Origin: Microbacterium halimionae
GTDB lineage: Bacteria; Actinomycetota; Actinomycetes; Actinomycetales; Microbacteriaceae
Assembly: GCF_011761265.1 (NCBI RefSeq)
Contig: NZ_JAAOZB010000001.1
Location: 1,488,001-1,552,000 of the forward strand
Direction: 5' to 3'
DNA: 64,000 nt
The notes under the pieces were generated by a model, which did no database searches, had not been told where the DNA came from, and saw nothing but the letters and a program-made list of their open reading frames with translations. The position numbers were made by a program, and so were the translations under genes. Positions 1 to 64,000 of the stretch are shown here, piece by piece (positions within the stretch are counted from its first letter, which is position 1; each line of letters opens with the position of its first letter).

Positions 1-2
1 CC

Positions 3-92
3 GCGCGCTTCGGCGCTTTCGGTGGGCCGATCACCGCGCTTGACGTGGCGGATGCGACGCCTGCCGCCATCGGAGAGCTACTCACCCGATAA
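3..92 (+). CDS. 3' end of an unidentified protein (partial)
   Basis: The reading frame is open from the left edge to a TAA stop at 90-92 and gives 29 residues ending in IGELLTR. The fragment (…FGAFGGPITALDVADATPAA…) is too short to assign to a family. It lies 32 bp before the next gene on the same strand, so the two could be neighbours in function, but that gene has its own -10 box. Confidence 0.55.
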   Translation, partial: ARFGAFGGPITALDVADATPAAIGELLTR

Positions 93-124
93 GAATCTCA
101 TCGCTCGCCACGTAGGATGAGGGC

Positions 125-1387
125 GTGTCGAGGCGGGCGATCTTGTGGGTGGTGTTTGCGCTCGTCCACGTCACAGTTGCTCTGCTCGGTTTTATCTTGC
201 CCAACCAGCCCATGGGTGATGTGTACCTCGTGTACGAACCCTGGTCGGGCTGCGCCTTGTTCGGCACGTCAGGCTACTGCGGTGCCGGCGGACACGAAAT
301 TGTTGGGCTCACTTCGCAGTGGGTGTACCCCCAACTAGCGCTCCTGCCGATGCTGGCAACATGGGCGTTCGCATGGATTGACGGGTACATCGTCGCGTGG
401 GCGATCGTGGTCACACTCGTCGATGCCGCAGCGTTCGCTGTGTTGGTCGGGCGTGGCAGGTCGTCGGGCCGCCGCATGGCAGCCTGGTTCTGGCTCGCGT
501 TCATTGCGCTCCTTGGCCCTGTCGGAATGTATCGGCTTGAGGGCATTTCGGTGCCCCTCGCGATCGTCGGCTCACTGTGGCTCGTGCGTCGCCCCTGGCT
601 AGGCTCTGTGCTGCTATCGATTGCTACCTGGATCAAAGTGTGGCCGGCCGCGGTGATTGCTGCTGCTGTCATCGTGGTTCGCAGGCGCTTTGCAGTTATC
701 GGCGGAGCGCTGATTGTTTCGGTGGTGACGCTGGGCGTTGTGTTCGCGTTCGGTGGGGGCAAGTATGCCTTCGGTTTCATCGGAGACCAGGCTGGTCGAG
801 GCCTCCAGATCGAGGCACCGGTCAGTGCTCTGTATCTTTGGCGGGCAATCGCCGGCTCTCGCGATGCCTGGATTTACTACGACACAGACATGCTTACCTA
901 CCAGGCGACCGGCCCCAACGTCGACGCTGTTATCGCGGTCATGACACCGCTGATGGCCATAGCCGTTGCCGGTGTTGCACTGCTGGGCGCGTGGAAAGTA
1001 CGCCGCGGCGCCGGCTTTGCGGCGGTCTTTCCGGCACTGTCGTTCGCTCTCGTGCTCGCGTTCATCGTCTTCAATAAAGTTGGGTCCCCCCAGTACATCG
1101 CGTGGATCGCGGCGCCCGTCATCGTGGGTCTTGTGCTGCGTCGAGAGCGATGGCTTGTTCCGGCGGTGGGTCTGCTGATCATCGCTGCTCTCACCCAGCT
1201 CGTATATCCGACTTTGTACAATCTCGTGTTGGCGCTCGACCCGGTGGCCGTTGGCCTGTTGACGCTCCGGAATGTACTGCTCATCGCCCTGTTTGTCTGG
1301 TCGGTAGTGGCTCTGGCCGGGGCCTCGACATGGTCGAAATCCCCCTCGGAGCGGGCTGAGGCATCCGGATTTATTCGTGCTGGTTGA
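125..1387 (+). CDS. GT87-like polytopic membrane glycosyltransferase
   Basis: A 420-residue protein made mostly of hydrophobic helices (about ten or more). After the first helix, an acidic segment with NQPMGDVYLVYEPW sits where GT-C fold transferases carry their catalytic Asp. The family (GT87/DUF2029, relatives of the mycobacterial polyprenyl-phosphate-mannose transferases) uses lipid-linked sugars at the outer membrane face; that role is inferred here. The GTG start at 125 is fixed by a TAGGAT hexamer at 113-118 that ends 6 nt before it, the leaderless arrangement seen repeatedly in this window. The acceptor is unknown. Confidence 0.75.
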   Translation: MSRRAILWVVFALVHVTVALLGFILPNQPMGDVYLVYEPWSGCALFGTSGYCGAGGHEIVGLTSQWVYPQLALLPMLATWAFAWIDGYIVAWAIVVTLVDAAAFAVLVGRGRSSGRRMAAWFWLAFIALLGPVGMYRLEGISVPLAIVGSLWLVRRPWLGSVLLSIATWIKVWPAAVIAAAVIVVRRRFAVIGGALIVSVVTLGVVFAFGGGKYAFGFIGDQAGRGLQIEAPVSALYLWRAIAGSRDAWIYYDTDMLTYQATGPNVDAVIAVMTPLMAIAVAGVALLGAWKVRRGAGFAAVFPALSFALVLAFIVFNKVGSPQYIAWIAAPVIVGLVLRRERWLVPAVGLLIIAALTQLVYPTLYNLVLALDPVAVGLLTLRNVLLIALFVWSVVALAGASTWSKSPSERAEASGFIRAG

Positions 1388-1405
1388 TTTTTCGAGGAGA
1401 TTTTC

Positions 1406-1783
1406 TTGCTGATTGCTTTTTCTGTTGCCCCTAGTGGAACCGGCAGCGCCGATGCCTCGGTTCACGACGCTGTTGCTGCGGCCGTGAAGGTCGTACGCGA
1501 CTCTGGGCTGCCGCACCGCACGACATCGATGTTCACCGAGGTCGAGGGCGAATGGGATGAAGTTTTTGCGGTCGTGAAAGCTGCGACGGATGCCGTGATG
1601 CCCTATGGATCGCGGGTTTCCCTGGTGCTGAAGGCCGACATTCGCCCCGGCTACTCCGGCGAGATCGACGCCAAGATCGACCGTCTCGAGGATGCGATCG
1701 AGCGCGGTGGAGAATCTTCGTCGGCAGATAGAACCGCCGCTTCGAATCGATTCGCTGAACGGAAGTCGGCGCCGCTAATATGA
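1406..1783 (+). CDS. thiamine-binding MTH1187/YkoF-type protein
   Basis: A 125-residue protein starting LIAFSVAPSGTGSADASVHDAV, the typical opening of the MTH1187 (DUF77) thiamine-binding family, with the core VLKADIRPGYSG matching the family's second half. Family members bind thiamine or related hydroxymethylpyrimidine compounds in the cytosol. The last 25 residues (ESSSADRTAAS…) are polar and look like a disordered tail beyond the usual ~100-residue domain. The start is an unusual TTG at 1406, supported by CGAGGAGA at 1393-1400. It lies 18 bp after the glycosyltransferase and is probably cotranscribed with it. Confidence 0.8.
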   Translation: MLIAFSVAPSGTGSADASVHDAVAAAVKVVRDSGLPHRTTSMFTEVEGEWDEVFAVVKAATDAVMPYGSRVSLVLKADIRPGYSGEIDAKIDRLEDAIERGGESSSADRTAASNRFAERKSAPLI

Positions 1784-1787
1784 CCGA

Positions 1788-3020
1788 GTGACCTCCTCGA
1801 CTTTTTCGAAGAGGACGGCGATGTGGGCGCTCCTCTCCCTCGCCATCGGTAGCTTCGGTATCGGTATGACCGAGTTTGTCGTACTCGGACTATTGCCGAA
1901 TATCGCTGCCGAGCTCCGCCCTGAACAGTGGGCGGCGAGTCAAGAAGAAACCATCGGCCAAGCCGGATGGCTTGTTTCGCTTTACGCGCTCGGAGTCGTT
2001 GTGGGAGCCCCGACCATCGCGGGTTCTGTTGCGCGATTCCCTCGGCGTGCCGTGATGATCGGGCTTGCGCTCTCTCTCACAGTGTTCAACGCTCTGACAT
2101 TTCTTGCGCCCACCTTCGAGCTGGTCGCGGCTTCCAGGTTTTTGGCAGGCATTCCGCACGGTGCATATTTCGGCATCGGCGCTCTCGTTGCTGCTGACAT
2201 GCTCGGTCCTGGAAAGCGTGCGAAGGGCGTCGCTTTTGTGTTGACCGGCCTGACAGTTGCAAACGTCGTGGGTGTTCCGTTCGGCACGTACCTGGGCCAG
2301 CAGTACGGATGGCGGACATCCTTTATCGTGGTGACGGCAATCTTCGCGCTCGCGACGATTGCGATCGCTGTTTTCGTGCCGTATCACCCAGGCCAACCAG
2401 GTCGCACTCTTCGCGCCGAACTCAGCGTGTTCCGTGTGGGTCAGGTCTGGTTTTCGCTCGGCATCGGAGCGGTTGGTTTCGGTGGTTTCTTCGCCGTCTA
2501 CAGCTATATTGCGCCGATGGTCACGCATGTTGCGGGGATGACAGAGGGCTTCGTGCCGATCGTGCTCATCATCGTGGGCCTAGGGATGACAGTCGGAAAC
2601 ATCGTCGGCGGATACCTCGCGGATCGTGATCTCAAAGCGTGGCTTATTCGGGGTCTGATTGCGATGGCAATTGTGCAGAGCTTGCTCGCTCTTACCGCGG
2701 GATGGTTCGTTGCGCTCTGTCTGTTTGCTTTCGCGGTGGGATTCACCGGCGCGGCTCTCAGCCCGACAATTCAGACCCGCCTCATGGATGTGGCCGGCGA
2801 CAACCAGTCGATTGCGGCGGCTCTCAATCACTCCGCGCTCAACATGGGTAACAGCCTCGGCGCATTCCTTGGCGGGCTCGTCATCGCGCTTGGCTGGGGA
2901 TACGTTGCCCCCGCATGGGTGGGAGCGGCACTCGCTCTTGGCGGACTCGTTGTGACGGTCGTCGCTTTTCGAGTCGAGGCATCCCGCCGCACCGGCACCA
3001 CAATTCCAACCGCCGCGTAA
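1788..3020 (+). CDS. DHA1-type MFS efflux transporter
   Basis: A 410-residue protein with about twelve hydrophobic helices. The N-terminal segment SFGIGMTEFVVLGLLPNIA is characteristic of the DHA1 sugar/drug efflux group (AraJ/YdhP-like carriers), which export small molecules by proton antiport; the substrate cannot be read from the sequence. The GTG start at 1788 is preceded by TAATAT (1776-1781) with a 6-nt gap, so it seems to have its own leaderless promoter although it is only 4 nt after the previous gene. It converges on metX, with a hairpin between them. Confidence 0.85.
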   Translation: MTSSTFSKRTAMWALLSLAIGSFGIGMTEFVVLGLLPNIAAELRPEQWAASQEETIGQAGWLVSLYALGVVVGAPTIAGSVARFPRRAVMIGLALSLTVFNALTFLAPTFELVAASRFLAGIPHGAYFGIGALVAADMLGPGKRAKGVAFVLTGLTVANVVGVPFGTYLGQQYGWRTSFIVVTAIFALATIAIAVFVPYHPGQPGRTLRAELSVFRVGQVWFSLGIGAVGFGGFFAVYSYIAPMVTHVAGMTEGFVPIVLIIVGLGMTVGNIVGGYLADRDLKAWLIRGLIAMAIVQSLLALTAGWFVALCLFAFAVGFTGAALSPTIQTRLMDVAGDNQSIAAALNHSALNMGNSLGAFLGGLVIALGWGYVAPAWVGAALALGGLVVTVVAFRVEASRRTGTTIPTAA

Positions 3021-3054
3021 CGCGCGCCCCGCGGGTTTGCCGCTCGCGAAGGGC

Positions 3055-3106
3055 CGCAACACGCCGTAGCCCCGCCGCCGAGCGCGCGCGGATGCGGCGT
3101 GTTGCG
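3055..3106. terminator. inverted repeat between convergent genes
   Basis: CGCAACACGCCG at 3055-3066 is perfectly complementary to CGGCGTGTTGCG at 3095-3106, a 12-bp stem with a GC-rich 28-nt loop. It lies between the ends of the MFS gene (plus) and metX (minus). There is no T-tract on either side, so a bidirectional terminator is likely but not proven. Confidence 0.5.
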
Positions 3107-3149
3107 ACCCCTCGGCGGAGTCAAACGGCAACAGCGGGGGACGAGCGTC

Positions 3150-3201
3150 GGGCGCCGGACGGGCGTGGGGCGCCGGACGGGCGTGGGGCGCCGGAGGGTG
3201 G
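3150..3201. repeat. 18-bp GC-rich tandem repeat, 2.7 copies
   Basis: The unit GGGCGCCGGACGGGCGTG occurs at 3150-3167 and 3168-3185, followed by a partial third copy (GGGCGCCGGA…). It sits in the non-coding gap just past the metX stop codon. The two full copies are identical, so the duplication is probably recent. No function is evident. Confidence 0.75.
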
Positions 3202-3235
3202 ATGCTGCGGCTCGGGGAGGCGCCGGAGGCGGATG

Positions 3236-4441
3236 CTACGACTCGAGGAGACGGCGGAGGTGCGCTGCGACGACCGGGGTCTCAATGAGGAAGCCGTCGT
3301 GACCGAAGTCGCTCGTGGTGACAGCTGCGCTGTCGCCGTCGATCGCGTGTGCGACACCACGAGCGATCGTGTGCTGCCCATCGATCGGGAAAAGGCGGTC
3401 ACTGTCGACGCCGACGACAAGCGTCTTTGCCGTAATACGGGCCAGTGCATCGTTGATCCCGCCGCGATCACGACCGATATCGTGCGAATTCATGGCCTCA
3501 ACAAGCGTGAGGTAGCTGTTTGCATCGAAGCGCCGAGTGAACTTGTTGCCATGGAAATCGAGATACGACTCCACCGCGAATTTGCCATCATGACCCAGCG
3601 GGCTCACGCCAGACTGCCATGAGCGTTGAAAACGTTGATTGAGCTCGGTCGGGCTCCGGTAGTTAAGGAGGGCCATGCGACGGGCAAGCGCGAGTCCACG
3701 GTGGGGTCCATCGCCGTCTCCGGAGTCGTAGTACTCGCCGCCAGCGAAACGCGGATCAATCCGGATTGCTTCGAGCTGCACCGAGTTTAGGGCGATCTGG
3801 TCGGCGGTCGTATGCGGGGGAGCAGCAAATACTGCGAGCCGTTCCACGCGCTCTGGGGCCATGATCGCCCATTCCAGCGCGTGCATTCCTCCCATTGAGC
3901 CGCCTACAACCGCGCCCCACTTATCGATACCGAGAGCATCAGCGAGCGGGAGCTGGGCTGCGACCTGATCGCGAATCGTCAAATACGGAAACCGCGATGC
4001 CCACTCATAGCCGTCGGGGCCGATGCTTGCCGGGCCGCTTGAGCCCTGGCATCCGCCCAGCATGTTGGGGGCCACGACGAACCAGCGGTCAGTGTCGATT
4101 GCTGCGCCCGGTCCGATGATGTCGTCCCACCAGCCGGCTGTCGCATGCCCGGGGGACGCGGCGCCGCGCACATGGCTATCCCCGGTCAACGAGTGCAGCA
4201 CGAGCATAGCGTTGTCGCGTGCGGTATTTAGCTCGCCCCAGGTTTCGTAGGCAATGCGGTAGCTCGGCAGGTCGCGACCGCCCTCCGTGCGAAATCCACT
4301 GAATGCGGCGAACTGCCTGTCGCCTGCCGGATCACCATCTCGCCATGCCCCGGTCGCCGGGGGGCGTCCGAGCAGGAACCGAGCGTCGGCTTCGGTGACG
4401 GGTGCGCTCGGCACCGTGTCTTCGGAGGTCTGCCAGTCCAT
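3236..4441 (-). CDS. metX: homoserine O-acetyltransferase
   Basis: Transfers an acetyl group from acetyl-CoA to L-homoserine in the cytosol, the first committed step of methionine synthesis. The 401-residue protein has the alpha/beta-hydrolase fold of MetX. HSLTGDSHVRG forms the oxyanion region, GGSMGG carries the nucleophile Ser172, VGVDSDRLFP the catalytic Asp, and GHDGF near residue 381 the catalytic His. PNMLGGCQGSSGP is a strong family signature. MetX and the succinyl-transferring enzymes share the fold, and acetyl specificity is inferred from its neighbour metY. GACAAT at 4448-4453 ends 6 nt before the ATG, so the mRNA is probably leaderless and separate from metY. Confidence 0.95.
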   Translation of the reverse strand: MDWQTSEDTVPSAPVTEADARFLLGRPPATGAWRDGDPAGDRQFAAFSGFRTEGGRDLPSYRIAYETWGELNTARDNAMLVLHSLTGDSHVRGAASPGHATAGWWDDIIGPGAAIDTDRWFVVAPNMLGGCQGSSGPASIGPDGYEWASRFPYLTIRDQVAAQLPLADALGIDKWGAVVGGSMGGMHALEWAIMAPERVERLAVFAAPPHTTADQIALNSVQLEAIRIDPRFAGGEYYDSGDGDGPHRGLALARRMALLNYRSPTELNQRFQRSWQSGVSPLGHDGKFAVESYLDFHGNKFTRRFDANSYLTLVEAMNSHDIGRDRGGINDALARITAKTLVVGVDSDRLFPIDGQHTIARGVAHAIDGDSAAVTTSDFGHDGFLIETPVVAAHLRRLLES

Positions 4442-4523
4442 ACCGCTATTGTCTCGCGCTCCAGAGCGATCGCGACGACTATTACGTCACAGCGATGACG
4501 TCACGCCGGAGTGGCAAAACGAC

Positions 4524-4570
4524 GGATGCCTCGGCTCATAGCGTTGGTTGACGCATGAGCCGAGGCATCC
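4524..4570 (-). terminator. Rho-independent terminator downstream of metY
   Basis: A perfect 16-bp inverted repeat (GGATGCCTCGGCTCAT at 4524-4539, its complement at 4555-4570) with a 15-nt loop. Read on the minus strand, the stem is followed by a short run of Ts (GTCGTTTTGCC). It lies between metY and metX and would separate the two transcripts. Confidence 0.85.
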
Positions 4571-4591
4571 AATCCCCCTGCACAGTGGGGT

Positions 4592-5914
4592 TTAGGCGCG
4601 CGCTGCCTCCGACACGCGACGAGCGGCGGAAAGAGCCTGCTCGAGGTCGGCTTTCAAGTCGGCGACGTTCTCGAGGCCGACCGACAAACGCACAAGTCCT
4701 GGAGTCACGCCGGATGTGAGCTGCTGCTCGGGCGTGAGCTGCGAGTGTGTGGTTGACGCGGGGTGGATGACGAGCGAGCGCACATCACCGATGTTGGCGA
4801 GGTGGCTGAACAGGTCGAGGCTGTTCACAAACTCGCGACCCGCTTCAACGCCACCCTTGAGTTCGAAGGACAGCACTGCGCCGACGCCCTTGGGCGCGTA
4901 CTTGTTGGCTGCCGCGTACCAGGGCGACGTCGGAAGACCGGAGTAGTTGACGCTTGCGACATCGTCGAGGCTCTCAAGCCATTCGGCGATCTCTTGCGCG
5001 TTCTGCACATGGCGTTCGATGCGAAGCGACAGTGTCTCGAGCCCCTGGATGAGCAGCCATGCGCTGTTGGGGGAGATAGCAGCACCGAAGTCGCGGAGCA
5101 GCTGCACGCGCGCCTTGATGATGTAGGCAAGACCATCGCCCACCGCTGCGGTGTAGCTGGCGCCGTGGTAGGACGGGTCAGGCTCGGTGAGGCCGGGGAA
5201 CTTCTCGACGTTCTTTGACCACTCGAACGAGCCACCATCGACGATGACTCCGCCGATCGTTGTGCCGTGGCCGCCGATGAATTTGGTTGCAGAGTGAACG
5301 ACGATGTCGGCACCGTGCTCGAAGGGACGAATGAGGTAGGGCGTTGCGATCGTGTTGTCGACGATCAACGGAACACCGGACTCGTGGGCAACGCTTGCGA
5401 CTCCCGCGATGTCGAGCACGTTGATCTGCGGGTTGCCGATCGTCTCGCCGAAGAACAACTTGGTGTTGGGGCGCACTGCGCGGCGCCACTCGTCGAGGTC
5501 GTCCTGGTTCTCAACGAAGGTGACCTCGATGCCAAGCTTGGCGAGCGTGTACTTGAAGAGGTTGTACGTGCCGCCGTAGATCGAGCTTGACGAGACGAAG
5601 TGATCGCCTGCTTCAGCGATGTTCAGCACCGCGAAAGTCTCCGCGGCCTGACCGGAAGCGACGAGGAGCGCGCCGGTACCGCCCTCGAGAGCCGCGAGAC
5701 GTTGCTCTACGACGTCTTGCGTGGGGTTCTGAATGCGGGTGTAGATGTTGCCGAATTCGGCCAGTGCGAAGAGGTTCGCGGCGTGCTCGGTGTTGTCGAA
5801 CACGTAAGAGGTGGTCTGGTAGATCGGCGTCGCGCGAGCTTTCGTGACGGGATCGGGCTGCGCGCCGGTGTGGATCTGTTTGGTTTCGAAGCGCCAGTTT
5901 TCGGGTGCGGACAT
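4592..5914 (-). CDS. metY: O-acetylhomoserine sulfhydrylase
   Basis: A PLP enzyme of the Cys/Met metabolism family that makes homocysteine from O-acetylhomoserine and sulfide. The 440 residues start MSAPENWRFETKQIHTGAQ, and the PLP lysine is in SATKFIGGHGT (Lys211). Length and the YTRIQNPTQDVVEQR motif fit MetY rather than the shorter cystathionine gamma-synthase. The ATG at 5914 is chosen because AGGAG lies 7 nt upstream; an in-frame start at 5974 would add a poorly supported leader. Together with metX it gives the direct sulfhydrylation route to methionine. Confidence 0.95.
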   Translation of the reverse strand: MSAPENWRFETKQIHTGAQPDPVTKARATPIYQTTSYVFDNTEHAANLFALAEFGNIYTRIQNPTQDVVEQRLAALEGGTGALLVASGQAAETFAVLNIAEAGDHFVSSSSIYGGTYNLFKYTLAKLGIEVTFVENQDDLDEWRRAVRPNTKLFFGETIGNPQINVLDIAGVASVAHESGVPLIVDNTIATPYLIRPFEHGADIVVHSATKFIGGHGTTIGGVIVDGGSFEWSKNVEKFPGLTEPDPSYHGASYTAAVGDGLAYIIKARVQLLRDFGAAISPNSAWLLIQGLETLSLRIERHVQNAQEIAEWLESLDDVASVNYSGLPTSPWYAAANKYAPKGVGAVLSFELKGGVEAGREFVNSLDLFSHLANIGDVRSLVIHPASTTHSQLTPEQQLTSGVTPGLVRLSVGLENVADLKADLEQALSAARRVSEAARA

Positions 5915-5970
5915 GATCTGACTCCTGAAGTCTGTCGATCGGCACACGGCGGGCGTCGCGGCCAAAAACG

Positions 5971-5999
5971 ACAATACGGATGCTTCGCCTTGTCAACAA
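5971..5999 (-). promoter_or_regulatory. probable metY promoter
   Basis: On the minus strand TTGTTG (5994-5999) and TATTGT (5971-5976) are separated by 17 nt, leaving a 5' leader of roughly 50 nt with the AGGAG ribosome site. TTGACA overlaps the first box in another register. The palindrome at 6011-6022 lies just upstream. Confidence 0.45.
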
Positions 6000-6010
6000 C
6001 GAAAGGGAAA

Positions 6011-6022
6011 TGTTACGTAACA
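6011..6022. promoter_or_regulatory. 12-bp perfect palindrome between metY and SDR gene
   Basis: TGTTACGTAACA is a perfect palindrome in the divergent gap, 12 bp upstream of the predicted metY -35 box and 22 bp before the ATG of the SDR gene. It has the form of an operator for a dimeric regulator. It does not match the known McbR site of corynebacteria, and the cognate regulator is unknown. Confidence 0.45.
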
Positions 6023-6044
6023 CAGGAGGGGTAGCGTTGGTCCC

Positions 6045-6827
6045 ATGGTGACGAAGCGTGCAGTTGTAACCGGAGCGAGCTCGGGAATTGGTCGTGCGAG
6101 CGCTGTTATTTTGCGCGAGCGTGGCTGGGACGTTGTGGCAGTTGCCCGGCGTGCGGATCGCCTTGCGGAATTGGAAAAAGAAACCGGGGCTGTTGCATTT
6201 GCTGCGGATCTCACCTCGCAGACGGACATCGATGCGCTCTCTGCGTGGCTTGCTGACACCGGGCCTGTGCACGCCCTCGTTCACGTCGCTGGTGGCGCGC
6301 GCGGCACGGATGTTGTCGCGGAAGGATCCGCGGACGACTGGCAGTGGATGTACGACGTCAACGTACTTTCGGCGCAGCGACTGGTGAAGACCCTGCTTCC
6401 GCAACTGCGAGAAGCTGCTGCATCCGATGGTCATGCTGATTTGATGTTCGTCACATCGACCGCAGCGCATGTGGCGTACCAGGGTGGCGGCGGATACAAC
6501 GCGGCAAAGGCCGCTGAGAAGATGCTCGTCAACGCCCTTCGGCTAGAACTCAACGGTGAACCGCTGCGTGTCGTCGAAATTGCACCCGGAATGGTCTTCA
6601 CCGAAGAATTCAGTCTCAACAGGCTTCGTGGAAACAGTGACGCTGCAGCGTCGGTCTATGACGGTGTCGAAAACCCGTTGACGGCACGCGATGTCGCCGA
6701 CGTCATCGCTTACGCTGCGGATGCTCCGGGGCACGTGAACCTGGATCTCGTGATGCTCCGCCCCGTTGCGCAGTCCGCGCAGCACGTGCTCGCACGTGGC
6801 CCGCTGCAGGTGCGCGAAGAGAGCTAG
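6045..6827 (+). CDS. short-chain dehydrogenase/reductase
   Basis: A 260-residue classical SDR. The cofactor motif TGASSGIG is at residues 9-16, VARRADR after strand 2 suggests NADP preference, the catalytic Ser is in TSTAAH, and YNAAK carries the catalytic Tyr and Lys. The shape resembles the YdfG-type 3-hydroxy acid dehydrogenases, but the usual NNAG motif is replaced by HVAGG, so the substrate is open. TAGCGT (6032-6037) ends 7 nt before the ATG, suggesting a leaderless transcript; an AGGAGG further up is too distant to serve as ribosome site. It is divergent from metY. Confidence 0.85.
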   Translation: MVTKRAVVTGASSGIGRASAVILRERGWDVVAVARRADRLAELEKETGAVAFAADLTSQTDIDALSAWLADTGPVHALVHVAGGARGTDVVAEGSADDWQWMYDVNVLSAQRLVKTLLPQLREAAASDGHADLMFVTSTAAHVAYQGGGGYNAAKAAEKMLVNALRLELNGEPLRVVEIAPGMVFTEEFSLNRLRGNSDAAASVYDGVENPLTARDVADVIAYAADAPGHVNLDLVMLRPVAQSAQHVLARGPLQVREES

Positions 6828-6833
6828 TCGCGC

Positions 6834-7472
6834 TTAGACGTCGCCGTAGTCGTTGCTGGGGCTACCAATGCGCGCGACCACATCGTTCTCGATCACGAGC
6901 ATGATGAAGTCGATTCCGGCTGCCCCATCATTTTCGAGTGAAGTGGTGCCGGGAGCCTCGGTGATGTCGAGACGCATGACATCGGTGAGCCCAGAGTCGG
7001 GAAACAGTGCACCGGCTGCCTGCGCTTCGGCGACGGTAGAGCCGACGTGTACGCCACCCGTCGTTTCGAGTGAGAGCCCGTCGGCGGTCTCAGCCCCGAA
7101 CGAGACGGTCGCGGGCCCGTCATCCACAACGATGATGCTGACGTCACCCCAGGTATAGGTCGTCGTGGGGTAGCCCAACTCACTCTGCTCAGCTGTGGGC
7201 TCAGCGCCAAAGACACCGGTCAGGAAACCGAGCGTTCCGATGCCGTCGCTGAGCGGGGTGCTACTGCTGGTCGAACCGTCGTCTGCGTGTAGTTCGATAT
7301 CGGTGAGCGACACAACGAGGGCTGCGGCAAACGGAGTGGAAGAGGGCTCTGAATGTGCCGCGGACGGCGTCGCGGCAGTCGTTTCGCTAGTAATCTGCGC
7401 TGCAGTCGACGCGCACCCCGAAAGCGCAAACGTGGCGGCAAGCAGCGCGAGTGCGAGTGTTCGTAGACGCAT
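6834..7472 (-). CDS. lipoprotein of unknown function
   Basis: 212 residues with a short charged N-terminus, hydrophobic stretch and lipobox LSGC (Cys20), so it should be lipid-anchored outside the membrane. The mature part begins with a Ser/Thr/Ala-rich linker and continues as a mostly beta-type domain. No family is recognised. The ATG at 7472 is preceded by TACACT (7480-7485) with a 7-nt gap, again leaderless. It lies 38 bp downstream of the MFS gene on the same strand and ends only 7 bp from the convergent SDR gene. A longer frame running upstream to 8390 is not used. Confidence 0.75.
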   Translation of the reverse strand: MRLRTLALALLAATFALSGCASTAAQITSETTAATPSAAHSEPSSTPFAAALVVSLTDIELHADDGSTSSSTPLSDGIGTLGFLTGVFGAEPTAEQSELGYPTTTYTWGDVSIIVVDDGPATVSFGAETADGLSLETTGGVHVGSTVAEAQAAGALFPDSGLTDVMRLDITEAPGTTSLENDGAAGIDFIMLVIENDVVARIGSPSNDYGDV

Positions 7473-7510
7473 GTGAGGGAGTGTAGCGCGGGTGCTTTTT
7501 TTGGAAACGG

Positions 7511-8983
7511 CTAATTTGCCGCCGGTACCGTGGGCTGCGAGTCCGAAAATGCGACCTTCGGCACGAAGAACAAAAGTACTGCGGCGAGAAACCCGCCGGC
7601 GGCGCAGATGCTCCACACTGCAAGGTAACCGCCGAGGGATGCCGCTGTCTCGCTCACGAGGGTGCCGGCACCTGCTGCGAGCACAACGCCGAAGATCGCT
7701 GACGCAAATGTGCCACCGATCGTCTTTGTCGTGTTCGTAAGAGCGGAGGAGATTCCGGTTTGGCCACGCGGCGCGGCTGCCGCAGCAGCCGCAGGCAATG
7801 CCCCAACGAGCGCTCCGGAGCCGAGGCCAGCGATCGAGAGATTGAGCAGTACTTGCCATAGCTCGAGGTGAAACGGCAGAAAGAGTGCGTATCCGATGCC
7901 GACGAGCGCCGACGCGCCGATGAGGATCACCCGTGGATTTCCGCGCCGCGAGAGCACGGCAAAAATGATCGCGCCGACGATGAGCGAGACGAGGTAGACA
8001 CCGATGATGTTCGACCGAGAAGTGGCATCCAAGCCCAGCCCGTAGCCGAGGGAGGTGTCGGTGCCCGCGTACGTTGACAGGGGCCCCTGCGCACCCAGGA
8101 GGCTGATTCCGATCAAAGCTGCCGTCGCCTGGACCGGCCACATCTCTGGCCGCTTGAGTACGCGGATATCGATCGCGGGATCGCTTTGCCGCAACTCGAA
8201 CCGCACGAACCACCAGAATACGGCGACCCCGGCCGCGAGGAGGAGCCAGGTCCAGACGAAACCGGGTCCGTTGAGCCGCAGGAACGTAAGCGCGCTCGTG
8301 ACGAGCAGCAGAGCGAAGGCCAGGATGACGAAGCCACCTGTGTCGAGACGTCGTCCGCGTACCGGCTCCGATTCGGGGACGCCGATCCAAATGACGATGG
8401 CAACGAGACTCACCGCGATGGCGGGCACGATGAGCGTAAGCGGCAGATTTTCATTCGTCGCGGCGAAGATGCGCCCGGCCGCGAGCGCGCCGATGATGGC
8501 TCCTGCCTGCAAACCGACGACGAGGAGACCCGCTGCGCGACGCGTCGTCGAGACTCCCCGGTTTTGGCGGCGTCCGCGCTCAAAGATCAGGGCTACTTCG
8601 AGGGGAAGCCACACGACATAGAAGCCTTGGAGCGCCCACGCGATGAGAAAACTCCAAAATGAGCCAGCGAAAGCGAGCCACCAGCTTGCCCCGGCGGTCA
8701 ATATCGCGGCGATCAGAAGTATCTTCTTGTGCCCGTACATGTCGCCGAGCTTGGCGAGAATCGGCACAACCAGCGCGGAGAGCAGCAGCTGAGCCGCCTC
8801 GAACCAATTGACGTCCGAGTCGTGAACTCCTAAATGAGCGACGATGTCGCTGAACAGCGGCACGTAGTACCCCTGCAGGATTCCGCTCACGATTTCGACC
8901 AGCACGAACCAGCCGATCAGTGACGCGGTGATTCCGAGAGGCGACGTGAGTCGGGACGAGGGCACCGAGCGCGCGGACTGCAT
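7511..8983 (-). CDS. MFS transporter
   Basis: 490 residues with about fourteen hydrophobic segments and the MFS loop motif AKLGDMYGHKK between helices 2 and 3, consistent with a DHA2-like carrier. The opening TASLIGWFVLVEIVSGILQGYYVPLF is not a standard drug-pump signature, so the substrate is unknown. The ATG at 8983 is chosen because TACTCT (8990-8995) ends exactly 6 nt before it; the frame stays open upstream to 9421 but has no comparable start. It is divergent from the phosphoribosyltransferase gene. Confidence 0.8.
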   Translation of the reverse strand: MQSARSVPSSRLTSPLGITASLIGWFVLVEIVSGILQGYYVPLFSDIVAHLGVHDSDVNWFEAAQLLLSALVVPILAKLGDMYGHKKILLIAAILTAGASWWLAFAGSFWSFLIAWALQGFYVVWLPLEVALIFERGRRQNRGVSTTRRAAGLLVVGLQAGAIIGALAAGRIFAATNENLPLTLIVPAIAVSLVAIVIWIGVPESEPVRGRRLDTGGFVILAFALLLVTSALTFLRLNGPGFVWTWLLLAAGVAVFWWFVRFELRQSDPAIDIRVLKRPEMWPVQATAALIGISLLGAQGPLSTYAGTDTSLGYGLGLDATSRSNIIGVYLVSLIVGAIIFAVLSRRGNPRVILIGASALVGIGYALFLPFHLELWQVLLNLSIAGLGSGALVGALPAAAAAAAPRGQTGISSALTNTTKTIGGTFASAIFGVVLAAGAGTLVSETAASLGGYLAVWSICAAGGFLAAVLLFFVPKVAFSDSQPTVPAAN

Positions 8984-9067
8984 GCGGCGAGAGTACACCG
9001 ACACCACACGCGCGCGCTCTAGGCTGGAACGTGCCGGCGGTGGTGTCGTGCACGAGAGGAACACACA

Positions 9068-9577
9068 ATGGGCGAAGCAAACGGCGAGCGAGAGCATCTC
9101 ACCTGGGACGGTTTTGGTAGTGCATCCCGGGATATCGCAAGAGATATTCTTGCCGACGGCTTCGTGCCTCAGGTTGTTGTTGCCATCGCGCGAGGGGGTC
9201 TTCTTCCCGCGGGGTCGATTTCTTACGGACTCGGCGTGAAAAACTGCGGCGCTATCAACGTCGAGTTCTATACCGGGATCGGAACCGTCCTCGACGCTCC
9301 CGCGCTCTTGCCACCTGAGCTCGATATGACGTATCTCAAGGGCCGGCGGGTGCTTCTCGTCGACGATGTCGCCGATAGCGGCCGCACGCTGGATCTTGCA
9401 GTTAGGTTGCTGTCCGAGCAAGGTGCTGACGTGCGCTCGGCCGTCATTTATACAAAGCCGACCTCGATCATTCAGCCTGACTACAGCTGGAAAAAAACCG
9501 ACCTTTGGATCGACTTTCCATGGTCGTGGCAGGGGAGCGTTGTCGAAGAAGACGCTGGTCTCGCGGGTAGCGCCTGA
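9068..9577 (+). CDS. phosphoribosyltransferase-family protein
   Basis: A 169-residue type I PRTase. VLLVDDVADSGRTL near residue 97-110 is the PRPP-binding loop, and VVVAIARGGLLPAG is the first family motif. In overall form it resembles xanthine/hypoxanthine PRTases that salvage purine bases with PRPP, but the exact base is not evident. AGAGGAA lies upstream of the ATG at 9068 as ribosome site. It is 9 nt ahead of ung and probably cotranscribed with it. Confidence 0.85.
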   Translation: MGEANGEREHLTWDGFGSASRDIARDILADGFVPQVVVAIARGGLLPAGSISYGLGVKNCGAINVEFYTGIGTVLDAPALLPPELDMTYLKGRRVLLVDDVADSGRTLDLAVRLLSEQGADVRSAVIYTKPTSIIQPDYSWKKTDLWIDFPWSWQGSVVEEDAGLAGSA

Positions 9578-9586
9578 TCCTCGCCG

Positions 9587-10279
9587 ATGCCAAAGACTCT
9601 CACTGAATTAGCGGCTGCCGGAAGCATCGACACCGGGTGGGCCACAGCGCTTGCTCCCGTCGCGGACGATATTGCGGCTCTCGGTGAGCGACTGCGCGCT
9701 GAGGCGCACGTGGGAAGGCCGTTTCTTCCCGCCGGAGACAACGTGTTGCGGGCATTTGCGCGCCCGCTCGACGCAGTAAAGGTGCTGATTCTCGGTCAGG
9801 ATCCGTATCCCACGCCGGGGCATCCGATTGGGTTGTCTTTCGCAGTAGACAAACACATACGTCCGCTTCCGCGGAGCCTTGGCAATGTCTACAAGGAGCG
9901 CGAGAGCGACCTCGGGATCGCACCTGCGACGCACGGTGATCTATCTTCCTGGAGTGACCAAGGGGTCATGCTGTTGAATAGGGTGCTCACGGTTGCGCCG
10001 GGGGCTCCGGCATCCCACCGCGGCTGGGGGTGGGAGAAGATAACCGCTCACGCAATCAGCGCCTTAGTTGCGCGCCAGCGGCCACTCGTTGCGATTCTCT
10101 GGGGAAAGGATGCGGCGAGCGCGAAAGATTTGTTGGGGGATACCTCGATCATCGAGTCTGCGCACCCGTCGCCGCTGTCTGCGCGACGGGGGTTCTTCGG
10201 CTCGCGTCCGTTCTCACGCGCTAATGCGATGCTCATCGCGCAGGGTGCGAGTCCCATCGACTGGAACATTCCCGAGTGA
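9587..10279 (+). CDS. ung: uracil-DNA glycosylase (family 1)
   Basis: Excises uracil from DNA at the start of base-excision repair. The 230-residue protein has motif [11 protein letters not shown] with the catalytic Asp72, GLSFAV, the DNA-minor-groove Ser-Pro loop, and motif B HPSPLS followed by [13 protein letters not shown]. The Pro after GQDPY, in place of the His of the E. coli enzyme, is the usual actinobacterial form. The length matches the family. It follows the PRTase gene closely on the same strand. Confidence 0.95.
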
Positions 10280-10310
10280 CCTAGCCGTCCCTCGCGCGTA
10301 GGGTAGAGAA

Positions 10311-10928
10311 ATGCTTGAGGAGGAATACGACAAGAGTCGTCGACGTATGCCGCGTCACCTCCGGCCGCGTCCTGCAAGCGAGGGTCCGTTTACGTATGAG
10401 ATTCGCGCCGCCGAGGTTTCTGACATTCCGGACATTCGCGAAATCTACAACTACTACGTCACCAACTCCGTCGTCACATTCGATGAGAAGCGATGGAGCG
10501 TTGCGCAATGGCGTGCGAAATTTGATCACATTCAAAAGCTCAATCTGCCGTTCCTTGTGGCGCAATCGCCCCGCGGGCAGGTTCTTGGGTATGCGCTTGT
10601 AAGCCCATGGGCCGGAAAATCAGCGTTTCGATACACCGTCGAAAACTCGATCTATCTCGGACCCAGTGCGACAGGCAAGGGCCTCGGGCGCGCTCTTCTG
10701 GAAGCGCTGATTGTCGCGTGTGAAGACCTGGGCATTCGCGAACTGGTTGCCGTCATCAGCGACAAAGGCGCCGACGGATCAATAGCTCTGCACGAACGGC
10801 TAGGTTTCGTTGAAGTAGGGCGCATGGGGCGCGTTGGCTTCAAATTCGGTCGGTGGCTAGGAACCATTTACCTGCAGAAGTCGTTGCACCCCAAAAAGAA
10901 GACGAAACGGCGCCTTTTCAGCCGCTGA
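10311..10928 (+). CDS. GNAT acetyltransferase, phosphinothricin-acetyltransferase-like
   Basis: 205 residues; the region EIRAAEVSDIPDIREIYNYYV and the acetyl-CoA loop SATGKGLGRALL match the PAT/MddA branch of the GNAT fold, and LHERLGFVEVGRMGRVGFKFGRW is the typical end. Relatives acetylate phosphinothricin or methionine sulfone and related amino acids. An N-terminal extension of about 30 residues and a basic tail (KKKTKRRLFSR) are additions to the usual ~170-residue domain. TAGGGT (10299-10304) ends 6 nt before the ATG: leaderless. Confidence 0.85.
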   Translation: MLEEEYDKSRRRMPRHLRPRPASEGPFTYEIRAAEVSDIPDIREIYNYYVTNSVVTFDEKRWSVAQWRAKFDHIQKLNLPFLVAQSPRGQVLGYALVSPWAGKSAFRYTVENSIYLGPSATGKGLGRALLEALIVACEDLGIRELVAVISDKGADGSIALHERLGFVEVGRMGRVGFKFGRWLGTIYLQKSLHPKKKTKRRLFSR

Positions 10929-10931
10929 CTC

Positions 10932-11741
10932 TCACTGTCCCTCGCCGCGTCGCGGACCGATGGCCGGGATAGATGCCAGCAATTGACGCGTGTAGCTGGC
11001 CTGTGGCTGGAGCAGAACCTTCTCGGTCGGACCCTCCTCGACGACGCGCCCGTCTTTCATTACGAGAACTTCATCACACAGGTTTTGCACGACGCCGATA
11101 TCGTGCGAAACAAGCAGGATCGTCAGCCCATCACGGCGTAGCTCTGCGAGCACATCCAGAATCTGCGCCCGGACTGTGACATCGAGGGCTGATAGCGGCT
11201 CATCGCCAACAAGAAGGCGGGGACGATGAACGATCGCGCGAGCGAGCGCAATGCGTTGGCGTTGGCCCCCTGAAAACTCGTGCGGATAGCGGTCGGCGGC
11301 CGCGGCATCCAGACCAACACTGCTCAGCACCTCTCGCACCCGGGCGCGACGGTCCCCATCGATATCGAGAGCCCAGAGTGGTTCACCCACGATGCGTCCG
11401 ACGCTCATTCTCGGATCGAGGGACGCATAAGGGTCCTGGAAGACGATTCCGGTCTGCCGGCGAAGCCAATGGAGTCGTCGCGCCGACGCCCGTGCATTGA
11501 CAACGGTGCCGTCAAATTCGATCACTCCCGAACTTGGCACGTCGAGAGCGAGGAGCAGGCGCACCAGTGTGGATTTTCCTGCACCGGACTCGCCAATAAC
11601 GCCGGTTGCTGTCCCCTCGCGCACCGTGACATCGACATCGTCGAGGGCTGTCGTCAGCGAACGGCGAGAGAACAGCGACGGACGCGCATTTCCGTGGGTC
11701 CGAGTGAGGCCCCGCGCGCGAAGGAGAGGCGCTTCAGTCAT
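10932..11741 (-). CDS. oligopeptide-type ABC transporter ATP-binding protein (DppF/OppF-like)
   Basis: 269 residues with Walker A GESGAGKST, Q-loop FQDPYASLDPRMSVG, signature SGGQRQR and Walker B LLVGDEP. The FQDPYASLDPR stretch is typical of the second ATPase of peptide/nickel importers. It powers import with the ATPase encoded immediately upstream, whose gene overlaps it by 8 nt. Last gene of the five-gene importer operon. Confidence 0.92.
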   Translation of the reverse strand: MTEAPLLRARGLTRTHGNARPSLFSRRSLTTALDDVDVTVREGTATGVIGESGAGKSTLVRLLLALDVPSSGVIEFDGTVVNARASARRLHWLRRQTGIVFQDPYASLDPRMSVGRIVGEPLWALDIDGDRRARVREVLSSVGLDAAAADRYPHEFSGGQRQRIALARAIVHRPRLLVGDEPLSALDVTVRAQILDVLAELRRDGLTILLVSHDIGVVQNLCDEVLVMKDGRVVEEGPTEKVLLQPQASYTRQLLASIPAIGPRRGEGQ

Positions 11742-12537
11742 CTGTCGCTCCTGTCGAGCGTGCTGGTCGCCACAAGGTCGCTGTGGCGTCGCGCAGAAGC
11801 CCCTGCGCGACAGCGGACTGCGGGTTCGTCAAGAGAGCTGACACGGCAGCCTGTTCGACGATCTTTCCGTTTGCAAGGACGACTCCGGTGCTTGCAACCT
11901 GGGACAAGACCGCAAGGTCATGCGTAATGAAGATCAACGACATCCCGTTGTGAGAGACGAGGTCATCGAGCAAAGTAAGAACTTCAGCTTGGATAGTGAC
12001 GTCAAGTGCGGTTGTCGGTTCGTCGGCGATGAGAAGCCGGGGACCGGCGGCCAAGGCGATTGCGATAGCGACGCGTTGACGCTGGCCGCCAGAGAGCTGA
12101 TGCGGAAAGCGTTTCACGATGCTCTCCGGGTTTGGTAGCCGCACGCGTGCTGCTTCTGCGATTGCGCGTCGTCCGAGTTCTGCTCTCGAGAGTCGTTCGT
12201 GGATTCTGATTGATTCCGCGATTTGCCGGCCCACAGTCCGAATCGGGTTGAGAGCCGTCTGCGGTTCTTGAAAGACGATTCCGATCTCATCGCCGCGCAC
12301 GTGCGCCATGTCGCGGTCGGGAAGACTCAGCAGTTCGCGACCGTTCCAGCGCACGCTGCCTGTGACCACCGCACCTTCCGGGAGGAGGCCCATCAGTGCA
12401 AGCGCCGTCAGGGACTTGCCGGAACCTGACTCTCCGATGATGCCGACGCGAGCCCCATCGGCGACGGAGAACGTGATCCCATCTACGGCGCGGACGCCAT
12501 CGATGTCGATTGTTAGGTTGTGCACCTCGAGGCTCAC
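11734..12537 (-). CDS. oligopeptide-type ABC transporter ATP-binding protein (DppD/OppD-like)
   Basis: 267 residues with Walker A GESGSGKS, the Q-loop VFQEPQTALNPIRTVG, signature SGGQRQR and Walker B LLIADEPTTALD. The EPQTALNP version is that of the first ATPase of dipeptide/oligopeptide importers. The protein is shorter than the ~320 residues usual for DppD and lacks the C-terminal oligopeptide/dipeptide extension with its iron-sulfur cysteines. Its start overlaps the permease gene by 4 nt. Confidence 0.92.
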   Translation of the reverse strand: MSLEVHNLTIDIDGVRAVDGITFSVADGARVGIIGESGSGKSLTALALMGLLPEGAVVTGSVRWNGRELLSLPDRDMAHVRGDEIGIVFQEPQTALNPIRTVGRQIAESIRIHERLSRAELGRRAIAEAARVRLPNPESIVKRFPHQLSGGQRQRVAIAIALAAGPRLLIADEPTTALDVTIQAEVLTLLDDLVSHNGMSLIFITHDLAVLSQVASTGVVLANGKIVEQAAVSALLTNPQSAVAQGLLRDATATLWRPARSTGATDD

Positions 12538-13439
12538 GCGACTACCTCCGGCTCGTGAAGTTCGGCAGCGGGCCGTCGTCGTGCCGACCGTCGCAAGGTT
12601 GGATCAGTTGCTTCACGAATGCCGTCGCCGAGCAGATTGAGGCCTAGCACTGTGATCGTGATGGCGAGTCCGGGCCAGATGACGACGAGTGGTTGCACAG
12701 TGATGTACTGCTGCAGTTCCGACAGCAGCGAACCCCAGCTCGGCTCCGTCACCGGAGCGCCGAACCCGAGGTACGAAAGTCCGGCTTCGGCAAGAACTGC
12801 GACCGCCATCGCCCATGAGAGCTGGACGATAAACACGGGCGCCACGTTCGGTAAAAGGTGTCGCACGAGATTCTGAGCGGGAGTGAGCCCGGAGGCGCGA
12901 CCGGCGACAACGAAGTCACTGTGCAGCACCCTCCTTAGCTCCGGTCGTGTCACGCGGGCGATGTTGACGCCGAATCCGATCCCGACTGCCCAGATGACAA
13001 CCCAGAGCGAGCCACCCCACACTGCCGAAATCATCATCGCGATGAGAAGCACCGGAAATGCGATGAGAATGTCGACGAACACGGCGACCGTCTCGCGTAT
13101 CGCTCGCGGGGTCAGCGCACCCAACGCAGCGAGCGCGAGACCGAGGACAGTCGCAATCACTCCCGCACCGACGGCGACAAAGACTGTCGTTCGCGATCCC
13201 GCCATGATGAGACTGAGAATGTCGCGCCCGGTGCCGTCAGTCCCGAACACATGCAGCCACGAAGGCGTGCTCCACCGTACGGCGATGTCTACGTTTTGTG
13301 GGTCGAACGGCATCCAAAAGCTGGAAACGATAGCCGTTGCGGTCACCAACCCCGCGACTACGAGGCCGAACCTGCCAGTAGACAGAGCCCAGAGGTGCGC
13401 AAGCCAGTTGCGGGAGGATCTGGTTTTGCTTGTGCTCAT
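12534..13439 (-). CDS. peptide/nickel-type ABC permease (DppC-like)
   Basis: 301 residues with about six membrane helices. FGTDGTGRDILSLIMAGSRTTV near the N-terminus and the coupling-helix region REVLHSDFVVAGRASGLTP… equivalent (here RRVLHSDFVVAGRASGLTP) identify the DppC class of permease. It forms the channel with the DppB-like subunit. ATGA-type 4-nt overlaps on both sides indicate translational coupling in the operon. Confidence 0.92.
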   Translation of the reverse strand: MSTSKTRSSRNWLAHLWALSTGRFGLVVAGLVTATAIVSSFWMPFDPQNVDIAVRWSTPSWLHVFGTDGTGRDILSLIMAGSRTTVFVAVGAGVIATVLGLALAALGALTPRAIRETVAVFVDILIAFPVLLIAMMISAVWGGSLWVVIWAVGIGFGVNIARVTRPELRRVLHSDFVVAGRASGLTPAQNLVRHLLPNVAPVFIVQLSWAMAVAVLAEAGLSYLGFGAPVTEPSWGSLLSELQQYITVQPLVVIWPGLAITITVLGLNLLGDGIREATDPTLRRSARRRPAAELHEPEVVA

Positions 13440-14389
13440 GCCGAATCTCCCCGCTGCCTGGGGTCGAGTGCGCGGTGGGCAAGATCAACAACGAATCCGA
13501 TGATCAAGACAAAACCTGTCAGGGCGAGAAGCTCGCCCTGAACCTTAGGCAGGTCTCTTCTTCCTACGTCCTCTACCAGCATGCGACCGATTCCCGGCAA
13601 CGAGAACAGCTGCTCAACGACAACAGCACCAACGATGATTCCGGCGATCTGCAGTCCAAGAACAGTCACGATCGACAAGCCCACGTTGGGAAGACCATGG
13701 CGAACGAGCGCTTGGTTGCGGGTCAGGCCTTTTGCTGCGGCGGTCCGCACGTAATCTTGATCGCTCGCCTGGATCGTTGCCGACCTCACAAAGCGCAGCA
13801 ACATGGCTCCCTCTACGACGCCGATCGTGACGGACGGCAGCAGAAGAGAGCGGAAGGCCGCACCAGGGTCGGACCATCCATCCCGGGGGAAACCCTGTGC
13901 TGGCAACCAACCAAGCCACACTGCAAAAACAACAACGAGCATCATTCCGGCCCACACGACCGGCACTGCTGCGAAGAACTGGGCTCCGACGCTCAAACCA
14001 GTGCCAAACGGCCGACCGCGCCGCATCGCGGACGCGACACCCAACGGAATGCTCACGATCAGGGCAACGAGTAAAGCCATGATCCCAAGGGGCACAGTGA
14101 CCTGAGCCTTTTGCGAGAGTTCGGCGGCAACGGGCGTTCCCGTGATCAGCGATGTGCCCAGGTCACCGCGAACGATACTGCCTAGCCAGTAGCCGTACTG
14201 TGCCCACAGGGGTTGATCGAGTCCGAGTCTCTCTCGTAGCGCGTCAACCTGTTCCGGGCTACCAGTGCTTCCGGCGATGACCTGTGCGATATCGCCCGGC
14301 AGTACCCGTAGTGAGAAGAAAATGAGCACGCTGGCAACGACGAGGCCCAACACAAGCAGGGCCAATCGTGTCAGCGCGTATCGAATCAC
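13436..14389 (-). CDS. peptide/nickel-type ABC permease (DppB-like)
   Basis: 317 residues and about six helices. The opening MIRYALTRLALLVLGLVVAS, LRVLPGDIAQVIAG and the coupling segment DYVRTAAAKGLTRNQALVRH are the DppB/OppB signatures. It pairs with the DppC-like subunit encoded next. It overlaps the substrate-binding protein gene by 4 nt. Confidence 0.92.
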   Translation of the reverse strand: MIRYALTRLALLVLGLVVASVLIFFSLRVLPGDIAQVIAGSTGSPEQVDALRERLGLDQPLWAQYGYWLGSIVRGDLGTSLITGTPVAAELSQKAQVTVPLGIMALLVALIVSIPLGVASAMRRGRPFGTGLSVGAQFFAAVPVVWAGMMLVVVFAVWLGWLPAQGFPRDGWSDPGAAFRSLLLPSVTIGVVEGAMLLRFVRSATIQASDQDYVRTAAAKGLTRNQALVRHGLPNVGLSIVTVLGLQIAGIIVGAVVVEQLFSLPGIGRMLVEDVGRRDLPKVQGELLALTGFVLIIGFVVDLAHRALDPRQRGDSA

Positions 14390-15897
14390 CCGGCGCTCTT
14401 GGCGATCTCGGCAGCGTTGAAGCGAGCGTTGACATTGACGGTGGGAACGCCGGTGACGTCAGAGGCAACAGCTACGACGGATGCTCCGTTGTAGAGCCAA
14501 TCCGCTGCTGCATCCTCTGACACGATCCGTGCTGCTTCTGCGAGCAGCTCTGCCGCTTGGTCTTCATCGGTCGCGGCGAGCGACTGCGTGTATAGGTCTT
14601 GAACCTCAGCGTTGTCGTACGTGAAGTAATAGTCGGGGTTCGCCCAGTTCTCGAAGTCATGCGCCTCGGTGTGAAGTACGAAGCTGAGTTCGTAGTCCTG
14701 ATTCGCATATACGTCGTTCAACCACGTCGAGAACTCAACCGAGTCGACTGTCAAAGTGATACCGACATCGTTGAGGTCCGACACCAAGATCTGCGCGACG
14801 GTCGTGGGATAAAAGGACGGGATCGTGAGGGTCAAACCGAGCTCTTCATATCCGGCGTCGCTCAGGAGCTCCATGGCTGCTTCAGGATCGTACGGTGCAA
14901 CGTCTGAGAGATCCTCGTAGCCGGGATCCAGTGACGGGATCGGGCCATAGAGAGTTTCGCCAGCCCCGAGGGCCTCGACGATGGCATTGTGATCGATTGC
15001 CTGGCGGATTGCCTGGCGGACGCGCTCGTCCGAAAGGGGGCCCGATGTGCTGTTCATCGCCAAGACACCCTTGTCAGTAGAGGCGCCGATCTCGACGGTG
15101 AAGTCGCCGTTTGCTTCGATCTGATCGCTCAAGGTTGCATCGAAACCTGTGAGCACATCTACTTCGCCAGCGAGGGCCGCTGCAAGTGCTGCCTGGGCCT
15201 CGGGGATGTAGGAGAACACAACCTCAGCAGATTGTGCAGGCTCGCCCCAGTAGCCGTCGTAACGCGAGAGCGTCACGCTGTCGCCCTGCTTCCATGAGGA
15301 GACCATAAATGGCCCGGTGCCGTTCGCCTCAGTGAGGTAATCAACCGAATCGTCCTGCTTGAGAATAATTCCGGCGCGCCCTGTCAGGTTCCACAACAGC
15401 GTTGAGTCGGGCTCGGAGAGCGTGAGCACGACATCCTGTCCGTCTGCCGTGATCGATTCGACTCCTGACAATCGTGAGGAGTCGAGCCATGTTGCGGTGT
15501 CGCGGTGCTGGGTCAATGACCAGACAACGTCGTCTGGAGTGAGCTCTTGCCCATCATGGAAAGTGACGCCTTCACGAAGCGTGAACGTATAGGTGAGTCC
15601 GTCATCTGAAACCGTGTAATCGCTAGCAAGAGCGGGAACGATGTCTTGTTCGGGCGTGCGCGAGACTAGCCCCTGGTAGACGTTGTCCACGAGGATCTGG
15701 TCGAGAGCTGCACCACTTGTCTCGCGAATATCAAGGTTCGTTGGTTCGAGCACGAGCCGCACGGCCACGGAAGCGTCTGGGTCGGCAGCCGCCGACGATG
15801 AAGTGCTGCCGCCATCCGGGTTTCCAGAGCACGCAGTGAGCGCGAGCGCGGCGGCCGCGAGGGATGCGGCGGCGGCGAGTGTGGTGCGGCGGAACAT
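14386..15897 (-). CDS. substrate-binding lipoprotein of the peptide-type ABC importer
   Basis: 503 residues, SBP family 5. The signal peptide ends in the lipobox LTAC with Cys23, so the protein is anchored outside the membrane and hands substrate to the permeases. VPALASDYTVSDDGLTYTFT and LREGVTFHDGQELTPDDV are family 5 hallmarks. Family 5 ligands include di- and oligopeptides, nickel complexes and glutathione; the ligand here is not predictable. The ATG at 15897 is preceded by AAAGGA with a proper gap; an upstream in-frame ATG at 15912 is less likely. First gene of the operon. Confidence 0.92.
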   Translation of the reverse strand: MFRRTTLAAAASLAAAALALTACSGNPDGGSTSSSAAADPDASVAVRLVLEPTNLDIRETSGAALDQILVDNVYQGLVSRTPEQDIVPALASDYTVSDDGLTYTFTLREGVTFHDGQELTPDDVVWSLTQHRDTATWLDSSRLSGVESITADGQDVVLTLSEPDSTLLWNLTGRAGIILKQDDSVDYLTEANGTGPFMVSSWKQGDSVTLSRYDGYWGEPAQSAEVVFSYIPEAQAALAAALAGEVDVLTGFDATLSDQIEANGDFTVEIGASTDKGVLAMNSTSGPLSDERVRQAIRQAIDHNAIVEALGAGETLYGPIPSLDPGYEDLSDVAPYDPEAAMELLSDAGYEELGLTLTIPSFYPTTVAQILVSDLNDVGITLTVDSVEFSTWLNDVYANQDYELSFVLHTEAHDFENWANPDYYFTYDNAEVQDLYTQSLAATDEDQAAELLAEAARIVSEDAAADWLYNGASVVAVASDVTGVPTVNVNARFNAAEIAKSAG

Positions 15898-16027
15898 ACG
15901 GGGTCCTTTCACAGGCTGCCGCGGCCGTCATCGGCGCGGCAGATTAACGCAGGATCGAGTGCGATAGAACAGCCTAAACTCCGCAGGGGCGGCGTGGGCA
16001 CGCTCTTGTGGCAATGCAAGATAAGAG

Positions 16028-16951
16028 TTAGAAGTTAGTGATCATTTCGGTGAGCAGCCTCGCAAGTTTACGGGGAATCTGCTCTTGCACATTGTGAGAT
16101 GACGTTACGCGCTCTACCTTCGTCGTCGGCGCGTGCGAAACGAACTCGGTTACGTCAGCGTCACTGACGTAACCGTTGTCGGCTTGGACCAGCGTGATCG
16201 GCGCTGATATGCGTTCAAGATCGCCCCATGCGTCGGGTCGTAGGGCCGTCGTCATGGCATTCTGCCCATCAGGGGTGGCCCCGGCCGCAGCAGCCATGAG
16301 ATGAGCAATATGGTGCTTCCACTCCACTCGGCCATCGGAACGTACACGCGAGTTGAGGAACACTCCACGCGCTGTGGACTCTTTGGAGCCGCCGAGTCCG
16401 AAGGCCAGCGCGCGATCCACAAGCTCTTCGCGAGACACCCAATCGGTCGGGCCGGCATAGAACTCGAGCAACTCGCGGGGTGCACCCGTGGGCTTTATGC
16501 CGGGCGTGATGTCGACGACGACCAGCGCCCGAACCAGCTCGGGTCGGGATGCGGCCACCGCCATCGCCGTCAACCCGCCGAGAGAATGGCCGACAAGCAA
16601 CTGCGGGGATTGGGTCCAGGCATTCATTCCTTCGATCACATCGGGGGCGAGAACTGAACCCACATAAGCCGCATCATCGCGCCACGAGGAGTCGCCGTGA
16701 CCCGGTAGATCGATGGCGAGCGCTGGCACACCAGCGGCGAGGATCGTGGCATCCCAGGTGTGAGCATTCAGCCCGGCGCCATGAAGGAAAGTCACGACAG
16801 GAGGTTCGTCGCCGTAGCGGAGCGCGCTCAGCATGCGGCCGTCGTCAAGAGCGAGAGTGAGGCGTTCAGACCGCGGGAGCGGCCCGCTGATTTGAATGTC
16901 AGCTTGCTGCGCGGCCAAAAAAGAGAATTCGTCGAACGCTACTTCGGTCAC
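16028..16951 (-). CDS. alpha/beta hydrolase
   Basis: 307 residues with the alpha/beta-hydrolase fold: oxyanion region TFLHGAGLNAHTWD, nucleophile elbow GHSLGG, and a C-terminal TSSHNVQEQIP that contributes the His. LPGHGDSSW is typical of esterases and C-C hydrolases. The substrate is unknown. The GTG start at 16951 is chosen because AAAGGAG lies 5 nt upstream; a longer start at 16990 lacks a ribosome site. It is divergent from the AhpD-like gene. Confidence 0.85.
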   Translation of the reverse strand: MTEVAFDEFSFLAAQQADIQISGPLPRSERLTLALDDGRMLSALRYGDEPPVVTFLHGAGLNAHTWDATILAAGVPALAIDLPGHGDSSWRDDAAYVGSVLAPDVIEGMNAWTQSPQLLVGHSLGGLTAMAVAASRPELVRALVVVDITPGIKPTGAPRELLEFYAGPTDWVSREELVDRALAFGLGGSKESTARGVFLNSRVRSDGRVEWKHHIAHLMAAAAGATPDGQNAMTTALRPDAWGDLERISAPITLVQADNGYVSDADVTEFVSHAPTTKVERVTSSHNVQEQIPRKLARLLTEMITNF

Positions 16952-17006
16952 TGTGCTCCTTTGCGGAAAAGGGGAATCTCGTATCCCCATTCGCTAGGGT
17001 AATTGG

Positions 17007-17480
17007 GTGACCGAAGAACAACGAGTTCACCTTTCGCGATCGGCTCCGGCGGCGTATAAAGCCCTCGATGCGTTTTCTCGCGAAGTCGGCCGTCTCGCCG
17101 CCGAGGGTGGCATCGATGATCGGCTGAAAGAGATTGTGCAGATTCACGTCTCGCAATTGAATGGGTGCGCGTTCTGCGTACGGGTGCACGTTGATCGTGC
17201 GACACGAGTGGGCCTCACCGCTGACACAATCGCGCAGATTCCGACCTGGAGAGAATCCGGGGTTTTTACGGCGCGCGAGAGAGCTGCCCTCGAGCTCGCT
17301 GAGGCCTTCACCTTTATTCACCGTGGCGGCATCCCTGACGACATCTACGATCAGGCGGGCGGAATCCTCACCGAGAACGAGTACGTCGCGCTCAGCTGGA
17401 TTCTTGTCGCTATCAATGCTTTCAACCGCGTCGCAATTGCTGGCCGCTACCCGGTACCGGCGCGAACGGACGAAGCGTGA
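17007..17480 (+). CDS. AhpD-like carboxymuconolactone decarboxylase-family protein
   Basis: 157 residues with NGCAFCVRVH, the Cys54-x-x-Cys57-x-x-x-His61 redox motif of AhpD-type peroxidase partners. Such proteins reduce peroxides or serve as thiol adaptors; true decarboxylases lack this motif. TAGGGT (16995-17000) ends 6 nt before the GTG start (leaderless). Its last 4 nt overlap the phosphatase gene, so the two are coupled. Confidence 0.88.
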   Translation: MTEEQRVHLSRSAPAAYKALDAFSREVGRLAAEGGIDDRLKEIVQIHVSQLNGCAFCVRVHVDRATRVGLTADTIAQIPTWRESGVFTARERAALELAEAFTFIHRGGIPDDIYDQAGGILTENEYVALSWILVAINAFNRVAIAGRYPVPARTDEA

Positions 17481-18199
17481 GCGAGCAGTCGCTTGTCCCG
17501 GGGGCATTGAATTTTCGCGACGTGGGCGGCCTTCCCGCTTCGGGTGGTCGCACGAGATCAGGAATTTTGTTTCGCTCGGGCAACCTCACACATCTCAACG
17601 AGGCAGGTATCGAGGTTTTTCGCGCGCTCGGTATTCGTCGGGTAATCGACCTGCGTGACGACGACGAGGTCCATCGTGAGCCCTCGCCAACGGTAGACAC
17701 CGCGATTGTCACCCAGCGCGAACCGCTGTTTCTCGGCTCGGTCGCATCGTTTTTTGCTGATGACATCTCGCTCGACGAGCTATATCGCCGCATAGCGGAC
17801 GACTCGGCAGTGCGAGTCGTCCGCGCGGTTCGGGGGATCACCGAAGGACACCCGGTTCTTGTGCACTGCACGGTCGGAAAGGACCGCACCGGTGTGACGG
17901 TGGCGCTTGCGCTCGCCGCAGCAGGAGTCGAACGTGAAGCTGTCGTCGCTGACTACGCGAAGACCGAGTCTCTGCTTCCAGACAATCGCAACCGAATAGT
18001 GGTGGGTGCGCTTCGAGCCGCACACCCACACGCGCGTCACATCGAAGATCTCGCGACTCGTTCACCCGCGGACGTCATGCGCCGTTTTCTCGCTCAGATA
18101 GACGACACACACGGGTCTGCGGCTGGCTACCTTGCAGCGCACGGCATGAGCCGTAGTGAGATTGAGCTGTTGCAGAACCTTCTCATCGAGGAAGGTTAG
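17477..18199 (+). CDS. PtpB-type tyrosine/lipid phosphatase
   Basis: 240 residues of the Tyr_phosphatase_3 family. The P-loop HCTVGKDRTG carries the nucleophile Cys131 and Arg137, and the N-terminus NFRDVGGLPASGGRTRSGILFRSG is the family's opening. The Lys-Asp inside the P-loop is the feature of triple-specificity enzymes such as mycobacterial PtpB, which also act on phosphoinositides. No secretion signal is visible. It is translationally coupled to the AhpD-like gene. Confidence 0.9.
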   Translation: MSEQSLVPGALNFRDVGGLPASGGRTRSGILFRSGNLTHLNEAGIEVFRALGIRRVIDLRDDDEVHREPSPTVDTAIVTQREPLFLGSVASFFADDISLDELYRRIADDSAVRVVRAVRGITEGHPVLVHCTVGKDRTGVTVALALAAAGVEREAVVADYAKTESLLPDNRNRIVVGALRAAHPHARHIEDLATRSPADVMRRFLAQIDDTHGSAAGYLAAHGMSRSEIELLQNLLIEEG

Positions 18200-18234
18200 G
18201 CAACCCTTCTTTTCCGCGCTATAGTTTGAGTGTC

Positions 18235-18699
18235 ATGTCGAACAGCGCAGAGCACAACTCCACCGTGTGCCGTACCCCCAAGCACACGCGCGTGCAGCAC
18301 CTCATCACCGCCGACGAAGCGTCTTTGAGCGAACTCGAAGCCCTGCTCGCAGTGCTTCCGATGTGCTCGACCGGGCGTGTTTTCGTCGAAGTGCCCGACG
18401 ACACTTACATCTCGACGATTACTGCTCCTGCGCGAATGACGGTCACCTGGTTGGATCGCTCACGCCGTAGCGGTGCAGCGGGCTCTGGCGCCGCATGCAG
18501 TCCCGGTGCCGCTCTTGTGCGGGCAGTCAGGGCATGGTCCGACGAAATGATGTGTGACGAAGACGACCACACGCGCGTTTTTCTCTTGGGCGGCTTTCTC
18601 GGCACGGCTGACATCGTCGACCACCTCACTGAAGCGCGCGGCGTTGAGCCGAGCGGAATTCACACGCCAGAGCGCTTCGGCCTCTCGACAGCTTTCTGA
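18235..18699 (+). CDS. stand-alone SIP (siderophore-interacting) domain protein
   Basis: 154 residues. The segment LPMCSTGRVFVEVPDDTYISTI followed by MTVTWLDRS matches the C-terminal NAD(P)H-binding SIP domain of ferric-siderophore reductases. The N-terminal FAD-binding domain of those enzymes (about 120 residues) is missing, so it is unlikely to work alone as a siderophore reductase. TATAGT at 18220-18225 lies 9 nt before the ATG. It is monocistronic, with a convergent gene 4 bp after its stop. Confidence 0.75.
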   Translation: MSNSAEHNSTVCRTPKHTRVQHLITADEASLSELEALLAVLPMCSTGRVFVEVPDDTYISTITAPARMTVTWLDRSRRSGAAGSGAACSPGAALVRAVRAWSDEMMCDEDDHTRVFLLGGFLGTADIVDHLTEARGVEPSGIHTPERFGLSTAF

Positions 18700-18702
18700 G
18701 GT

Positions 18703-19161
18703 TCACTCCATGCCGCGCGGCACGTAGTTTCCGTCTTCTAATCCAGCTTCGATTTCGAAGCGATTTCGTAGCGGGTCACGACCTGACAGCGCGGAAAGCA
18801 TCGGCATCAGGAATCCGTAGCGTCGCCATTGTCTGACGTGGATGGCTTCATGGCGCAACACGCGAGGTGTGACTGGTGCATTGCCCGTGAGGTAGCAGTG
18901 ACCGACGCAAACGCCGCCTCGAGGGAACGCCCAGCGTGGAAGTCCGCGAAAGACCCAAAGATCTCCGCGCTTTTGCACTTGCCCTGTGCTCCAAATGGTC
19001 CCCCATGTCCACCCGACAGCGCAGGCGTACCAATAGCCGAGACGGCTTACTGGGGAATCCAGCAGGATGCCGGGAGTCCGCTCATCAATCTTTTGCCCCT
19101 GAGCGACCGCTAGCTGCGCTCGTTCCCGCCATCCGTCGGGTGGCACTGGGATCGGGCTCAC
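18703..19161 (-). CDS. small HExxH-containing protein
   Basis: 152 residues, no named family recognised. HEAIHVRQWRRYG at residues 104-116 holds a zinc-protease-like HExxH motif (His104, Glu105, His108), and EIEAG about 30 residues later could supply a third ligand. A Trp-rich, partly hydrophobic stretch (YWYACAVGWTWGTIW) precedes it. Similar short proteins in Microbacteriaceae are often mislabelled as Fe-S oxidoreductases, but the cysteines here do not form a cluster motif. Its start overlaps the end of the arginase-fold gene by 4 nt. Confidence 0.65.
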   Translation of the reverse strand: MSPIPVPPDGWRERAQLAVAQGQKIDERTPGILLDSPVSRLGYWYACAVGWTWGTIWSTGQVQKRGDLWVFRGLPRWAFPRGGVCVGHCYLTGNAPVTPRVLRHEAIHVRQWRRYGFLMPMLSALSGRDPLRNRFEIEAGLEDGNYVPRGME

Positions 19162-19961
19162 GCGAGGGCCCCGATAACCCTGAGGACGACGCTGAGATCG
19201 TCTTCGGCCGCGGCGGGCGATGCGGGAGAGAACTCGGCGATCGATGCACCGATCAGTGGAAGCTCGGCACGAGCTGCGCGGATTGTCGAAACGAGCATCT
19301 CGGGAACTGCGCCAAAGGGAACGGGCCGAGATAGTCCAGAAATTGCCGCCGGGTCAAGCACATCAAGGTCAACGTGAATGTAGAGCTTTGAAGCCCCAGT
19401 GCTACGAAGCGCGGTTGGAACGTCGGCGAGTTCATCAACGCTGAGTGATCGGATATTCAGCTCGTCGGCGATGACCTGCTCAGCAACGTCGAAGTCTCGC
19501 GCACCAGCAAGAACAACTCGCCCTGCGCTGATGCTGTTCGGATCCGCCGCGAGACCGGGCGCGCCCTCACCGAGTGCGCAACGGAGAGTCATCTCGTGTA
19601 GTGCCGACGTTGGGGACGTGTCGGGGGAGTGGAGCGCTGGGTGAGCGCCCAGCCACAACACCGCCGTTTCGGCATCGGCGAGCGCTTCGAGAGCACCGAG
19701 GGCGACGCTGCTGTCGCCGCCCACAACGACCACCTGTTCGTTGTCCCCGGCCGCCTGGGCGACGAGAGCGCGCACGCGTTCGAGAGTGGAGTAGCGGCGT
19801 ACGCCGGTGCCCTGCTCCTCTCCCGCCTCAGCGGGAACATCGATGAGCGTGCAGGCTGCGCGCGGCAGATCCCCAGCAATGGCCAGGGCGCCGTCGGTGA
19901 GCTGCATTGCACGCGCCGACGACGATCCCTGCCATTGCGGCACGACGATGAAGTGAGCCAC
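19158..19961 (-). CDS. arginase-family protein with degenerate metal site
   Basis: 267 residues with the ureohydrolase fold pattern. The family's GGDHS is GGDSS (residues 81-85) and its DAHxD is GAHPA (105-109), so His84, Asp105 and Asp109 of the six Mn ligands are replaced by Ser, Gly and Ala. The third motif HVDLDVLDP (Asp188, Asp190) is intact, as is His107. The fold is therefore recognisable but the binuclear manganese centre probably cannot form in the usual way. It is cotranscribed and overlapping with the HExxH protein gene. The function is unknown; arginase or agmatinase activity should not be assumed. Confidence 0.75.
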   Translation of the reverse strand: MAHFIVVPQWQGSSSARAMQLTDGALAIAGDLPRAACTLIDVPAEAGEEQGTGVRRYSTLERVRALVAQAAGDNEQVVVVGGDSSVALGALEALADAETAVLWLGAHPALHSPDTSPTSALHEMTLRCALGEGAPGLAADPNSISAGRVVLAGARDFDVAEQVIADELNIRSLSVDELADVPTALRSTGASKLYIHVDLDVLDPAAISGLSRPVPFGAVPEMLVSTIRAARAELPLIGASIAEFSPASPAAAEDDLSVVLRVIGALA

Positions 19962-19994
19962 CCGTCGTTCCTTCCCTGTGAGCTACGCCCGGTG

Positions 19995-20732
19995 CTACTG
20001 CTCGATCTGACCGGTCACAGGTGCGCCGGATTTCAGTGCTGCGAGTCGTGCATCGACTTCGGTGAGTTCACCGAGGTCTTCGAGGCTTTCAAACTGAGCA
20101 TCAAGGCTAGATGCAGCAAGTTCTGCTTTGCCCTGGGCAAGGGCCTCTTGCCGCCGAATCTTGTCTTCGAAGCGGCCGAGCTCGCTCGTTGGGTCCATGA
20201 CGTCAACCGACTTGATGGCATCGTGAACCTTGTTCTGTGCCTCGGCAACCTTGGCGCGAGCGAGCAGTTCGCTGCGCTTCGTCTTGAGCTGCTCAAGCTT
20301 CTGCTTCATGCCGCTGAGGCCATCTTTGAGTTTGTCGACGACTTCGGTTTGGGCCGCAATCTGAGGCGCCGCAGCCTTCGCCTGCCCCTCTTCGGAGATC
20401 TGTCGCTGCAGAGCGATCTTCGCGAGATTATCGAACTTGTCGGCATCCGCCGTGCTGCCCGAGGTGCGCAACTGGTCAGCTTTTCGGCTCGCGGCAAGCG
20501 CCTTGTTGCCCCACTCAGCAGCGGACTGCGTGTCTTCTTGGTGGTCGCGCTCAAGCAGGCGCAGGTTGCCGATAGTCTCAGCGATCGCCGACTCGGCATC
20601 GGCGATGTTGTTTGTGTAGTCACGCACCAACTGATCGAGCATCTTCTGCGGGTCTTCTGCGGAGTCGATCATCGCATTGATGTTCGCGCGCATCAGAGTC
20701 GAGATTCGGCCGAAGATGGACTGCTTTGCCAT
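19995..20732 (-). CDS. pspA: PspA/IM30-family membrane-stress protein
   Basis: 245 residues, almost entirely helical and coiled-coil. The amphipathic N-terminus KQSIFGRISTLMRANINAMIDSAEDP and LDQLVRDYTNNIADAE are the PspA signatures. PspA proteins assemble as ESCRT-III-like polymers on the inner membrane and maintain it under stress. AGGAAGG precedes the ATG. The gene lies 69 bp downstream of the TPM-domain gene on the same strand, a recurrent actinobacterial pairing; the gap holds a weak GCCGG/CCGGC hairpin. Confidence 0.93.
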   Translation of the reverse strand: MAKQSIFGRISTLMRANINAMIDSAEDPQKMLDQLVRDYTNNIADAESAIAETIGNLRLLERDHQEDTQSAAEWGNKALAASRKADQLRTSGSTADADKFDNLAKIALQRQISEEGQAKAAAPQIAAQTEVVDKLKDGLSGMKQKLEQLKTKRSELLARAKVAEAQNKVHDAIKSVDVMDPTSELGRFEDKIRRQEALAQGKAELAASSLDAQFESLEDLGELTEVDARLAALKSGAPVTGQIEQ

Positions 20733-20801
20733 GGGATTACCTTCCTATCAATGAGTAATGCGAAGTGGATGCCGGAAGACACCGGCGTGTGTAATGAATC
20801 A

Positions 20802-22781
20802 TCAGAAGCGACCGCCTCCGCGGCGACCTCGACCGCCACCGCCGCCGAAGGAACCGCCGCCGCCCCGGGATCGTGAGCCGCCGCCGCCACCGAAGCCGCC
20901 GCCACCGCCGAAACCCCCGCCGAAGCCGCCGCGTCGACCGCCACCGAGCATCGAATTAACGACGATCCCACCGAGCATTGCGCCGAGGAACGCGTTCGAG
21001 CTCCCACTCTGTGCGCCGAATCCACCGACGTCAGTTTGTGCGAGTTCGATTGCCTGCGTTGCAAGCTCATATGAGCGCTGTGCCAGGGGTAGTGCCTGCT
21101 CCGGATCGTCTCCGCGTAGTCCCTGAGCCTGAGAGAGGGTGGTGGCCGCTTCGGAAAGACGCGTGCGGGCAGTAGCTCCGACAGCGCCGCGGCGAGAGGC
21201 GATGTAATCTTGCGCGGCAGAAATCTGAGCGCTGGCCTGCATAACGACCTGGTCGACGTGTCGTGCAGCACGTTCCGCGCGCTCAGCCTTACCGCGGATG
21301 TCGTTCAACACGGTATCGAGCTGTTCGTTTGCGCTTTCAAGGAGCTGAAGCGTGAGAAGTGGTCGTGGCGGCGAGGTTGTTCGTGCAGCTTCGAGACCGT
21401 GGCGTGCACCAGCGACGGCGCCGGCTATCCGATCGTCAGCGTCAGTCAAAGCCTCTGCTGCCGCGATGTCCTGTTCGAGCTCCGCGACGAGAGTGGGCAC
21501 GCGGCTCTGGGCGGCGGCAAGGTCACTTCCCAGCGTGCCGATGGCTGCTTCGAGCTGTTGCGCTTGACCGACGGCGCTTTCGGCAGCGCGAATGCGAAGC
21601 GCAGCACTCGCGCTGTCACCCTTGTTCAAAGCCGTGTGTGCGGTCGCGAGTTCATCATCGGCGAATGCAAGCCGCTCTCGAGCCTCGGGAACGTTGTCTG
21701 CGACTGTCGCGAGAGCAGCCGGCGCATACAACACTGCCAGCTCGGTGAGCTTCGTCTGAGCTCCCTCGAGCGTGGCCGCGGCTGCCACACTCGCGTCGCG
21801 GGCAGCTGTGAGTGCCCCTGCAGCGTTTTGCTCAAGTTTTCGTAGCTCGTCGAAGGCTGCGATCTTCGCGTCGAGTTCGCTCTGCGCTTGAGCACAGAGC
21901 TCGATGATCTCGGTATTCCAAGCGCGCACATTCTCGGCGCTGTCGGCAATCTCATCGTCGAGTTGCTGCTGGAGAGTAAACGCGCGATCAAGGCGTTCTT
22001 TTGACGCGGCGAGTGTTGTGACGAACTGAGCTGTCGCCTCGTCGCCGAACTGTGCTCGCGCAAAACCAAGCTCTTGTTCACTTGTGCGCAGGGCGTCGTC
22101 GGTTTTAACGAGAGCGGATGCCGCGCGCCGCGCGAGCGTCTCCGGGTCGAGTTGTTCGGGCTTCACTTCGACAGCCGCTCGCTTTCGACGTGAACGCAGC
22201 ACAATAGCGATGAGGAGCGCCGCGATCGCGAGTATGACGACGATAAGAATGACGACGGGGATGGGCGAACTGCCGGAGTTTCCGGCATCCGATTCAGAAA
22301 CGGTGCCGCCGGTGGCCGCCGTTTCGAACGCATCGGCTGCGTCATCGATCGCGCCAGCGATATCGTCTGCGCGAAGTGCCGGGGTGACGGCTGATTCGAT
22401 CGCGGCGATCTGTTCGACGTCAATCGGACCAGCGGAGTCAGCGGAGATATAGAACTGACGCGAATCGGACGCGATGGCGAACAGATACTGCGAGACGCCC
22501 AGGCCGCTGTCGCTCGCGACAGCGTTTGCCCAGTCTTCGCTTGAGGACGGGTTCGTAAACTCGTCGACGATCGCGACGTAGACGTCGATACCGGTGTCAG
22601 CTGAAAGCTGCGCTAGTCGATCCTCGGTGGCTGTGATCTGGCCGGCTTCGATCGCGCCGGCGTCATCGGTGATGTAGCCGGAATCCAAAGTGACGGGGTC
22701 TGTCGCCGACGCCGCGGATCCACCACTGAGCATGACAAGTGTGAGTGATGCGGCGAGCACCGCAGTCATTCGCGTTCGCAT
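20802..22781 (-). CDS. secreted/membrane TPM-domain protein with coiled coil and Gly-rich tail
   Basis: 659 residues. A signal peptide (MRTRMTAVLAASLTLVMLSGG) is followed by a TPM domain (about residues 35-150, GIDVYVAIVDEFTNP… LFAIASDSRQFYIS), one membrane helix near 175-200, about 370 residues of Ala/Glu/Arg-rich coiled coil, and a 60-residue Gly/Arg/Phe tail. TPM domains outside chloroplasts are poorly understood; the pairing with pspA suggests a role in envelope stress. The ATG at 22781 is chosen for the AGGAGG directly upstream. The N-terminal domain would face outside and the coiled coil the cytosol. Confidence 0.85.
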   Translation of the reverse strand: MRTRMTAVLAASLTLVMLSGGSAASATDPVTLDSGYITDDAGAIEAGQITATEDRLAQLSADTGIDVYVAIVDEFTNPSSSEDWANAVASDSGLGVSQYLFAIASDSRQFYISADSAGPIDVEQIAAIESAVTPALRADDIAGAIDDAADAFETAATGGTVSESDAGNSGSSPIPVVILIVVILAIAALLIAIVLRSRRKRAAVEVKPEQLDPETLARRAASALVKTDDALRTSEQELGFARAQFGDEATAQFVTTLAASKERLDRAFTLQQQLDDEIADSAENVRAWNTEIIELCAQAQSELDAKIAAFDELRKLEQNAAGALTAARDASVAAAATLEGAQTKLTELAVLYAPAALATVADNVPEARERLAFADDELATAHTALNKGDSASAALRIRAAESAVGQAQQLEAAIGTLGSDLAAAQSRVPTLVAELEQDIAAAEALTDADDRIAGAVAGARHGLEAARTTSPPRPLLTLQLLESANEQLDTVLNDIRGKAERAERAARHVDQVVMQASAQISAAQDYIASRRGAVGATARTRLSEAATTLSQAQGLRGDDPEQALPLAQRSYELATQAIELAQTDVGGFGAQSGSSNAFLGAMLGGIVVNSMLGGGRRGGFGGGFGGGGGFGGGGGSRSRGGGGSFGGGGGRGRRGGGRF

Positions 22782-22906
22782 GGGGCCTCCTGTGACGCGC
22801 ATTGTGATCTGAGTCTACGCAGCGCTGCCTATGAGTGACCATGTGGGCGGGTCGGCGAAGCACAGTCGCACTAGCGGGTTACGCTGACGGCCCGGAGGAG
22901 AACGAG

Positions 22907-23746
22907 ATGGATGATCGGTACGGCACTGATGTGTTGGCTAGCGGATGGCGGGAGCGCGCTGCGAAGCCGCTGCCACGGGTCGCCGTTGAGCGCGACTTGG
23001 TGGTCGAGGTAGCCGCCGACGGTTTCTGCGGAGCTGTGATGAGCTGCGCTAAAGGGCTTGTCGAACTCGAAGATCGAAAGGGCGCCAGGCGGCTCTTTCC
23101 GCTCGGACCGGGTTTCTTGGTCGATGGCGCTGCCGTCGTGCTTGTTGCGCCAGCGCCCAAAGCCCCCCAGGGCCGCGGGCGCACGGCATCCGGTTCATTT
23201 GCTCCTGCCGACCAGCGGGCAAAAGTGGCTCGACCTTCACGAATCCTTGTCGAAGGCCGCCACGACGCCGAGCTCGTCGAAAAAGTGTGGGGCGCAGACC
23301 TCCGAGCCGAGGGCGTTGTCGTCGAGTACCTGCAGGGAATCGATCTGCTCGCCGACCTGCTTCGCGATGACCCACCGTCACCCACCCGCCGATATGGCGT
23401 GCTTGTGGATCATCTCGTGCCACGTTCGAAAGAGTCCCGGATCGCGGCGCAGATTTCAGCATCACCGCACGGCGCGCACATTCGCATCGTTGGGCACCCG
23501 TTCGTTGACGTGTGGGAGTGCGTCACGCCACGCGCGATGAATATTTCGCGCTGGCCACAGGTGCCACGAGACATCGAGTGGAAGGTAGGAGTCTGCCGTG
23601 CCTTCGGCTGGCCGGCAGATGATCAGGCCGACATCGCACGCGCATGGCAACGAATCCTGGGGTCGGTGCATTCTTTTCGCGACTTGGAGCCAGCGCTTTT
23701 GGGGCGGGTCGAGGAACTCATCGACTACGTGACAGTCGAACCGTAG
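22907..23746 (+). CDS. DUF3097 family protein
   Basis: 279 residues matching the actinobacterial DUF3097 family from YGTDVLASGWRE to the end. The centre has a Toprim-like stretch, RILVEGRHDAELVEKVWG…YGVLVDHLVPRSKES, suggesting a nucleic-acid-related metal-binding fold; no activity is established. GGAGGAG at 22894-22900 precedes the ATG at 22907. It lies upstream of trmB on the same strand, but trmB has its own -10 box. Confidence 0.9.
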   Translation: MDDRYGTDVLASGWRERAAKPLPRVAVERDLVVEVAADGFCGAVMSCAKGLVELEDRKGARRLFPLGPGFLVDGAAVVLVAPAPKAPQGRGRTASGSFAPADQRAKVARPSRILVEGRHDAELVEKVWGADLRAEGVVVEYLQGIDLLADLLRDDPPSPTRRYGVLVDHLVPRSKESRIAAQISASPHGAHIRIVGHPFVDVWECVTPRAMNISRWPQVPRDIEWKVGVCRAFGWPADDQADIARAWQRILGSVHSFRDLEPALLGRVEELIDYVTVEP

Positions 23747-23780
23747 CGGCACGGGTGTCGACCCTCGGTAGCCTGGATGA

Positions 23781-24512
23781 GTGAGTGACACCCCTGTAAC
23801 CGGTTCGTTTCGTGACCGCCCTGTCTCGTTTGTGCGCCGAAGCGGTCGGATGTCGGACGCACAAGACCGCGCCTGGGCTGAATTGTCGGATCGCTTCCTC
23901 TGGGCCGTTCCCCGTGGTGAGGCCGAAACAAGCATCGAGCCCGGTGCCGTTGCCGACCTCGCAAGTGTGTACGGTCGCGCGGCGCCCCTGATCGTCGAAA
24001 TCGGCTCTGGTCAAGGGCACGCCATCATTCATGCAGCGTCCTCTCGGCCTGAGGTGAACTTTCTCGCGATCGAAGTCTTTCGTGCGGGGCTGGCGCGCAC
24101 AATGCTCGACGCGGACCGTGCGGGCGTTTCCAACCTGCGGCTCGCCGAAGCCAACGCTCCGGAAGTGCTGCAACATCTCTTGCCCGCGGCATCCGTCGAC
24201 GAGCTCTGGGTTTTCTTCCCTGATCCGTGGCACAAGAAAAAGCACACCAAGCGACGCTTGATCGCACCAGAATTCACAAGTATCGCCCGTGGTGCACTGC
24301 GCCCCGGAGGCAAACTGCGGCTCGCGACAGACTGGGAGGATTACGCCAAGCAAATGCGCACCGTGCTCGATCAGGCAGACGGTTTTTCTCGCGACTTCGA
24401 CGGCGAATGGGCAGAACGGTTCGATGGGCGGGTGCTGACCGCGTTCGAGCGTAAAGGCTCTCGAGTCGGCCGTGACATTCGTGACCTCACATACGTCGCC
24501 GACAGCGCCTGA
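23781..24512 (+). CDS. trmB: tRNA (guanine-46-N7)-methyltransferase
   Basis: Methylates G46 in the tRNA variable loop using S-adenosylmethionine. The 243 residues contain the SAM motif EIGSGQGH (73-80), FFPDPWHKKKHTKRR (145 onward), the diagnostic substrate-binding motif, and LATDWEDYAKQM. TAGCCT (23769-23774) ends 6 nt before the GTG start (leaderless). The stop codon overlaps the start of the next gene as TGATG. Confidence 0.95.
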   Translation: MSDTPVTGSFRDRPVSFVRRSGRMSDAQDRAWAELSDRFLWAVPRGEAETSIEPGAVADLASVYGRAAPLIVEIGSGQGHAIIHAASSRPEVNFLAIEVFRAGLARTMLDADRAGVSNLRLAEANAPEVLQHLLPAASVDELWVFFPDPWHKKKHTKRRLIAPEFTSIARGALRPGGKLRLATDWEDYAKQMRTVLDQADGFSRDFDGEWAERFDGRVLTAFERKGSRVGRDIRDLTYVADSA

Positions 24513-25348
24513 TGAATAGCGTGCAACCTTGGCCGGTACGGCTCGCGCCAGCCGCGCTGGTGTGTGCTGCGGCACCCGCCTTTTTCGTTGTGCGCGTGCC
24601 CTGGCTCGGGTGGCTTTTGATCGCTCTCTCCCTTGCGAGCGCGTGGTGGGTTGATCGGCGCGCGAAGACAACGGATGACGTCGCACGACCGAGTCTGTTG
24701 CGCGATCTCTCGCTGATCGCCATCGGGCTCCTGATCGTGAGCGCGATTGATCTCGCCGCCGAACTCGACAACCTCGCGATGTTGCGCTTCACGTTGGCAC
24801 TTGGGGGAGCAGTGGCGGTGCCGTACGCCGTCTCGCGATTCATCTATCGTGACCGCGCTATCGCTTTTCCCTGGCGCACGCGGCGGCGGTGGACACGCTT
24901 TCAGTGGGCGTGGCTTGCGGCAGTGCTGGTGCTTGGGTGGCTCATTCTTCCCTTCTACTTCATCACCTCAGGCGTGTATCTCAACTGGCCCGTCGTGAAC
25001 ACTCCCGATCTCATCGCGCGGCTGTTCGTGGGCGTGGGTGCGGTAGGAATCTGGGACGAGCTCTTCTTCATCTGCACGGTTTTCGCGCTCCTGCTCCGCC
25101 ACTTTCCGGCTCTTGTCGCGAACATGTTGCAGGCGATCGTTTTCGTCGCGTTCCTCTGGGAACTGGGCTATCGGGCGTGGGGTCCGGCTCTCACGATTCC
25201 GTTCGCACTTTTGCAGGGATTCATCTTTTTGCGCACGCATTCGTTGGCCTACATCGTCGCCGTGCATCTCTTGTTCGACGCCGTCGTTTTTCTGGTGCTC
25301 GTTCACGCGCACAACCCGGGACTTCTTGACAGCCTTTTTCTCGTCTGA
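24512..25348 (+). CDS. CPBP-like polytopic membrane protein, active site degenerate
   Basis: 278 residues with about eight hydrophobic helices. The C-terminal half resembles the CPBP/Abi (Rce1-type) intramembrane protease family, but the metal-binding EExxxR motif reads DELFFI (Arg lost) and the FxxxH motif is not recognisable; only HLLFD near the end fits the third motif. Proteolytic activity is therefore doubtful. It is translationally coupled to trmB by a TGATG overlap, probably only a positional link. Confidence 0.6.
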   Translation: MNSVQPWPVRLAPAALVCAAAPAFFVVRVPWLGWLLIALSLASAWWVDRRAKTTDDVARPSLLRDLSLIAIGLLIVSAIDLAAELDNLAMLRFTLALGGAVAVPYAVSRFIYRDRAIAFPWRTRRRWTRFQWAWLAAVLVLGWLILPFYFITSGVYLNWPVVNTPDLIARLFVGVGAVGIWDELFFICTVFALLLRHFPALVANMLQAIVFVAFLWELGYRAWGPALTIPFALLQGFIFLRTHSLAYIVAVHLLFDAVVFLVLVHAHNPGLLDSLFLV

Positions 25349-25388
25349 AGTGGCATTCATAGGGCATTCGAATGCCTAGGCTGTACGA

Positions 25389-26072
25389 GTGCCGATTGTG
25401 ACTGTCATTGTTCCCTGGCGGGAGTCTCCCTCGCGTGTTCCTGCGTTCGAGGCGTTGCAACGCTGGTACGCCGAAAATCTGCCGGAATATCAGCTGCGCA
25501 CGATTGATGCCACAGACGGAATATTCAATTTGGCTGCCTGCCGCAACGCCGGTCTCAGTGCGATTGGTCTTGACGACGTTGTTGTCATCAATGACGCTGA
25601 CACAGTGCCGGAAGCTCACGCGCTTCGCGAAGCTGTCGCGGCTGCCGCGACAAGCGGACTCGTCCACCTTCCGTATACCGAGTACCGGTGGCTGGGTGAC
25701 AGCGGTACCTCGCAGGCCATCGCTGGTCGCGACCTTTCGGAATGCGACGTAGAACAGGTCGTGGCGACCGCGTGTTCCGGTGTGTACGTGACAACGCCCC
25801 GCACGTGGCATGCGCACGGTGGGCAAGACGAACGCTTCCGCGGCTGGGGCTTCGAAGATGCCGCCTGGTATATCGCCCACGAGACTCTCCTCGGCTCAGC
25901 CCCCGTGCGTCACACGGGTCGTGTCTACGCGCTGAGTCACGTTGCCGAGATTCGCGCCGGTGCTCACTACGACGCGAACGCGTTGCTCATGGAGCGCTAC
26001 CGGGCGGCTTCCGGGGATCCGACGGCGATGGATCAGCTTGTTTCGGAGTGGGCTGAACGCAAAGTCGCGTAA
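25389..26072 (+). CDS. GT2/GT27-like glycosyltransferase
   Basis: 227 residues of a GT-A fold. VTVIVPWRESPSR opens the nucleotide-sugar domain, NDADTVP gives the metal-binding DxD (Asp69, Asp71), and GGQDERFRGWGFEDAA matches the galactosyltransferase C-terminal domain (Glyco_transf_7C) motif. It likely adds a hexose or N-acetylhexosamine to a cell-surface glycan. TAGGCT (25377-25382) ends 6 nt before the GTG start. The 3' end overlaps the convergent glycosyltransferase gene by 40 bp. Confidence 0.82.
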   Translation: MPIVTVIVPWRESPSRVPAFEALQRWYAENLPEYQLRTIDATDGIFNLAACRNAGLSAIGLDDVVVINDADTVPEAHALREAVAAAATSGLVHLPYTEYRWLGDSGTSQAIAGRDLSECDVEQVVATACSGVYVTTPRTWHAHGGQDERFRGWGFEDAAWYIAHETLLGSAPVRHTGRVYALSHVAEIRAGAHYDANALLMERYRAASGDPTAMDQLVSEWAERKVA

Positions 26073-27343
26073 GCGATCTGCGGTCCGGGAGTTTCGCGCT
26101 GCTCTGCGGCAATTGTCGACAGGAGCGATCGCGCCGTGTCAGGAAGATCCCGCACTCGCGCGAAGGATGCTGCAAGCTCATCCACAGTTGCCGCGTTCGG
26201 GTCGAGACTTTCGCCCAGGCCGGTGCGCGAAATTGCTGCCGCGCCTGCGAACTGATCAGTAGAAAACGGCAACACGACGAGCGGAACGCCCTGGCCGATC
26301 GCTTCGGTGACTGAATTATTTCCACCGTGGGTGACGGCGAAAGATGCCTCGCCTAAAAGACGCACCTGCGGCAGATACTCCCGAACGAGCCAGGCGTCCG
26401 GCAGGGCGCCGAGGGCCGACGTGGGTGTTGAGCCCGTGGCGATAGCGGTCCGCATCCCAATCTTCGAAAGCGCCGCTGAGACGCGTGCGAGAACGTCGTC
26501 GCGTACCGAAAGAAAGCTGCCAAAACTGACGTACGCGTAGGGCTCGCCGGTTGCGATCCACGCGTCGACTTCTTCATCAGCTGGTTCGGTTCGTCGGGTG
26601 GAACCGAGAAACTCATGCGGGGGTAGCTGGCGTCCGTCGCCGTCTGCGAGCGCGGCGGGATAGTTGTACAGCACGCGCGCGCCGTGCTCGGCGAAGGCGT
26701 CCTGGGTGGGCAACGCTTCGGGATTTATCGCGAGCGCGGCGCTGTTCCACTGCGCTGTGAAGCTTGCTGACACTTGTTCGCAGAGCGCACGGAGCTCAGC
26801 GAGTTCTTCGGCCTCGGGCGAGAATTCGCTCGGCCAGAATGGCGCGTAACCGTAAACTTCACCCGCCACCGGAAGTGCCGTCGGATGACCGAGCACAACG
26901 TCTCCGTAAGCGATCCCCGCAGCCTGCAATGCCACTCGTGCACTGAAAGCGAGGTGGTCGACGATGATTTCATCTGGCTCGAGGAGGGCCACGAGATCGA
27001 GCACTCGGCGTCCTGTTTCGACGGGCTGCCACATCAGGTCGGTGAGGCGTTCGTGGGCTTGATAGCGGAGAGTTGGGATCATGCCGCGCCGGGTGGCATC
27101 GAAAAATCCCTGCAGCGAGGCAGACTCTTCGGCCTCTTGCTCTTCAGTCCGGACGATCCGCGCGTTGTTGCCGCGACCGAGCGCAAGCTCGTGGTGTTCG
27201 AGGCCGAAGTCACGCACAATTGGTGCTGTCGCGGGTCCCGTTGCCACGACCACGCGTTCACCGGCATCTCGCCAGGCGGTGGCAAGAGTTGCGAGGGGAA
27301 GCAAGTGGGACGCGTAATCGGGGCTGATAACGAGCAGCGTCAT
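26033..27343 (-). CDS. GT1 (UDP-glycosyltransferase/MGT-type) glycosyltransferase
   Basis: 436 residues of the GT-B fold. The N-terminus MTLLVISPDYASHLLPLATLA and the C-terminal donor-binding region THGGNNSVTEAIGQGVPLVVLPFSTDQF place it with macrolide/UDP glycosyltransferases. PYAYVSFGSF is the standard start of the second domain. Acceptors of this family range from natural products to lipids. Its start overlaps the stop of the HEAT-GT gene by 4 nt, so the two are coupled. Confidence 0.88.
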   Translation of the reverse strand: MTLLVISPDYASHLLPLATLATAWRDAGERVVVATGPATAPIVRDFGLEHHELALGRGNNARIVRTEEQEAEESASLQGFFDATRRGMIPTLRYQAHERLTDLMWQPVETGRRVLDLVALLEPDEIIVDHLAFSARVALQAAGIAYGDVVLGHPTALPVAGEVYGYAPFWPSEFSPEAEELAELRALCEQVSASFTAQWNSAALAINPEALPTQDAFAEHGARVLYNYPAALADGDGRQLPPHEFLGSTRRTEPADEEVDAWIATGEPYAYVSFGSFLSVRDDVLARVSAALSKIGMRTAIATGSTPTSALGALPDAWLVREYLPQVRLLGEASFAVTHGGNNSVTEAIGQGVPLVVLPFSTDQFAGAAAISRTGLGESLDPNAATVDELAASFARVRDLPDTARSLLSTIAAEQRETPGPQIAYATLRSAHSETS

Positions 27344-29496
27344 AGTACGCCCCGAGCTTCGCGTACGAGCTCTGCTTCGTCGGCAACGACGTGTCGGTAC
27401 ACCGGGCCAAGGGCGCTTGCCATGGCTTGGATGGTGAAGTTGTCGCTGACCATATCGTGCGCGGCATCCGCTCGTTCTGTTCCCGGTAATACGGCGAGCT
27501 CGAGGGCTGCGCCGACGGCCCGCTCGAGCATCTCGCGGTTCCAGGTTTCGGTCAGGATGCCGGTGCGTCCCTGCTCGACGTAGGTTGCCGGACCGCCGCC
27601 ATCGGGAGCAACGACAGTGAGGCCCGTGGCCATGGCTTCAAGCAGAGCAATACCGAACTCTTCTTTCACACTCGCGCACACGTAAGCGCCGTGCGGGGCA
27701 GCGAGGTCGGGAAGACCGAATCGTGCCGCGGCCAGCCAGCGTGCTGCGACATTGTTCGGCTGGTGGCCGGCGAGGAGTAGCCCATGGCTGATGCGCTCTG
27801 TGGCGGGTACGACAGCGTTGATGCGCTCGAGCTGTTCGCGTTCATCGAGAGATGGAGTGTCGAGATCACCACCGATGATGACGAGGTTCGCCCGTTCGCG
27901 AAGATCGCTCTGCGCCCAGGTCTCAACGAGCGTTGCCATACCCTTGACGCGGTGCAAACGACCGAGACTCACGATCAGGGGGAGTACGCGGCGCTCGGGC
28001 GGTAGCCCTTGCAGTAGGTCGCGCAACGCGTTGAGGCTCGGCGTCGCCGCGGCGCCCTCGGCGTGGGAGCGCGCCTCGGCGACGGAATCCTCGGTGACGA
28101 CGAGGTCGACGCCCTCTGCGACGATCGTGTGGCGTTCGGGGTGAGAAGTTATGTCGATGCCAACGAGCTGCTTCATGTCGCGCTCCAACTCAGGACGCGG
28201 AAAGAGCACCGTGTGTGCTGCGTTCGACGAGAGTCGCTGCACGAGCCGCGTGCGGAACCAGAAATGCTCGCGGAGGTCGGTCTCGCCGAAGTCGGTGCGC
28301 GTGAGATCTCCCGAGAGGTCGAGTGAACGGATCACCGCGTGGGGGTCGGGTGCGACCGTGAACACGACCGGAATACCCAGTTCGCGCGCGACGTCTGCCG
28401 CAGCAAGGCTTCCGACATCCGCCATTCGCAGGTGCAGCAGATCGACGTGGCCGGCAGCACGGAGCACGCGACGGATGCCACGGCGAATCGTCACACGTAA
28501 CGGCCATGCCGCAGCCGACGGCATCGGCTCGTCGGCAAGCGGCACGCGCGCGTACATGTGACCCGAGTCGCTCGCGCCAATGTCGAGGAGGTCGCTCGTC
28601 GCCTGAGCGAGGGGACCACGCGAAAGTGTCAGAACACGTTGCACACCAACGGCGGAGTCGGTCACGAGGGCGTCACCGAGGCGCACGAGCAAGGTGGCGA
28701 TACCACCGTTGTCGCCTGCGCCGGCGAATGCCAGCGTGGGATCGATGTCGGCGTGCAGGAACATCTGCGCGACTGTCATCCCCTCGGTGTCGTCGCCACT
28801 GTGCTGCGGGGTCGGCTCGAGGTCGAGTAGCGCGATGCGAGCCGCGGCTCCGATGCGGTCGCCCTCGAGCAGAATTTCTTCCAGCACCGGAGTGATGGCG
28901 CCGCTTTGCGCTGCGCGTTGCCCCAGGGCTTCGATCGCTGCACGTCGAGCGGGGAGGGATTCAGCGTGATCTTGCGCGATCAGAAGCAGCGGCCGCGTGG
29001 CGACGTCACCGCGCACGAGACCCAGAGTTTCCACGAGTCGAGCGCGTGCGTCAGGCGCTGCGATACCCAAAAGGGCAGCTTCAAGTCCGACAGATAGGGC
29101 ATCTCGCGCGTCGTTCGACCACACCTCAAGGGTGCGCTGTGCCAGCATTCCGCCGAAGCCGCCGTCGGCTACTGCCGCGATCAAGCGACCCATGGCCTCA
29201 ATGCGTGGCAACGAAGATGACAGCGCCCAGGTGGCGTGCTCTCGGATGGTTGCGCGTGGGTCAGAGAGCAGTGCGCACAGCATGCGGCCCGCCTGCTCGT
29301 CGTAGATCTCCGCGAGGGCGTGCACCGCGGCGATTGCGGCAACCTCATCTGTGCCGCGAATCGCAGTGTTCAGCACACGCAGCGTGCGAACGCCCGGGTC
29401 GCGACCGGCTTCGAAAGCCAAGTCGTCAGCGAGATGCATGGCATCGACAATGCTCGGCGCCTGAAGCACCGCGTCGAGAGCTGTTTGCACGCCCAT
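27340..29496 (-). CDS. HEAT-repeat/GT4 glycosyltransferase fusion
   Basis: About 718 residues in two parts. Residues 1-215 are helical repeats of HEAT type (e.g. EVAAIAAVHALAEIYDEQAGRMLCALLSDPRATIREHATWAL). The C-terminal 450 residues are a GT-B glycosyltransferase of family 4: VDLLHLRMADVGSLAAADVARELGIPVVFTVA, PLIVSLGRLHRVKGMATLVETW, and the KEEFGIALLEAMATG donor motif. HEAT repeats usually mediate protein contacts, so the fusion may tether the enzyme to partners. The second ATG (29496) is preferred because AGGGG lies 6 nt before it; 29502 is the alternative. Head gene of a two-gene operon. Confidence 0.85.
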   Translation of the reverse strand: MGVQTALDAVLQAPSIVDAMHLADDLAFEAGRDPGVRTLRVLNTAIRGTDEVAAIAAVHALAEIYDEQAGRMLCALLSDPRATIREHATWALSSSLPRIEAMGRLIAAVADGGFGGMLAQRTLEVWSNDARDALSVGLEAALLGIAAPDARARLVETLGLVRGDVATRPLLLIAQDHAESLPARRAAIEALGQRAAQSGAITPVLEEILLEGDRIGAAARIALLDLEPTPQHSGDDTEGMTVAQMFLHADIDPTLAFAGAGDNGGIATLLVRLGDALVTDSAVGVQRVLTLSRGPLAQATSDLLDIGASDSGHMYARVPLADEPMPSAAAWPLRVTIRRGIRRVLRAAGHVDLLHLRMADVGSLAAADVARELGIPVVFTVAPDPHAVIRSLDLSGDLTRTDFGETDLREHFWFRTRLVQRLSSNAAHTVLFPRPELERDMKQLVGIDITSHPERHTIVAEGVDLVVTEDSVAEARSHAEGAAATPSLNALRDLLQGLPPERRVLPLIVSLGRLHRVKGMATLVETWAQSDLRERANLVIIGGDLDTPSLDEREQLERINAVVPATERISHGLLLAGHQPNNVAARWLAAARFGLPDLAAPHGAYVCASVKEEFGIALLEAMATGLTVVAPDGGGPATYVEQGRTGILTETWNREMLERAVGAALELAVLPGTERADAAHDMVSDNFTIQAMASALGPVYRHVVADEAELVREARGVL

Positions 29497-29669
29497 CGGC
29501 ATCCCCTTTTTTCTGCTGACCCACAGTTCGCAAGCCGCTTTGAATCGTAACGCGCAGAGGTAGCTGATTGGTGCGAAGTTGGGCGTGGTGTATCGGACTA
29601 GTTGCCCAGCTGGTGCGCGGAAGAAGCGGCTAGCGTGTACGGGGCTGTTTGGTCGGCGAAAGAGGAGTC

Positions 29670-30860
29670 ATGCGTCTGGTTGTAATTGGTGATGTCGGAG
29701 TAGTCGACGGCATGATGCACATTGGCGATGAGGCCATGTTCGAAGCGCTGTGTGACGAAATGCGTGCCCGCGGTGGAGATATCGTTGCGGTGTCTTCGGC
29801 TCCGCGCGAAACAGCCGCGCGCTATGGCGTTGACGCGATCGGTCGAATCGATTTCGATCGCTTGAGCCGTGCCGACGCCGAGGCTCGACTTGATGGGGTC
29901 GCTGCGGCTCTTGGCGGAACGGCATCCGCAGATGAACGCATTGGCACGATGATCGCTGAGATCACGTCGGCGGATGCCGTCATCATCGCGGGCGCCGGAA
30001 ACCTTGCGTCGACCTGGCCCACTCACATTTACGAGCGGGTGGCGATGTCGCGAATCGCTCGAGCTCTGGGTCGCCCGCTCTTTGTCACTGGCCAGACATT
30101 GGGCCCGAAGTTGAATGAACGCGATCGTGAGCTCGTCGGCGAGATCATCCGGCATGCAGCTCTCGTTGGCGTGCGCGAAACAACGTCGCAGGCACTGTCT
30201 GCTGATCTGGGGGTGCCCGCGCGGCTCGGCGTCGATGACGCGTCTTTCCTTGCATGGGATGAGATCGGGTTGCCATCAAATCGGTCGGGCGTTCTCATCA
30301 GCCTCTCGCTGCACCTCGGGGGAGTCGACCGCGTTGAAGCGACGACGCGGATTGCAGCGCTCGCTGATGCCGCCGCCAGAGTCACCGGAGAGCCCGTGCG
30401 CTTTCACGCGCATTTTGGCGCTGTGGATGATGAGGCACCGCGCGGCGACGCGCTTTTGCACGATGAGATCCGAGCCCGCATGCAGTCGGCGTCTGAGGTG
30501 CTGCCGACCGGCACACCGCGTCAGGCGGCGCTCGCCGCCCGAAGTGCAGCGCTGCTCATCACTGGCCGCTACCACCCCGCCGTTTTCGCGGCACCCGCAG
30601 GGGTTCCGGTTCTCGGACTCGTGACCGACGAATACACCCGAATAAAGCAGCGGGGAGCGTTAGCGCACTGGGGGCAATCGAGCACTGTGGCGCTCGCCGC
30701 GGTAGATACCGACGGCATCCCGGTGCTTGAGGCGCTGTGGCAACAGCGGGAACGAGTCGCTCAAAGCGCTGCTGAGGCGGTGACGGCTGCACGAGTCGAA
30801 TCCGACTCGTGGTGGACGCACATTGCAGAGAGTGTCGCGAAAATGCGGAAAGCGTCGTGA
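29670..30860 (+). CDS. polysaccharide pyruvyl transferase family protein
   Basis: 396 residues. IGDVGVVDGMMHIGDEAMFEAL, ADAVIIAGAGNLASTWPTHIYERVAM, PLFVTGQTLGP and LLITGRYHPAVFAAPAGVPVLGL follow the PS_pyruv_trans/CsaB pattern. Members attach pyruvate ketals from phosphoenolpyruvate to sugars of cell-wall or capsular polysaccharides. AAAGAGGAG precedes the ATG at 29670. It is divergent from the HEAT-GT operon and likely modifies the glycan those enzymes build; this is an inference from position. Confidence 0.85.
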   Translation: MRLVVIGDVGVVDGMMHIGDEAMFEALCDEMRARGGDIVAVSSAPRETAARYGVDAIGRIDFDRLSRADAEARLDGVAAALGGTASADERIGTMIAEITSADAVIIAGAGNLASTWPTHIYERVAMSRIARALGRPLFVTGQTLGPKLNERDRELVGEIIRHAALVGVRETTSQALSADLGVPARLGVDDASFLAWDEIGLPSNRSGVLISLSLHLGGVDRVEATTRIAALADAAARVTGEPVRFHAHFGAVDDEAPRGDALLHDEIRARMQSASEVLPTGTPRQAALAARSAALLITGRYHPAVFAAPAGVPVLGLVTDEYTRIKQRGALAHWGQSSTVALAAVDTDGIPVLEALWQQRERVAQSAAEAVTAARVESDSWWTHIAESVAKMRKAS

Positions 30861-30927
30861 GCGCAACCCCTTCGCATTGACGCAAGCACACCGTATCGTT
30901 CAGAAAGAAGAGCTAGGGGACGATGTT

Positions 30928-32112
30928 GTGGGTAGCACTCAAGACTTAATACGTCGCGACGCGATCGCGACGTATCGTGTGGTCGGAGAACCAGCTGATG
31001 CCGATCTTCAGGGTCTGGTTCGGCTCGCGACCCTGATGTGCGACGTTCCCGTTGCAGTGATCAACATCATCGACGAGCACTCGCAGCACCAGATCGCCGC
31101 AGTCGGGATCGAGCGGGCGATGTGCGCGCGCAAAGACTCGTTGTGCTCCATCGTGATCGAGCAAAAGAAGCCGCTAGTGATCGCGGACGCTCGGGCAGAT
31201 GAGGCACTTGCACACCATCCGTTCGTCGACGGCACACTCGCGCGGGTCAGGTTCTACGCCTCGAGCCCGCTCATTACACCCGAAGGCGTTGCGATCGGGA
31301 CGCTGTGTTTGTTCGATTCGCACCCTCGGGAACTAGCACCGGACAGGCGCGAGGCGCTAGATCTCCTTGCCGGCCAAGCGATGGACGTGCTGGAGCTTCG
31401 CCGCATCACCCACGAATTGTTCACAGCAAACGACAGACTCGAGCGCTTCGCGGCTCAAGTTACTCACGATCTCTCAAACCCGCTCAGTGCCGTCACCGGG
31501 TTCATCGAATTAGCAGCCGACGGCGCAGAATCGTTGGGCGCCCCGGACGTGACGCATGCGCTCGAGCGCGCCGATGCCGCGTCGGTTCGAATGGCACGGA
31601 TGCTTGCTGATCTTTTGAACTACGTACGTGTCGGAGATTCGGACCGGGTGCGCAACGAAATCACACTCGCCGACGTCATCCGAGTGGCGCTGGACGATCT
31701 CGCTGCCGTCATCACCGAGTCGCGCGTCTCTGTGACAGTCGAGGCGAACGAGAGAATCGTTGCAGACGAGATGGCGTGCGAAGTTCTCTTTCAAAACTTG
31801 ATCGCCAACGCCATCAAGTTCGCCGGGGCGAGTCGAGATGCCCCGCGTGTTGAGATCCGGGCGGTGTCGATCACCGACGGAGTGCGCGTCACAGTTGATG
31901 ACGATGGCCCAGGAATATCCCCAGATCAGCGCGAACGAGTCTTCGGCCTCATGGAGCGCGGGGACAATCACAATCTGCCCGGCCTTGGTCTTGGGCTTTC
32001 GACATGCCGACGCATCGTCGAAAGTCACGGTGGAAGCATTGGAATCACCGAATCGCCCATGGGCGGCGCGCGATTTTCACTTATCTTTCCCCGGTCAACG
32101 TCCGCCGCGTGA
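30928..32112 (+). CDS. GAF-domain sensor histidine kinase, orphan
   Basis: 394 residues. A GAF domain spans about 25-155 (VRLATLMCDVPVAVINIIDE… ASSPLITPEGVAIGTLCLFD), followed by the phosphoacceptor helix QVTHDLSNPLSAVTGF (His180) and a HATPase domain with N-box NLIANAIKFA, DDDGPGIS and GLGLGLS. There is no membrane helix, so it senses a cytosolic signal or a partner. No response regulator gene is nearby. The GTG at 30928 with AGGGGA upstream is the preferred start, but the frame extends back to 30823 and overlaps the pyruvyl transferase gene, so the start is uncertain. Confidence 0.85.
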   Translation: MGSTQDLIRRDAIATYRVVGEPADADLQGLVRLATLMCDVPVAVINIIDEHSQHQIAAVGIERAMCARKDSLCSIVIEQKKPLVIADARADEALAHHPFVDGTLARVRFYASSPLITPEGVAIGTLCLFDSHPRELAPDRREALDLLAGQAMDVLELRRITHELFTANDRLERFAAQVTHDLSNPLSAVTGFIELAADGAESLGAPDVTHALERADAASVRMARMLADLLNYVRVGDSDRVRNEITLADVIRVALDDLAAVITESRVSVTVEANERIVADEMACEVLFQNLIANAIKFAGASRDAPRVEIRAVSITDGVRVTVDDDGPGISPDQRERVFGLMERGDNHNLPGLGLGLSTCRRIVESHGGSIGITESPMGGARFSLIFPRSTSAA

Positions 32113-32176
32113 AGACGTGCCTCTCGTCGGCTCCGACCGATGTACCGCGGCACGGATTGGTGCCGTCGCGATTCCG

Positions 32177-33025
32177 TCAGGGGATCGGGCCCGTCGCGAC
32201 GGGACGCCCTGCAGTGTTCGACCATTGGCTCCACGAGCCAGGGAAGATGGTGACATCGACCCCCGTGGCCGCCCCTGCGAGTGCGAAGTGTGCAGCCGTC
32301 AGCCCTGAGCCGCAGTAGGCGGCGACGGTCGAGTCATACGTCACGCCGACGCTGGCGAGGGCTTCGAGTATCGCATCAGGTTCTGCAAACCGGTCGCCGT
32401 CGAGATAGGCGCCTGCGGGCAGGTTGACGGCTCCCGGGATGTGGCCCGCGATCGGGTCGTACGGCTCGGACTCGCCTCGGTAGCGCTCGGGCGCACGCAC
32501 GTCGATCAATATGCCCCGGGCGGGCCAGGATTCGGCATCGTCGATCGTTGCGATTCCTCGACTCAGCTCTTGGAGCTTGATCGAGCCGGGCGCGGGCACA
32601 ACTTCGCCCACTTCCAGCGGAAGGCCCGCTGCCGTCCATGCCGACAAGCCGCCGTTGAGCACGCGCACGTTTTCGACGCCCGAATGGGTGAGTAGCCACC
32701 ATGCGCGCGCGGCCGACACTGAGCGATAGTCGTCGTAGACAACGACCGCGTCGCCATCGTTGAGGCCCCAGCGCCGCGCGGCATCCTGAAGTACATCGCG
32801 GGATGGAACCGGATGCCGACCCTCCGATGCGTCACCGTGCGTGGCAAGTTCCGTGTCCATGTCTACGTATACCGCGCCGGGAAGATGGCCCGCGCGGTGG
32901 TCGGGGAGTCCATCGGGCTGCTCGAGCCGGTATCGCACATCGAGCAGACGGATGCCGTCACCTGCCTCGAGGTGGGTCTGGAGTTCGTCCACGGAAATGA
33001 GGGGGAGTATCGAGGATGCCGCCAT
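32177..33025 (-). CDS. sseA: two-domain rhodanese sulfurtransferase
   Basis: 282 residues with two rhodanese domains. The N-terminal one has YDDYRS in place of the catalytic Cys loop (inactive, as usual); the C-terminal one carries AYCGSGLTAAH with the catalytic Cys in a CGSGLT loop. That loop is intermediate between thiosulfate (CRKGVT) and mercaptopyruvate (CGSGVT) types and favours 3-mercaptopyruvate as donor. It supplies sulfane sulfur in the cytosol. It is monocistronic and convergent with the histidine kinase gene. Confidence 0.88.
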   Translation of the reverse strand: MAASSILPLISVDELQTHLEAGDGIRLLDVRYRLEQPDGLPDHRAGHLPGAVYVDMDTELATHGDASEGRHPVPSRDVLQDAARRWGLNDGDAVVVYDDYRSVSAARAWWLLTHSGVENVRVLNGGLSAWTAAGLPLEVGEVVPAPGSIKLQELSRGIATIDDAESWPARGILIDVRAPERYRGESEPYDPIAGHIPGAVNLPAGAYLDGDRFAEPDAILEALASVGVTYDSTVAAYCGSGLTAAHFALAGAATGVDVTIFPGSWSQWSNTAGRPVATGPIP

Positions 33026-33207
33026 CCCGACATCCTCCCACTACGAGGTTTGGCAATGCGTGTTGCAGATAAGGCATCTTTGCAGGCACTTTCAGGGGAC
33101 GGCGATGTGCCGGGTGATCGATTCGCTTGCCGGCACCAGCGTTGGTCTGAGTTGCGCTTCGGGCGAAGCGCACTTACGAGCTCGAAATGGTTTGGTTTGC
33201 TGGTCAC

Positions 33208-34170
33208 ATGCGACGAGTACTAGTGCTGGGTGGGACGGGGTGGTTGGGGCGCGAGATCTCGCGAAGGGAAGTTGAGAGAGGCGCCGAGGTCTTCTGTCTC
33301 GCTCGTGGTCACTCAGGGCACGTTGCTGATGGGGCGCACCTTATCTGCGCAGACCGCTCGTCCGCGGGTGCGTACGACGAGGTGAAGACCGATTGGGACG
33401 ACGTAATCGAGCTTGCCTATGAGCCAGCTCTAGTGGAACCGGCTTTGGAGGCACTTGCTGCACACGCCGCCCATTGGACACTGGTGTCTTCGGTGTCTGT
33501 GTACAGCAAAAACGATGAGCCGGGCGCTGACGAATCCGCCCGACTGGTCGAGCCGCAGGACTTGTCCCGCTATGCGGACGCGAAGGTCGCCGCGGAGCGC
33601 AGTAGTGCCGCCGCACTCGGAGATCGCCTCCTTATCGCCCGACCGGGCCTCATCGTCGGGCCGGGTGACCCCAGCGACAGGTTCGGATACTGGGTCGCAC
33701 GTCTTGAGCGAAGTGGCCCAGCACTTATTCCGACAGTCGACCGTCGTTTCGTTCAGGTCATAGACGTTGCCGACCTCGCGTCGTGGATCGAACAGGCGGG
33801 ACGCGAACGGGTTATCGGCGCCATCAATGCCGTCGGGGAAGTGCACCAGATGCGTGATTTCTTCACTGCTGCCATCGAAGCAACGGCTTACCGGGGAGAT
33901 CTGGTGGAGCTCGACGATCAGATCCTGCTCGCTCAGGGCGTGAACTTCTGGGCCGGGCCCCGGTCGCTGCCACTCTGGCTCCCAGAGACCGACACAGCAT
34001 TCATGCAACGCTCCGGGGCCGCATTTCTCGCTGCTGGCGGCACATTGACCGCTCTCGATGCCACACTTGCCCGAGTACTAGCGGACGAGTCATCGCGAAA
34101 CGTACATCGAGAGCGGCGGGCTGGTCTCACTCCGATCGAAGAGATCACTGTCTTGCAGGCGGCTGGGTGA
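33208..34170 (+). CDS. NAD-dependent epimerase/dehydratase-like protein
   Basis: 320 residues of the extended SDR type. The Rossmann motif is VLVLGGTGWLG at the N-terminus; VSSVSVYS and YADAKVAAE hold the Ser and the Tyr-x-x-x-Lys-like element (Y-A-D-A-K). The C-terminal part resembles actinobacterial reductases annotated as isoflavone-reductase-like. The substrate is unknown. The ATG at 33208 starts directly at the conserved fold; an earlier ATG at 33187 adds seven residues. No clear ribosome site or -10 box fixes the start. Confidence 0.8.
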   Translation: MRRVLVLGGTGWLGREISRREVERGAEVFCLARGHSGHVADGAHLICADRSSAGAYDEVKTDWDDVIELAYEPALVEPALEALAAHAAHWTLVSSVSVYSKNDEPGADESARLVEPQDLSRYADAKVAAERSSAAALGDRLLIARPGLIVGPGDPSDRFGYWVARLERSGPALIPTVDRRFVQVIDVADLASWIEQAGRERVIGAINAVGEVHQMRDFFTAAIEATAYRGDLVELDDQILLAQGVNFWAGPRSLPLWLPETDTAFMQRSGAAFLAAGGTLTALDATLARVLADESSRNVHRERRAGLTPIEEITVLQAAG

Positions 34171-34324
34171 GGGACCGGCCAATGACTGTGGCGTCAGCCT
34201 CCCGGCTCTGGCGCTCTCGTCAGCGCCCTCGACGAAAACTCTCTAGCGCGCTCAAGATGACAGATTTGCGGGCAGCGGTCGAAGGTCTGGCGTCAATACG
34301 GTGGCCGCATCGGCTCTCGTTGGC

Positions 34325-34630
34325 TCACGAGTTCGCCGGCGTGTGATTCGGGAAGTCCGTTTCTCCGATGCCGCCTGGTTCGTAGAAAGACACAACGAAC
34401 CTGTGCGCTGCCGCGACGAGCTCCTCCACGGTGATGCGAGGTGCGGGGCGTGTCTCTGCATCCTTTTCGCCCGCTGCGGTCCAACCGAAAGACTGGCCGA
34501 TGGTGAACCCGTAGGTTCCCTCTGCTGGCCCGTTCAGCCACACGAAGTCGTAGCTCATTGCGCCGTCTGGTTGTGTTCGCTCGCTGATTCGGAACAGCTC
34601 GCCTTGGGCGACAACCTCGAAGCTCTCCAC
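34325..34630 (-). CDS. hypothetical 101-residue protein
   Basis: No family recognised. The sequence (MESFEVVAQGELFRISERTQPDGAMSYDF…) looks like a compact alpha/beta protein rather than an antisense artefact. The GTG start at 34630 is supported by TAGAAT (34637-34642) ending exactly 6 nt upstream, which argues that the gene is real and leaderless. It is flanked by orphan genes. Confidence 0.6.
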   Translation of the reverse strand: MESFEVVAQGELFRISERTQPDGAMSYDFVWLNGPAEGTYGFTIGQSFGWTAAGEKDAETRPAPRITVEELVAAAHRFVVSFYEPGGIGETDFPNHTPANS

Positions 34631-34711
34631 CGGGCGATTCTAGGTCGGGCGGGCGCGTCCCCGCACAGCAGCTTTGCGCAGACGGGTCGACCTGCATGCG
34701 GCTGACGTGAT

Positions 34712-35065
34712 TCAGATTTGGGTGTCGTGGTCGGTTAGGTCGGCGTAGATTTCGCGTTCTGGTGTGGCATGTTCGGCGTCTTGCAGCGGCGGTTCGTGGC
34801 CGTCTCGGAGCGTGTTTGATTCTGCGGTGCCGTGCTCGACGATTTCGACGGCGACTGAATCCCATCGGTAGAGGCCCGTTCCGGCTGAAGGTCGTTGGGA
34901 GGTGATGTAGAAGAGCCCTGGCCATGCCAGAGCTCCGATGGGTGGCCCGTCTGGATCCGGGTTCGCCAGTGTCACTCCCGCAGCGGATGCGATGTCGCTC
35001 CCGATGTGGAAGGGCAATCCGACGACATCGGGCACCGTCACCCTGTCAGCGATTCGATCAGCCAT
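34712..35065 (-). CDS. small stand-alone PASTA-like domain protein
   Basis: 117 residues. VTVPDVVGLPFHIGSDIASAAGVTLANPDPDGPPI is the opening of a PASTA domain, the beta-lactam/muropeptide-binding module of Ser/Thr kinases and penicillin-binding proteins. There is no kinase, signal peptide or membrane helix, so the domain stands alone and appears cytosolic. TACCGT (35073-35078) ends 7 nt before the ATG at 35065. The C-terminal 40 residues are acidic and probably disordered. Confidence 0.6.
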   Translation of the reverse strand: MADRIADRVTVPDVVGLPFHIGSDIASAAGVTLANPDPDGPPIGALAWPGLFYITSQRPSAGTGLYRWDSVAVEIVEHGTAESNTLRDGHEPPLQDAEHATPEREIYADLTDHDTQI

Positions 35066-35318
35066 ACCCCGAACGGTACGCCGCTCCAACCGATCCGACC
35101 AGACTTAGCGGGGGTAGCGGAAAAAATCGGCATGACCCGTGTTGCAGCTGATCAGGGTGCCAGTTTTCTACGAAGAGTGCTCAGGGTCGCAGTTCAGCGT
35201 GCGAGTTCGGGTGCCCGCTGAGGGATCGCCCAACGGACACTCGATTTGGGTTCGGTGCCTGCGACGCCTCCGAAATCTGTATGCCGCTTGCCCGTAGAAG
35301 TGTGAGTATTCTTTTGCT

Positions 35319-35795
35319 GTGAAAGCGGGAAAATTCGAGATTGCCGACGCACGAGCGACGCTAGTCGGCGTTCTCGCCGAAGACGGCATCTCACCCGAAG
35401 CCCTGCCAATCAGACGCGCGTTTGAACTGATGATCGAGTTCTTCTCGAAGTGGGAGCCACTCGGGGTCAACCTCGACGAAGACGGGGACGGCCTGCTGTT
35501 TCAGTGGGGAACCTACGACTGGGACGGAGCAGAAAACCCCTTGTTCGAGGTTGACATCACCCGTCAGCTCATCACAAATGAAGATGATGAGCATGACGAA
35601 GAAATGCATCATCTGCATTGGACGTTCCAGTACGAGCCGTCCGATGTCACCCAAGGACTCGGCACCGGGGAGGCTTGGTTTTTCGCCCCTGTTAGCTTGT
35701 CGCACCCATTTCAAGGCATTCTCACCTCACCGACCTTGTTGTCTATAGAGGGGATGGTCGTGCACAAAGTCGTGCTTGAGCATGAGCTTGTCTGA
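35319..35795 (+). CDS. hypothetical acidic 158-residue protein
   Basis: No family recognised. The protein is acidic with a well-ordered look (FELMIEFFSKWEPLGVNLDEDGDGLLFQWGTYDW) and no signal peptide or membrane segment. The pattern resembles small bacterial proteins associated with polymorphic-toxin or immunity loci, but no specific match can be claimed. TATTCT (35307-35312) ends 6 nt before the GTG start at 35319, supporting the start and a leaderless transcript. Confidence 0.6.
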   Translation: MKAGKFEIADARATLVGVLAEDGISPEALPIRRAFELMIEFFSKWEPLGVNLDEDGDGLLFQWGTYDWDGAENPLFEVDITRQLITNEDDEHDEEMHHLHWTFQYEPSDVTQGLGTGEAWFFAPVSLSHPFQGILTSPTLLSIEGMVVHKVVLEHELV

Positions 35796-35919
35796 CGAGT
35801 GCCGGCTCGAGAAGTTGACGACCGAAGTCGATGAGATAACCAACGGTGCCACGCCTGAATCGGTAGGTGCCACGACCGTAGCAGCCGCGTTCCAAACAGC
35901 AGACGACCGGCGTCCTTAG
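35782..35919 (+). CDS. possible 45-residue small ORF
   Basis: An ATG inside the last codons of the preceding gene opens a 45-codon frame (MSLSDECRLEKLTTEVDEI…) with a helical, acidic N-terminal half. It ends just over the stop codon of the convergent lipoprotein gene. There is no independent promoter or clear ribosome site, so it may be spurious. Confidence 0.25.
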   Translation: MSLSDECRLEKLTTEVDEITNGATPESVGATTVAAAFQTADDRRP

Positions 35920-36551
35920 CCGCCTGGAGCTGACGGGTCGATGGGTGCGCCATCACCGTGTTCCGGGATGTCGCCTCGTTGCACTGGCTCGGCTGTGGTC
36001 GTCGGCATATCGGAGAAAAGTGTTTCAAGTTCGGCATTTGAAGGCACATGCGCAGCGTTCGCAGCCTTTAAAAGATCCGCTGGTGGGACATCTCCGCTCC
36101 CGTTGACCCAAATCAAGGCATTGGTCCGCTGGGCGACGTACTCGTGGATGCCGCTGCTCACGCGACGCCAGACGTCCTCGTCATTGGTGCATGTCACAGG
36201 CTCGTCGGGCCCATCCCACATGGGAGTTGAAGCACACGACGCTGCCGTGAGGTCACCAGATTCAGTGCGGATGGTCACCATGGCGCCCGTGCTGTTATTG
36301 AACCATGTGGCTGAGATGCCGTTTTCGCCAGCCTGAGCGACTGATTGCGGCGCCAAATCGTAACCCTCTACGTCAGTCGTGTAAACGAGTTCGGGTGATA
36401 TGCCGAGGACGCTCACACGCTCGGCAATCGAGTCCGCGCTCGCCTCAGTCGCACCAGTGCCCGGGGTCCCGCACCCAGCGAGAGAGATGGAAACGACGAC
36501 GGTAGTCGCGATCATCGCCGCGGGCGATCGGCGGCGGGGTATTCGATTCAC
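35916..36551 (-). CDS. lipoprotein of unknown function
   Basis: 211 residues with an Arg-rich N-terminus, hydrophobic stretch and lipobox LAGC (Cys27), so predicted to be anchored outside the membrane. The mature part has an NGISATWFNNSTGAMV core and two cysteine pairs (SCAST…VTCTNDED) that could form a disulfide. The C-terminus is Pro/Asp-rich. No family recognised. The GTG at 36551 is chosen because AGAAGGA lies 7 nt upstream. Confidence 0.7.
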   Translation of the reverse strand: MNRIPRRRSPAAMIATTVVVSISLAGCGTPGTGATEASADSIAERVSVLGISPELVYTTDVEGYDLAPQSVAQAGENGISATWFNNSTGAMVTIRTESGDLTAASCASTPMWDGPDEPVTCTNDEDVWRRVSSGIHEYVAQRTNALIWVNGSGDVPPADLLKAANAAHVPSNAELETLFSDMPTTTAEPVQRGDIPEHGDGAPIDPSAPGG

Positions 36552-37102
36552 AGGATTGTCCTTCTTTCGTGGCGCAAGAACTTGCGTCGGCACACATCGC
36601 ATTGCTCACACCATACGGTTCGCCGGCTCTCGGGCGCGGCGATCCTTTGGCCATTTCGCACTTCCGCCAGCGCCGCGTCAGGTATCACGCGGACTCTCGA
36701 CGATCGGGTCAATCCGCAAATCGAGGTGTCGTTGTGCGTTGTTCTCAAGGGGGAGCGCTGGATGCTTGCGTAGAGACCCCATCTATTCCGATCCAGGCCA
36801 GTCAGGATTCGACCCGACATCCTTAACGGGCCGGGTCAGTTCCACCTCAATTGCGTTGCCGGATCGGAGCATTTGATGACTGCACAGGACCAGTTGCGCG
36901 CGCTGCTTCGCGATGACATCGCGCTGCGTCTGCGCGCCGCGGGATTGATAGGAACCGAAGGCCGGTTCTCCATTCCGAGCAACGATTTCTATGCGCAGAT
37001 TGGAATACAGTCTTCGGCCGCCAGCACGGAATCGGACTATCTACGTCCAAAACTGCCGTGCTGGGGCCCCGCTAGACCGCAAACTTCAAAACCGCGCGAC
37101 GC
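36552..37102. other. 551-bp stretch without an intact gene
   Basis: Only short competing frames are present. The right half holds a truncated frame resembling DUF4304 (listed separately). The left half has a short frame ending NPQIEVSLCVVLKGERWMLA (to 36773) that reads like a protein C-terminus with no matching N-terminus. No tRNA, strong promoter or repeat was seen. The whole reads as decayed DNA. Confidence 0.5.
36876..37046 (+). pseudogene. truncated DUF4304-like fragment
   Basis: The frame from the ATG reads QDQLRALLRDDIALRLRAAG, then NDFYAQIGIQSSAASTESDYL, which resembles the N-terminal third of DUF4304 proteins (a helix, then strands ending in a Gln-x-Ser motif). After about 57 residues the similarity stops and low-quality sequence follows into the convergent VOC gene. 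Probably a remnant; the family match is by eye only. Confidence 0.35.
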
Positions 37103-37540
37103 TCAATCCTTCTTCAGAGCCTGGGCGAGCATCACGATGATGCCACTTGGCCCGCGCAGGTAGGTGAGCTTGTACACGTCTTGGTATGTCGCCACTCCGC
37201 GAAGCGGGTGGTAATTGTGCCGCGCTGCTATCTCAAGCGCTATGTCGATGTCGTCGACGGAGAACGCGACGCGGTGCATGCCGATCTCATTGGGGAGGGC
37301 GGGGTCTGACCCAATCGCCTCGGGGTGCAGGTACTCGAAAAGCTCTATCTGGCCGTGACCATCTGGTGTCTGAAGCATGGCGATCTTGGCGTGGTTGCCG
37401 TCGAGGCCGAGGGCGGTATCGGCCCAGTCGCCGCAGATCGTGTCGCGGACGACAAGTTCGAGGCCCAGGTCGGTGAAGAACGAGATTGTTTCGTCTAGGC
37501 CGCGGACCGCTATCCCAACGTTTTCCAGTTTGATTGCCAT
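37103..37540 (-). CDS. VOC (glyoxalase/dioxygenase superfamily) protein
   Basis: 145 residues with two beta-alpha-beta-beta-beta halves: IKLENVGIAVRGLDETISFF at the start and MHRVAFSVDDIDIALEIA in the second half. Potential metal ligands are His in IGMHR and Glu in QIELFEY. It resembles methylmalonyl-CoA epimerase or bleomycin-resistance-type proteins, and the substrate is unknown. TAGCAT (37548-37553) ends 7 nt before the ATG at 37540, preferred over the ATG at 37549. Confidence 0.8.
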   Translation of the reverse strand: MAIKLENVGIAVRGLDETISFFTDLGLELVVRDTICGDWADTALGLDGNHAKIAMLQTPDGHGQIELFEYLHPEAIGSDPALPNEIGMHRVAFSVDDIDIALEIAARHNYHPLRGVATYQDVYKLTYLRGPSGIIVMLAQALKKD

Positions 37541-38036
37541 GCCCCGCATGCTATCTACCGGCGTGTTGGATGGGTAGGGCGGTTCCTAGCGCTGCCGCGT
37601 GGCTGTCTCACGGCATCGATCTCGTCGTCGATTTGTAGCAAATCGAGCCGCGCAAGCAGTAACTTCGCCCGCAGCCAAAGCCGCTGCTTGGGCCGCCGGG
37701 CAAGCCGCCGGCGTCGCGCACATGGGGGGCACATTCTCTAGGTGCGGCGGCGTACGCGGCGAAGGCCGCTGAGCTGGCTGCTCCCGGAAATGGAGGCGCG
37801 GCCGAAATCTTCTGGAAGCTCGAGCCCGTGAGCGCCCCTGTCAGATCAGCCCTTCAACAATTACCGCCGCGGGCAAGGACTCATCGGGCCCACTCGGCTC
37901 CGGCCTGCTCGCGTCGGGAGTACTAGGCGCGAACATTCACTCGATCCAGACAGCACTTATTCAACCCCGACGACATCGTCCGATAGCGACCGGCTTACGA
38001 GCATTGATGGGCGTTCGTCGGAACTAAAGTCGAGGT
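37541..38036. other. 496-bp stretch without an intact gene
   Basis: The stretch lies between the VOC gene (minus) and the WYL regulator (plus). The centre holds the frame-shifted Imm5-like remnant listed separately, and the right end the TAAAGT -10 box of the WYL gene. The rest (about 37870-38000) gives no convincing coding sequence. Confidence 0.6.
37660..37870 (+). pseudogene. frame-shifted remnant resembling an Imm5-type immunity protein
   Basis: One frame gives AAKAAAWAAGQAAGVAHMG, ending near 37729. Shifting by one base, the sequence continues AHSLGAAAYAAKAAELAAPG, then EIFWKL and later LPPRA. Joined, this follows the pattern of bacterial putative immunity proteins of the Imm5 group (AxAAGQAxAxAHxxxHxLGAAxYAxKA). 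The start is lost and the frame is broken at about 37729-37731, so it is a decayed gene. The match is by eye. Confidence 0.5.
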
Positions 38037-38744
38037 GTGACACGTACTGACAGGCTTTACGCGATGGTCGAGGAACTGCGGGCCGTGTCGCCGCGTCCCC
38101 GAAGTGCTCGATGGCTTGCCGACAGATTCGACGTCAGCTCTCGCACTATCGAGCGAGACCTGTCGGCTCTGCAGCAGAGCGGAGTCCCCATCTGGGCGGA
38201 GCCAGGCCGCACCGGCGGCTATTGCCTCGACCCGGCACACACCTTATCTCCGCTCGGGTTCACCGTCGATGAAGCCCTCGCCGTGATGATCGCCCTGGGT
38301 GCGTTGGACACAAGCCCGTTCCGCGATTCGGCGACGTCGGCCCTTCGGAAGGTTGTCGCTGTGACCGAAGATCGCAGCCTGAAACAGACGGCCGAGCTTG
38401 CAACCCGCGTTCACATGCTCAGCGATGAGGGATCGAGTAGAGCGCCCAGTAGCGTCGCCCACGCGCTGCGGACCGGGCACGTTCTGAGAATCTCCTACAC
38501 CGACCGCAATGGCGGAGCCACCGTGCGGGACGTGGAACCGATGGGTTTCGTCGGCAAGGGTGACAACTGGTATTTGGTCGCCTGGTGCCGGCTTCGCGAT
38601 GGCCTTCGCGCGTTCCGAGGCGACCGCATCGCCGACGCGGAGACGCTGGCGGAGCGGCCGCCCCGTCGACCGCTCCGCGCGGAGGATCTAGGCATCGTCG
38701 AGGGAAAGCTGCGAGCAGTTGGGCTCGGAGAGGATTCGCCGTAA
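38037..38744 (+). CDS. HTH/WYL-domain transcriptional regulator (YafY-like)
   Basis: 235 residues. An N-terminal winged helix-turn-helix (RSARWLADRFDVSSRTIERDLSALQQSGVPI, residues 21-52) is followed by a helical linker and a WYL domain (VLRISYTDRNGGATVRDVEPMGFVGKGDNWYLVAWC, about 155-190) that senses ligands or nucleic acids. The C-terminal extension of longer family members is missing. TAAAGT (38025-38030) ends 6 nt before the GTG start. It probably controls itself and the VOC gene 75 bp downstream. Confidence 0.88.
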   Translation: MTRTDRLYAMVEELRAVSPRPRSARWLADRFDVSSRTIERDLSALQQSGVPIWAEPGRTGGYCLDPAHTLSPLGFTVDEALAVMIALGALDTSPFRDSATSALRKVVAVTEDRSLKQTAELATRVHMLSDEGSSRAPSSVAHALRTGHVLRISYTDRNGGATVRDVEPMGFVGKGDNWYLVAWCRLRDGLRAFRGDRIADAETLAERPPRRPLRAEDLGIVEGKLRAVGLGEDSP

Positions 38745-38819
38745 ACACCGACATAACGTTGTCGCACGGTGAGCTGATGATGAAGAGGTCGGGCCGCACG
38801 GCGCGACTGAAAGGTAGAC

Positions 38820-39194
38820 ATGGACTTCGCATCGATCCGCATCATCACTCACGACGTCGACAAGCTTGCGCGCTTCTACGAAGCAGTGACGCAAACAACC
38901 GCCGCGCGGCCTGCCCCAGTTTTCGCGGAGTTTCGAACGGCCACAGGCACCTTGGCGATAGCGAGCACGGCTACTGTCGCGATGCTGGGGGAAAATGCAC
39001 CGCAACCGGGCAGCAATGACACCGTCATCATCGAATTTCTCGTCACTGACGTTGACGCGGAATTCGCTCGCCTGCACGACGTGCTCGGCGACGTTGTGCT
39101 TCCACCGACCACGATGCCATGGGGCAACAGGTCAACCCTGTTCCGCGACCCCGATGGCAACCTCGTGAACCTCTTCTCCCGTCCTGCTCTTTGA
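38820..39194 (+). CDS. VOC-family protein
   Basis: 124 residues beginning MDFASIRIITHDVDKLARFYEAVT with the second half PWGNRSTLFRDPDGNLVNLFSRP, the standard single-subunit VOC (glyoxalase/bleomycin resistance) layout. His11 and Glu in IIEF are possible metal ligands. AAAGG precedes the ATG at a proper distance. It lies 75 bp behind the WYL regulator; regulator-VOC pairs of this kind are common and suggest a detoxification or resistance role, not provable here. Confidence 0.82.
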   Translation: MDFASIRIITHDVDKLARFYEAVTQTTAARPAPVFAEFRTATGTLAIASTATVAMLGENAPQPGSNDTVIIEFLVTDVDAEFARLHDVLGDVVLPPTTMPWGNRSTLFRDPDGNLVNLFSRPAL

Positions 39195-39398
39195 AGGCGA
39201 TCTGCCCTCCGAACGCCTGGTGAGAAATCCTCGGATCCTTTCGACGGTCACAACAGTCGCTGAATCGAGTGTGTCGTAGCGGGGTTGCCGTGGTGGATCG
39301 GCAGGGTGACTCTCAGCACTGCTGAATGGCAGACTCGCCGCCCGTGATCTCGCCGTCGCCGCGGTGAGATCACGGGAGCCGAAGCACTATCCGCGATA

Positions 39399-39599
39399 GT
39401 GGCATATCAACGACGAGCTTTCGTTGCCCGCCATGGCGACCTGGGGTGGACGTCGACGCGTATCGAAGGAGTTGGTAGCGCCGAAAGCCAAGACCGACTT
39501 AACGAAAGTGATCGGGAATACGTCGACAGCCTGCTTGCCTTCGCCGAAATGATCGATGCCTTGCAAAAGCCCGATTGCGGCAGTCATGTTCTCGTCTGA
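39399..39599 (+). CDS. possible 66-residue hypothetical protein
   Basis: GTG-initiated frame (VAYQRRAFVARHGDLGWTS…REYVDSLLAFAEMIDALQKPD) with a plausible amphipathic C-terminal helix. No ribosome site or well-placed -10 box, and no family recognised. Its codon third positions are less GC-rich than those of neighbouring genes. It may be a fragment. Confidence 0.3.
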   Translation: MAYQRRAFVARHGDLGWTSTRIEGVGSAESQDRLNESDREYVDSLLAFAEMIDALQKPDCGSHVLV

Positions 39600-39655
39600 T
39601 CAGAGCGCGTTCCTAAGAGGAGCAGGCAGTCGTCGTGCTGCTTTGTGCTTTTTGA

Positions 39656-39683
39656 TTGACACAAGTTGTGATAGACATATGGC
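39656..39683 (+). promoter_or_regulatory. promoter with operator-like repeat upstream of the membrane protein/YtrA-like operon
   Basis: TTGACA (39656-39661) and TATGGC (39678-39683) are 16 nt apart. CACAA-G-TTGTG (39660-39670), an inverted repeat with a 1-nt centre, overlaps the -35 box, and a further CACAAG follows the -10. The GntR protein encoded in this operon is the natural candidate to bind here. Confidence 0.5.
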
Positions 39684-39704
39684 ACAAGAACGACAGGAGA
39701 CATC

Positions 39705-40751
39705 ATGTCAATGCGCGGGAGCAATGTATTCAACCCGGTCCAGATGGTCGAGGGTGCTTTATCTCTTTCTCCCGTCTTGTTCGGGATTGCACTGCTCGTT
39801 GTTGGTTTCACTGTCACCATCGCGTCGGGCTCGACGCGATGGGCGGCGCACGATTCAGTTGTCGAAACTCGCTCGGTGCGAAAGCGCTACGCGCGTGAGC
39901 GTCGCACTCTCGGAATCGCCGCGCTAGTGGTCGTCGCCCTGTTCTTCGCTGAGTTCCTTTTCCGTGGCTATTTCTTCGCCGGGCCTGATCTTGTTTCATG
40001 GTGGCAATTCGCTACTCCGATCGTCGTCGCAGCGCTCGGTATCGGCGCCATTCTTGTGCAGATCATGACGCGCGGAACAACCCGTCCCGAGGCCCCGGTC
40101 ATGCTGCCCGCCCGCCGCAGCTGGACCAGCTTTAGCTCACGTTCTGCCCTGATCGGCGGAGGTTTGGTCATCCTCGCTCTCGTGGCAACCACGCTCGCTG
40201 CAGGGTTCGCGTCGACGCCCAACGGGGAGGGGCAATACGTGTGGCTGACTATCCCTGTGCCCAACGAGGCTGCGATTGACCCGATTCGCGTGAGGTCCTA
40301 CGGATGGGCATACGGAGTGCCGGTTCTCGCGTGCCTGATTGCACTGGTCGGGGTTACGTGGGCAACTCTGGATCGAAATGCGGCACGTCCCTACCTCTCG
40401 CCGGAAACGGTCACGGCCGAACGCATGGCGCGCCGAGCGATTGCTCGCGACGGACTTCGCGTCGCGATGGCTGCGATGCTCCTCACCCTTGCTAGCAGCT
40501 GGCGGCTCGTTGCCAGCTCGGGGTCAATCTCGCAGTTGACGATCATGGGGCAGAACGGCGGCGAACACTACGAAGCATCGTGGCGCTACGCGGAGCTTGC
40601 AGTCGCAGCCGGCTGGGCAGCACCATTTCTTGAGATCGCCGCATTCGTCCTCCTGCTCCTCGTCGCGCATAGCGGTCTACGTTCTCGGCCAGTCGTGCCG
40701 GAAGGCTCTATTAATACGACATCACCAGCCGGCGCGGAGGTTGTTTCATGA
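39705..40751 (+). CDS. polytopic membrane protein of unknown function
   Basis: 348 residues with about seven hydrophobic helices, no recognised family. The first helix pair (LFGIALLVVGFTVTIA) is followed by a basic cytosolic loop. AGGAG lies 5 nt before the ATG at 39705. The 3' end overlaps the GntR regulator gene by 4 nt. In many actinobacteria YtrA-type regulators control a membrane protein or ABC transporter encoded next to them, so this protein is probably the regulator's target. Confidence 0.7.
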   Translation: MSMRGSNVFNPVQMVEGALSLSPVLFGIALLVVGFTVTIASGSTRWAAHDSVVETRSVRKRYARERRTLGIAALVVVALFFAEFLFRGYFFAGPDLVSWWQFATPIVVAALGIGAILVQIMTRGTTRPEAPVMLPARRSWTSFSSRSALIGGGLVILALVATTLAAGFASTPNGEGQYVWLTIPVPNEAAIDPIRVRSYGWAYGVPVLACLIALVGVTWATLDRNAARPYLSPETVTAERMARRAIARDGLRVAMAAMLLTLASSWRLVASSGSISQLTIMGQNGGEHYEASWRYAELAVAAGWAAPFLEIAAFVLLLLVAHSGLRSRPVVPEGSINTTSPAGAEVVS

Positions 40752-41176
40752 CCTCGCGCTCGATCCTTTCGGCCGACGAGGATGGCAGCACGGCGCGCGA
40801 CATTTATCACCAGCTTCGTGGGGTCATAATGTCTGGCCAGCTCGGCGCAAACGAACGGCTTCCCACTGTGCGACAAACCGCGACCGACCTCGGCGTGGCG
40901 CAAGGAACTGCCGCCAAAGCGTACAAAATGCTTGAACAAGCCGGGCTCGTAGTGAGTCGAACCGCCGCCGGCACACGGGTGGCCGAATCAGCCGCTGTTC
41001 TTCCTCGTGCGATCGCCCAACGGATCCGCGAGTTAGCTGAAGAAGCGTCCGCAACTCGCATTGAACTGGATGACGTCATCAACGTGCTCCGTCTCGTCTG
41101 GCGAACGAACTCTGGTCCAAACCGCGACGACACTAAAGAGTCCGAACAGCTGGAGCAGAATCCTGTCCGTGAATAG
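40748..41176 (+). CDS. YtrA-type GntR-family regulator
   Basis: 142 residues. A GntR winged helix (ARDIYHQLRGVIMSGQLGANERLPTVRQTATDLGVAQGTAAKAYKMLEQAGLV) is followed by only about 60 residues, the short effector region typical of the YtrA subgroup. The last 20 residues are polar. It is translated by ATGA overlap with the membrane protein gene and likely represses the shared promoter at 39656-39683. Confidence 0.85.
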   Translation: MTSRSILSADEDGSTARDIYHQLRGVIMSGQLGANERLPTVRQTATDLGVAQGTAAKAYKMLEQAGLVVSRTAAGTRVAESAAVLPRAIAQRIRELAEEASATRIELDDVINVLRLVWRTNSGPNRDDTKESEQLEQNPVRE

Positions 41177-41223
41177 CGTGGGCCCCGCGTCGAGCATGCT
41201 TGCGCTGCACGGTTCCTGCGATG

Positions 41224-41673
41224 TCAGCCGTCGAGTTCGCAGTGTTCGACGTCTTCGAACATGCTTGAGTTCTTCGCCCACGACCACTCGCCGACGCTCA
41301 GCTGCCCGGCATCAAAGATTCCCGAGACACCTAGGACCGTGGAGGCCTCCGTGCCCCAGATAGATACGCTGATGCGATCCCACTCTTCCTGAGGTGGTGT
41401 GGGGCCCAGGTGAATCACGTCACCGTTTGAGAGCGTGGCCGGGGTCTCTTCAACTGTCAGCTGAGTCGCGGTGTTCTCGTCGTTCGTGCGGATATACGCT
41501 TTCGCGTCTACGAGCCCGACGACAACAGGTCTATCGCAGCTGCCGAAGTCCACGGTTCCGTCACCGTTGAGCCGCAGCGCGACATTCGGCAGGTACTGGC
41601 AGGCGCATAGCGTCAGCGTCGCCGCTACCAAGATTGCGGCTGATGCCAAGGCTCGGTGTGGCGCGTTCATCAT
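41224..41673 (-). CDS. lipoprotein of unknown function
   Basis: 149 residues with signal peptide and lipobox LCAC (Cys25). The mature part contains two more cysteines (FGSCDRP and EHCELDG) that could pair. A repeat-poor beta-type domain with no recognised family. TATCGT (41680-41685) ends 6 nt before the ATG at 41673, chosen over a frame extending to 41706. Confidence 0.7.
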   Translation of the reverse strand: MMNAPHRALASAAILVAATLTLCACQYLPNVALRLNGDGTVDFGSCDRPVVVGLVDAKAYIRTNDENTATQLTVEETPATLSNGDVIHLGPTPPQEEWDRISVSIWGTEASTVLGVSGIFDAGQLSVGEWSWAKNSSMFEDVEHCELDG

Positions 41674-41765
41674 GCTTGGACGATATCCGTCTGCGTCAGC
41701 GTTCACACAACGGCCAGGTAACGATCTGAAAAATCGGCTAAGTCTCGGCGCCGCGCACCATGGGG

Positions 41766-42386
41766 CTAATTGCGGGATTCTGCGTGGTCGAAGGGTTCAG
41801 CCCACTGGTTCAGTGCAACGGTGAAGCCCTGGATCAAGCGGTCGAAGCTGCGATCGATGTCCGCTTGGAGAGCAAACCCTCCCGACGTTTCGAGTGAAAT
41901 GAATCCGTGGAGCAGCGAGCGGAATGCGCGGATGGCGTCGACCGAATCGTCGCCATCCAGATGGTACGCGGTGAGAACGTCGGCGATGGTTTGGATTGCA
42001 GTCATCATGCTGGCCTCATCCTCGACGTCTCCCGGAGCCGCAGGTTTCTGCGATACACCGTAGCGACCGGGATGGAGGATGGCCCAGTTCCGGTAAGCGT
42101 GCGACATGGCGAAGATCGCGTCGGGACCGGACCGACCCACGGCGGCCCGTGCGATCGCTTCTCCGAGTTCGCGCTTGGCGAGCATTGAGACGCTTCGGTG
42201 CAAGTCCGCGAGGGAGTCGAGGTGCTTGTACAGCGAGGGCTGCTTCACACCGAGCCGTTCGGCCAAGGCAGCAAGAGTCAGGGAGTTGAGCCCCACTTCA
42301 TCAGCCATGATCGCGGCAGTCTCGACGACGCTGTCGCGGGTGAGCCCGGCCCTAGGCAACGGGAGCCACCGTCGCGAGAAAGCCAA
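41766..42386 (-). CDS. TetR-family regulator
   Basis: 206 residues. The N-terminal helix-turn-helix reads LTRDSVVETAAIMADEVGLNSLTLAALAERLGVKQPSLYKHLDSLADLHR. The C-terminal domain, with FRSLLHGFISLETSGGFALQADIDRSFDRLI, matches the WHG/TetR_C subgroup. The gene overlaps the end of the hydrolase gene by 35 bp on the same strand and is translated from the same mRNA, so it probably regulates the hydrolase promoter at 43196-43232. Confidence 0.88.
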   Translation of the reverse strand: MAFSRRWLPLPRAGLTRDSVVETAAIMADEVGLNSLTLAALAERLGVKQPSLYKHLDSLADLHRSVSMLAKRELGEAIARAAVGRSGPDAIFAMSHAYRNWAILHPGRYGVSQKPAAPGDVEDEASMMTAIQTIADVLTAYHLDGDDSVDAIRAFRSLLHGFISLETSGGFALQADIDRSFDRLIQGFTVALNQWAEPFDHAESRN

Positions 42387-43188
42387 GCACCGCTGACGTG
42401 GTGATCTCGGGCTGCTGGGACTGCGGGTAGTGGCCAGCTTCTTCGACCATCACGACCTGGGCGTGGAGCTCGCTTCCGATCCATTTCGCCTCGCCTGCGG
42501 GATCTTTGAAGTCGGGATCGCTGTCGCCCATGATCACGATCGCCGGCGCCGTGACCTGGTTGAGTACGGCCTCTGCCGGGTCATGAGTGGTCTGGCGCGT
42601 GGTGAGTGAGAATGCCTTGCTGTAGCCCGGGCGTCTGAGGCTCGCGATGACTTTGGCGCGGTACTCAGCGAAGTCAGCGGGCCTTTTTCCTTTGTAGAGA
42701 GTGGGCATGTAGGCCTTCCACATCGATGCCACCCACAGCGGCGCCATCATCGTGCGGAACATCCACCTCTCGAACGCCGAGGCCGAAGGGTTGCGGACGA
42801 AGGGGCCGAACAGCACGAGTCCGGAGACTTTCTCAGGATGCTCCGCGGCGACGATCGCGGCGGAACCAGCAGCAAGGGAGTTGCCACCAATGACTGCTTT
42901 TCCGCCTAGCTCGTCGATCAGGGCTTCGATGTCGCTCGCAGTCTGCGGGTCGCCATACGACGAGAATGTGGTGTCGCTCTCACCGTGACCGCGAAGGTCG
43001 GCAGTCGCAACGGTGTAGCCCGCCGCGACGAGCTCGGGGGTCAAGAAGCGGTAACCGGCGCGAAGATCGCCCATACCGGGAATGAGGACGACGAGGGGGC
43101 CTGAGCCCTGCAGATCGTAGGCGATACGGCCCTCGGGTCGGCTCACATAGCGAGTGGATGGGGATTGGGTGGAGGCCGCTGAAGTCAT
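42352..43188 (-). CDS. alpha/beta hydrolase under TetR control
   Basis: 278 residues with the alpha/beta-hydrolase elements LIPGMGDLRAGYRF (oxyanion), DLRGHGESD, nucleophile elbow GGNSLAA, IMGDSDPDF for the acid and EEAGHYPQSQQP for the catalytic His. The GNSLAA elbow is the common form of this actinobacterial group; the substrate is unknown. The ATG at 43188 follows CACACT by 7 nt and a TTGACA -35 box 17 nt further up. The stop region overlaps the tetR gene. Confidence 0.87.
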   Translation of the reverse strand: MTSAASTQSPSTRYVSRPEGRIAYDLQGSGPLVVLIPGMGDLRAGYRFLTPELVAAGYTVATADLRGHGESDTTFSSYGDPQTASDIEALIDELGGKAVIGGNSLAAGSAAIVAAEHPEKVSGLVLFGPFVRNPSASAFERWMFRTMMAPLWVASMWKAYMPTLYKGKRPADFAEYRAKVIASLRRPGYSKAFSLTTRQTTHDPAEAVLNQVTAPAIVIMGDSDPDFKDPAGEAKWIGSELHAQVVMVEEAGHYPQSQQPEITTSAVLGFLATVAPVA

Positions 43189-43195
43189 AGAAGCT

Positions 43196-43232
43196 AGTGT
43201 GCATTCCATTTTGGCTAATGTCAATAGCTAAA
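43196..43232 (-). promoter_or_regulatory. promoter and TetR operator of the hydrolase/tetR operon
   Basis: Read on the minus strand: TTGACA (43219-43224), 17-nt spacer, CACACT (43196-43201), then 7 nt to the ATG. An inverted repeat TTTGGCTA-N7-TAGCTAAA (43210-43232, one mismatch per 8-bp arm) has the -35 box at its centre. Its size and place fit an autorepressing TetR dimer. Confidence 0.65.
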
Positions 43233-43418
43233 TATTCCAGACCAAGTTTCCACACGCCTGCACGACGTGCTTGCGCGTGTTGTGCCTTAACCGATCAGGA
43301 TGCCGTTGGCTACAAATCGGTCCGTGTCCGCGACCTGCACGCCAAACTCTTCGCGGGTACCCGACCGGTCTTACGGGCGGTGCCAGAGAGGGGTCAAATC
43401 TGCCGATAGAGTGCCGTC

Positions 43419-44084
43419 ATGAGCCTTGTTCTCGTGACTGGCGCAGCACGCTCGAACAGCATCGCAGCAGGCGTTGTGCCACGCCTGATTGCCGACGGAT
43501 GGAGCGTAGTGGCCAGCGACCTCGATGGCGGTGACTATCCGTGCGATCTGGCGACAACGGACGGGCCGGTGGAGCTCATCGAACGCGTGAGCGCAGAGCA
43601 TGGTCCGCTTGGTGGCCTCGTGCTGAGCCACGCTCATGACGTCGAGTCAGGCATCCTCGACACCACAGCATCGAGCTTTGATGCACACATGGCCGTGAAT
43701 GCTCGGGCAACGCTTCTGTTGATCGCTGCGTTCGCGCGGCAGATCGACGAGAGTGGCGGCGCAATTGTGGCGTTCACCAGCGACCACACGACAGGCAATT
43801 TGCCTTACGGCGCGTCCAAAGGCGCGCTCGATCGAATTGTCATCTCCGCCGCTCGAGAACTCGGGCCGATGGGAATTTCTGCGAACGTGGTAAACCCTGG
43901 GCCGATAGATACGGGATGGATGGATGCCGAGCTGCGCGATGGCATGGTTTCCCATCACCCTCTCGGCAGGATTGGTACCCCTGCTGACATCGCCGCGGTA
44001 ACTTCGTTCCTTCTCTCACAAGAGGGGCGCTGGGTGTCAGGGCAATTGCTCAACACAGACGGTGGCTTCTCCGCCAAGTACTGA
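43419..44084 (+). CDS. short-chain dehydrogenase/reductase
   Basis: 221 residues. The cofactor loop reads TGAARSNSIAAG, an unusual variant of TGxxxGIG; SDHTT and YGASK supply the catalytic Ser, Tyr and Lys; NPGPIDTGWM and VSGQLLNTDGGFS are standard SDR endings. The altered Gly-rich loop suggests modified cofactor binding. TAGAGT (43407-43412) ends 6 nt before the ATG. It is divergent from the TetR-controlled hydrolase and may share its operator region. Confidence 0.85.
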   Translation: MSLVLVTGAARSNSIAAGVVPRLIADGWSVVASDLDGGDYPCDLATTDGPVELIERVSAEHGPLGGLVLSHAHDVESGILDTTASSFDAHMAVNARATLLLIAAFARQIDESGGAIVAFTSDHTTGNLPYGASKGALDRIVISAARELGPMGISANVVNPGPIDTGWMDAELRDGMVSHHPLGRIGTPADIAAVTSFLLSQEGRWVSGQLLNTDGGFSAKY

Positions 44085-44348
44085 AGCAGGTCGCGATCGC
44101 TAGCTGAGGGATCGGCAGGAGCAGCGAGGGTGACATCTACGCCTAGCGAAACGCGGTCACCGATTACTTTGATTCACAGTCGTCGGATACAGGCAAGCCT
44201 GAGACGTCTCATATTCCATGGGATATGAGGCGCTCAGGTTACGAGACAGTTCACAGGCGACCTCAGGTCCGGCTTCGTGTAGCCGTGTACGGCACACGCC
44301 AGGCCCAACTGAGCTGGCCGAGGGTGGGAACGCGCAATAATCGAGCAC

Positions 44349-44771
44349 GTGACCGTGAGACTGAAAGGGCGACAGCGGGCTGTTCGCGCCGTTATCGCCG
44401 ATGTCAGGGCTTGGGCTACGGAGCGCGACGATGTGCAGGCCGTGGTGCTGGTTGGTTCATACGCTCGCCATGCGGAGCGCATGGCGAGCGACGTCGATCT
44501 GATGGTCCTGACCGACGAGCCGGATCGGCTTGCCAACTCCGGGTGGTTCGAGATTCTACGCCCGGGTGCTCGGTTGGTTCGGGCAATCAACTGGGGTCCC
44601 GTTCGAGAGAGAAGGATGCGATTGCGGTCGGGACTTCAGGTCGAATTGGGCATCGCACCGATCAGTTGGGCTGCTGTTCCTCTTGACGCAGGCACGCGGC
44701 GTGTCTTGAGCGGTGGTCACCGCGTCATCTACGACACCGGAGTGTTCGCGACCGCCGTCTCGACCCTCTGA
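44349..44771 (+). CDS. nucleotidyltransferase-fold protein (MNT-like)
   Basis: 140 residues. VVLVGSYARHAERMASDVDLMVL gives the pol-beta type GS…DxD active site (Gly36-Ser37, Asp48, Asp50). The rest is small and lacks further domains, as in minimal nucleotidyltransferases and aminoglycoside-type enzymes. No HEPN partner gene is adjacent. AATAAT (44336-44341) ends 7 nt before the GTG start. A 264-bp gap upstream holds nothing else recognisable. Confidence 0.75.
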   Translation: MTVRLKGRQRAVRAVIADVRAWATERDDVQAVVLVGSYARHAERMASDVDLMVLTDEPDRLANSGWFEILRPGARLVRAINWGPVRERRMRLRSGLQVELGIAPISWAAVPLDAGTRRVLSGGHRVIYDTGVFATAVSTL

Positions 44772-45024
44772 ATCTCTTCTTGGTTGCGGCTACAAGAACA
44801 AAATTGGAGCGGGACTCGGTTGACGGAACTGGGTATCCTTCCGATCCGATTGCCGTCAGCTGCACGTGCTGCAGTAACCCTCGTAATTTGTTGACGTGCA
44901 CTTCGCAATGCTCGGTGACTGAGTCTCGTATCGCATGGATTGTGCGAAACGTCAGCTTTGTGGGGTTTTCCCACTCGTTAACTATCCAGCATCCGACTGT
45001 GGCAATTCGAAATAGGATCTCGCT

Positions 45025-45462
45025 ATGACTCCGGACCCCCTCGGCTCGGGCGACTCCGCGTCTACTCGAAGACCACGCTCCTGGACTGTGCTGGCGGGGA
45101 AGTTCGTATGGCCTCTCCTCATCGTGTGCGTCTTAGTGCTGTTCTACTTCTTCGCGCTCATCTTCGCTAGGGAGATCAGTTCGGGCCTTCATTTAGAAAG
45201 GCCAGTCGACGAGCAGATCCCGATCTTCTGGGGCCTGGTGGTCGTGTGCAGCGTCCTTGCTCTCGTGGTCGTGCTCGCTGCGGCTGCGAAGCGTTGGGTC
45301 GCCCTGATCTTGGCTCTTGTTCTCGCATGCATGGGTGGTGTAGCGGCAAATATGGTGTTCGACAACGTGAGAAGCGTCGTCGCACCCGTCGTCCGCGTTG
45401 ACCCGGAGCCGATTCATTGCCAGTGCTACAGCGGGAGCCGCTGCGACTGCCCCGGCGGGTGA
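45025..45462 (+). CDS. small membrane protein with Cys-rich C-terminal tail
   Basis: 145 residues with three hydrophobic helices (about 28-52, 68-88, 90-110) and a short C-terminal tail that contains CQCYSGSRCDCPGG, four cysteines in nine residues. No family recognised. The tail could bind a metal or form disulfides, depending on which side of the membrane it faces. TAGGAT (45013-45018) ends 6 nt before the ATG. The 253 bp upstream contain no other gene. Confidence 0.65.
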   Translation: MTPDPLGSGDSASTRRPRSWTVLAGKFVWPLLIVCVLVLFYFFALIFAREISSGLHLERPVDEQIPIFWGLVVVCSVLALVVVLAAAAKRWVALILALVLACMGGVAANMVFDNVRSVVAPVVRVDPEPIHCQCYSGSRCDCPGG

Positions 45463-45573
45463 GCGTCTCGTGCGTTCGGATCGGGTCGGAGGCTAGGCCC
45501 GCTTTGGCGGTCCTTGTTCGTTCGGCCCAGACTAGTGTTTTCGCCTTCCGGCTACCTTTTTCAGGAGTTCATC

Positions 45574-46209
45574 ATGGCCACAGCTAATCGCGCCCTTGTC
45601 CTCGTAGACATCCAGCAGGAGTACTTCAGCGGACCTCTCGAGATCCAGTTTCCGTCTCCCGCAGACTCTCTTCCGAAGATCATCGAAGCGATCGACGCTG
45701 CCGAGGCGAACGACATCCCCGTGGTCGTCGTCCAGCACGCCGACGACGACGAGGCTCCCTTCTTCAATCCGACTCTGCCCGGTTTCGCGCTCCACCCGGA
45801 GATTGAAACGCGACGCACGCCGGCCTGGAAGTCCATCACAAAGCAGTACGGCTCGGTTTTTGCCGGTACCGACCTGCTCGAGTGGCTGAAGAATAATGAG
45901 ATCGAGACCGTAACCCTCGTCGGGTATATGACCAATAACTGCATCATCTCCTCCGCCGCCGAAGCGGAAGTCCATGGCATCGCTGCCGAGGTGCTCTCGG
46001 ATGCCACCGGTGCCATAAGCATCGGTAATGATGCCGGCTACGTCGATGCCAAGACTGTCCACACGACACTCATGGCGCTGATGAACTCGAACTTCGCCGC
46101 CGTCGAGCCCACCGACATCTGGATTGCCGCGCTGAGCGACGGGCACGGGCTCGAAAAAGACAACCTGCCCGCGTCCGCGATGTCCGGCGCGCAACGCTTC
46201 TCGAGCTAA
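45574..46209 (+). CDS. isochorismatase-family cysteine hydrolase
   Basis: 211 residues. ALVLVDIQQEYFSGPL gives the catalytic Asp12, SITKQYGSVFAGTDL a Lys near residue 90, and GYMTNNCIISSAAEAEVHG the nucleophile Cys123, completing the Asp-Lys-Cys triad. Relatives hydrolyse isochorismate, nicotinamide or ureido compounds; the substrate cannot be assigned. AGGAG lies 6 nt before the ATG at 45574. An earlier in-frame start at 45514 is not used. Confidence 0.87.
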   Translation: MATANRALVLVDIQQEYFSGPLEIQFPSPADSLPKIIEAIDAAEANDIPVVVVQHADDDEAPFFNPTLPGFALHPEIETRRTPAWKSITKQYGSVFAGTDLLEWLKNNEIETVTLVGYMTNNCIISSAAEAEVHGIAAEVLSDATGAISIGNDAGYVDAKTVHTTLMALMNSNFAAVEPTDIWIAALSDGHGLEKDNLPASAMSGAQRFSS

Positions 46210-46334
46210 TTGCGCTGAGGGCATCTTCTCAAACGCGTACCGAAGATCTAGCGGTGGCACAGGTGGTGTCGTTGAAACATCTGGCACAACTCGAGGCGTT
46301 TCATCCACCACTTGAAGTAGCCCATCGTGATGGA

Positions 46335-46367
46335 ACAAAAAATCGCGAGTCTTGAAGACTCGCGATT
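46335..46367 (-). terminator. Rho-independent terminator of tRNA-Arg
   Basis: AATCGCGAGTC-TTGAA-GACTCGCGATT (46341-46367) is an 11-bp perfect stem with a 5-nt loop. On the minus strand it is followed by TTTTTT. It lies 13 bp past the tRNA 3' end. Confidence 0.9.
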
Positions 46368-46379
46368 GCTTGTATTTAG

Positions 46380-46455
46380 TGGTGCCCCCGACAGGAATCG
46401 AACCTGCGACCTTTGGTACCGGAAACCAACGCTCTATCCCCTGAGCTACGGAGGC
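46380..46455 (-). tRNA. tRNA-Arg (anticodon CCG)
   Basis: On the minus strand the cloverleaf is complete: acceptor GCCTCCG pairs with CGGGGGC (one U-G), D-arm TAGCTCAGGGGATAGAGC, anticodon arm TTGGT-TTCCGGT-ACCAA with anticodon CCG, and T-arm GGTTCGAATCC. A discriminator A and encoded CCA follow. It reads CGG codons, and a strong terminator follows it. Confidence 0.96.
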
Positions 46456-46513
46456 GCACTGATCGAGATTACCACCGCGGGGCACCATCGCTGTGCCGCG
46501 GCTGTGCCCTCAG

Positions 46514-49500
46514 CTACGAGAGGTCGCGCAAGCGTGCGGCGATGCCGGCTTCTTCTCCCGCCCGCCGTTCGTAGCTCACCGCGATGATGAGCAACACAGC
46601 GCCAACGATCGCAAGTGTGATCCACCACGGCATCGAGTCGATTCCTCGCCCAATCTGAACAGCAAACGCGAGCACATTCTCGACGGGAAGAACGAAGATG
46701 CCAATCAGGAATGGCGCTGCGAGGCGGGCGCGCGCGCCAACCAAGATGCATCCGAGCGCAATCACGATGACGAGGATCGCCCGCCAGGTGAGCGGATCGG
46801 TGTAGGTTGCCGCGACCGAGGCGCTCAAGAGTACGACGAGACCGGGAGCGAGAAGCGGCCACGACCCCTGCCATCCGTTTGGCCAGTTCGTCACACGCGC
46901 AGGTAGATGAAGCTCTGTCACACGACGACGTAGCGCGAGGGCGCCCGTGGCGAGCAGAAAAGCCCCGAGCGGCAACGAGAACCATTCGACGCGAAGATCG
47001 CGCGGACTCCACGCAACGATTGCGGTCGTGAACGAAAGGACGAAAAGAAACCACACTGGCGGCAGGGCAGTCGTGTGCGCGCGCCACGCGACAGCGACCA
47101 TCGTTGTGAGGAATACGCACATGAGCGCCCACATCGACCAGATCGTGAACCAGTCGCGCTGTATCGCAGGCCACGTGCCCACTGCGACATACAAGAATGC
47201 CGGTGCGTACAACCATCGATTTAGCCCGGGTAGAAGAGCGATCGCGGCACCTGCGCGCAGTCCCCGAGCGCAGAGAGCAGCGGGAACGGTGCCTGCAAGA
47301 GCAAGCGCGAATGCCAAGAGAATAAAGGGCACAGTGGATGCCGGCGGCACATCGACGCCGAGGCCCCATCGCACCGATTGCACAGCGCCAGCCGCGCCCG
47401 CCACTATCCCGATAGTGAAGGTCGGGGCTCGGAGTACGTGCATTCTCTCTCGCCACGGTTCCGGTATTTTTGTTGCGGTCGAGGCGAGAGCGGCCAACAG
47501 CCACGCGGTTGCAACGAGTCCATAGGCTCGCCATGGCGTGACGCTTGAATCCTGACCCAACGCGAGCACGCCGAGGATCGGTACTACCGCGAGAGAGAGC
47601 CCGCTCGTATAGAGGGCTCTCGAAGAATGCCCTCGAGCGGTGAGAACGGCGCCCACTGTTGCCATGCCGAGTGCGGGAGGGATGAGATATGGCTCTACAG
47701 CGAAGACGTTCGCAATCGCCCAACCACACCACAGCGCTCCGGTAAACGCCGCGCCGGAGACAGCCCAGGCGTACGTTCGACCACCGCTATACGCCGCGAT
47801 CGCTGTTCCGACGCCGAGGATGAGAAGCACGACGAGCGCTGTCGAAGTGCCCGCCGCACTGCGAGTGAGAGACAGGAGCACCGTGAGTGCTGCGGTCAGG
47901 AGAGCAGAGCCTTCGATGGCGAGACCGACCCACTTCGCATCGGCGCGGCCGGCACGTTTTTCGATGGCAACACGTATTTGCTGCGTGAGTGCCAGGGTTA
48001 CCGCGACAATCGTTGCAATGACCGGAAGCACGACTGGCGACCCACTTGTCACGAGCAGCTGAGCACCAAGGCAGACAGCGACGACGGCGAGCGACGGCAC
48101 AAGGGCTGCCGCGGCCGCCACACGAATGAGGCGGCTGAGACCAGCACGCCTGGTCGCGACGAGTGTGAGCGCGAGGAGGAAGATCACTCCCGTGGAGAGT
48201 GCTGTCCATCCGCTGCGCTCAAACAAGACTTGCGCAACTCCCGTCACGAAAAGCACCGAGGTGACGATGAGAATCGCGTACCACGCGCGCGGCTTTACGC
48301 GAGAACTGAAGGTCGCAGCAATTGCTCCCACGCCACCAACGGTCGTTGTCACGCAGAAGACGGCAATTGTTGCCATGCCGGTGAGCTCGAGAGCCGCCGC
48401 AAGTACGACGAGTGCGTACGCGTAGCCGATGCCGACATGCATGAATCGGAACGCTGCGGGAAGTGCCCGCCCGAGCAAAGCGAGCGCGACGATCGCCACC
48501 ACCCCCGCGCTGATCGCCGTGACCTGGCTATTCCACGACCACACTGTGGCCAACAAGAGTGCGAGATGAGCGCCGACGAAGGCGGGGAGCCGCGCGCCAA
48601 ACGAGATGGCTGCCGCGATCGCTCGCGAAGAAAGCGCGATGCCAACCCCGCACGCGAGCACAAGGGCAGTGATGATGCGCTGTTCTCCTGCAACGGCGGG
48701 AGTGCACAGAAGCGTCAGTGCAGCCAGCGTGGCGGTCCACTGCCCAATTGAGCGCAGCCGTCCGATGTTCACGACCGCCGGGACGCTGAGCACGCGACGT
48801 GCGACGCGCTTCTGCATGCCCGGAAGAACCCACAAACCTGCGGCGAGCGAAGCAAGGCCGAGGGTGGTCGAGGTCACCATGGCGGAGGTGAGGCCTGCTG
48901 AATCGCCGCGCACGAAGAGCGCAGATATTCCAATGATCGCCGCCACCACCATGCTGGGTGCCGAGACGATCCCCACGACAATGAGCGCTCCCGCGAGGAC
49001 AACGCCACGCTGCGCGGTGGGCGGAAGTGGAATGCCTGCGGTGAGCAGAAGCATTCCTGCGACGGCGCTCGCCGGCAGAAGCGCCACGTACCAGAACAAT
49101 GAGTCAGGAGGAAAAAGGCTGAAGAACGCAATCGCTGCGAGCGGCATGGTCGCGGTACCAGCTACTCCAGAAATGAAGCCCCACATGGCGCGCCCCGTGT
49201 GCACTGTCGACACCAACGCGAGCACAGTGATGGCGCCGCAGGTTGCCGCGCAGGCGGACCACATCGCAGTGCCAGTGCCAGTGCCAGTGCCGATGTTCGT
49301 GACTGTGACGAGTGCGGCCGCGATGGCCAGTAGCTGAATTGTGGTCAGCGTGAAATCTTCCGGCCGCAATTCGTTTCCGGCGGCTCGAACCAGGCGAGGA
49401 AAGCACTGGAGGAGCGCAAACGCCGCTGCCGCCGTCGTCAACCATCCGAGGGTTGATCCAACCTCGGAATCATGAGCTGCGCCGAGCATTGCGGGCACGA

Positions 49501-50218
49501 AAGCGAGCGCTGTCAGCGCCGACCACAGCCATATCCGGATGCGGAACTTTACGGCCAAGGCAAGACTAAGTGCACCGCCGAATGTGGTGCTCACACCGAT
49601 GAATACCCACTCGCTGGTAAGCGGTGTCGCGAGAGATGCTGTGGCGAAAACATCGAGCGCAAGAAAGAGAATCGCCAGCGCCCCGACAGCTTCGGCCGAG
49701 AACTGCAGTCGCCGCCGAGAGAGCCCCCGTGCGCCTAATGCGAACAGCACGGTAGTTGCACCCACGATGAGATTGCGAACGGCAGCGTCTGACAGGTCTT
49801 CGTTAAAGAACGTGAAGACGATCGCCGCTATTGCGACGAGCGCTGCCCCAGCGACGGCGAGCACAGATTGCAGCGTCGCGCTCGCACCCTCGGGTTCAGG
49901 GAGCGCCGCCGCATCCGGTTGTCCCGGAGCTGGCCGAGCTACCGGAGTTACCGATGCTTCGAGTCCGCGAGTCTGCGGGGCGATCGGCACGTCAGCAATC
50001 AGGCGCTGGCGTTTCGAGAGCAGGTCTGCCGCGGCGCGCGAGGCATCCCAAATTTCGGCGCCGATAGCTCCCGTGAAATCGGATCCGCAGACAGTGCATC
50101 GTTGTTCGTAGACGCTTACGCCCCCGCACACCGGGCAGGTCTGGTTATCGCGCAGCTTTTGCAGTGCGATGTCCACCCATGCAGCCGCCGGGGCTGGCGC
50201 GGAGGCTCCCACTGCCAT
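46514..50218 (-). CDS. giant zinc-ribbon polytopic membrane protein (SCO7613-type)
   Basis: 1234 residues. The N-terminus carries a zinc ribbon, CPVC…CTVC (Cys28, 31, 41, 44), followed by a short soluble linker and then more than thirty hydrophobic helices to the end, rich in Ala, Val and Thr with repeated short-loop pairs. It matches the actinobacterial SCO7613 C-terminal-domain membrane proteins, whose function is unknown. The ATG at 50218 overlaps the stop of the XRE gene as TGATG, so translation is coupled; a GTG at 50221 is the alternative. It is the last and by far the largest gene of the operon. Confidence 0.85.
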   Translation of the reverse strand: MAVGASAPAPAAAWVDIALQKLRDNQTCPVCGGVSVYEQRCTVCGSDFTGAIGAEIWDASRAAADLLSKRQRLIADVPIAPQTRGLEASVTPVARPAPGQPDAAALPEPEGASATLQSVLAVAGAALVAIAAIVFTFFNEDLSDAAVRNLIVGATTVLFALGARGLSRRRLQFSAEAVGALAILFLALDVFATASLATPLTSEWVFIGVSTTFGGALSLALAVKFRIRIWLWSALTALAFVPAMLGAAHDSEVGSTLGWLTTAAAAFALLQCFPRLVRAAGNELRPEDFTLTTIQLLAIAAALVTVTNIGTGTGTGTAMWSACAATCGAITVLALVSTVHTGRAMWGFISGVAGTATMPLAAIAFFSLFPPDSLFWYVALLPASAVAGMLLLTAGIPLPPTAQRGVVLAGALIVVGIVSAPSMVVAAIIGISALFVRGDSAGLTSAMVTSTTLGLASLAAGLWVLPGMQKRVARRVLSVPAVVNIGRLRSIGQWTATLAALTLLCTPAVAGEQRIITALVLACGVGIALSSRAIAAAISFGARLPAFVGAHLALLLATVWSWNSQVTAISAGVVAIVALALLGRALPAAFRFMHVGIGYAYALVVLAAALELTGMATIAVFCVTTTVGGVGAIAATFSSRVKPRAWYAILIVTSVLFVTGVAQVLFERSGWTALSTGVIFLLALTLVATRRAGLSRLIRVAAAAALVPSLAVVAVCLGAQLLVTSGSPVVLPVIATIVAVTLALTQQIRVAIEKRAGRADAKWVGLAIEGSALLTAALTVLLSLTRSAAGTSTALVVLLILGVGTAIAAYSGGRTYAWAVSGAAFTGALWCGWAIANVFAVEPYLIPPALGMATVGAVLTARGHSSRALYTSGLSLAVVPILGVLALGQDSSVTPWRAYGLVATAWLLAALASTATKIPEPWRERMHVLRAPTFTIGIVAGAAGAVQSVRWGLGVDVPPASTVPFILLAFALALAGTVPAALCARGLRAGAAIALLPGLNRWLYAPAFLYVAVGTWPAIQRDWFTIWSMWALMCVFLTTMVAVAWRAHTTALPPVWFLFVLSFTTAIVAWSPRDLRVEWFSLPLGAFLLATGALALRRRVTELHLPARVTNWPNGWQGSWPLLAPGLVVLLSASVAATYTDPLTWRAILVIVIALGCILVGARARLAAPFLIGIFVLPVENVLAFAVQIGRGIDSMPWWITLAIVGAVLLIIAVSYERRAGEEAGIAARLRDLS

Positions 50219-50436
50219 CACTCACTGCCGTCTTCCGGCACCCACACCAGGATGTCTCCCGGTTGGCAGTCGAGCACGCGACAGATTGCTTCAAGTGTCG
50301 TGAACCGAATTGCTTTGGCATGCCCGTTCTTGAGCACGGACACGTTGGCTGGAGTTATGCCGATTGCTGCCGCGAAGTCAGACACCGACATTTTCTTCTT
50401 GGCGAGCTCGACGTCGAGATTAATGACGATAGGCAC
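50218..50436 (-). CDS. small XRE-family (Cro/CI-type) regulator
   Basis: 72 residues, nearly all helix-turn-helix: LAKKKMSVSDFAAAIGITPANVSVLKNGHAKAIRFTTLEAICRVLDCQPGDIL. This is the YozG-type regulator that often accompanies DUF2975 membrane proteins. The GTG at 50436 follows AGGTGG and begins 2 nt after the DUF2975 stop codon. It probably binds the TATCGATA boxes at 50924-50952 and controls its own operon. Confidence 0.9.
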   Translation of the reverse strand: MPIVINLDVELAKKKMSVSDFAAAIGITPANVSVLKNGHAKAIRFTTLEAICRVLDCQPGDILVWVPEDGSE

Positions 50437-50438
50437 TT

Positions 50439-50915
50439 TTACACCACCTCGGAAAGGTCGTGTTCGAGCTGAGACGCTTTTCGCAGGAGCCCGCGCAGCA
50501 CAACGATCAAGAGTGAGAGCCCTGCGCCGACGGCGATACCCAACAGGAGAAGTAGCGTGATCGAGGCGGTCATGAATCCGGTGAGACTGAGTGCCACGAG
50601 TGCAACAACGACAAGTGCGGTCGCTGTGACGACGGCGCCAAGGCTCACATCGACATCGGGAAACGCCGTCTCGCTGAAAATGGCATCTTCGCGAACTAGT
50701 GAAAGCAACCGCCACACGCAGATGAGCACGACTTCTACGCAGATCAAGAACGCGATGCCGACGATTGTGCCGGGGATTTCAAAATACGCGATATCTGAAT
50801 AGCGCACTGCTGACTGCGCGGCGACAGCAGGAACAACGAAAATCTGGCACGTCACGAGCAGGCCAAGAAGGATCGTGATGAGGGTCTTAAGGCATAGTAC
50901 TGTCGTCCGATGCAT
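50439..50915 (-). CDS. DUF2975 membrane protein
   Basis: 158 residues with four hydrophobic helices, matching DUF2975 (LRLFIRLLREDAIFSE-type core; here CVWRLLSLVREDAIFSETAF between helices 2 and 3). Members are usually encoded directly before a small XRE regulator and may modulate it from the membrane; the signal is unknown. First gene of the operon, with an ATG at 50915 and a promoter covered by two palindromic boxes upstream. Confidence 0.88.
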   Translation of the reverse strand: MHRTTVLCLKTLITILLGLLVTCQIFVVPAVAAQSAVRYSDIAYFEIPGTIVGIAFLICVEVVLICVWRLLSLVREDAIFSETAFPDVDVSLGAVVTATALVVVALVALSLTGFMTASITLLLLLGIAVGAGLSLLIVVLRGLLRKASQLEHDLSEVV

Positions 50916-50923
50916 GAGCTACC

Positions 50924-50957
50924 TATCGATATTCGGTATGCAGATATCGATAAACAA
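50924..50957 (-). promoter_or_regulatory. promoter with twin TATCGATA operator boxes
   Basis: Read on the minus strand: TTGTTT (50952-50957), 17-nt spacer, GAATAT (50929-50934). Two identical 8-bp palindromes TATCGATA, at 50924-50931 and 50945-50952, overlap the -10 and -35 boxes. Their centres are 21 bp apart, two helical turns, so two dimers could bind on one face of the DNA. The XRE protein of the same operon is the likely ligand. Confidence 0.7.
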
Positions 50958-51023
50958 TACACAAGTGCGCTGAAATGTCGAGTGCGTATTGCGGCTTGCG
51001 TCGCAGTTCGCGACGCCACCGAG

Positions 51024-51800
51024 CTACTGAGCGGGTGCGTTGACGCGGAAGGTTGACAGGGCTTCCGCCACACGTTCAGCAAGGTAGGCGTGACCGGCAG
51101 TCGTGGGGTGGTCACGCCCGGTCGCACTCGTGTCGATGACCCACGAGTAGTTCGCCGGAGTGATCCACGCTTCTTGTACGGGTGAGATGTACGGCCATCC
51201 GCGTTCGGCGGCAAGCTGCGCCAGGTCGTTATCGATGCGTGCGGTTGCCTTCTCGACCGGCAGTACCTGAGGCGCCGGGCCCAAAATGACGATCGTGGCA
51301 TCTGGATAGATCGACGCGATCGTGTCCCACACCGTCGTAACGGCATCCGCATAGCCATCGCTGCCGAGTTTGCGGTCGTTGATCGACCCCTGCACGATCA
51401 CGAGGTCGGGGGAGAGGGCGGGATCGAGCTCCTGTGCGCGTTCAACGAACGTGCCGCCATCCAGCCCGGTTTTCAGGTATCCGCTCCCGCGAACGCCATC
51501 GACGATGGTCTCGCCCTCCAAGAGGTCTGCGAGCACATACGCATACCCCTCGTCGGGTGATGTCGCGGCAGAGCCGTACGTCCAGGAGTCACCAAAGACC
51601 AGCACGCGAGGGTTTTCGGGCAGCTCCAGTCCAGCAACGACGCCGGTGCTTCCAGCCGATCCCGCGTCGGCCCGGCTCGTTGGGGCTTCTCCCGCCCAGG
51701 GTCGCCAGAGCGCCGTAACGGCGACAAGAGAAACTGCGCACGCAAGGGCGAGCAGAACGGCGAGATTACGCGGTATTCGGCGGGACACTACTCGAGACAT
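51024..51800 (-). CDS. GDSL/SGNH-family hydrolase, membrane-anchored
   Basis: 258 residues. A basic N-terminus and one hydrophobic segment (about 12-32) act as signal anchor. The SGNH blocks follow: FGDSWTYG (nucleophile Ser72), the Gly of GSGYLKTG, QGSINDR (Asn) and DHPTTAGH (Asp/His). Such enzymes deacylate or deacetylate extracellular lipids or polysaccharides. TACTCT (51808-51813) ends 7 nt before the ATG at 51800, chosen over an earlier in-frame start at 51854. Confidence 0.88.
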   Translation of the reverse strand: MSRVVSRRIPRNLAVLLALACAVSLVAVTALWRPWAGEAPTSRADAGSAGSTGVVAGLELPENPRVLVFGDSWTYGSAATSPDEGYAYVLADLLEGETIVDGVRGSGYLKTGLDGGTFVERAQELDPALSPDLVIVQGSINDRKLGSDGYADAVTTVWDTIASIYPDATIVILGPAPQVLPVEKATARIDNDLAQLAAERGWPYISPVQEAWITPANYSWVIDTSATGRDHPTTAGHAYLAERVAEALSTFRVNAPAQ

Positions 51801-51892
51801 CACAACGAGAGTACGTCGCTCTGCGGGAGGAGAGGTCTTCGAGCCCAAACTCATATGATCTCGTGTCTTTCTGAGCGTGCGAGGATAGCTCG

Positions 51893-52708
51893 GTGCAGCG
51901 CGCAGTTACCTCAGAAATTGACCTCGATGTGAGAGCGTCAGTCGACCTCATTTTCTCGATCACGGCAGCACAGCAGGTGCCCGCGGTGAGCGAAGAGCTC
52001 ACGTTTATTCAGGGCGATCGTCACTACATGCCCACCGAGATTGTCGATAAATCTGGCTCTCGGCTGCACAGGTTTACTGCTGAGCCTGGGCTACTACAGG
52101 TGCGCTACGCGGCGACGATCGACGGGCACACGGCAAGTACGCATACGAGCGATCTTGAGGCCATCACGTACCTGCGGCCGAGTCGGTACTGCCAGTCCGA
52201 CGAGGTATTCTCGCAAGCGCGTCGGCAGTTCCAGGGACTCGTTGGTGAAGATCTTGTCCGCGCGGTGACCGACTTCGTCTCGGCCAGCGTCACCTACACT
52301 CCCGGACTGAGTCTCGGAACAGACAGCGCCGTCACTACTTTGATGACCGGTCAGGGCGTCTGCCGCGACTATGCGCACGTCGTGATCGCCCTGTTGCGAG
52401 CGATGGACGTGCCCGCGCGCTACGCCGCCTGCTACGCGCCGGGCCTCGAACCCATGGACTTTCACGCCGTCGCCGAGGCATATCTCGACGGATGCTGGTA
52501 CGCGATCGATGCCACTCGCCTCGCTGACCGGCGCTCACTTGTGCGCATAGCGACGGGGCGCGACGCCGCGGATTGTGCCTTCTTGAGCTTTCACGGCGGC
52601 GCAGTCAATCTCGACCACCTTCGGGTAGATGCACGGCTCGAGGGCGACGAGACGTCGGCCGAAATGGCAACGAGTGATGACTTTGTCTCACTTGTTCCAC
52701 TCTCGTAG
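51893..52708 (+). CDS. transglutaminase-like protein
   Basis: 271 residues. An N-terminal beta domain is followed by the transglutaminase-like core: GQGVCRDYAHV with Cys157, MDFHAVAEAYL with His191, and YAIDATRLA with Asp206 give the Cys-His-Asp triad. Bacterial members act as cysteine proteases or amidases rather than true transglutaminases. No signal peptide is visible. The GTG start at 51893 has GAGGAT ending 6 nt upstream. It is divergent from the GDSL hydrolase gene. Confidence 0.88.
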   Translation: MQRAVTSEIDLDVRASVDLIFSITAAQQVPAVSEELTFIQGDRHYMPTEIVDKSGSRLHRFTAEPGLLQVRYAATIDGHTASTHTSDLEAITYLRPSRYCQSDEVFSQARRQFQGLVGEDLVRAVTDFVSASVTYTPGLSLGTDSAVTTLMTGQGVCRDYAHVVIALLRAMDVPARYAACYAPGLEPMDFHAVAEAYLDGCWYAIDATRLADRRSLVRIATGRDAADCAFLSFHGGAVNLDHLRVDARLEGDETSAEMATSDDFVSLVPLS

Positions 52709-52748
52709 CCAGGACGTGTGCGGCTGCCGACCGTAAGATGGTCAGGCT

Positions 52749-54416
52749 ATGGATCCTGAAGCCCTCTCTGCCGCTCTGCTCACCGTCATCCGCCCGCTTG
52801 CCGAGGCGCGACGTGAGGGCTCGACCGCGGAATTGACTGCCGCCGATCTGGTGCTTGATCGCCCGAAGAACCGCGATCATGGCGACTGGTCTTCGAACGC
52901 CGCAATGAAGCTCGCCAAAAGTCTCGGTGCCAACCCGCGCGAATTCGCCGCTGAGATTGCTGCAGCGCTCGCCGATACCCCGGGTATCAGCAGCGTTGAG
53001 GTTGCGGGCCCTGGCTTCATCAACATTCGATTGGATGCCGCGACCGCAGGTGCACTTGCACGCACGATCGTCGAGGCAGGGGCCGCATTCGGTACCAACT
53101 CGTCGCAGCACGGCAACAGCATCAACCTCGAGTTTGTCAGCGCGAACCCCACCGGCCCGCTGCATATCGGTCACACCCGCTGGGCAGCTCTCGGTGATGC
53201 GATCGCTCGTTTGCTGCAGGCTTCGGGTGCGACACTCGTCCGAGAGTTCTACGTCAACGACGCTGGCGCGCAGATGGATCGGTTCGGCGCATCGGTCATT
53301 GCGGCGCTCACGGGAGCACCCACGCCTGAGGGTGGCTACGGCGGGGCGTACATCGCGGAGCTTGCCCGCCGCGTTCATGCGAAGCGTCCCGATCTGCTCG
53401 ATTTGCCGACCGATGAGCAAATAACGACAGCGCGCGACCTGGCATATGAGTTTCAGCTGGGCGAGGTGCAGGCATCCCTCGCCAACTTCAACGTGAAATT
53501 CGACGTGTGGTTCAGCGAGCGCGTGCTGCACGCGAAGGGCGAAGGTGCGGGCCCAAGTCTTGTCGACGAGGCTGTTGAGCGCCTGCGTGCCCAGGGGCAC
53601 GTCTTCGATCAAGACGGCGCGGTGTGGGTACGAACAACCGACTTCGGAGATGACAAAGATCGCGTCATTCGTCGTTCCAATGGCGAGTACACCTACTTTG
53701 CTGCCGATGCTGCCTATTACCTCAACAAGGGTGATCGTGGCTATGCCCACAAGATCTACCTGCTCGGGGCTGACCACCACGGCTACGTCCACCGTCTCAA
53801 AGCCCTCGCTGGTGCTGCCGGTGATGACCCCGAAAAAGACATTGAAGTGCTGATTGGTCAGTTGGTTTCGGTCAACGGAGCACGGCTGTCAAAGCGCGCT
53901 GGCAACATCATCGAGATGGACGACCTTCGCGAATGGCTCGGTACCGACGCGCTGCGCTATTCGCTCGCGCGATACCCCGCAGACTCACCACTCACGCTCG
54001 ACCCCGAGTTGCTGCGAAAGCGCACGAACGACAACCCGGTCTTTTATGTGCAGTACGCCCATGCGCGCACGCACAACGTGGCTCGGAACGCAGATTCGGC
54101 TGGCGTTGACCGCTCGGTTTTCGCACCTGAGCTGCTCGACCACGAGAGCGAGTCGGCTCTACTCGGTGCCCTCCAGGAGTTTCCCCGCCTTGTCGCGTTC
54201 GCGGCCGAGGCGCGCGAGCCGCACCGAATTGCCCGATATCTCGAAGAGCTCGCAGCTCTATACCACCGCTGGTACGACAGCTGCCGCGTGACGCCTCTGG
54301 GTGACGATGCCGTCACCGACGTGCACCGCACTCGCCTGTGGCTGAACGACGCAACAGGTCAGGTGCTTCGAAACGGGCTTGACCTTCTCGGCGTGAAAGC
54401 GCCCGAACGTATGTAA
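52749..54416 (+). CDS. argS: arginyl-tRNA synthetase
   Basis: Class I synthetase that charges tRNA-Arg with arginine. 555 residues: N-terminal Add-1 domain (INIRLDAATAG), the signature PTGPLHIGHTRWA with HIGH at 139-142, VNDAGAQMDRFG, the second signature LSKRAGN replacing KMSK (as in many bacterial ArgRS), and the DALR anticodon-binding domain ending GLDLLGVKAPERM. TAAGAT at 52734-52739 lies 9 nt before the ATG, with no ribosome site. A DUF2993 gene follows 14 bp later. Confidence 0.97.
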   Translation: MDPEALSAALLTVIRPLAEARREGSTAELTAADLVLDRPKNRDHGDWSSNAAMKLAKSLGANPREFAAEIAAALADTPGISSVEVAGPGFINIRLDAATAGALARTIVEAGAAFGTNSSQHGNSINLEFVSANPTGPLHIGHTRWAALGDAIARLLQASGATLVREFYVNDAGAQMDRFGASVIAALTGAPTPEGGYGGAYIAELARRVHAKRPDLLDLPTDEQITTARDLAYEFQLGEVQASLANFNVKFDVWFSERVLHAKGEGAGPSLVDEAVERLRAQGHVFDQDGAVWVRTTDFGDDKDRVIRRSNGEYTYFAADAAYYLNKGDRGYAHKIYLLGADHHGYVHRLKALAGAAGDDPEKDIEVLIGQLVSVNGARLSKRAGNIIEMDDLREWLGTDALRYSLARYPADSPLTLDPELLRKRTNDNPVFYVQYAHARTHNVARNADSAGVDRSVFAPELLDHESESALLGALQEFPRLVAFAAEAREPHRIARYLEELAALYHRWYDSCRVTPLGDDAVTDVHRTRLWLNDATGQVLRNGLDLLGVKAPERM

Positions 54417-54430
54417 CAGGGGAGTCCCAC

Positions 54431-55243
54431 ATGACCGGTGAAATGCAGCCCACGCTTCCGCTTCCGGGCGATTGGGAGGACGCCGCGCCCCAACGCCGTC
54501 GGATGTGGCCGTGGGTGGTTGGCGTCGGCATCGTCATCGTATTGATCGTGGTGGCCTGGTTCGTGGGCGAAGCTGTGGCACGCGACCTCGTGACGAAGTC
54601 GATCAGGCAGACGGTGATCAGCGAGCTCTCGCTACCGGCGGACCAACAGGTCAATGTCGAAGTAGAAGGCACGATTCTTCCGCAGCTGATCGTCGGATCG
54701 CTTGCCTCGGTGCACATCGACTCTGACGATGTGACGGTCGGTCCGGCGACGGGAGACGTCAGCGTCGATCTGCTCGATATTCCGATTCGAGGCGAAGGCA
54801 CAATCGGCGGCGGAGCAGGAACAGTCACATTCAGCGAGGATCAGCTTCGTGCCCTGATGGCTACCGTCGACGGCTTTCCCGCGGAATCGCTCGGACTCGA
54901 TGATCCCGACGTCACCATTTCGACTGAGCTTTCTTTCTTTGGTGCGAGTTTTGCGCTCGGAGTTGCGCTCACCCCGAGCGCCGCCGATGGCGAACTCGTG
55001 CTCACGCCCTCTTCGCTGCAACCCGGTGGCGTTGAGATCACTGCGGGAGATCTTCAAGCGCGCTTCGGTTCGCTCACCGACGGGGTTCTGCAGGATTGGC
55101 GTGTGTGCGTTGCTCAGTACATTCCTGCGGCGATCACTCTGACGGATGTGTCCGTCGTTCGTGCCGACGTCGTCGCATCATTCGAGATCGACCCCAGCGT
55201 CGCAACGGATGCTGCCATGCAGGGGCCGGGCACGTGTTCCTGA
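54431..55243 (+). CDS. DUF2993 (LmeA-like) membrane-anchored protein
   Basis: 270 residues. A 25-residue cytosolic start with RRR is followed by one membrane helix (about 26-48), then an extracytoplasmic DUF2993 domain with beta-strand repeats (GEGTIGGGAGTVTFSEDQLRALM). The family includes mycobacterial LmeA, a periplasmic phospholipid-binding protein needed for lipomannan maturation. Two cysteines (RVCVAQ and GTCS at the end) might pair. GGGGAG lies before the ATG. It is probably cotranscribed with argS and ends in a convergent terminator hairpin. Confidence 0.85.
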   Translation: MTGEMQPTLPLPGDWEDAAPQRRRMWPWVVGVGIVIVLIVVAWFVGEAVARDLVTKSIRQTVISELSLPADQQVNVEVEGTILPQLIVGSLASVHIDSDDVTVGPATGDVSVDLLDIPIRGEGTIGGGAGTVTFSEDQLRALMATVDGFPAESLGLDDPDVTISTELSFFGASFALGVALTPSAADGELVLTPSSLQPGGVEITAGDLQARFGSLTDGVLQDWRVCVAQYIPAAITLTDVSVVRADVVASFEIDPSVATDAAMQGPGTCS

Positions 55244-55272
55244 GACGTCGTCACGGCGCCCCAGGAACACGT
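55232..55272. terminator. bidirectional hairpin between DUF2993 and efflux pump genes
   Basis: ACGTGTTCCTG (55232-55242) is perfectly complementary to CAGGAACACGT (55262-55272), an 11-bp stem with a 19-nt GC-rich loop. It overlaps the stop codon of the DUF2993 gene and ends 3 bp before the stop of the convergent pump gene. No T-tract follows. Confidence 0.65.
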
Positions 55273-55275
55273 AAG

Positions 55276-56787
55276 TCAGCCCGCGATGACAGGTTCTGCA
55301 GTGAGGTTGTCGTTCGATGCTGCGTCGTCGCTTCGTCCGGCGTTCCCCTTGCGGCGAAACACAATAGCCGCGATCACTCCGCCAAGTAGGAACAGCCCGG
55401 CGCCCCAGCCATAGGCGATGGCGTAGCCCGCCACCGCGCCGCGTGCGGCCAGATCAGCGGTGTCAGCGTGTGAGGCGATGAAGTCGGCTGTCGCCGTGGC
55501 CGCGATCGTGTTGAGCAGTGCTGTACCGATCGATCCACCCACTTGCTGGCTCGTGTTCACCATCGCTGAGGCGACACCGGCGAAGTGACGATCTACTCCG
55601 AGGGTTGCCGTCTGCATTGAGGCGGGCATGATCGAACCCATCGCCAGCCCGAGCAGAATCAGAGCGGGCAGCACATTTGCCGCATAGGTACTGTCGAGCG
55701 TCAGGCGAGTCAACAGCAGCATGCCCACGACGCCGATGGCCATGCCGAAGGGCACCATGAGCTTCGGGCCGAATCGTGGGAGGAACAGGTTGGTCGACAG
55801 CTGAGCTGCGAGCACGAGCATCACAATCATCGGTAAGAACGACAACCCAGTTTGAATGGGGCTGAACCCGAGCGATGACTGCAAGAAGTAGGTCACGAAC
55901 AAGAAGATGCCGAACATGCCCGCTCCAGCGATGAGGATCGAGCTGTACGCGGCGGCGCGGTTGCGGTCTTTCACGATAACGAGAGGGAGCAACGGGTGGC
56001 TGGCCCGGCTTTGCCACCACACGAAGCCTGTGAGCAATACGCCCGCTGCCGCGAGTAGTCCCCACGTCCAAGGCGACTCCCACCCTTCTGTCTCGGCGTT
56101 CGCGAAGCCGTAGACGAGTGAAAAGAGTGCCCCGGAGACAAGTATCGTTCCGGGAACGTCCAGCCGCGGTCGCGCGCCCGTGCGTTCGATCTTTGTCACG
56201 AACAACATCGCTCCAACGATCGCGACGATGGCAATGAACACATTGATGTAGAGGTTCCAGCGCCAGTTGAGCTGTTCCGTGAGCACGCCACCGAGAAGAA
56301 GGCCGAGCGCACCGCCAGCGCCGGCGATTGCGCCGAATACGCCGAATGCGCGAGCGCGCTCTCGCGGGATCGTGAACGTCGTTGTCAGCACTGCGAGCGC
56401 CGTCGGTGCGAGGAGTGCACCGAATACGCCCTGCAGGGCGCGCGCAGCAACAAGGGTTCCGAAGTCGGGTGCCGCGCCACCAAGGGCCGAGGCTGCCGCG
56501 AAGCCGATCAAGCCGATGATGAATGCACGTTTGCGGCCGATCAGGTCGGAAAGGCGGCCACCGAAGAGCAAAAGGCTCCCGAACGCGAGCGAGTAAGCCG
56601 TGATGACCCACTGCCGGTCGCCGTCGGAGAATCCGAGATCGGCTTGGGCAGAGGGGAGTGCGATGTTGACGACGGTCGCGTCGAGCACAACCATCAACTG
56701 GGCAATACCGACGGTGACGAGTGTCCACCATCGTCGAGAAGATGTGGGGGTGAGGGGAGGTGGCGTGGCCACGGCATCCTGAGTCAT
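55276..56787 (-). CDS. DHA2-type (EmrB/QacA) multidrug efflux transporter
   Basis: 503 residues and 14 hydrophobic helices. VLDATVVNIALPSAQADLGF in helix 1, RQWVITAYSLAFGSLLLFGGRLSDLIGRKR and GALGLLLGGVL (motif C) identify the DHA2 drug:proton antiporters. It exports drugs or toxic compounds through the inner membrane. TATAGT (56795-56800) ends 7 nt before the ATG. It is divergent from a TetR regulator, and the shared gap carries two palindromic operators, the classic layout of a drug-inducible pump. Confidence 0.93.
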   Translation of the reverse strand: MTQDAVATPPPLTPTSSRRWWTLVTVGIAQLMVVLDATVVNIALPSAQADLGFSDGDRQWVITAYSLAFGSLLLFGGRLSDLIGRKRAFIIGLIGFAAASALGGAAPDFGTLVAARALQGVFGALLAPTALAVLTTTFTIPRERARAFGVFGAIAGAGGALGLLLGGVLTEQLNWRWNLYINVFIAIVAIVGAMLFVTKIERTGARPRLDVPGTILVSGALFSLVYGFANAETEGWESPWTWGLLAAAGVLLTGFVWWQSRASHPLLPLVIVKDRNRAAAYSSILIAGAGMFGIFLFVTYFLQSSLGFSPIQTGLSFLPMIVMLVLAAQLSTNLFLPRFGPKLMVPFGMAIGVVGMLLLTRLTLDSTYAANVLPALILLGLAMGSIMPASMQTATLGVDRHFAGVASAMVNTSQQVGGSIGTALLNTIAATATADFIASHADTADLAARGAVAGYAIAYGWGAGLFLLGGVIAAIVFRRKGNAGRSDDAASNDNLTAEPVIAG

Positions 56788-56802
56788 GAGAGTGACTATA
56801 TA

Positions 56803-56820
56803 CGAAACTCAATAGTTTCG
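56803..56820. promoter_or_regulatory. operator palindrome 1 of the pump/tetR gap
   Basis: CGAAACT-CAAT-AGTTTCG is a perfect 18-bp palindrome with a 4-bp centre. It lies directly upstream of the pump's TATAGT -10 box, so a bound repressor would block the promoter. Confidence 0.75.
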
Positions 56821-56835
56821 GATCTGTCAAGTTTC

Positions 56836-56851
56836 AGAACTGGAAAGTTCT
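56836..56851. promoter_or_regulatory. operator palindrome 2 of the pump/tetR gap
   Basis: AGAACT-GGAA-AGTTCT is a perfect 16-bp palindrome with the same GAACT-N4-AGTTC form as box 1 (GAAACT-N4-AGTTTC). Its centre is 32 bp from that of box 1, about three helical turns. It lies upstream of TACAAT (56855-56860), the likely -10 of tetR, so it could give autoregulation. Confidence 0.75.
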
Positions 56852-56894
56852 CAATACAATAGGATTTCATCGAGACAGATTGGAGTCAGCAGCG

Positions 56895-57542
56895 ATGGAG
56901 CCGCTCGACCTCGAAGAGACCAAAGAGCACCCCCCGAAGCTCGGACGAAAGCGCGATCACACGCGCGACCCTGAGATTCTGCAGGCCGCTCTCGACGTGC
57001 TAGCTGAGACCGGCTACGACGGGATGACGGTAGATCTGGTCGCAGCTCGTGCTCGCGCCGGAAAGGCGACGCTCTATCGGCGTTGGCCGTCCAAGGCAGA
57101 GCTCGTCGTCGATGCTGTCGCCTGCATGAAATCGAAGGATCTCGATCTGAATGCGCTACCCGACACGGGTACTCTTCGCGGGGACTTGGTCGCGATGATC
57201 AAGACGCCGACGATGGCCGAAGCAGAGCGAAAGCTGCACGTCATGGCAGGCCTCGTCTCGATGATCGCCCGCGCGCCGGAAATGCAGGAAGCGGTTCATG
57301 CCGCCATCGTCGAGCCGCGCGCGCAAGCTAACCGTGTTCTGATTCGTCGTGCGATCGAGCGTGGCGAAGTGGCGCCCGACATCGACATAGAGATGGTCTC
57401 TATGGTTGCGCCCGCCATGGCGGCATATCGCGTACTCGTGATCCGAAAGCCTGTCACACGCGAATTCCTCCTCTCCGTGATCGACGGAGTGGTCCTCCCT
57501 GCGGCGACAGGAACTCCTGCTGCTCTCGCCGCCCACGCCTAA
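56895..57542 (+). CDS. TetR-family repressor of the adjacent efflux pump
   Basis: 215 residues. The helix-turn-helix region is PEILQAALDVLAETGYDGMTVDLVAARARAGKATLYRRWPSKAELVVDAV, with the KATLYRRWPSK recognition helix typical of TetR_N. The C-terminal part is the ligand/dimerisation domain (TetR_C_16-like). The ATG at 56895 follows GGAG; an earlier TTG at 56880 is possible. It is divergent from the DHA2 pump, with two operators in between. The gene also lies between argS-DUF2993 and lysA. Confidence 0.92.
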   Translation: MEPLDLEETKEHPPKLGRKRDHTRDPEILQAALDVLAETGYDGMTVDLVAARARAGKATLYRRWPSKAELVVDAVACMKSKDLDLNALPDTGTLRGDLVAMIKTPTMAEAERKLHVMAGLVSMIARAPEMQEAVHAAIVEPRAQANRVLIRRAIERGEVAPDIDIEMVSMVAPAMAAYRVLVIRKPVTREFLLSVIDGVVLPAATGTPAALAAHA

Positions 57543-57654
57543 GCCGCGCCTCGCCGTGCCCTAGACTGGCGTCACGCGCGTGAGTGCACCGCAGGGCCCG
57601 AGCCCGCATATTTGTGTGTCGCCGCGCAGCCGCTCCCACCGATTGGTTTTCCCT

Positions 57655-59070
57655 GTGTCCGCGTCGCCTGACTCCGCTTTTGTGCCGTCGTGGCTCGCGA
57701 AGCCCGCGGATGCGAATGACTTATCGCCGCTGGTGTGGCCAGCATCTGCAACGCGTGATGATGACGGCATCCTGGCTATCGCCGGGGTCTCGACCACAGC
57801 GCTACAGCGCGAGTACGGCACACCACTCTACGTTCTCGACGAAGACGAAGTGCGCATGCACGCGCGTCGCACCCGAGCAGCATTCGAAGATGCCGCGGCC
57901 GCATATGGCGTCTTTGCTCGCGTCTATTACGCGGGCAAAGCTTTCTTGTCGACCGAAGTGGTTCGTTGGGTCACCGAAGAGGGCCTAGCGGTCGACGTCT
58001 GCACCGGCGGCGAGCTCGCTGTTGCGCAGGCAGCAGGTGCAGATCCTGCGCGCATCGGATTTCACGGAAACAACAAGAGCGTCACTGAACTCACGCAGGC
58101 TGTCCACGCGGGTCTCGGTTCTATCGTGATTGACAGTCGCGATGAACTTGAACGGCTTATCTCCATCGTTTCGGGTACCGGCGCCACACAATCGGTGCTG
58201 GTGCGTGTCGTGAGCGGAGTACACGCCGAAACCCACAGCTTTTTGGCAACGGCGCACGAAGACCAGAAGTTTGGCTTTCCGCTGAGTGATGCTCCCGCGG
58301 TTGTCGCGCGCATCCGCGAGGTTGCAGAGCTCAATTTCATTGGTTTGCATTGCCATATTGGCTCTCAGATCTTCGGCACTACTGGTTTTGCCGAGTCGGC
58401 AGCTCGTCTTGTGGCCACTCATGGGGAGCTGCTCGCCGGGGGAGACGTTCCGGTGATGAACCTCGGCGGTGGCTTCGGAATCGCGTACACGACGGCGGAT
58501 GACCCCACTCCGATCGAAGATCTCGCGCGAGGCATCGTCGACGCCGTTGCCGAACAGTGCACAAGCCGCGGCATCCCGATGCCCAATCTCGCGTTTGAAC
58601 CGGGCCGTTCCGTGGTCGGGCAAGCAGGCGTCACCCTCTACGAAGTGGGCACCATCAAGCCTGTGCAACTCGACGGCGGGAACACCCGCACCTACGTCAG
58701 CGTCGACGGCGGCATGAGCGATAACGCGCGCACCGCTCTCTACGAAGCGAACTACAGCGCTCGAATTGCCTCGCGCACGAGCGACGCCGACTCGACAGTT
58801 GTGCGCGTAGTCGGCAAGCACTGTGAGTCGGGCGATATCGTCGTGGACTCCGAATATTTGCCGGGCGACATCGCTCCGGGGGATGTGCTGGCCGTTCCTG
58901 CGACAGGCGCGTACTGCTTTTCTCTTGCGAGTAACTACAACTACGTCACTCGACCCGCCGTTGTTGCCGTCCGCGATGGTCGCTCTCGGGTGATAGTCCG
59001 TGGTGAGACCATTGATGATCTCCTCGCCCGCGACGTCGGCGTCGTGGCACCGAACGGAAGGAACGCATGA
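57655..59070 (+). CDS. lysA: diaminopimelate decarboxylase
   Basis: PLP enzyme that decarboxylates meso-diaminopimelate to L-lysine, the last step of lysine synthesis. About 471 residues. The PLP lysine is in VYYAGKAFL, HCHIGSQI and the GGGFG motif bind the phosphate, and the C-terminal VGKHCESGDIVVDS carries the active-site Cys. The GTG at 57655 is preferred because conserved sequence (SPDSAFVPSWLAKPADANDLSPLVWP) begins there. The frame is open to a GTG at 57580, which lies behind TAGACT (57562-57567), so the start remains uncertain. It overlaps hom by 4 nt. Confidence 0.95.
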   Translation: MSASPDSAFVPSWLAKPADANDLSPLVWPASATRDDDGILAIAGVSTTALQREYGTPLYVLDEDEVRMHARRTRAAFEDAAAAYGVFARVYYAGKAFLSTEVVRWVTEEGLAVDVCTGGELAVAQAAGADPARIGFHGNNKSVTELTQAVHAGLGSIVIDSRDELERLISIVSGTGATQSVLVRVVSGVHAETHSFLATAHEDQKFGFPLSDAPAVVARIREVAELNFIGLHCHIGSQIFGTTGFAESAARLVATHGELLAGGDVPVMNLGGGFGIAYTTADDPTPIEDLARGIVDAVAEQCTSRGIPMPNLAFEPGRSVVGQAGVTLYEVGTIKPVQLDGGNTRTYVSVDGGMSDNARTALYEANYSARIASRTSDADSTVVRVVGKHCESGDIVVDSEYLPGDIAPGDVLAVPATGAYCFSLASNYNYVTRPAVVAVRDGRSRVIVRGETIDDLLARDVGVVAPNGRNA

Positions 59071-60395
59071 TCGATTACCGCCGCCTCCGAGTTGCCTTGT
59101 TGGGTGCCGGGTCCGTGGGCTCCCAAGTTGCTGCTCTTCTCATCAAGCACGGCGATGAACTTGCTGATCGTGCGGGCGCTGGTCTTGAACTTGCCGGGAT
59201 TGCAGTGCGCGATCTCGATGCACCTCGAGAGACCGATCTGCCACGCGAGCTGTACACGACGGATGCCGAAACTCTCATCATGGGCGCCGACATCGTCATC
59301 GAGCTCATGGGCGGAATTGAGCCTGCGCGCACCTACCTGCTGCAGGCGATCGGCGCTGGAGCGGACGTTGTCACAGCCAACAAGGCGCTGCTGGCCACGC
59401 ACGGTACCGAAATCTTCGAAGCCGCCGACCAGGTTGGAGCTCAGGTCTACTACGAGGCCGCGGCAGCGGGTGCGATTCCGATCATTCGCCCATTGCGTGA
59501 CTCTCTGGCTGGCGACCGGGTGCAGCGCATCATGGGAATCGTCAACGGCACGACCAACTACATTCTTGATCGCATGGACACCGAGGGCGCCGAATTCGCC
59601 GATGTGCTCGCCGATGCGCAGCGCCTTGGGTACGCCGAGGCTGACCCGACTGCTGACATCGAGGGATACGACGCTGCGCAGAAGGCTGCGATCCTCGCGA
59701 GCCTCGCCTTCCACACGACAGTTCCGCTCGATGCAGTTCACCGTGAGGGCATCACCCACATCGACGCATCGATGATCGAGTCCGCCCGCAAGGCAGGTTT
59801 CGTCTTGAAACTGCTCGCTGTGTGTGAGCGTCTGGTGGGTCAGGAAGGTAGCGAAGAGTCCGGGGAAGCCATCTCGGTGCGGGTGTATCCGGCTCTCGTA
59901 CCGCGCGCTCACCCGCTTGCAAGCGTGCACGGCGCGAACAACGCGGTATTCGTTGAAGCCGAAGCCGCAGGAAACCTCATGTTCTATGGGGCAGGAGCGG
60001 GCGGTGTGCAAACCGCATCCGCTGTTCTCGGCGATGTCGTTTCAGCTGCACGTCGTCACGTCGCAGGCGGTGTTGGCGTCGGAGAATCGACGCTCGCAAA
60101 CCTTCCCGTGGTCGAAATTGGCCGCGTGGTTACGCGATATCAAGTGACCCTCGAGGTGGATGACCGCCCGGGTGTGCTCGCAACCGTCGCCGGCATTCTT
60201 GCCGATGGAAACGTCTCGCTCGCGACCGTTGAGCAGACAGTAATTGACCCCGAAGGCCAGACGCCCGGCAGTGCGCGTCTGGTGATCGGCACACACAGCG
60301 CACGAGAAAAAGATCTCAGCGAAACCGTTGAAAAGCTCGCATCGAGCGGCGTGGTTGAACGCGTCGTATCGGTTCTGCGGGTGGAAGGAGACTGA
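59067..60395 (+). CDS. hom: homoserine dehydrogenase
   Basis: Reduces aspartate semialdehyde to homoserine, the branch point toward threonine and methionine. 442 residues: NAD(P) motif [20 protein letters not shown], the catalytic region [11 protein letters not shown] and [23 protein letters not shown], and a C-terminal ACT domain ([30 protein letters not shown], from about residue 355) that binds threonine for feedback control. It overlaps lysA by 4 nt, and thrC follows 1 nt after. Confidence 0.97.
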
Positions 60396-60396
60396 C

Positions 60397-61494
60397 ATGG
60401 CACACGTCTGGCGCGGAGTTCTTCGCGAATATGCTGACCGATTGGGCGTCACCGATACCTCGACAGTGGTGTCACTCGGCGAGGGCGGTACGCCCCTCAT
60501 CCACGCCGCAGTGCTCTCGCAGCGCACCGGCGCTGACGTCTGGGTGAAGTTCGAGGGAATGAACCCCACGGGTTCGTTCAAAGACCGCGGCATGACGGTT
60601 GCGCTTTCGCGCGCCGTTGAGCACGGCGCAAAAGCCGTCATCTGTGCGTCAACCGGTAACACCTCTGCATCCGCAGCGGCGTATGCCGCTCATGCGGGTA
60701 TCACCGCCGCAGTGCTCGTTCCCGAAGGCAAGATCGCAATGGGCAAGCTCAGCCAGGCTGTGGCTCACAACGGTCGCCTCATTCAGATTCGCGGAAACTT
60801 CGACGACTGCCTCGAGATCGCGCGCGAGCTCGCCGATAACTACCCGGTGCACCTGGTCAACTCGGTCAACCCCGACCGCATTGAGGGGCAGAAGACCGCG
60901 GCATACGAAGTTGTTGAGCAGCTCGGAGACGCGCCTGACTTCCACTTCATTCCCGTCGGCAACGCCGGAAACTACACCGCATACTCGCGCGGCTACCGCG
61001 AAGAGTACGAGCGCGGTATCTCGACCCGCATCCCGCGGATGTTCGGCTTCCAGGCCGAGGGTTCCGCGCCTCTCGTGCGTGGCGAAGTTGTCAAGCACCC
61101 CGAGACCATCGCGAGCGCTATCCGTATCGGCAACCCGGCATCATGGGAGCTCGCTCTGCAGGCTCGCGATGCGACAGACGGCTGGTTCGGGGCGATTGAC
61201 GACGAGCGCATCCTCGCGGCACAGAAGTTGCTCGCATCGACCGCCGGAGTATTCGTTGAGCCCGCGTCGGCGATCAGCGTCGCAGGCCTCCTTGATCGCG
61301 CTGACGCCGGAAAGATCCCTGCTGGCTCTCGCGTCGTGTTGACGGTCACCGGTCACGGGTTGAAGGATCCGCAGTGGGCACTTCGTCAGCCTGACGGAAC
61401 TGATGTCACCCCGACGGTCGTCGATGCAACGACGAGCGAAGTTGCGTCGGTGCTCGCACTTACGCGTGAGTCTGTTCCGGGGACTTCGGCGTGA
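60397..61494 (+). CDS. thrC: threonine synthase
   Basis: PLP enzyme that converts O-phosphohomoserine to threonine. 365 residues of the short (bacterial/actinobacterial) class. GGTPLIHA opens the core, [10 protein letters not shown] contains the PLP lysine Lys62, and [17 protein letters not shown] binds the phosphate. GGAAGGAG lies before the ATG at 60397; a longer in-frame start at 60328 would overlap hom and is rejected. The stop overlaps the GTG of thrB by 4 nt. Confidence 0.96.
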
Positions 61495-62426
61495 CAACTG
61501 GGCGCCGCGTCGCGGTGCGGGTTCCCGCGACCAGCGCGAACCTCGGACCCGGCTTCGACACCCTCGGCCTTGCAGTCAGCGTGTACGACGAGCTCGTCGT
61601 CACCGAACTCGACTCCGAGCGAGTTGAGGTTGAGGTCGAGGGCGAGGGGGCACTTGAGGTGCCCCGCGACGCGTCGCATCTTGTTGTCCGCGCAATGGCG
61701 CATGCGTTCGAGAGCGTGGGCGTCCGGATGCCGGGCGTACGGCTTGAAGCGAAGAACGTCATTCCGCACGGCAGGGGACTGGGTTCCAGCGGCGCTGCAG
61801 TGGTGTCGGGGCTTCTCGCGGCGAAGGGACTTCTGCAAGGAACCGTTGATATCGGTCCCGAAACCCTCTTGAAGCTCGCTACTGAGCTTGAAGGACACCC
61901 CGACAACGTTGCGCCAGCGCTTTTCGGCGGGCTCACGATCGCGTGGGTGGACGAGACCGGTCCACAGCACAAGAAATTGCTGGTGCACCGCGGTGTATCG
62001 CCACTTGTTTTCGTACCCGAGTTCACAATGTCGACCTCTGTCGCGCGGAGCTTGCAGCCGCTGCAGGTGTCGCGCGAGGACGCTGTCTTCAACGTGTCGA
62101 GGTCGGCACTCTTGATCGCCGCTCTTACCCAGAGTCCCGAGTTGCTGCTCGCTGCAACCGAAGACAAACTGCACCAGAGCTACCGTGCCGCTGCCATTCC
62201 TGAAACGGACCGGCTCGTGCGAACGCTTCGTTCCGAGGGCTTCGCCGCGGTGGTCTCTGGGGCAGGTCCGAGCGTTCTCGTTCTTGCGGACGGACCGGGT
62301 CGGCGCCTCGAGGCTGCGAAGCTTGCGGCATCGGTCGTCGACACTCCGTGGGAAGCACTCATGCTTGCCGTCGACTTCAAGGGTGGTACAGTGAGGGGCG
62401 CGGAGGGTGCCACGTTTGACACGTGA
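61491..62426 (+). CDS. thrB: homoserine kinase
   Basis: GHMP kinase that phosphorylates homoserine for threonine synthase. 311 residues: [20 protein letters not shown] at the N-terminus, the ATP-binding loop [17 protein letters not shown] (91-107), and [14 protein letters not shown] near the C-terminus. GTG start with a 4-nt overlap with thrC. It ends the lysA-hom-thrC-thrB operon; rho begins 167 bp later. Confidence 0.96.
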
Positions 62427-62470
62427 ATCTGGCCTCCGTCGCAAATCTGCGAAACCCGCACAACCCTGCA

Positions 62471-62511
62471 GCCGGACCCTGAGCATCTCAGGCATCTGAG
62501 AACGCTCCGGC
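62471..62511 (+). other. hairpin-forming leader region before rho
   Basis: GCCGGA (62471-62476) can pair with TCCGGC (62506-62511), enclosing CTGAG-CAT-CTCAG (62479-62491). There is no T-run. It could be a weak terminator after thrB or part of a structured rho leader. The thrB-rho gap holds no other gene. Confidence 0.35.
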
Positions 62512-62593
62512 CCTAACTGTCTCAGGGAAACGCCTGTCTATGGCGGCGTCCCGTGCGGTTCTTAACCACTACACGTTTGACAAGGGAGAACTC

Positions 62594-64000
62594 GTGGAGT
62601 CCATCTCCGAGATCCACACCGCCGATTCGAACGCTGAAGAGCGTCCCGAAACGACCGAAGCTGCCGCAGGCAGCACGACCAACCAGGATGCCAACGCTGG
62701 CACGCCGGCCGCTGATGCAGCTGATGCTGCGCCTAGCGAAGCCGCACCGGCCAAGGCACCGCGAAAGCGCGCACCGCGTCGGGCGAAGAGCGCGGATGTT
62801 CCAGCTGATGCTGCACCAGCCGACGCCGCTTCAGCCGACGCCGCTTCAGCACCCGCTGAGGCTCCCGCTGCGGCCGCCACAATATCGGCTGCTGACGCAG
62901 CTGAGCCGGCAGCTCCAGCCGAGCCCGCAACTGCGGATGCCGATGCGCCGGCCGCGAAGGCGCCTAAAGCTGCGCCGAAGCGTCGCCGTCCGACGAAGGC
63001 TGAGAAAGCGAAAGCTGAAGCCGAAGAGGCAGCGGCGAACGGTGCCAGCGCAAGCGATGACGTCGCAGAAGCCAGGAGCGCTTCTCCGACCGATTCGAAG
63101 GCTGATGCATCCGAGAGCAAGGCTGATTCTGCTGAAAACGCAGCTTCGACCGAGACTTCTGGTGAAGCGGCTGCGTCGACCGAGGCTTCGTCTTCGAACG
63201 AGAGCACCGGCGCGAAGGCGAACAGCGGGCGCGCGGCTTCGGCGCGTGAGCGCGCTGCAGCTCGGCGCGAAAAGGCTGCGGCCGAAAACGACAGCGCTCC
63301 TGCTCGCGGCGAGAACACCACAGTGCAGAACGAGAACAACTCGGCTAAGAACGAGAACAACTCGGCTAAGAACGAGAACAACTCGGCTAAGAACGAGAAC
63401 AACTCGGCTAAGAACGAGAACAACTCGTCGAACAACCTTGACGACAACCGCTCGGACCAGAACGACCAGAACGACGGCGGCGAGAACACCGGTCGCGGAC
63501 GCAACCGCAACCGCAACCGAAACCGCAACCGCAACGGCCAGAGCCAGAATGGCCCGAGCGATAACAGCTCCGCGCAGCCTGCCAACTCTGATGACGACCA
63601 GTCTCAGGGCAATGGTCGCGGGCGTCAGCGCAACAAGCGTCGCGGTCAGAGTGACGATGAGTTCGAGACCGAAATCGGCGAGGACGACGTGCTCATCCCG
63701 ATCGCGGGAATCCTCGATGTGCTAGACAACTATGCGTTCGTTCGCACGACCGGGTACTTGCCCGGACCGAGTGACGTCTACGTCTCATTGGGCCAGGTCA
63801 AGAAGTACAACCTCCGTAAGGGCGACGCCGTTGTGGGTGCCATCAAGCAGCCGCGCGAGAACGAGCAGTCGAGCCGTCAGAAGTACAACGCGCTCGTCAA
63901 GGTCGACTCGATCAACGGTCTCTCGACTGAAGATGCGGCGACTCGCGTCGAATTCGGCGACCTCACCCCCCTGTACCCCCAGGAGCGTTTGCGTCTGGAG
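62594..64000 (+). CDS. rho: transcription termination factor Rho, N-terminal part (partial)
   Basis: 469 codons visible, continuing beyond the window. Residues 1-355 are a long low-complexity extension, first Ala/Pro/Glu/Lys-rich, then NENNSAK repeats (246-280) and an Arg/Asn stretch (GRGRNRNRNRNRNRN). From about 357 the RNA-binding domain begins: DVLIPIAGILDVLDNYAFVRTTGYLPGPSDVYVSLGQVKKYNLRKGDAV. Actinobacterial Rho proteins carry such insertions, which bind RNA and may drive condensation. The GTG at 62594 follows AAGGGAGAA; an in-frame ATG at 62540 is an alternative. The ATPase domain lies outside. Confidence 0.96.
   Translation, partial: MESISEIHTADSNAEERPETTEAAAGSTTNQDANAGTPAADAADAAPSEAAPAKAPRKRAPRRAKSADVPADAAPADAASADAASAPAEAPAAAATISAADAAEPAAPAEPATADADAPAAKAPKAAPKRRRPTKAEKAKAEAEEAAANGASASDDVAEARSASPTDSKADASESKADSAENAASTETSGEAAASTEASSSNESTGAKANSGRAASARERAAARREKAAAENDSAPARGENTTVQNENNSAKNENNSAKNENNSAKNENNSAKNENNSSNNLDDNRSDQNDQNDGGENTGRGRNRNRNRNRNRNGQSQNGPSDNSSAQPANSDDDQSQGNGRGRQRNKRRGQSDDEFETEIGEDDVLIPIAGILDVLDNYAFVRTTGYLPGPSDVYVSLGQVKKYNLRKGDAVVGAIKQPRENEQSSRQKYNALVKVDSINGLSTEDAATRVEFGDLTPLYPQERLRLE
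63329..63433 (+). repeat. 21-bp in-frame tandem repeat in rho
   Basis: Four identical 21-bp copies (coding NENNSAK) run from 63329 to 63412, followed by a diverged fifth (NENNSSN). Because the copies are identical at the DNA level, the array is young and probably length-variable between strains. It is too short, and has no spacers, to be a CRISPR. Confidence 0.9.

Follow-up and report, generated by a model that had tools for sequence, protein, structure and literature searches.

A HEAT-repeat/GT4 fusion and its GT1 partner as the core of a candidate pathway for a pyruvate-tagged glycoconjugate in Microbacteriaceae

The glycan locus of Microbacterium halimionae comprises two units: a core pair, in which a HEAT-repeat/GT4 fusion (HEAT-GT4) is followed by a GT1 glycosyltransferase, and an add-on pair, formed by a GT27-like glycosyltransferase and a polysaccharide pyruvyl transferase (PvT), which is nested within the core in its distribution. 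Together they look like a widespread, undescribed soil-actinobacterial pathway for a short pyruvate-tagged sugar chain. The preferred reading, to which we give about an even chance, is short sequential glycosylation on the cytoplasmic face by enzymes that are soluble or peripherally attached, which would yield an anionic, pyruvate-capped oligosaccharide glycoconjugate.

The locus lies in the window, the 64,000-nucleotide stretch of DNA that was analyzed (Table 1). An earlier note had described a fusion gene, an overlapping GT1 gene, a divergent PvT gene, and a convergent GT27-like gene, and all four were found where it had placed them. The arrangement is more than chance, because the proteins have full-length relatives at 50–66% identity, their catalytic-type motifs are invariant in the orthologue alignments, and gene order is conserved. 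The GT27-like gene shares a 40-nt tail-to-tail overlap with the 3' end of the GT1 gene. The gap between HEAT-GT4 and PvT was measured in 58 loci and is 56–269 nt long in 52 of them, and 16 aligned regions from the 50 available contain no clear conserved promoter-motif block. A TAGCGT-like stretch recurs in the intergenic rows near the window sequence.

Table 1. Features of the locus, in window coordinates.
Feature	Coordinates	Strand	Details
HEAT-GT4 fusion	27340..29496	-	718 aa; 720 aa if upstream ATG 29502 is used
HEAT-repeat domain	28819..29490	-	residues 5-228 (720-aa numbering); helix run; AF2 model, HEAT_2 and alphaRep profile match
GT4 glycosyltransferase domain	27343..28779	-	residues 242-720; E-x7-E (E614/E622), R515 and K520 invariant
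GT1 (UDPGT/macrolide-GT-like) glycosyltransferase	26033..27343	-	436 aa
ATGA overlap of HEAT-GT4 stop and GT1 start	27340..27343	-	window sequence; 4 nt
PvT, polysaccharide pyruvyl transferase (PF04230)	29670..30860	+	396 aa from ATG; TTG 29649 possible
Divergent intergenic region HEAT-GT4/PvT	29497..29669	.	presumed promoters of both transcripts
GT7/GT27-like GT-A glycosyltransferase	25389..26072	+	227 aa; D69-A-D71 and GWGFED motifs

The HEAT-GT4 protein matches HEAT_2 (E=1.5e-7), Glycos_transf_1 (PF00534, E=9.6e-18), and Glyco_transf_4 (PF13439, E=8.6e-7), each above its cut-off. AlphaFold2 models the HEAT and GT4 parts as one joint fold (pLDDT 91, pTM 0.90), and the HEAT domain matches designed alphaRep HEAT proteins in a profile comparison (E=1.2e-28). 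Across 52 aligned members, the window protein included, HEAT_2 and PF00534 are found in all 52 and PF13439 in 50, so the N-terminal region, which the earlier note had read as HEAT repeats, is borne out by both the predicted helical-repeat fold and the family profile. Assignment of the C-terminal part to GT4 rests on the Pfam domains together with the E-x7-E motif and the donor-binding R515 and K520, which are invariant in the 52 sequences and align with sucrose synthase. Mean pairwise identity is 52.9% in the HEAT domain, below the 62.8% of GT4, and a HEAT helix at residues 115–128 is strongly conserved. The HEAT domain looks shortened in some members from another family. Since most aligned orthologues start at residue 3, the ATG at 29496 and a length of 718 aa, the length given earlier, are likely correct.

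The fusion is encoded in 101 of 398 sampled genomes of the family, with full-length relatives in many genera, and the core and its add-on also extend to further Actinomycetales. GT1 lies directly downstream of it in 42 of 42 loci, in 80 of 80 (the best 80 of 270 confirmed loci), and in 14 of 15 further loci; the first two sets overlap partly (nine pairs with at least 97% GT1 identity) and are not summed. Among 114 orthologous pairs, a subset of the same 122 loci with both ORFs resolved on one strand and nine duplicates kept, the exact 4-nt overlap is retained in 108. The link of GT1 to the fusion described earlier is supported, GT1 being a nearly invariant, overlapping neighbor, and neighbors other than GT1 vary by genus while the pair stays constant. 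One locus (L181), in an 88% complete genome, has no GT1 beside the fusion. A set of 112 non-redundant loci was picked via GT1 and so cannot test GT1 presence; L194 and L088 are probably the same genome, L195–L200 were left out, and a set of ten loci was scanned for the four genes only, with one ORF of L201 also read. A physical enzyme complex, as the earlier note had envisaged, is plausible. A mirror-tree comparison detected no HEAT–GT1 co-divergence beyond that of the GT4 domain (partial r 0.03), and the HEAT domain may therefore bind something other than GT1.

GT1 itself belongs to the UDPGT/macrolide-glycosyltransferase group by Pfam (UDPGT, PF00201, E=1.6e-15, 57.3 bits against a cut-off of 19.5; EryCIII-like_C, 7.8e-13) and by an N-terminal catalytic-type histidine, H13, invariant in 24 sequences, which we take, by analogy, to be the catalytic base. 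Its donor-binding C-terminal half resembles that of CalG1, YjiC, and the oleandomycin glycosyltransferase, whereas the N-terminal acceptor half hardly matches these proteins yet is highly conserved among orthologues. No natural-product cluster was seen beside the gene, unlike those of macrolide and enediyne glycosyltransferases. HEAT-GT4 in turn shares the GT-B fold, the E-x7-E motif, and the R/K donor motifs with sucrose-phosphate synthase, sucrose synthase, and MshA at about 18–21% identity; to our knowledge, none of these is a HEAT fusion. With these enzymes and TreT as the closest solved GT4 relatives, and with GT1 nearest to enzymes that act on small molecules, CalG1 and YjiC among them, the pair might make a small soluble glycoside of the sucrose-phosphate, trehalose, or mycothiol type, with a regulatory or oligomerizing HEAT domain and optional decoration. 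This is highly unlikely in our judgment: no phosphatase or solute-pathway gene was recognized among the recurrent neighbors, and a dedicated pyruvyl transferase would be unusual for a free solute. The families of the solved GT4 and GT1 relatives also contain enzymes that act on lipids and glycans.

The architecture of the fusion suggests a comparison with FlmG, the flagellin O-glycosyltransferase of Caulobacter, in which the TPR region by itself binds the acceptor, according to the portion of PMC7591256 consulted. Both are single soluble chains with an N-terminal helical repeat and a C-terminal GT-B domain; FlmG carries TPR and HEAT-GT4 carries HEAT repeats, and the likeness is one of architecture only. 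By analogy, HEAT-GT4 might be a cytoplasmic protein glycosyltransferase whose HEAT domain takes hold of an acceptor protein much as FlmG uses its TPR domain to hold flagellins, with GT4 starting the glycan and GT1 extending it. We consider this unlikely, even though the proteins look soluble, the HEAT helix noted above is strongly conserved, and no lipid-linked-sugar genes were seen among the recurrent neighbors. Flagellin was rejected as a general acceptor: among 50 fusion carriers, 16 have strong matches and 34 do not, two of the latter having weak ones; strong matches also occur in 11 of 30 non-carriers, and this genome has no match. No conserved neighbor fits as an acceptor either, and structure-solved GT4 relatives, judged from entry titles and established knowledge, mostly act on small molecules or sugars. 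The fuller form of this proposal, an undescribed actinobacterial protein-glycosylation machine of the cytoplasm in which HEAT selects acceptors and the GT27-like enzyme and PvT cap the glycan with pyruvate, is decidedly doubtful.

The add-on proteins are assigned with differing degrees of detail. PvT matches PF04230 (E=6.2e-28, 98.9 bits against a cut-off of 25.3), and its start is more likely at ATG 29670 than at the upstream TTG. The CsaB equivalog model TIGR03609 gives E=4.2e-30 and 105.1 bits, under its curated cut-off of 213.1, and CsaB and PvT have the PF04230 domain in common. The GT27-like protein has only sub-threshold Pfam matches (PF02709, 19.4 bits against a cut-off of 23), and its GT-A assignment comes from a model (pLDDT 95.6) whose fold matches GT7, GT27, and chondroitin-polymerase GT-A domains with Z about 15 and rmsd about 3 Å over 186–193 residues for the best matches. 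Identity to these enzymes is 11–20% among the matches listed, and the protein is a minimal, standalone GT-A one. PDB profile searches returned nothing lower than E=0.26 for the GT27-like alignment and no match at E≤0.001 for PvT, and none of the four proteins reaches the cut-off of an NCBIfam model.

The add-on is nested in the core. GT27-like genes are present in 37 of the 398 genomes, each of them one of the 101 fusion carriers, and in 0 of 297 non-carriers, both counts being taken as over the same genomes (hypergeometric 2.7e-25, or 5e-10 by genus, statistics that ignore phylogeny). PvT-profile matches occur in 36 of the 37 GT27-like carriers (G368 is the exception), in 4 of the 64 fusion carriers with no GT27-like gene (G395, G413, G290, and G432), and in 0 of 76 non-carriers tested, where the same query in fusion carriers served as positive control. 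Only the best first-look candidates were scored in each genome (2 for the fusion, 7 for GT27-like, and up to 37, 31, and 24 for PvT), so an absence means that strong matches are absent. In one locus (L201), GT27-like and PvT form a single ORF away from the core, and in two others (L202 and L207) they lie in tandem on a different contig from the core pair. Co-occurrence, for which the earlier note had called, is thus seen in that PvT and GT27-like genes track the pair, but not in every carrier: 64 of 101 lack GT27-like and 61 of 101 lack a PvT match. Orthologues lacking the other genes, which that note had named as a refutation, therefore exist for the add-on, so the four do not form a single obligate set.

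The earlier proposal of a pyruvylated surface or secondary cell-wall polymer as the product of the four enzymes has some points in its favor, since PvT resembles CsaB, though below the curated cut-off, and Actinobacteria such as Promicromonospora have pyruvylated wall polymers, according to the part of PMC6801904 consulted. Among the recurrent neighbors, labeled by eye from 21 cluster representatives without a profile scan, none was recognized as a polymerase, flippase, exporter, or priming transferase. Beyond the four genes they include an ABC ATPase, a short-chain dehydrogenase, a LacI-type regulator, and an adenylosuccinate-lyase-like protein, among others; none was linked to glycan export or polymerization, and most clusters are limited to a few related loci, so a function derived from conserved neighbors was set aside. 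CsaB goes with an SLH-anchored wall polymer, whereas PvT is linked here to glycosyltransferases. SLH proteins are absent from this genome and from 20 of the 21 genomes with both add-on genes, compared with matches in 4 of 14 control genomes, and anchoring of a pyruvylated polymer through SLH was rejected. PvT copies do lie near SLH genes in G395, G413, G290, and G572, and the copy in G572 is a second one, in addition to the copy that belongs to the module. Two scans also showed the core pair without any PvT match, one in 26 of 50 carriers and the other in 40 of 60, and none of the four proteins has a likely transmembrane segment. These observations speak against a surface polymer, which we regard as improbable; the product might be exported by genes located elsewhere in the genome and could then still be a polymer.

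In the preferred reading of short sequential glycosylation, HEAT-GT4, from a retaining family, and GT1, from an inverting family, would be produced together through translational coupling and would add the first two sugars onto an acceptor, with the anomeric outcome presumably following the family of each enzyme. The HEAT superhelix may offer a surface on which the acceptor or a partner protein docks. In the subset of species that includes this one, the GT27-like GT-A enzyme would attach a further sugar, which PvT would cap with a pyruvate ketal. The nesting of the add-on in the core and the single-ORF GT27-like/PvT arrangement suggest this order, with the core acting first, followed by the third sugar and then its pyruvylation. 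The product would be an anionic oligosaccharide glycoconjugate, either a glycolipid or a glycoprotein, rather than a polymer made by this locus alone.

In the literature searched, no description of a two-gene core with this add-on was found, nor any paper joining HEAT repeat, glycosyltransferase, and Microbacteriaceae or Microbacterium, or joining Microbacterium, glycolipid, and pyruvylated; the mentions of pyruvic acid in the part of PMC10978784 consulted concern indole-3-pyruvic acid and are unrelated to pyruvylation here. The two-gene core and its nested two-gene add-on predict a specific anionic glycoconjugate in these bacteria, and gene content translates into testable predictions for each step of the pathway. 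The HEAT-GT4 fusion additionally offers a case for how helical-repeat domains may direct glycosyltransferases.

The four open reading frames that the earlier note drew as one glycan locus are real in the window sequence and lie where it placed them, and its observation stands; its reading is refined here to a conserved two-gene core (HEAT-GT4 and GT1) with a nested two-gene pyruvylation add-on, the GT27-like enzyme and the pyruvyl transferase, PvT. Counted from its first ATG, HEAT-GT4 has 720 codons; the ATG at 29496, which matches the start of most aligned orthologues, gives 718. All Pfam matches of the 227-residue GT27-like protein (Glyco_transf_7C and another GT-A model) are sub-threshold. 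None of the four proteins reaches any NCBIfam family cut-off, the best models being sucrose-phosphate synthase for HEAT-GT4 (68 bits vs 576) and CsaB for PvT (105 bits vs 213). No likely membrane segment occurs in any of the four (maximum 19-residue hydropathy 1.17-1.46).

Locations of the features (window positions unless a contig or locus is named; labels of the first two by eye)
Feature	Location	Strand	Remarks
PspA-like gene	19995-20732	-	beside the TPM-like gene
TPM-like protein	20802-22802	-	long Gly-rich C-terminus
GT27-like	25389-26072	+	
GT1	26033-27343	-	Pfam UDPGT, EryCIII-like_C
HEAT-GT4	27340-29496	-	Pfam HEAT_2 and GT4 domains
PvT	29670-30860	+	Pfam PF04230
Three more PF04230 matches, window's genome (G000), beyond the window	G000:C1 400300, 1395286, 1425154		one weaker, within a 953-codon ORF
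GT27-like and PvT as one ORF, genome G090	L201 4793-6737	-	648 codons stop-to-stop

The N-terminus of the fusion does consist of HEAT repeats. An AlphaFold2 model built from 52 sequences (the window protein and 51 from other loci; mean pLDDT 91.0, pTM 0.90) places helices in series at residues 5-228, followed by a two-lobe glycosyltransferase, and HEAT_2 is matched in 52/52 scanned members. Designed alphaRep HEAT proteins match the region at E=1.2e-28 with a profile of the 52-sequence alignment. Of 115 orthologues examined, 113 have 201-307 residues ahead of the GT4 glycine loop; in the remaining two, one of them a broken copy, the loop motif searched for is missing. Structure comparison of the glycosyltransferase part finds sucrose-phosphate synthase (2r60: Z 25.8, rmsd 8.5 Å, 422 residues; 6kih: Z 24.5, rmsd 2.9 Å, 391 residues), sucrose synthase and MshA closest. 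E614 and E622 (E-x7-E), R515 and K520 are invariant. R39, R87, R153 and R186 of the HEAT domain, conserved at 95% or more, occupy positions where HEAT/PBS-type repeats usually have arginine. Repeat architecture offers no obvious reason for the high conservation of the most conserved HEAT helix, residues 115-128 (mean conservation 0.87; G114, F116, M119, Q122 and W128 invariant at or around it). At three loci from another family of the order (L180, L182, L193), the HEAT domain appears shortened, with the alignment breaking off near residue 128 of the query and restarting near 236-241. HEAT-GT4 appears as two pieces in L047 (genome G036) and L189 (G1075), whether from assembly error or from decay.

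GT1 lies immediately downstream of HEAT-GT4 in 42/42 loci of a first set, in 80/80 of the best 80 of 270 confirmed loci, and in 14 of another 15 (only L181, from an 88% complete genome, departs from this). Where both ORFs of a pair could be resolved, the overlap between HEAT-GT4 stop and GT1 start is exactly 4 nt in 108 of 114 cases, which suggests translational coupling. Other neighbours vary from genus to genus, so the pair forms a self-contained unit; its products are probably needed together. Mirror-tree analysis of 105 loci gave r=0.55 for HEAT with GT1 and 0.60 for GT4 with GT1; the partial HEAT-GT1 correlation, 0.03, does not support a special relation between those two.

The fusion occurs in 101/398 genomes and 24/85 genera of the family sample, in 23/396 genomes of the order sample and in 3/396 of the phylum sample, one of these outside the class. 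Genera bearing it include Microbacterium, Agromyces, Herbiconiux, Frigoribacterium, Cryobacterium, Cellulomonas and Arthrobacter. Microbacterium supplies the nearest named matches, which makes it the probable genus of the window, in the Microbacteriaceae. Within the window's genus, orthologues occur in 3/39 genomes, a figure that includes the window's own genome and a copy read as two separate ORFs. The module also appears among Microbacteriaceae-type matches on contigs titled Planococcus sp. (L091) and Acidobacteria bacterium MAG (L114), which are probably mislabelled or misbinned.

The four genes do not travel as a single obligate unit, since only 37 of the 101 carriers have GT27-like. All 37 GT27-like genomes among the 398 fall within the 101 (hypergeometric 2.7e-25), as do 14/14 GT27-like genera within the 24 of 85 (5e-10), statistics that ignore relatedness and take the two 398-genome samples as identical from their handles. 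Near the pair, GT27-like occurs in 47, PvT in 46 and both in 44 of the best 80 loci, some on contigs that end too early to judge. GT27-like is present in 21 of 50 carriers checked for the two add-on genes, and each of the 21 has a PvT match. Of the same 50, 24 have a PvT match; the further three (G395, G413, G290) lack GT27-like, and their PvT copies lie some 20 kb or less from SLH genes. Among the family's 60 other carriers, 20 have a PvT match, accompanied by GT27-like in 19; the odd ones are G432, with only PvT, and G368, with only GT27-like. None of 76 tested genomes without the fusion has a PvT match. Score alone does not cleanly separate module PvT from the other kind: G395 (E=7e-114) and G432 (3e-109) outscore the frame-broken module PvT of G401 (2e-96).

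The best evidence that GT27-like and PvT act on one product is their common distribution and their fusion in G090. They are tandem genes in G159 and G213, and in all three genomes the couple and the core pair lie on different contigs. The GT27-like model (pLDDT 95.6, pTM 0.92) resembles the chondroitin polymerase of E. coli K4 (Z 15.7 and rmsd 3.1 Å over 193 residues); it also matches beta-1,4-galactosyltransferases, at Z about 15, and GalNAc-T2, at Z about 14. Its D69-A-D71 motif is invariant, while GWGFED varies only slightly. PvT appears as two pieces in Naasia aerilata (L050/L103), again from either assembly error or decay. In Arenivirga flava and a relative (L049/L104, L054/L100), GT27-like lies about 2.6 and 1.4 kb from GT1, with other predicted genes between.

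An SLH-anchoring CsaB system was considered and rejected, SLH proteins occurring in 1/21 genomes with both add-on genes; that genome, G572, has a second PvT copy directly beside SLH genes. The copies near SLH genes in G395, G413, G290 and G572 are likely canonical CsaB/SLH systems distinct from module PvT. General flagellin glycosylation was likewise set aside: a strong flagellin match is missing in 34/50 carriers, the window's genome among them, and present in 11/30 genomes without the fusion. For the surface polymer proposed earlier, the genes covered were the recurrent neighbours at the locus, among which no polymer pathway is evident. A review (PMC6801904) describes pyruvylated wall polymers from other Actinobacteria; its main text has no word starting Microbacteri-.

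A literature search found no description of the system, and NCBIfam has no specific model for it. Its enzymes are of known kinds, and its function is a prediction. The HEAT domain most probably serves as a docking surface. Gene coupling makes GT1 the obvious candidate partner, but the mirror-tree result lends this no support; alternatively, the domain may capture the acceptor, as shown for the TPR domain of FlmG, the Caulobacter flagellin glycosyltransferase (PMC7591256). We infer the order of steps, the sugars and the acceptor. The core enzymes would act first. GT4 enzymes retain anomeric configuration and GT1 enzymes invert it, so an alpha- and then a beta-type linkage would be expected if the donors are UDP- or GDP-alpha-sugars. 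Nesting of the add-on within core carriers suggests that its enzymes act after the core: the GT-A enzyme would add a sugar, and PvT would ketalise that sugar.
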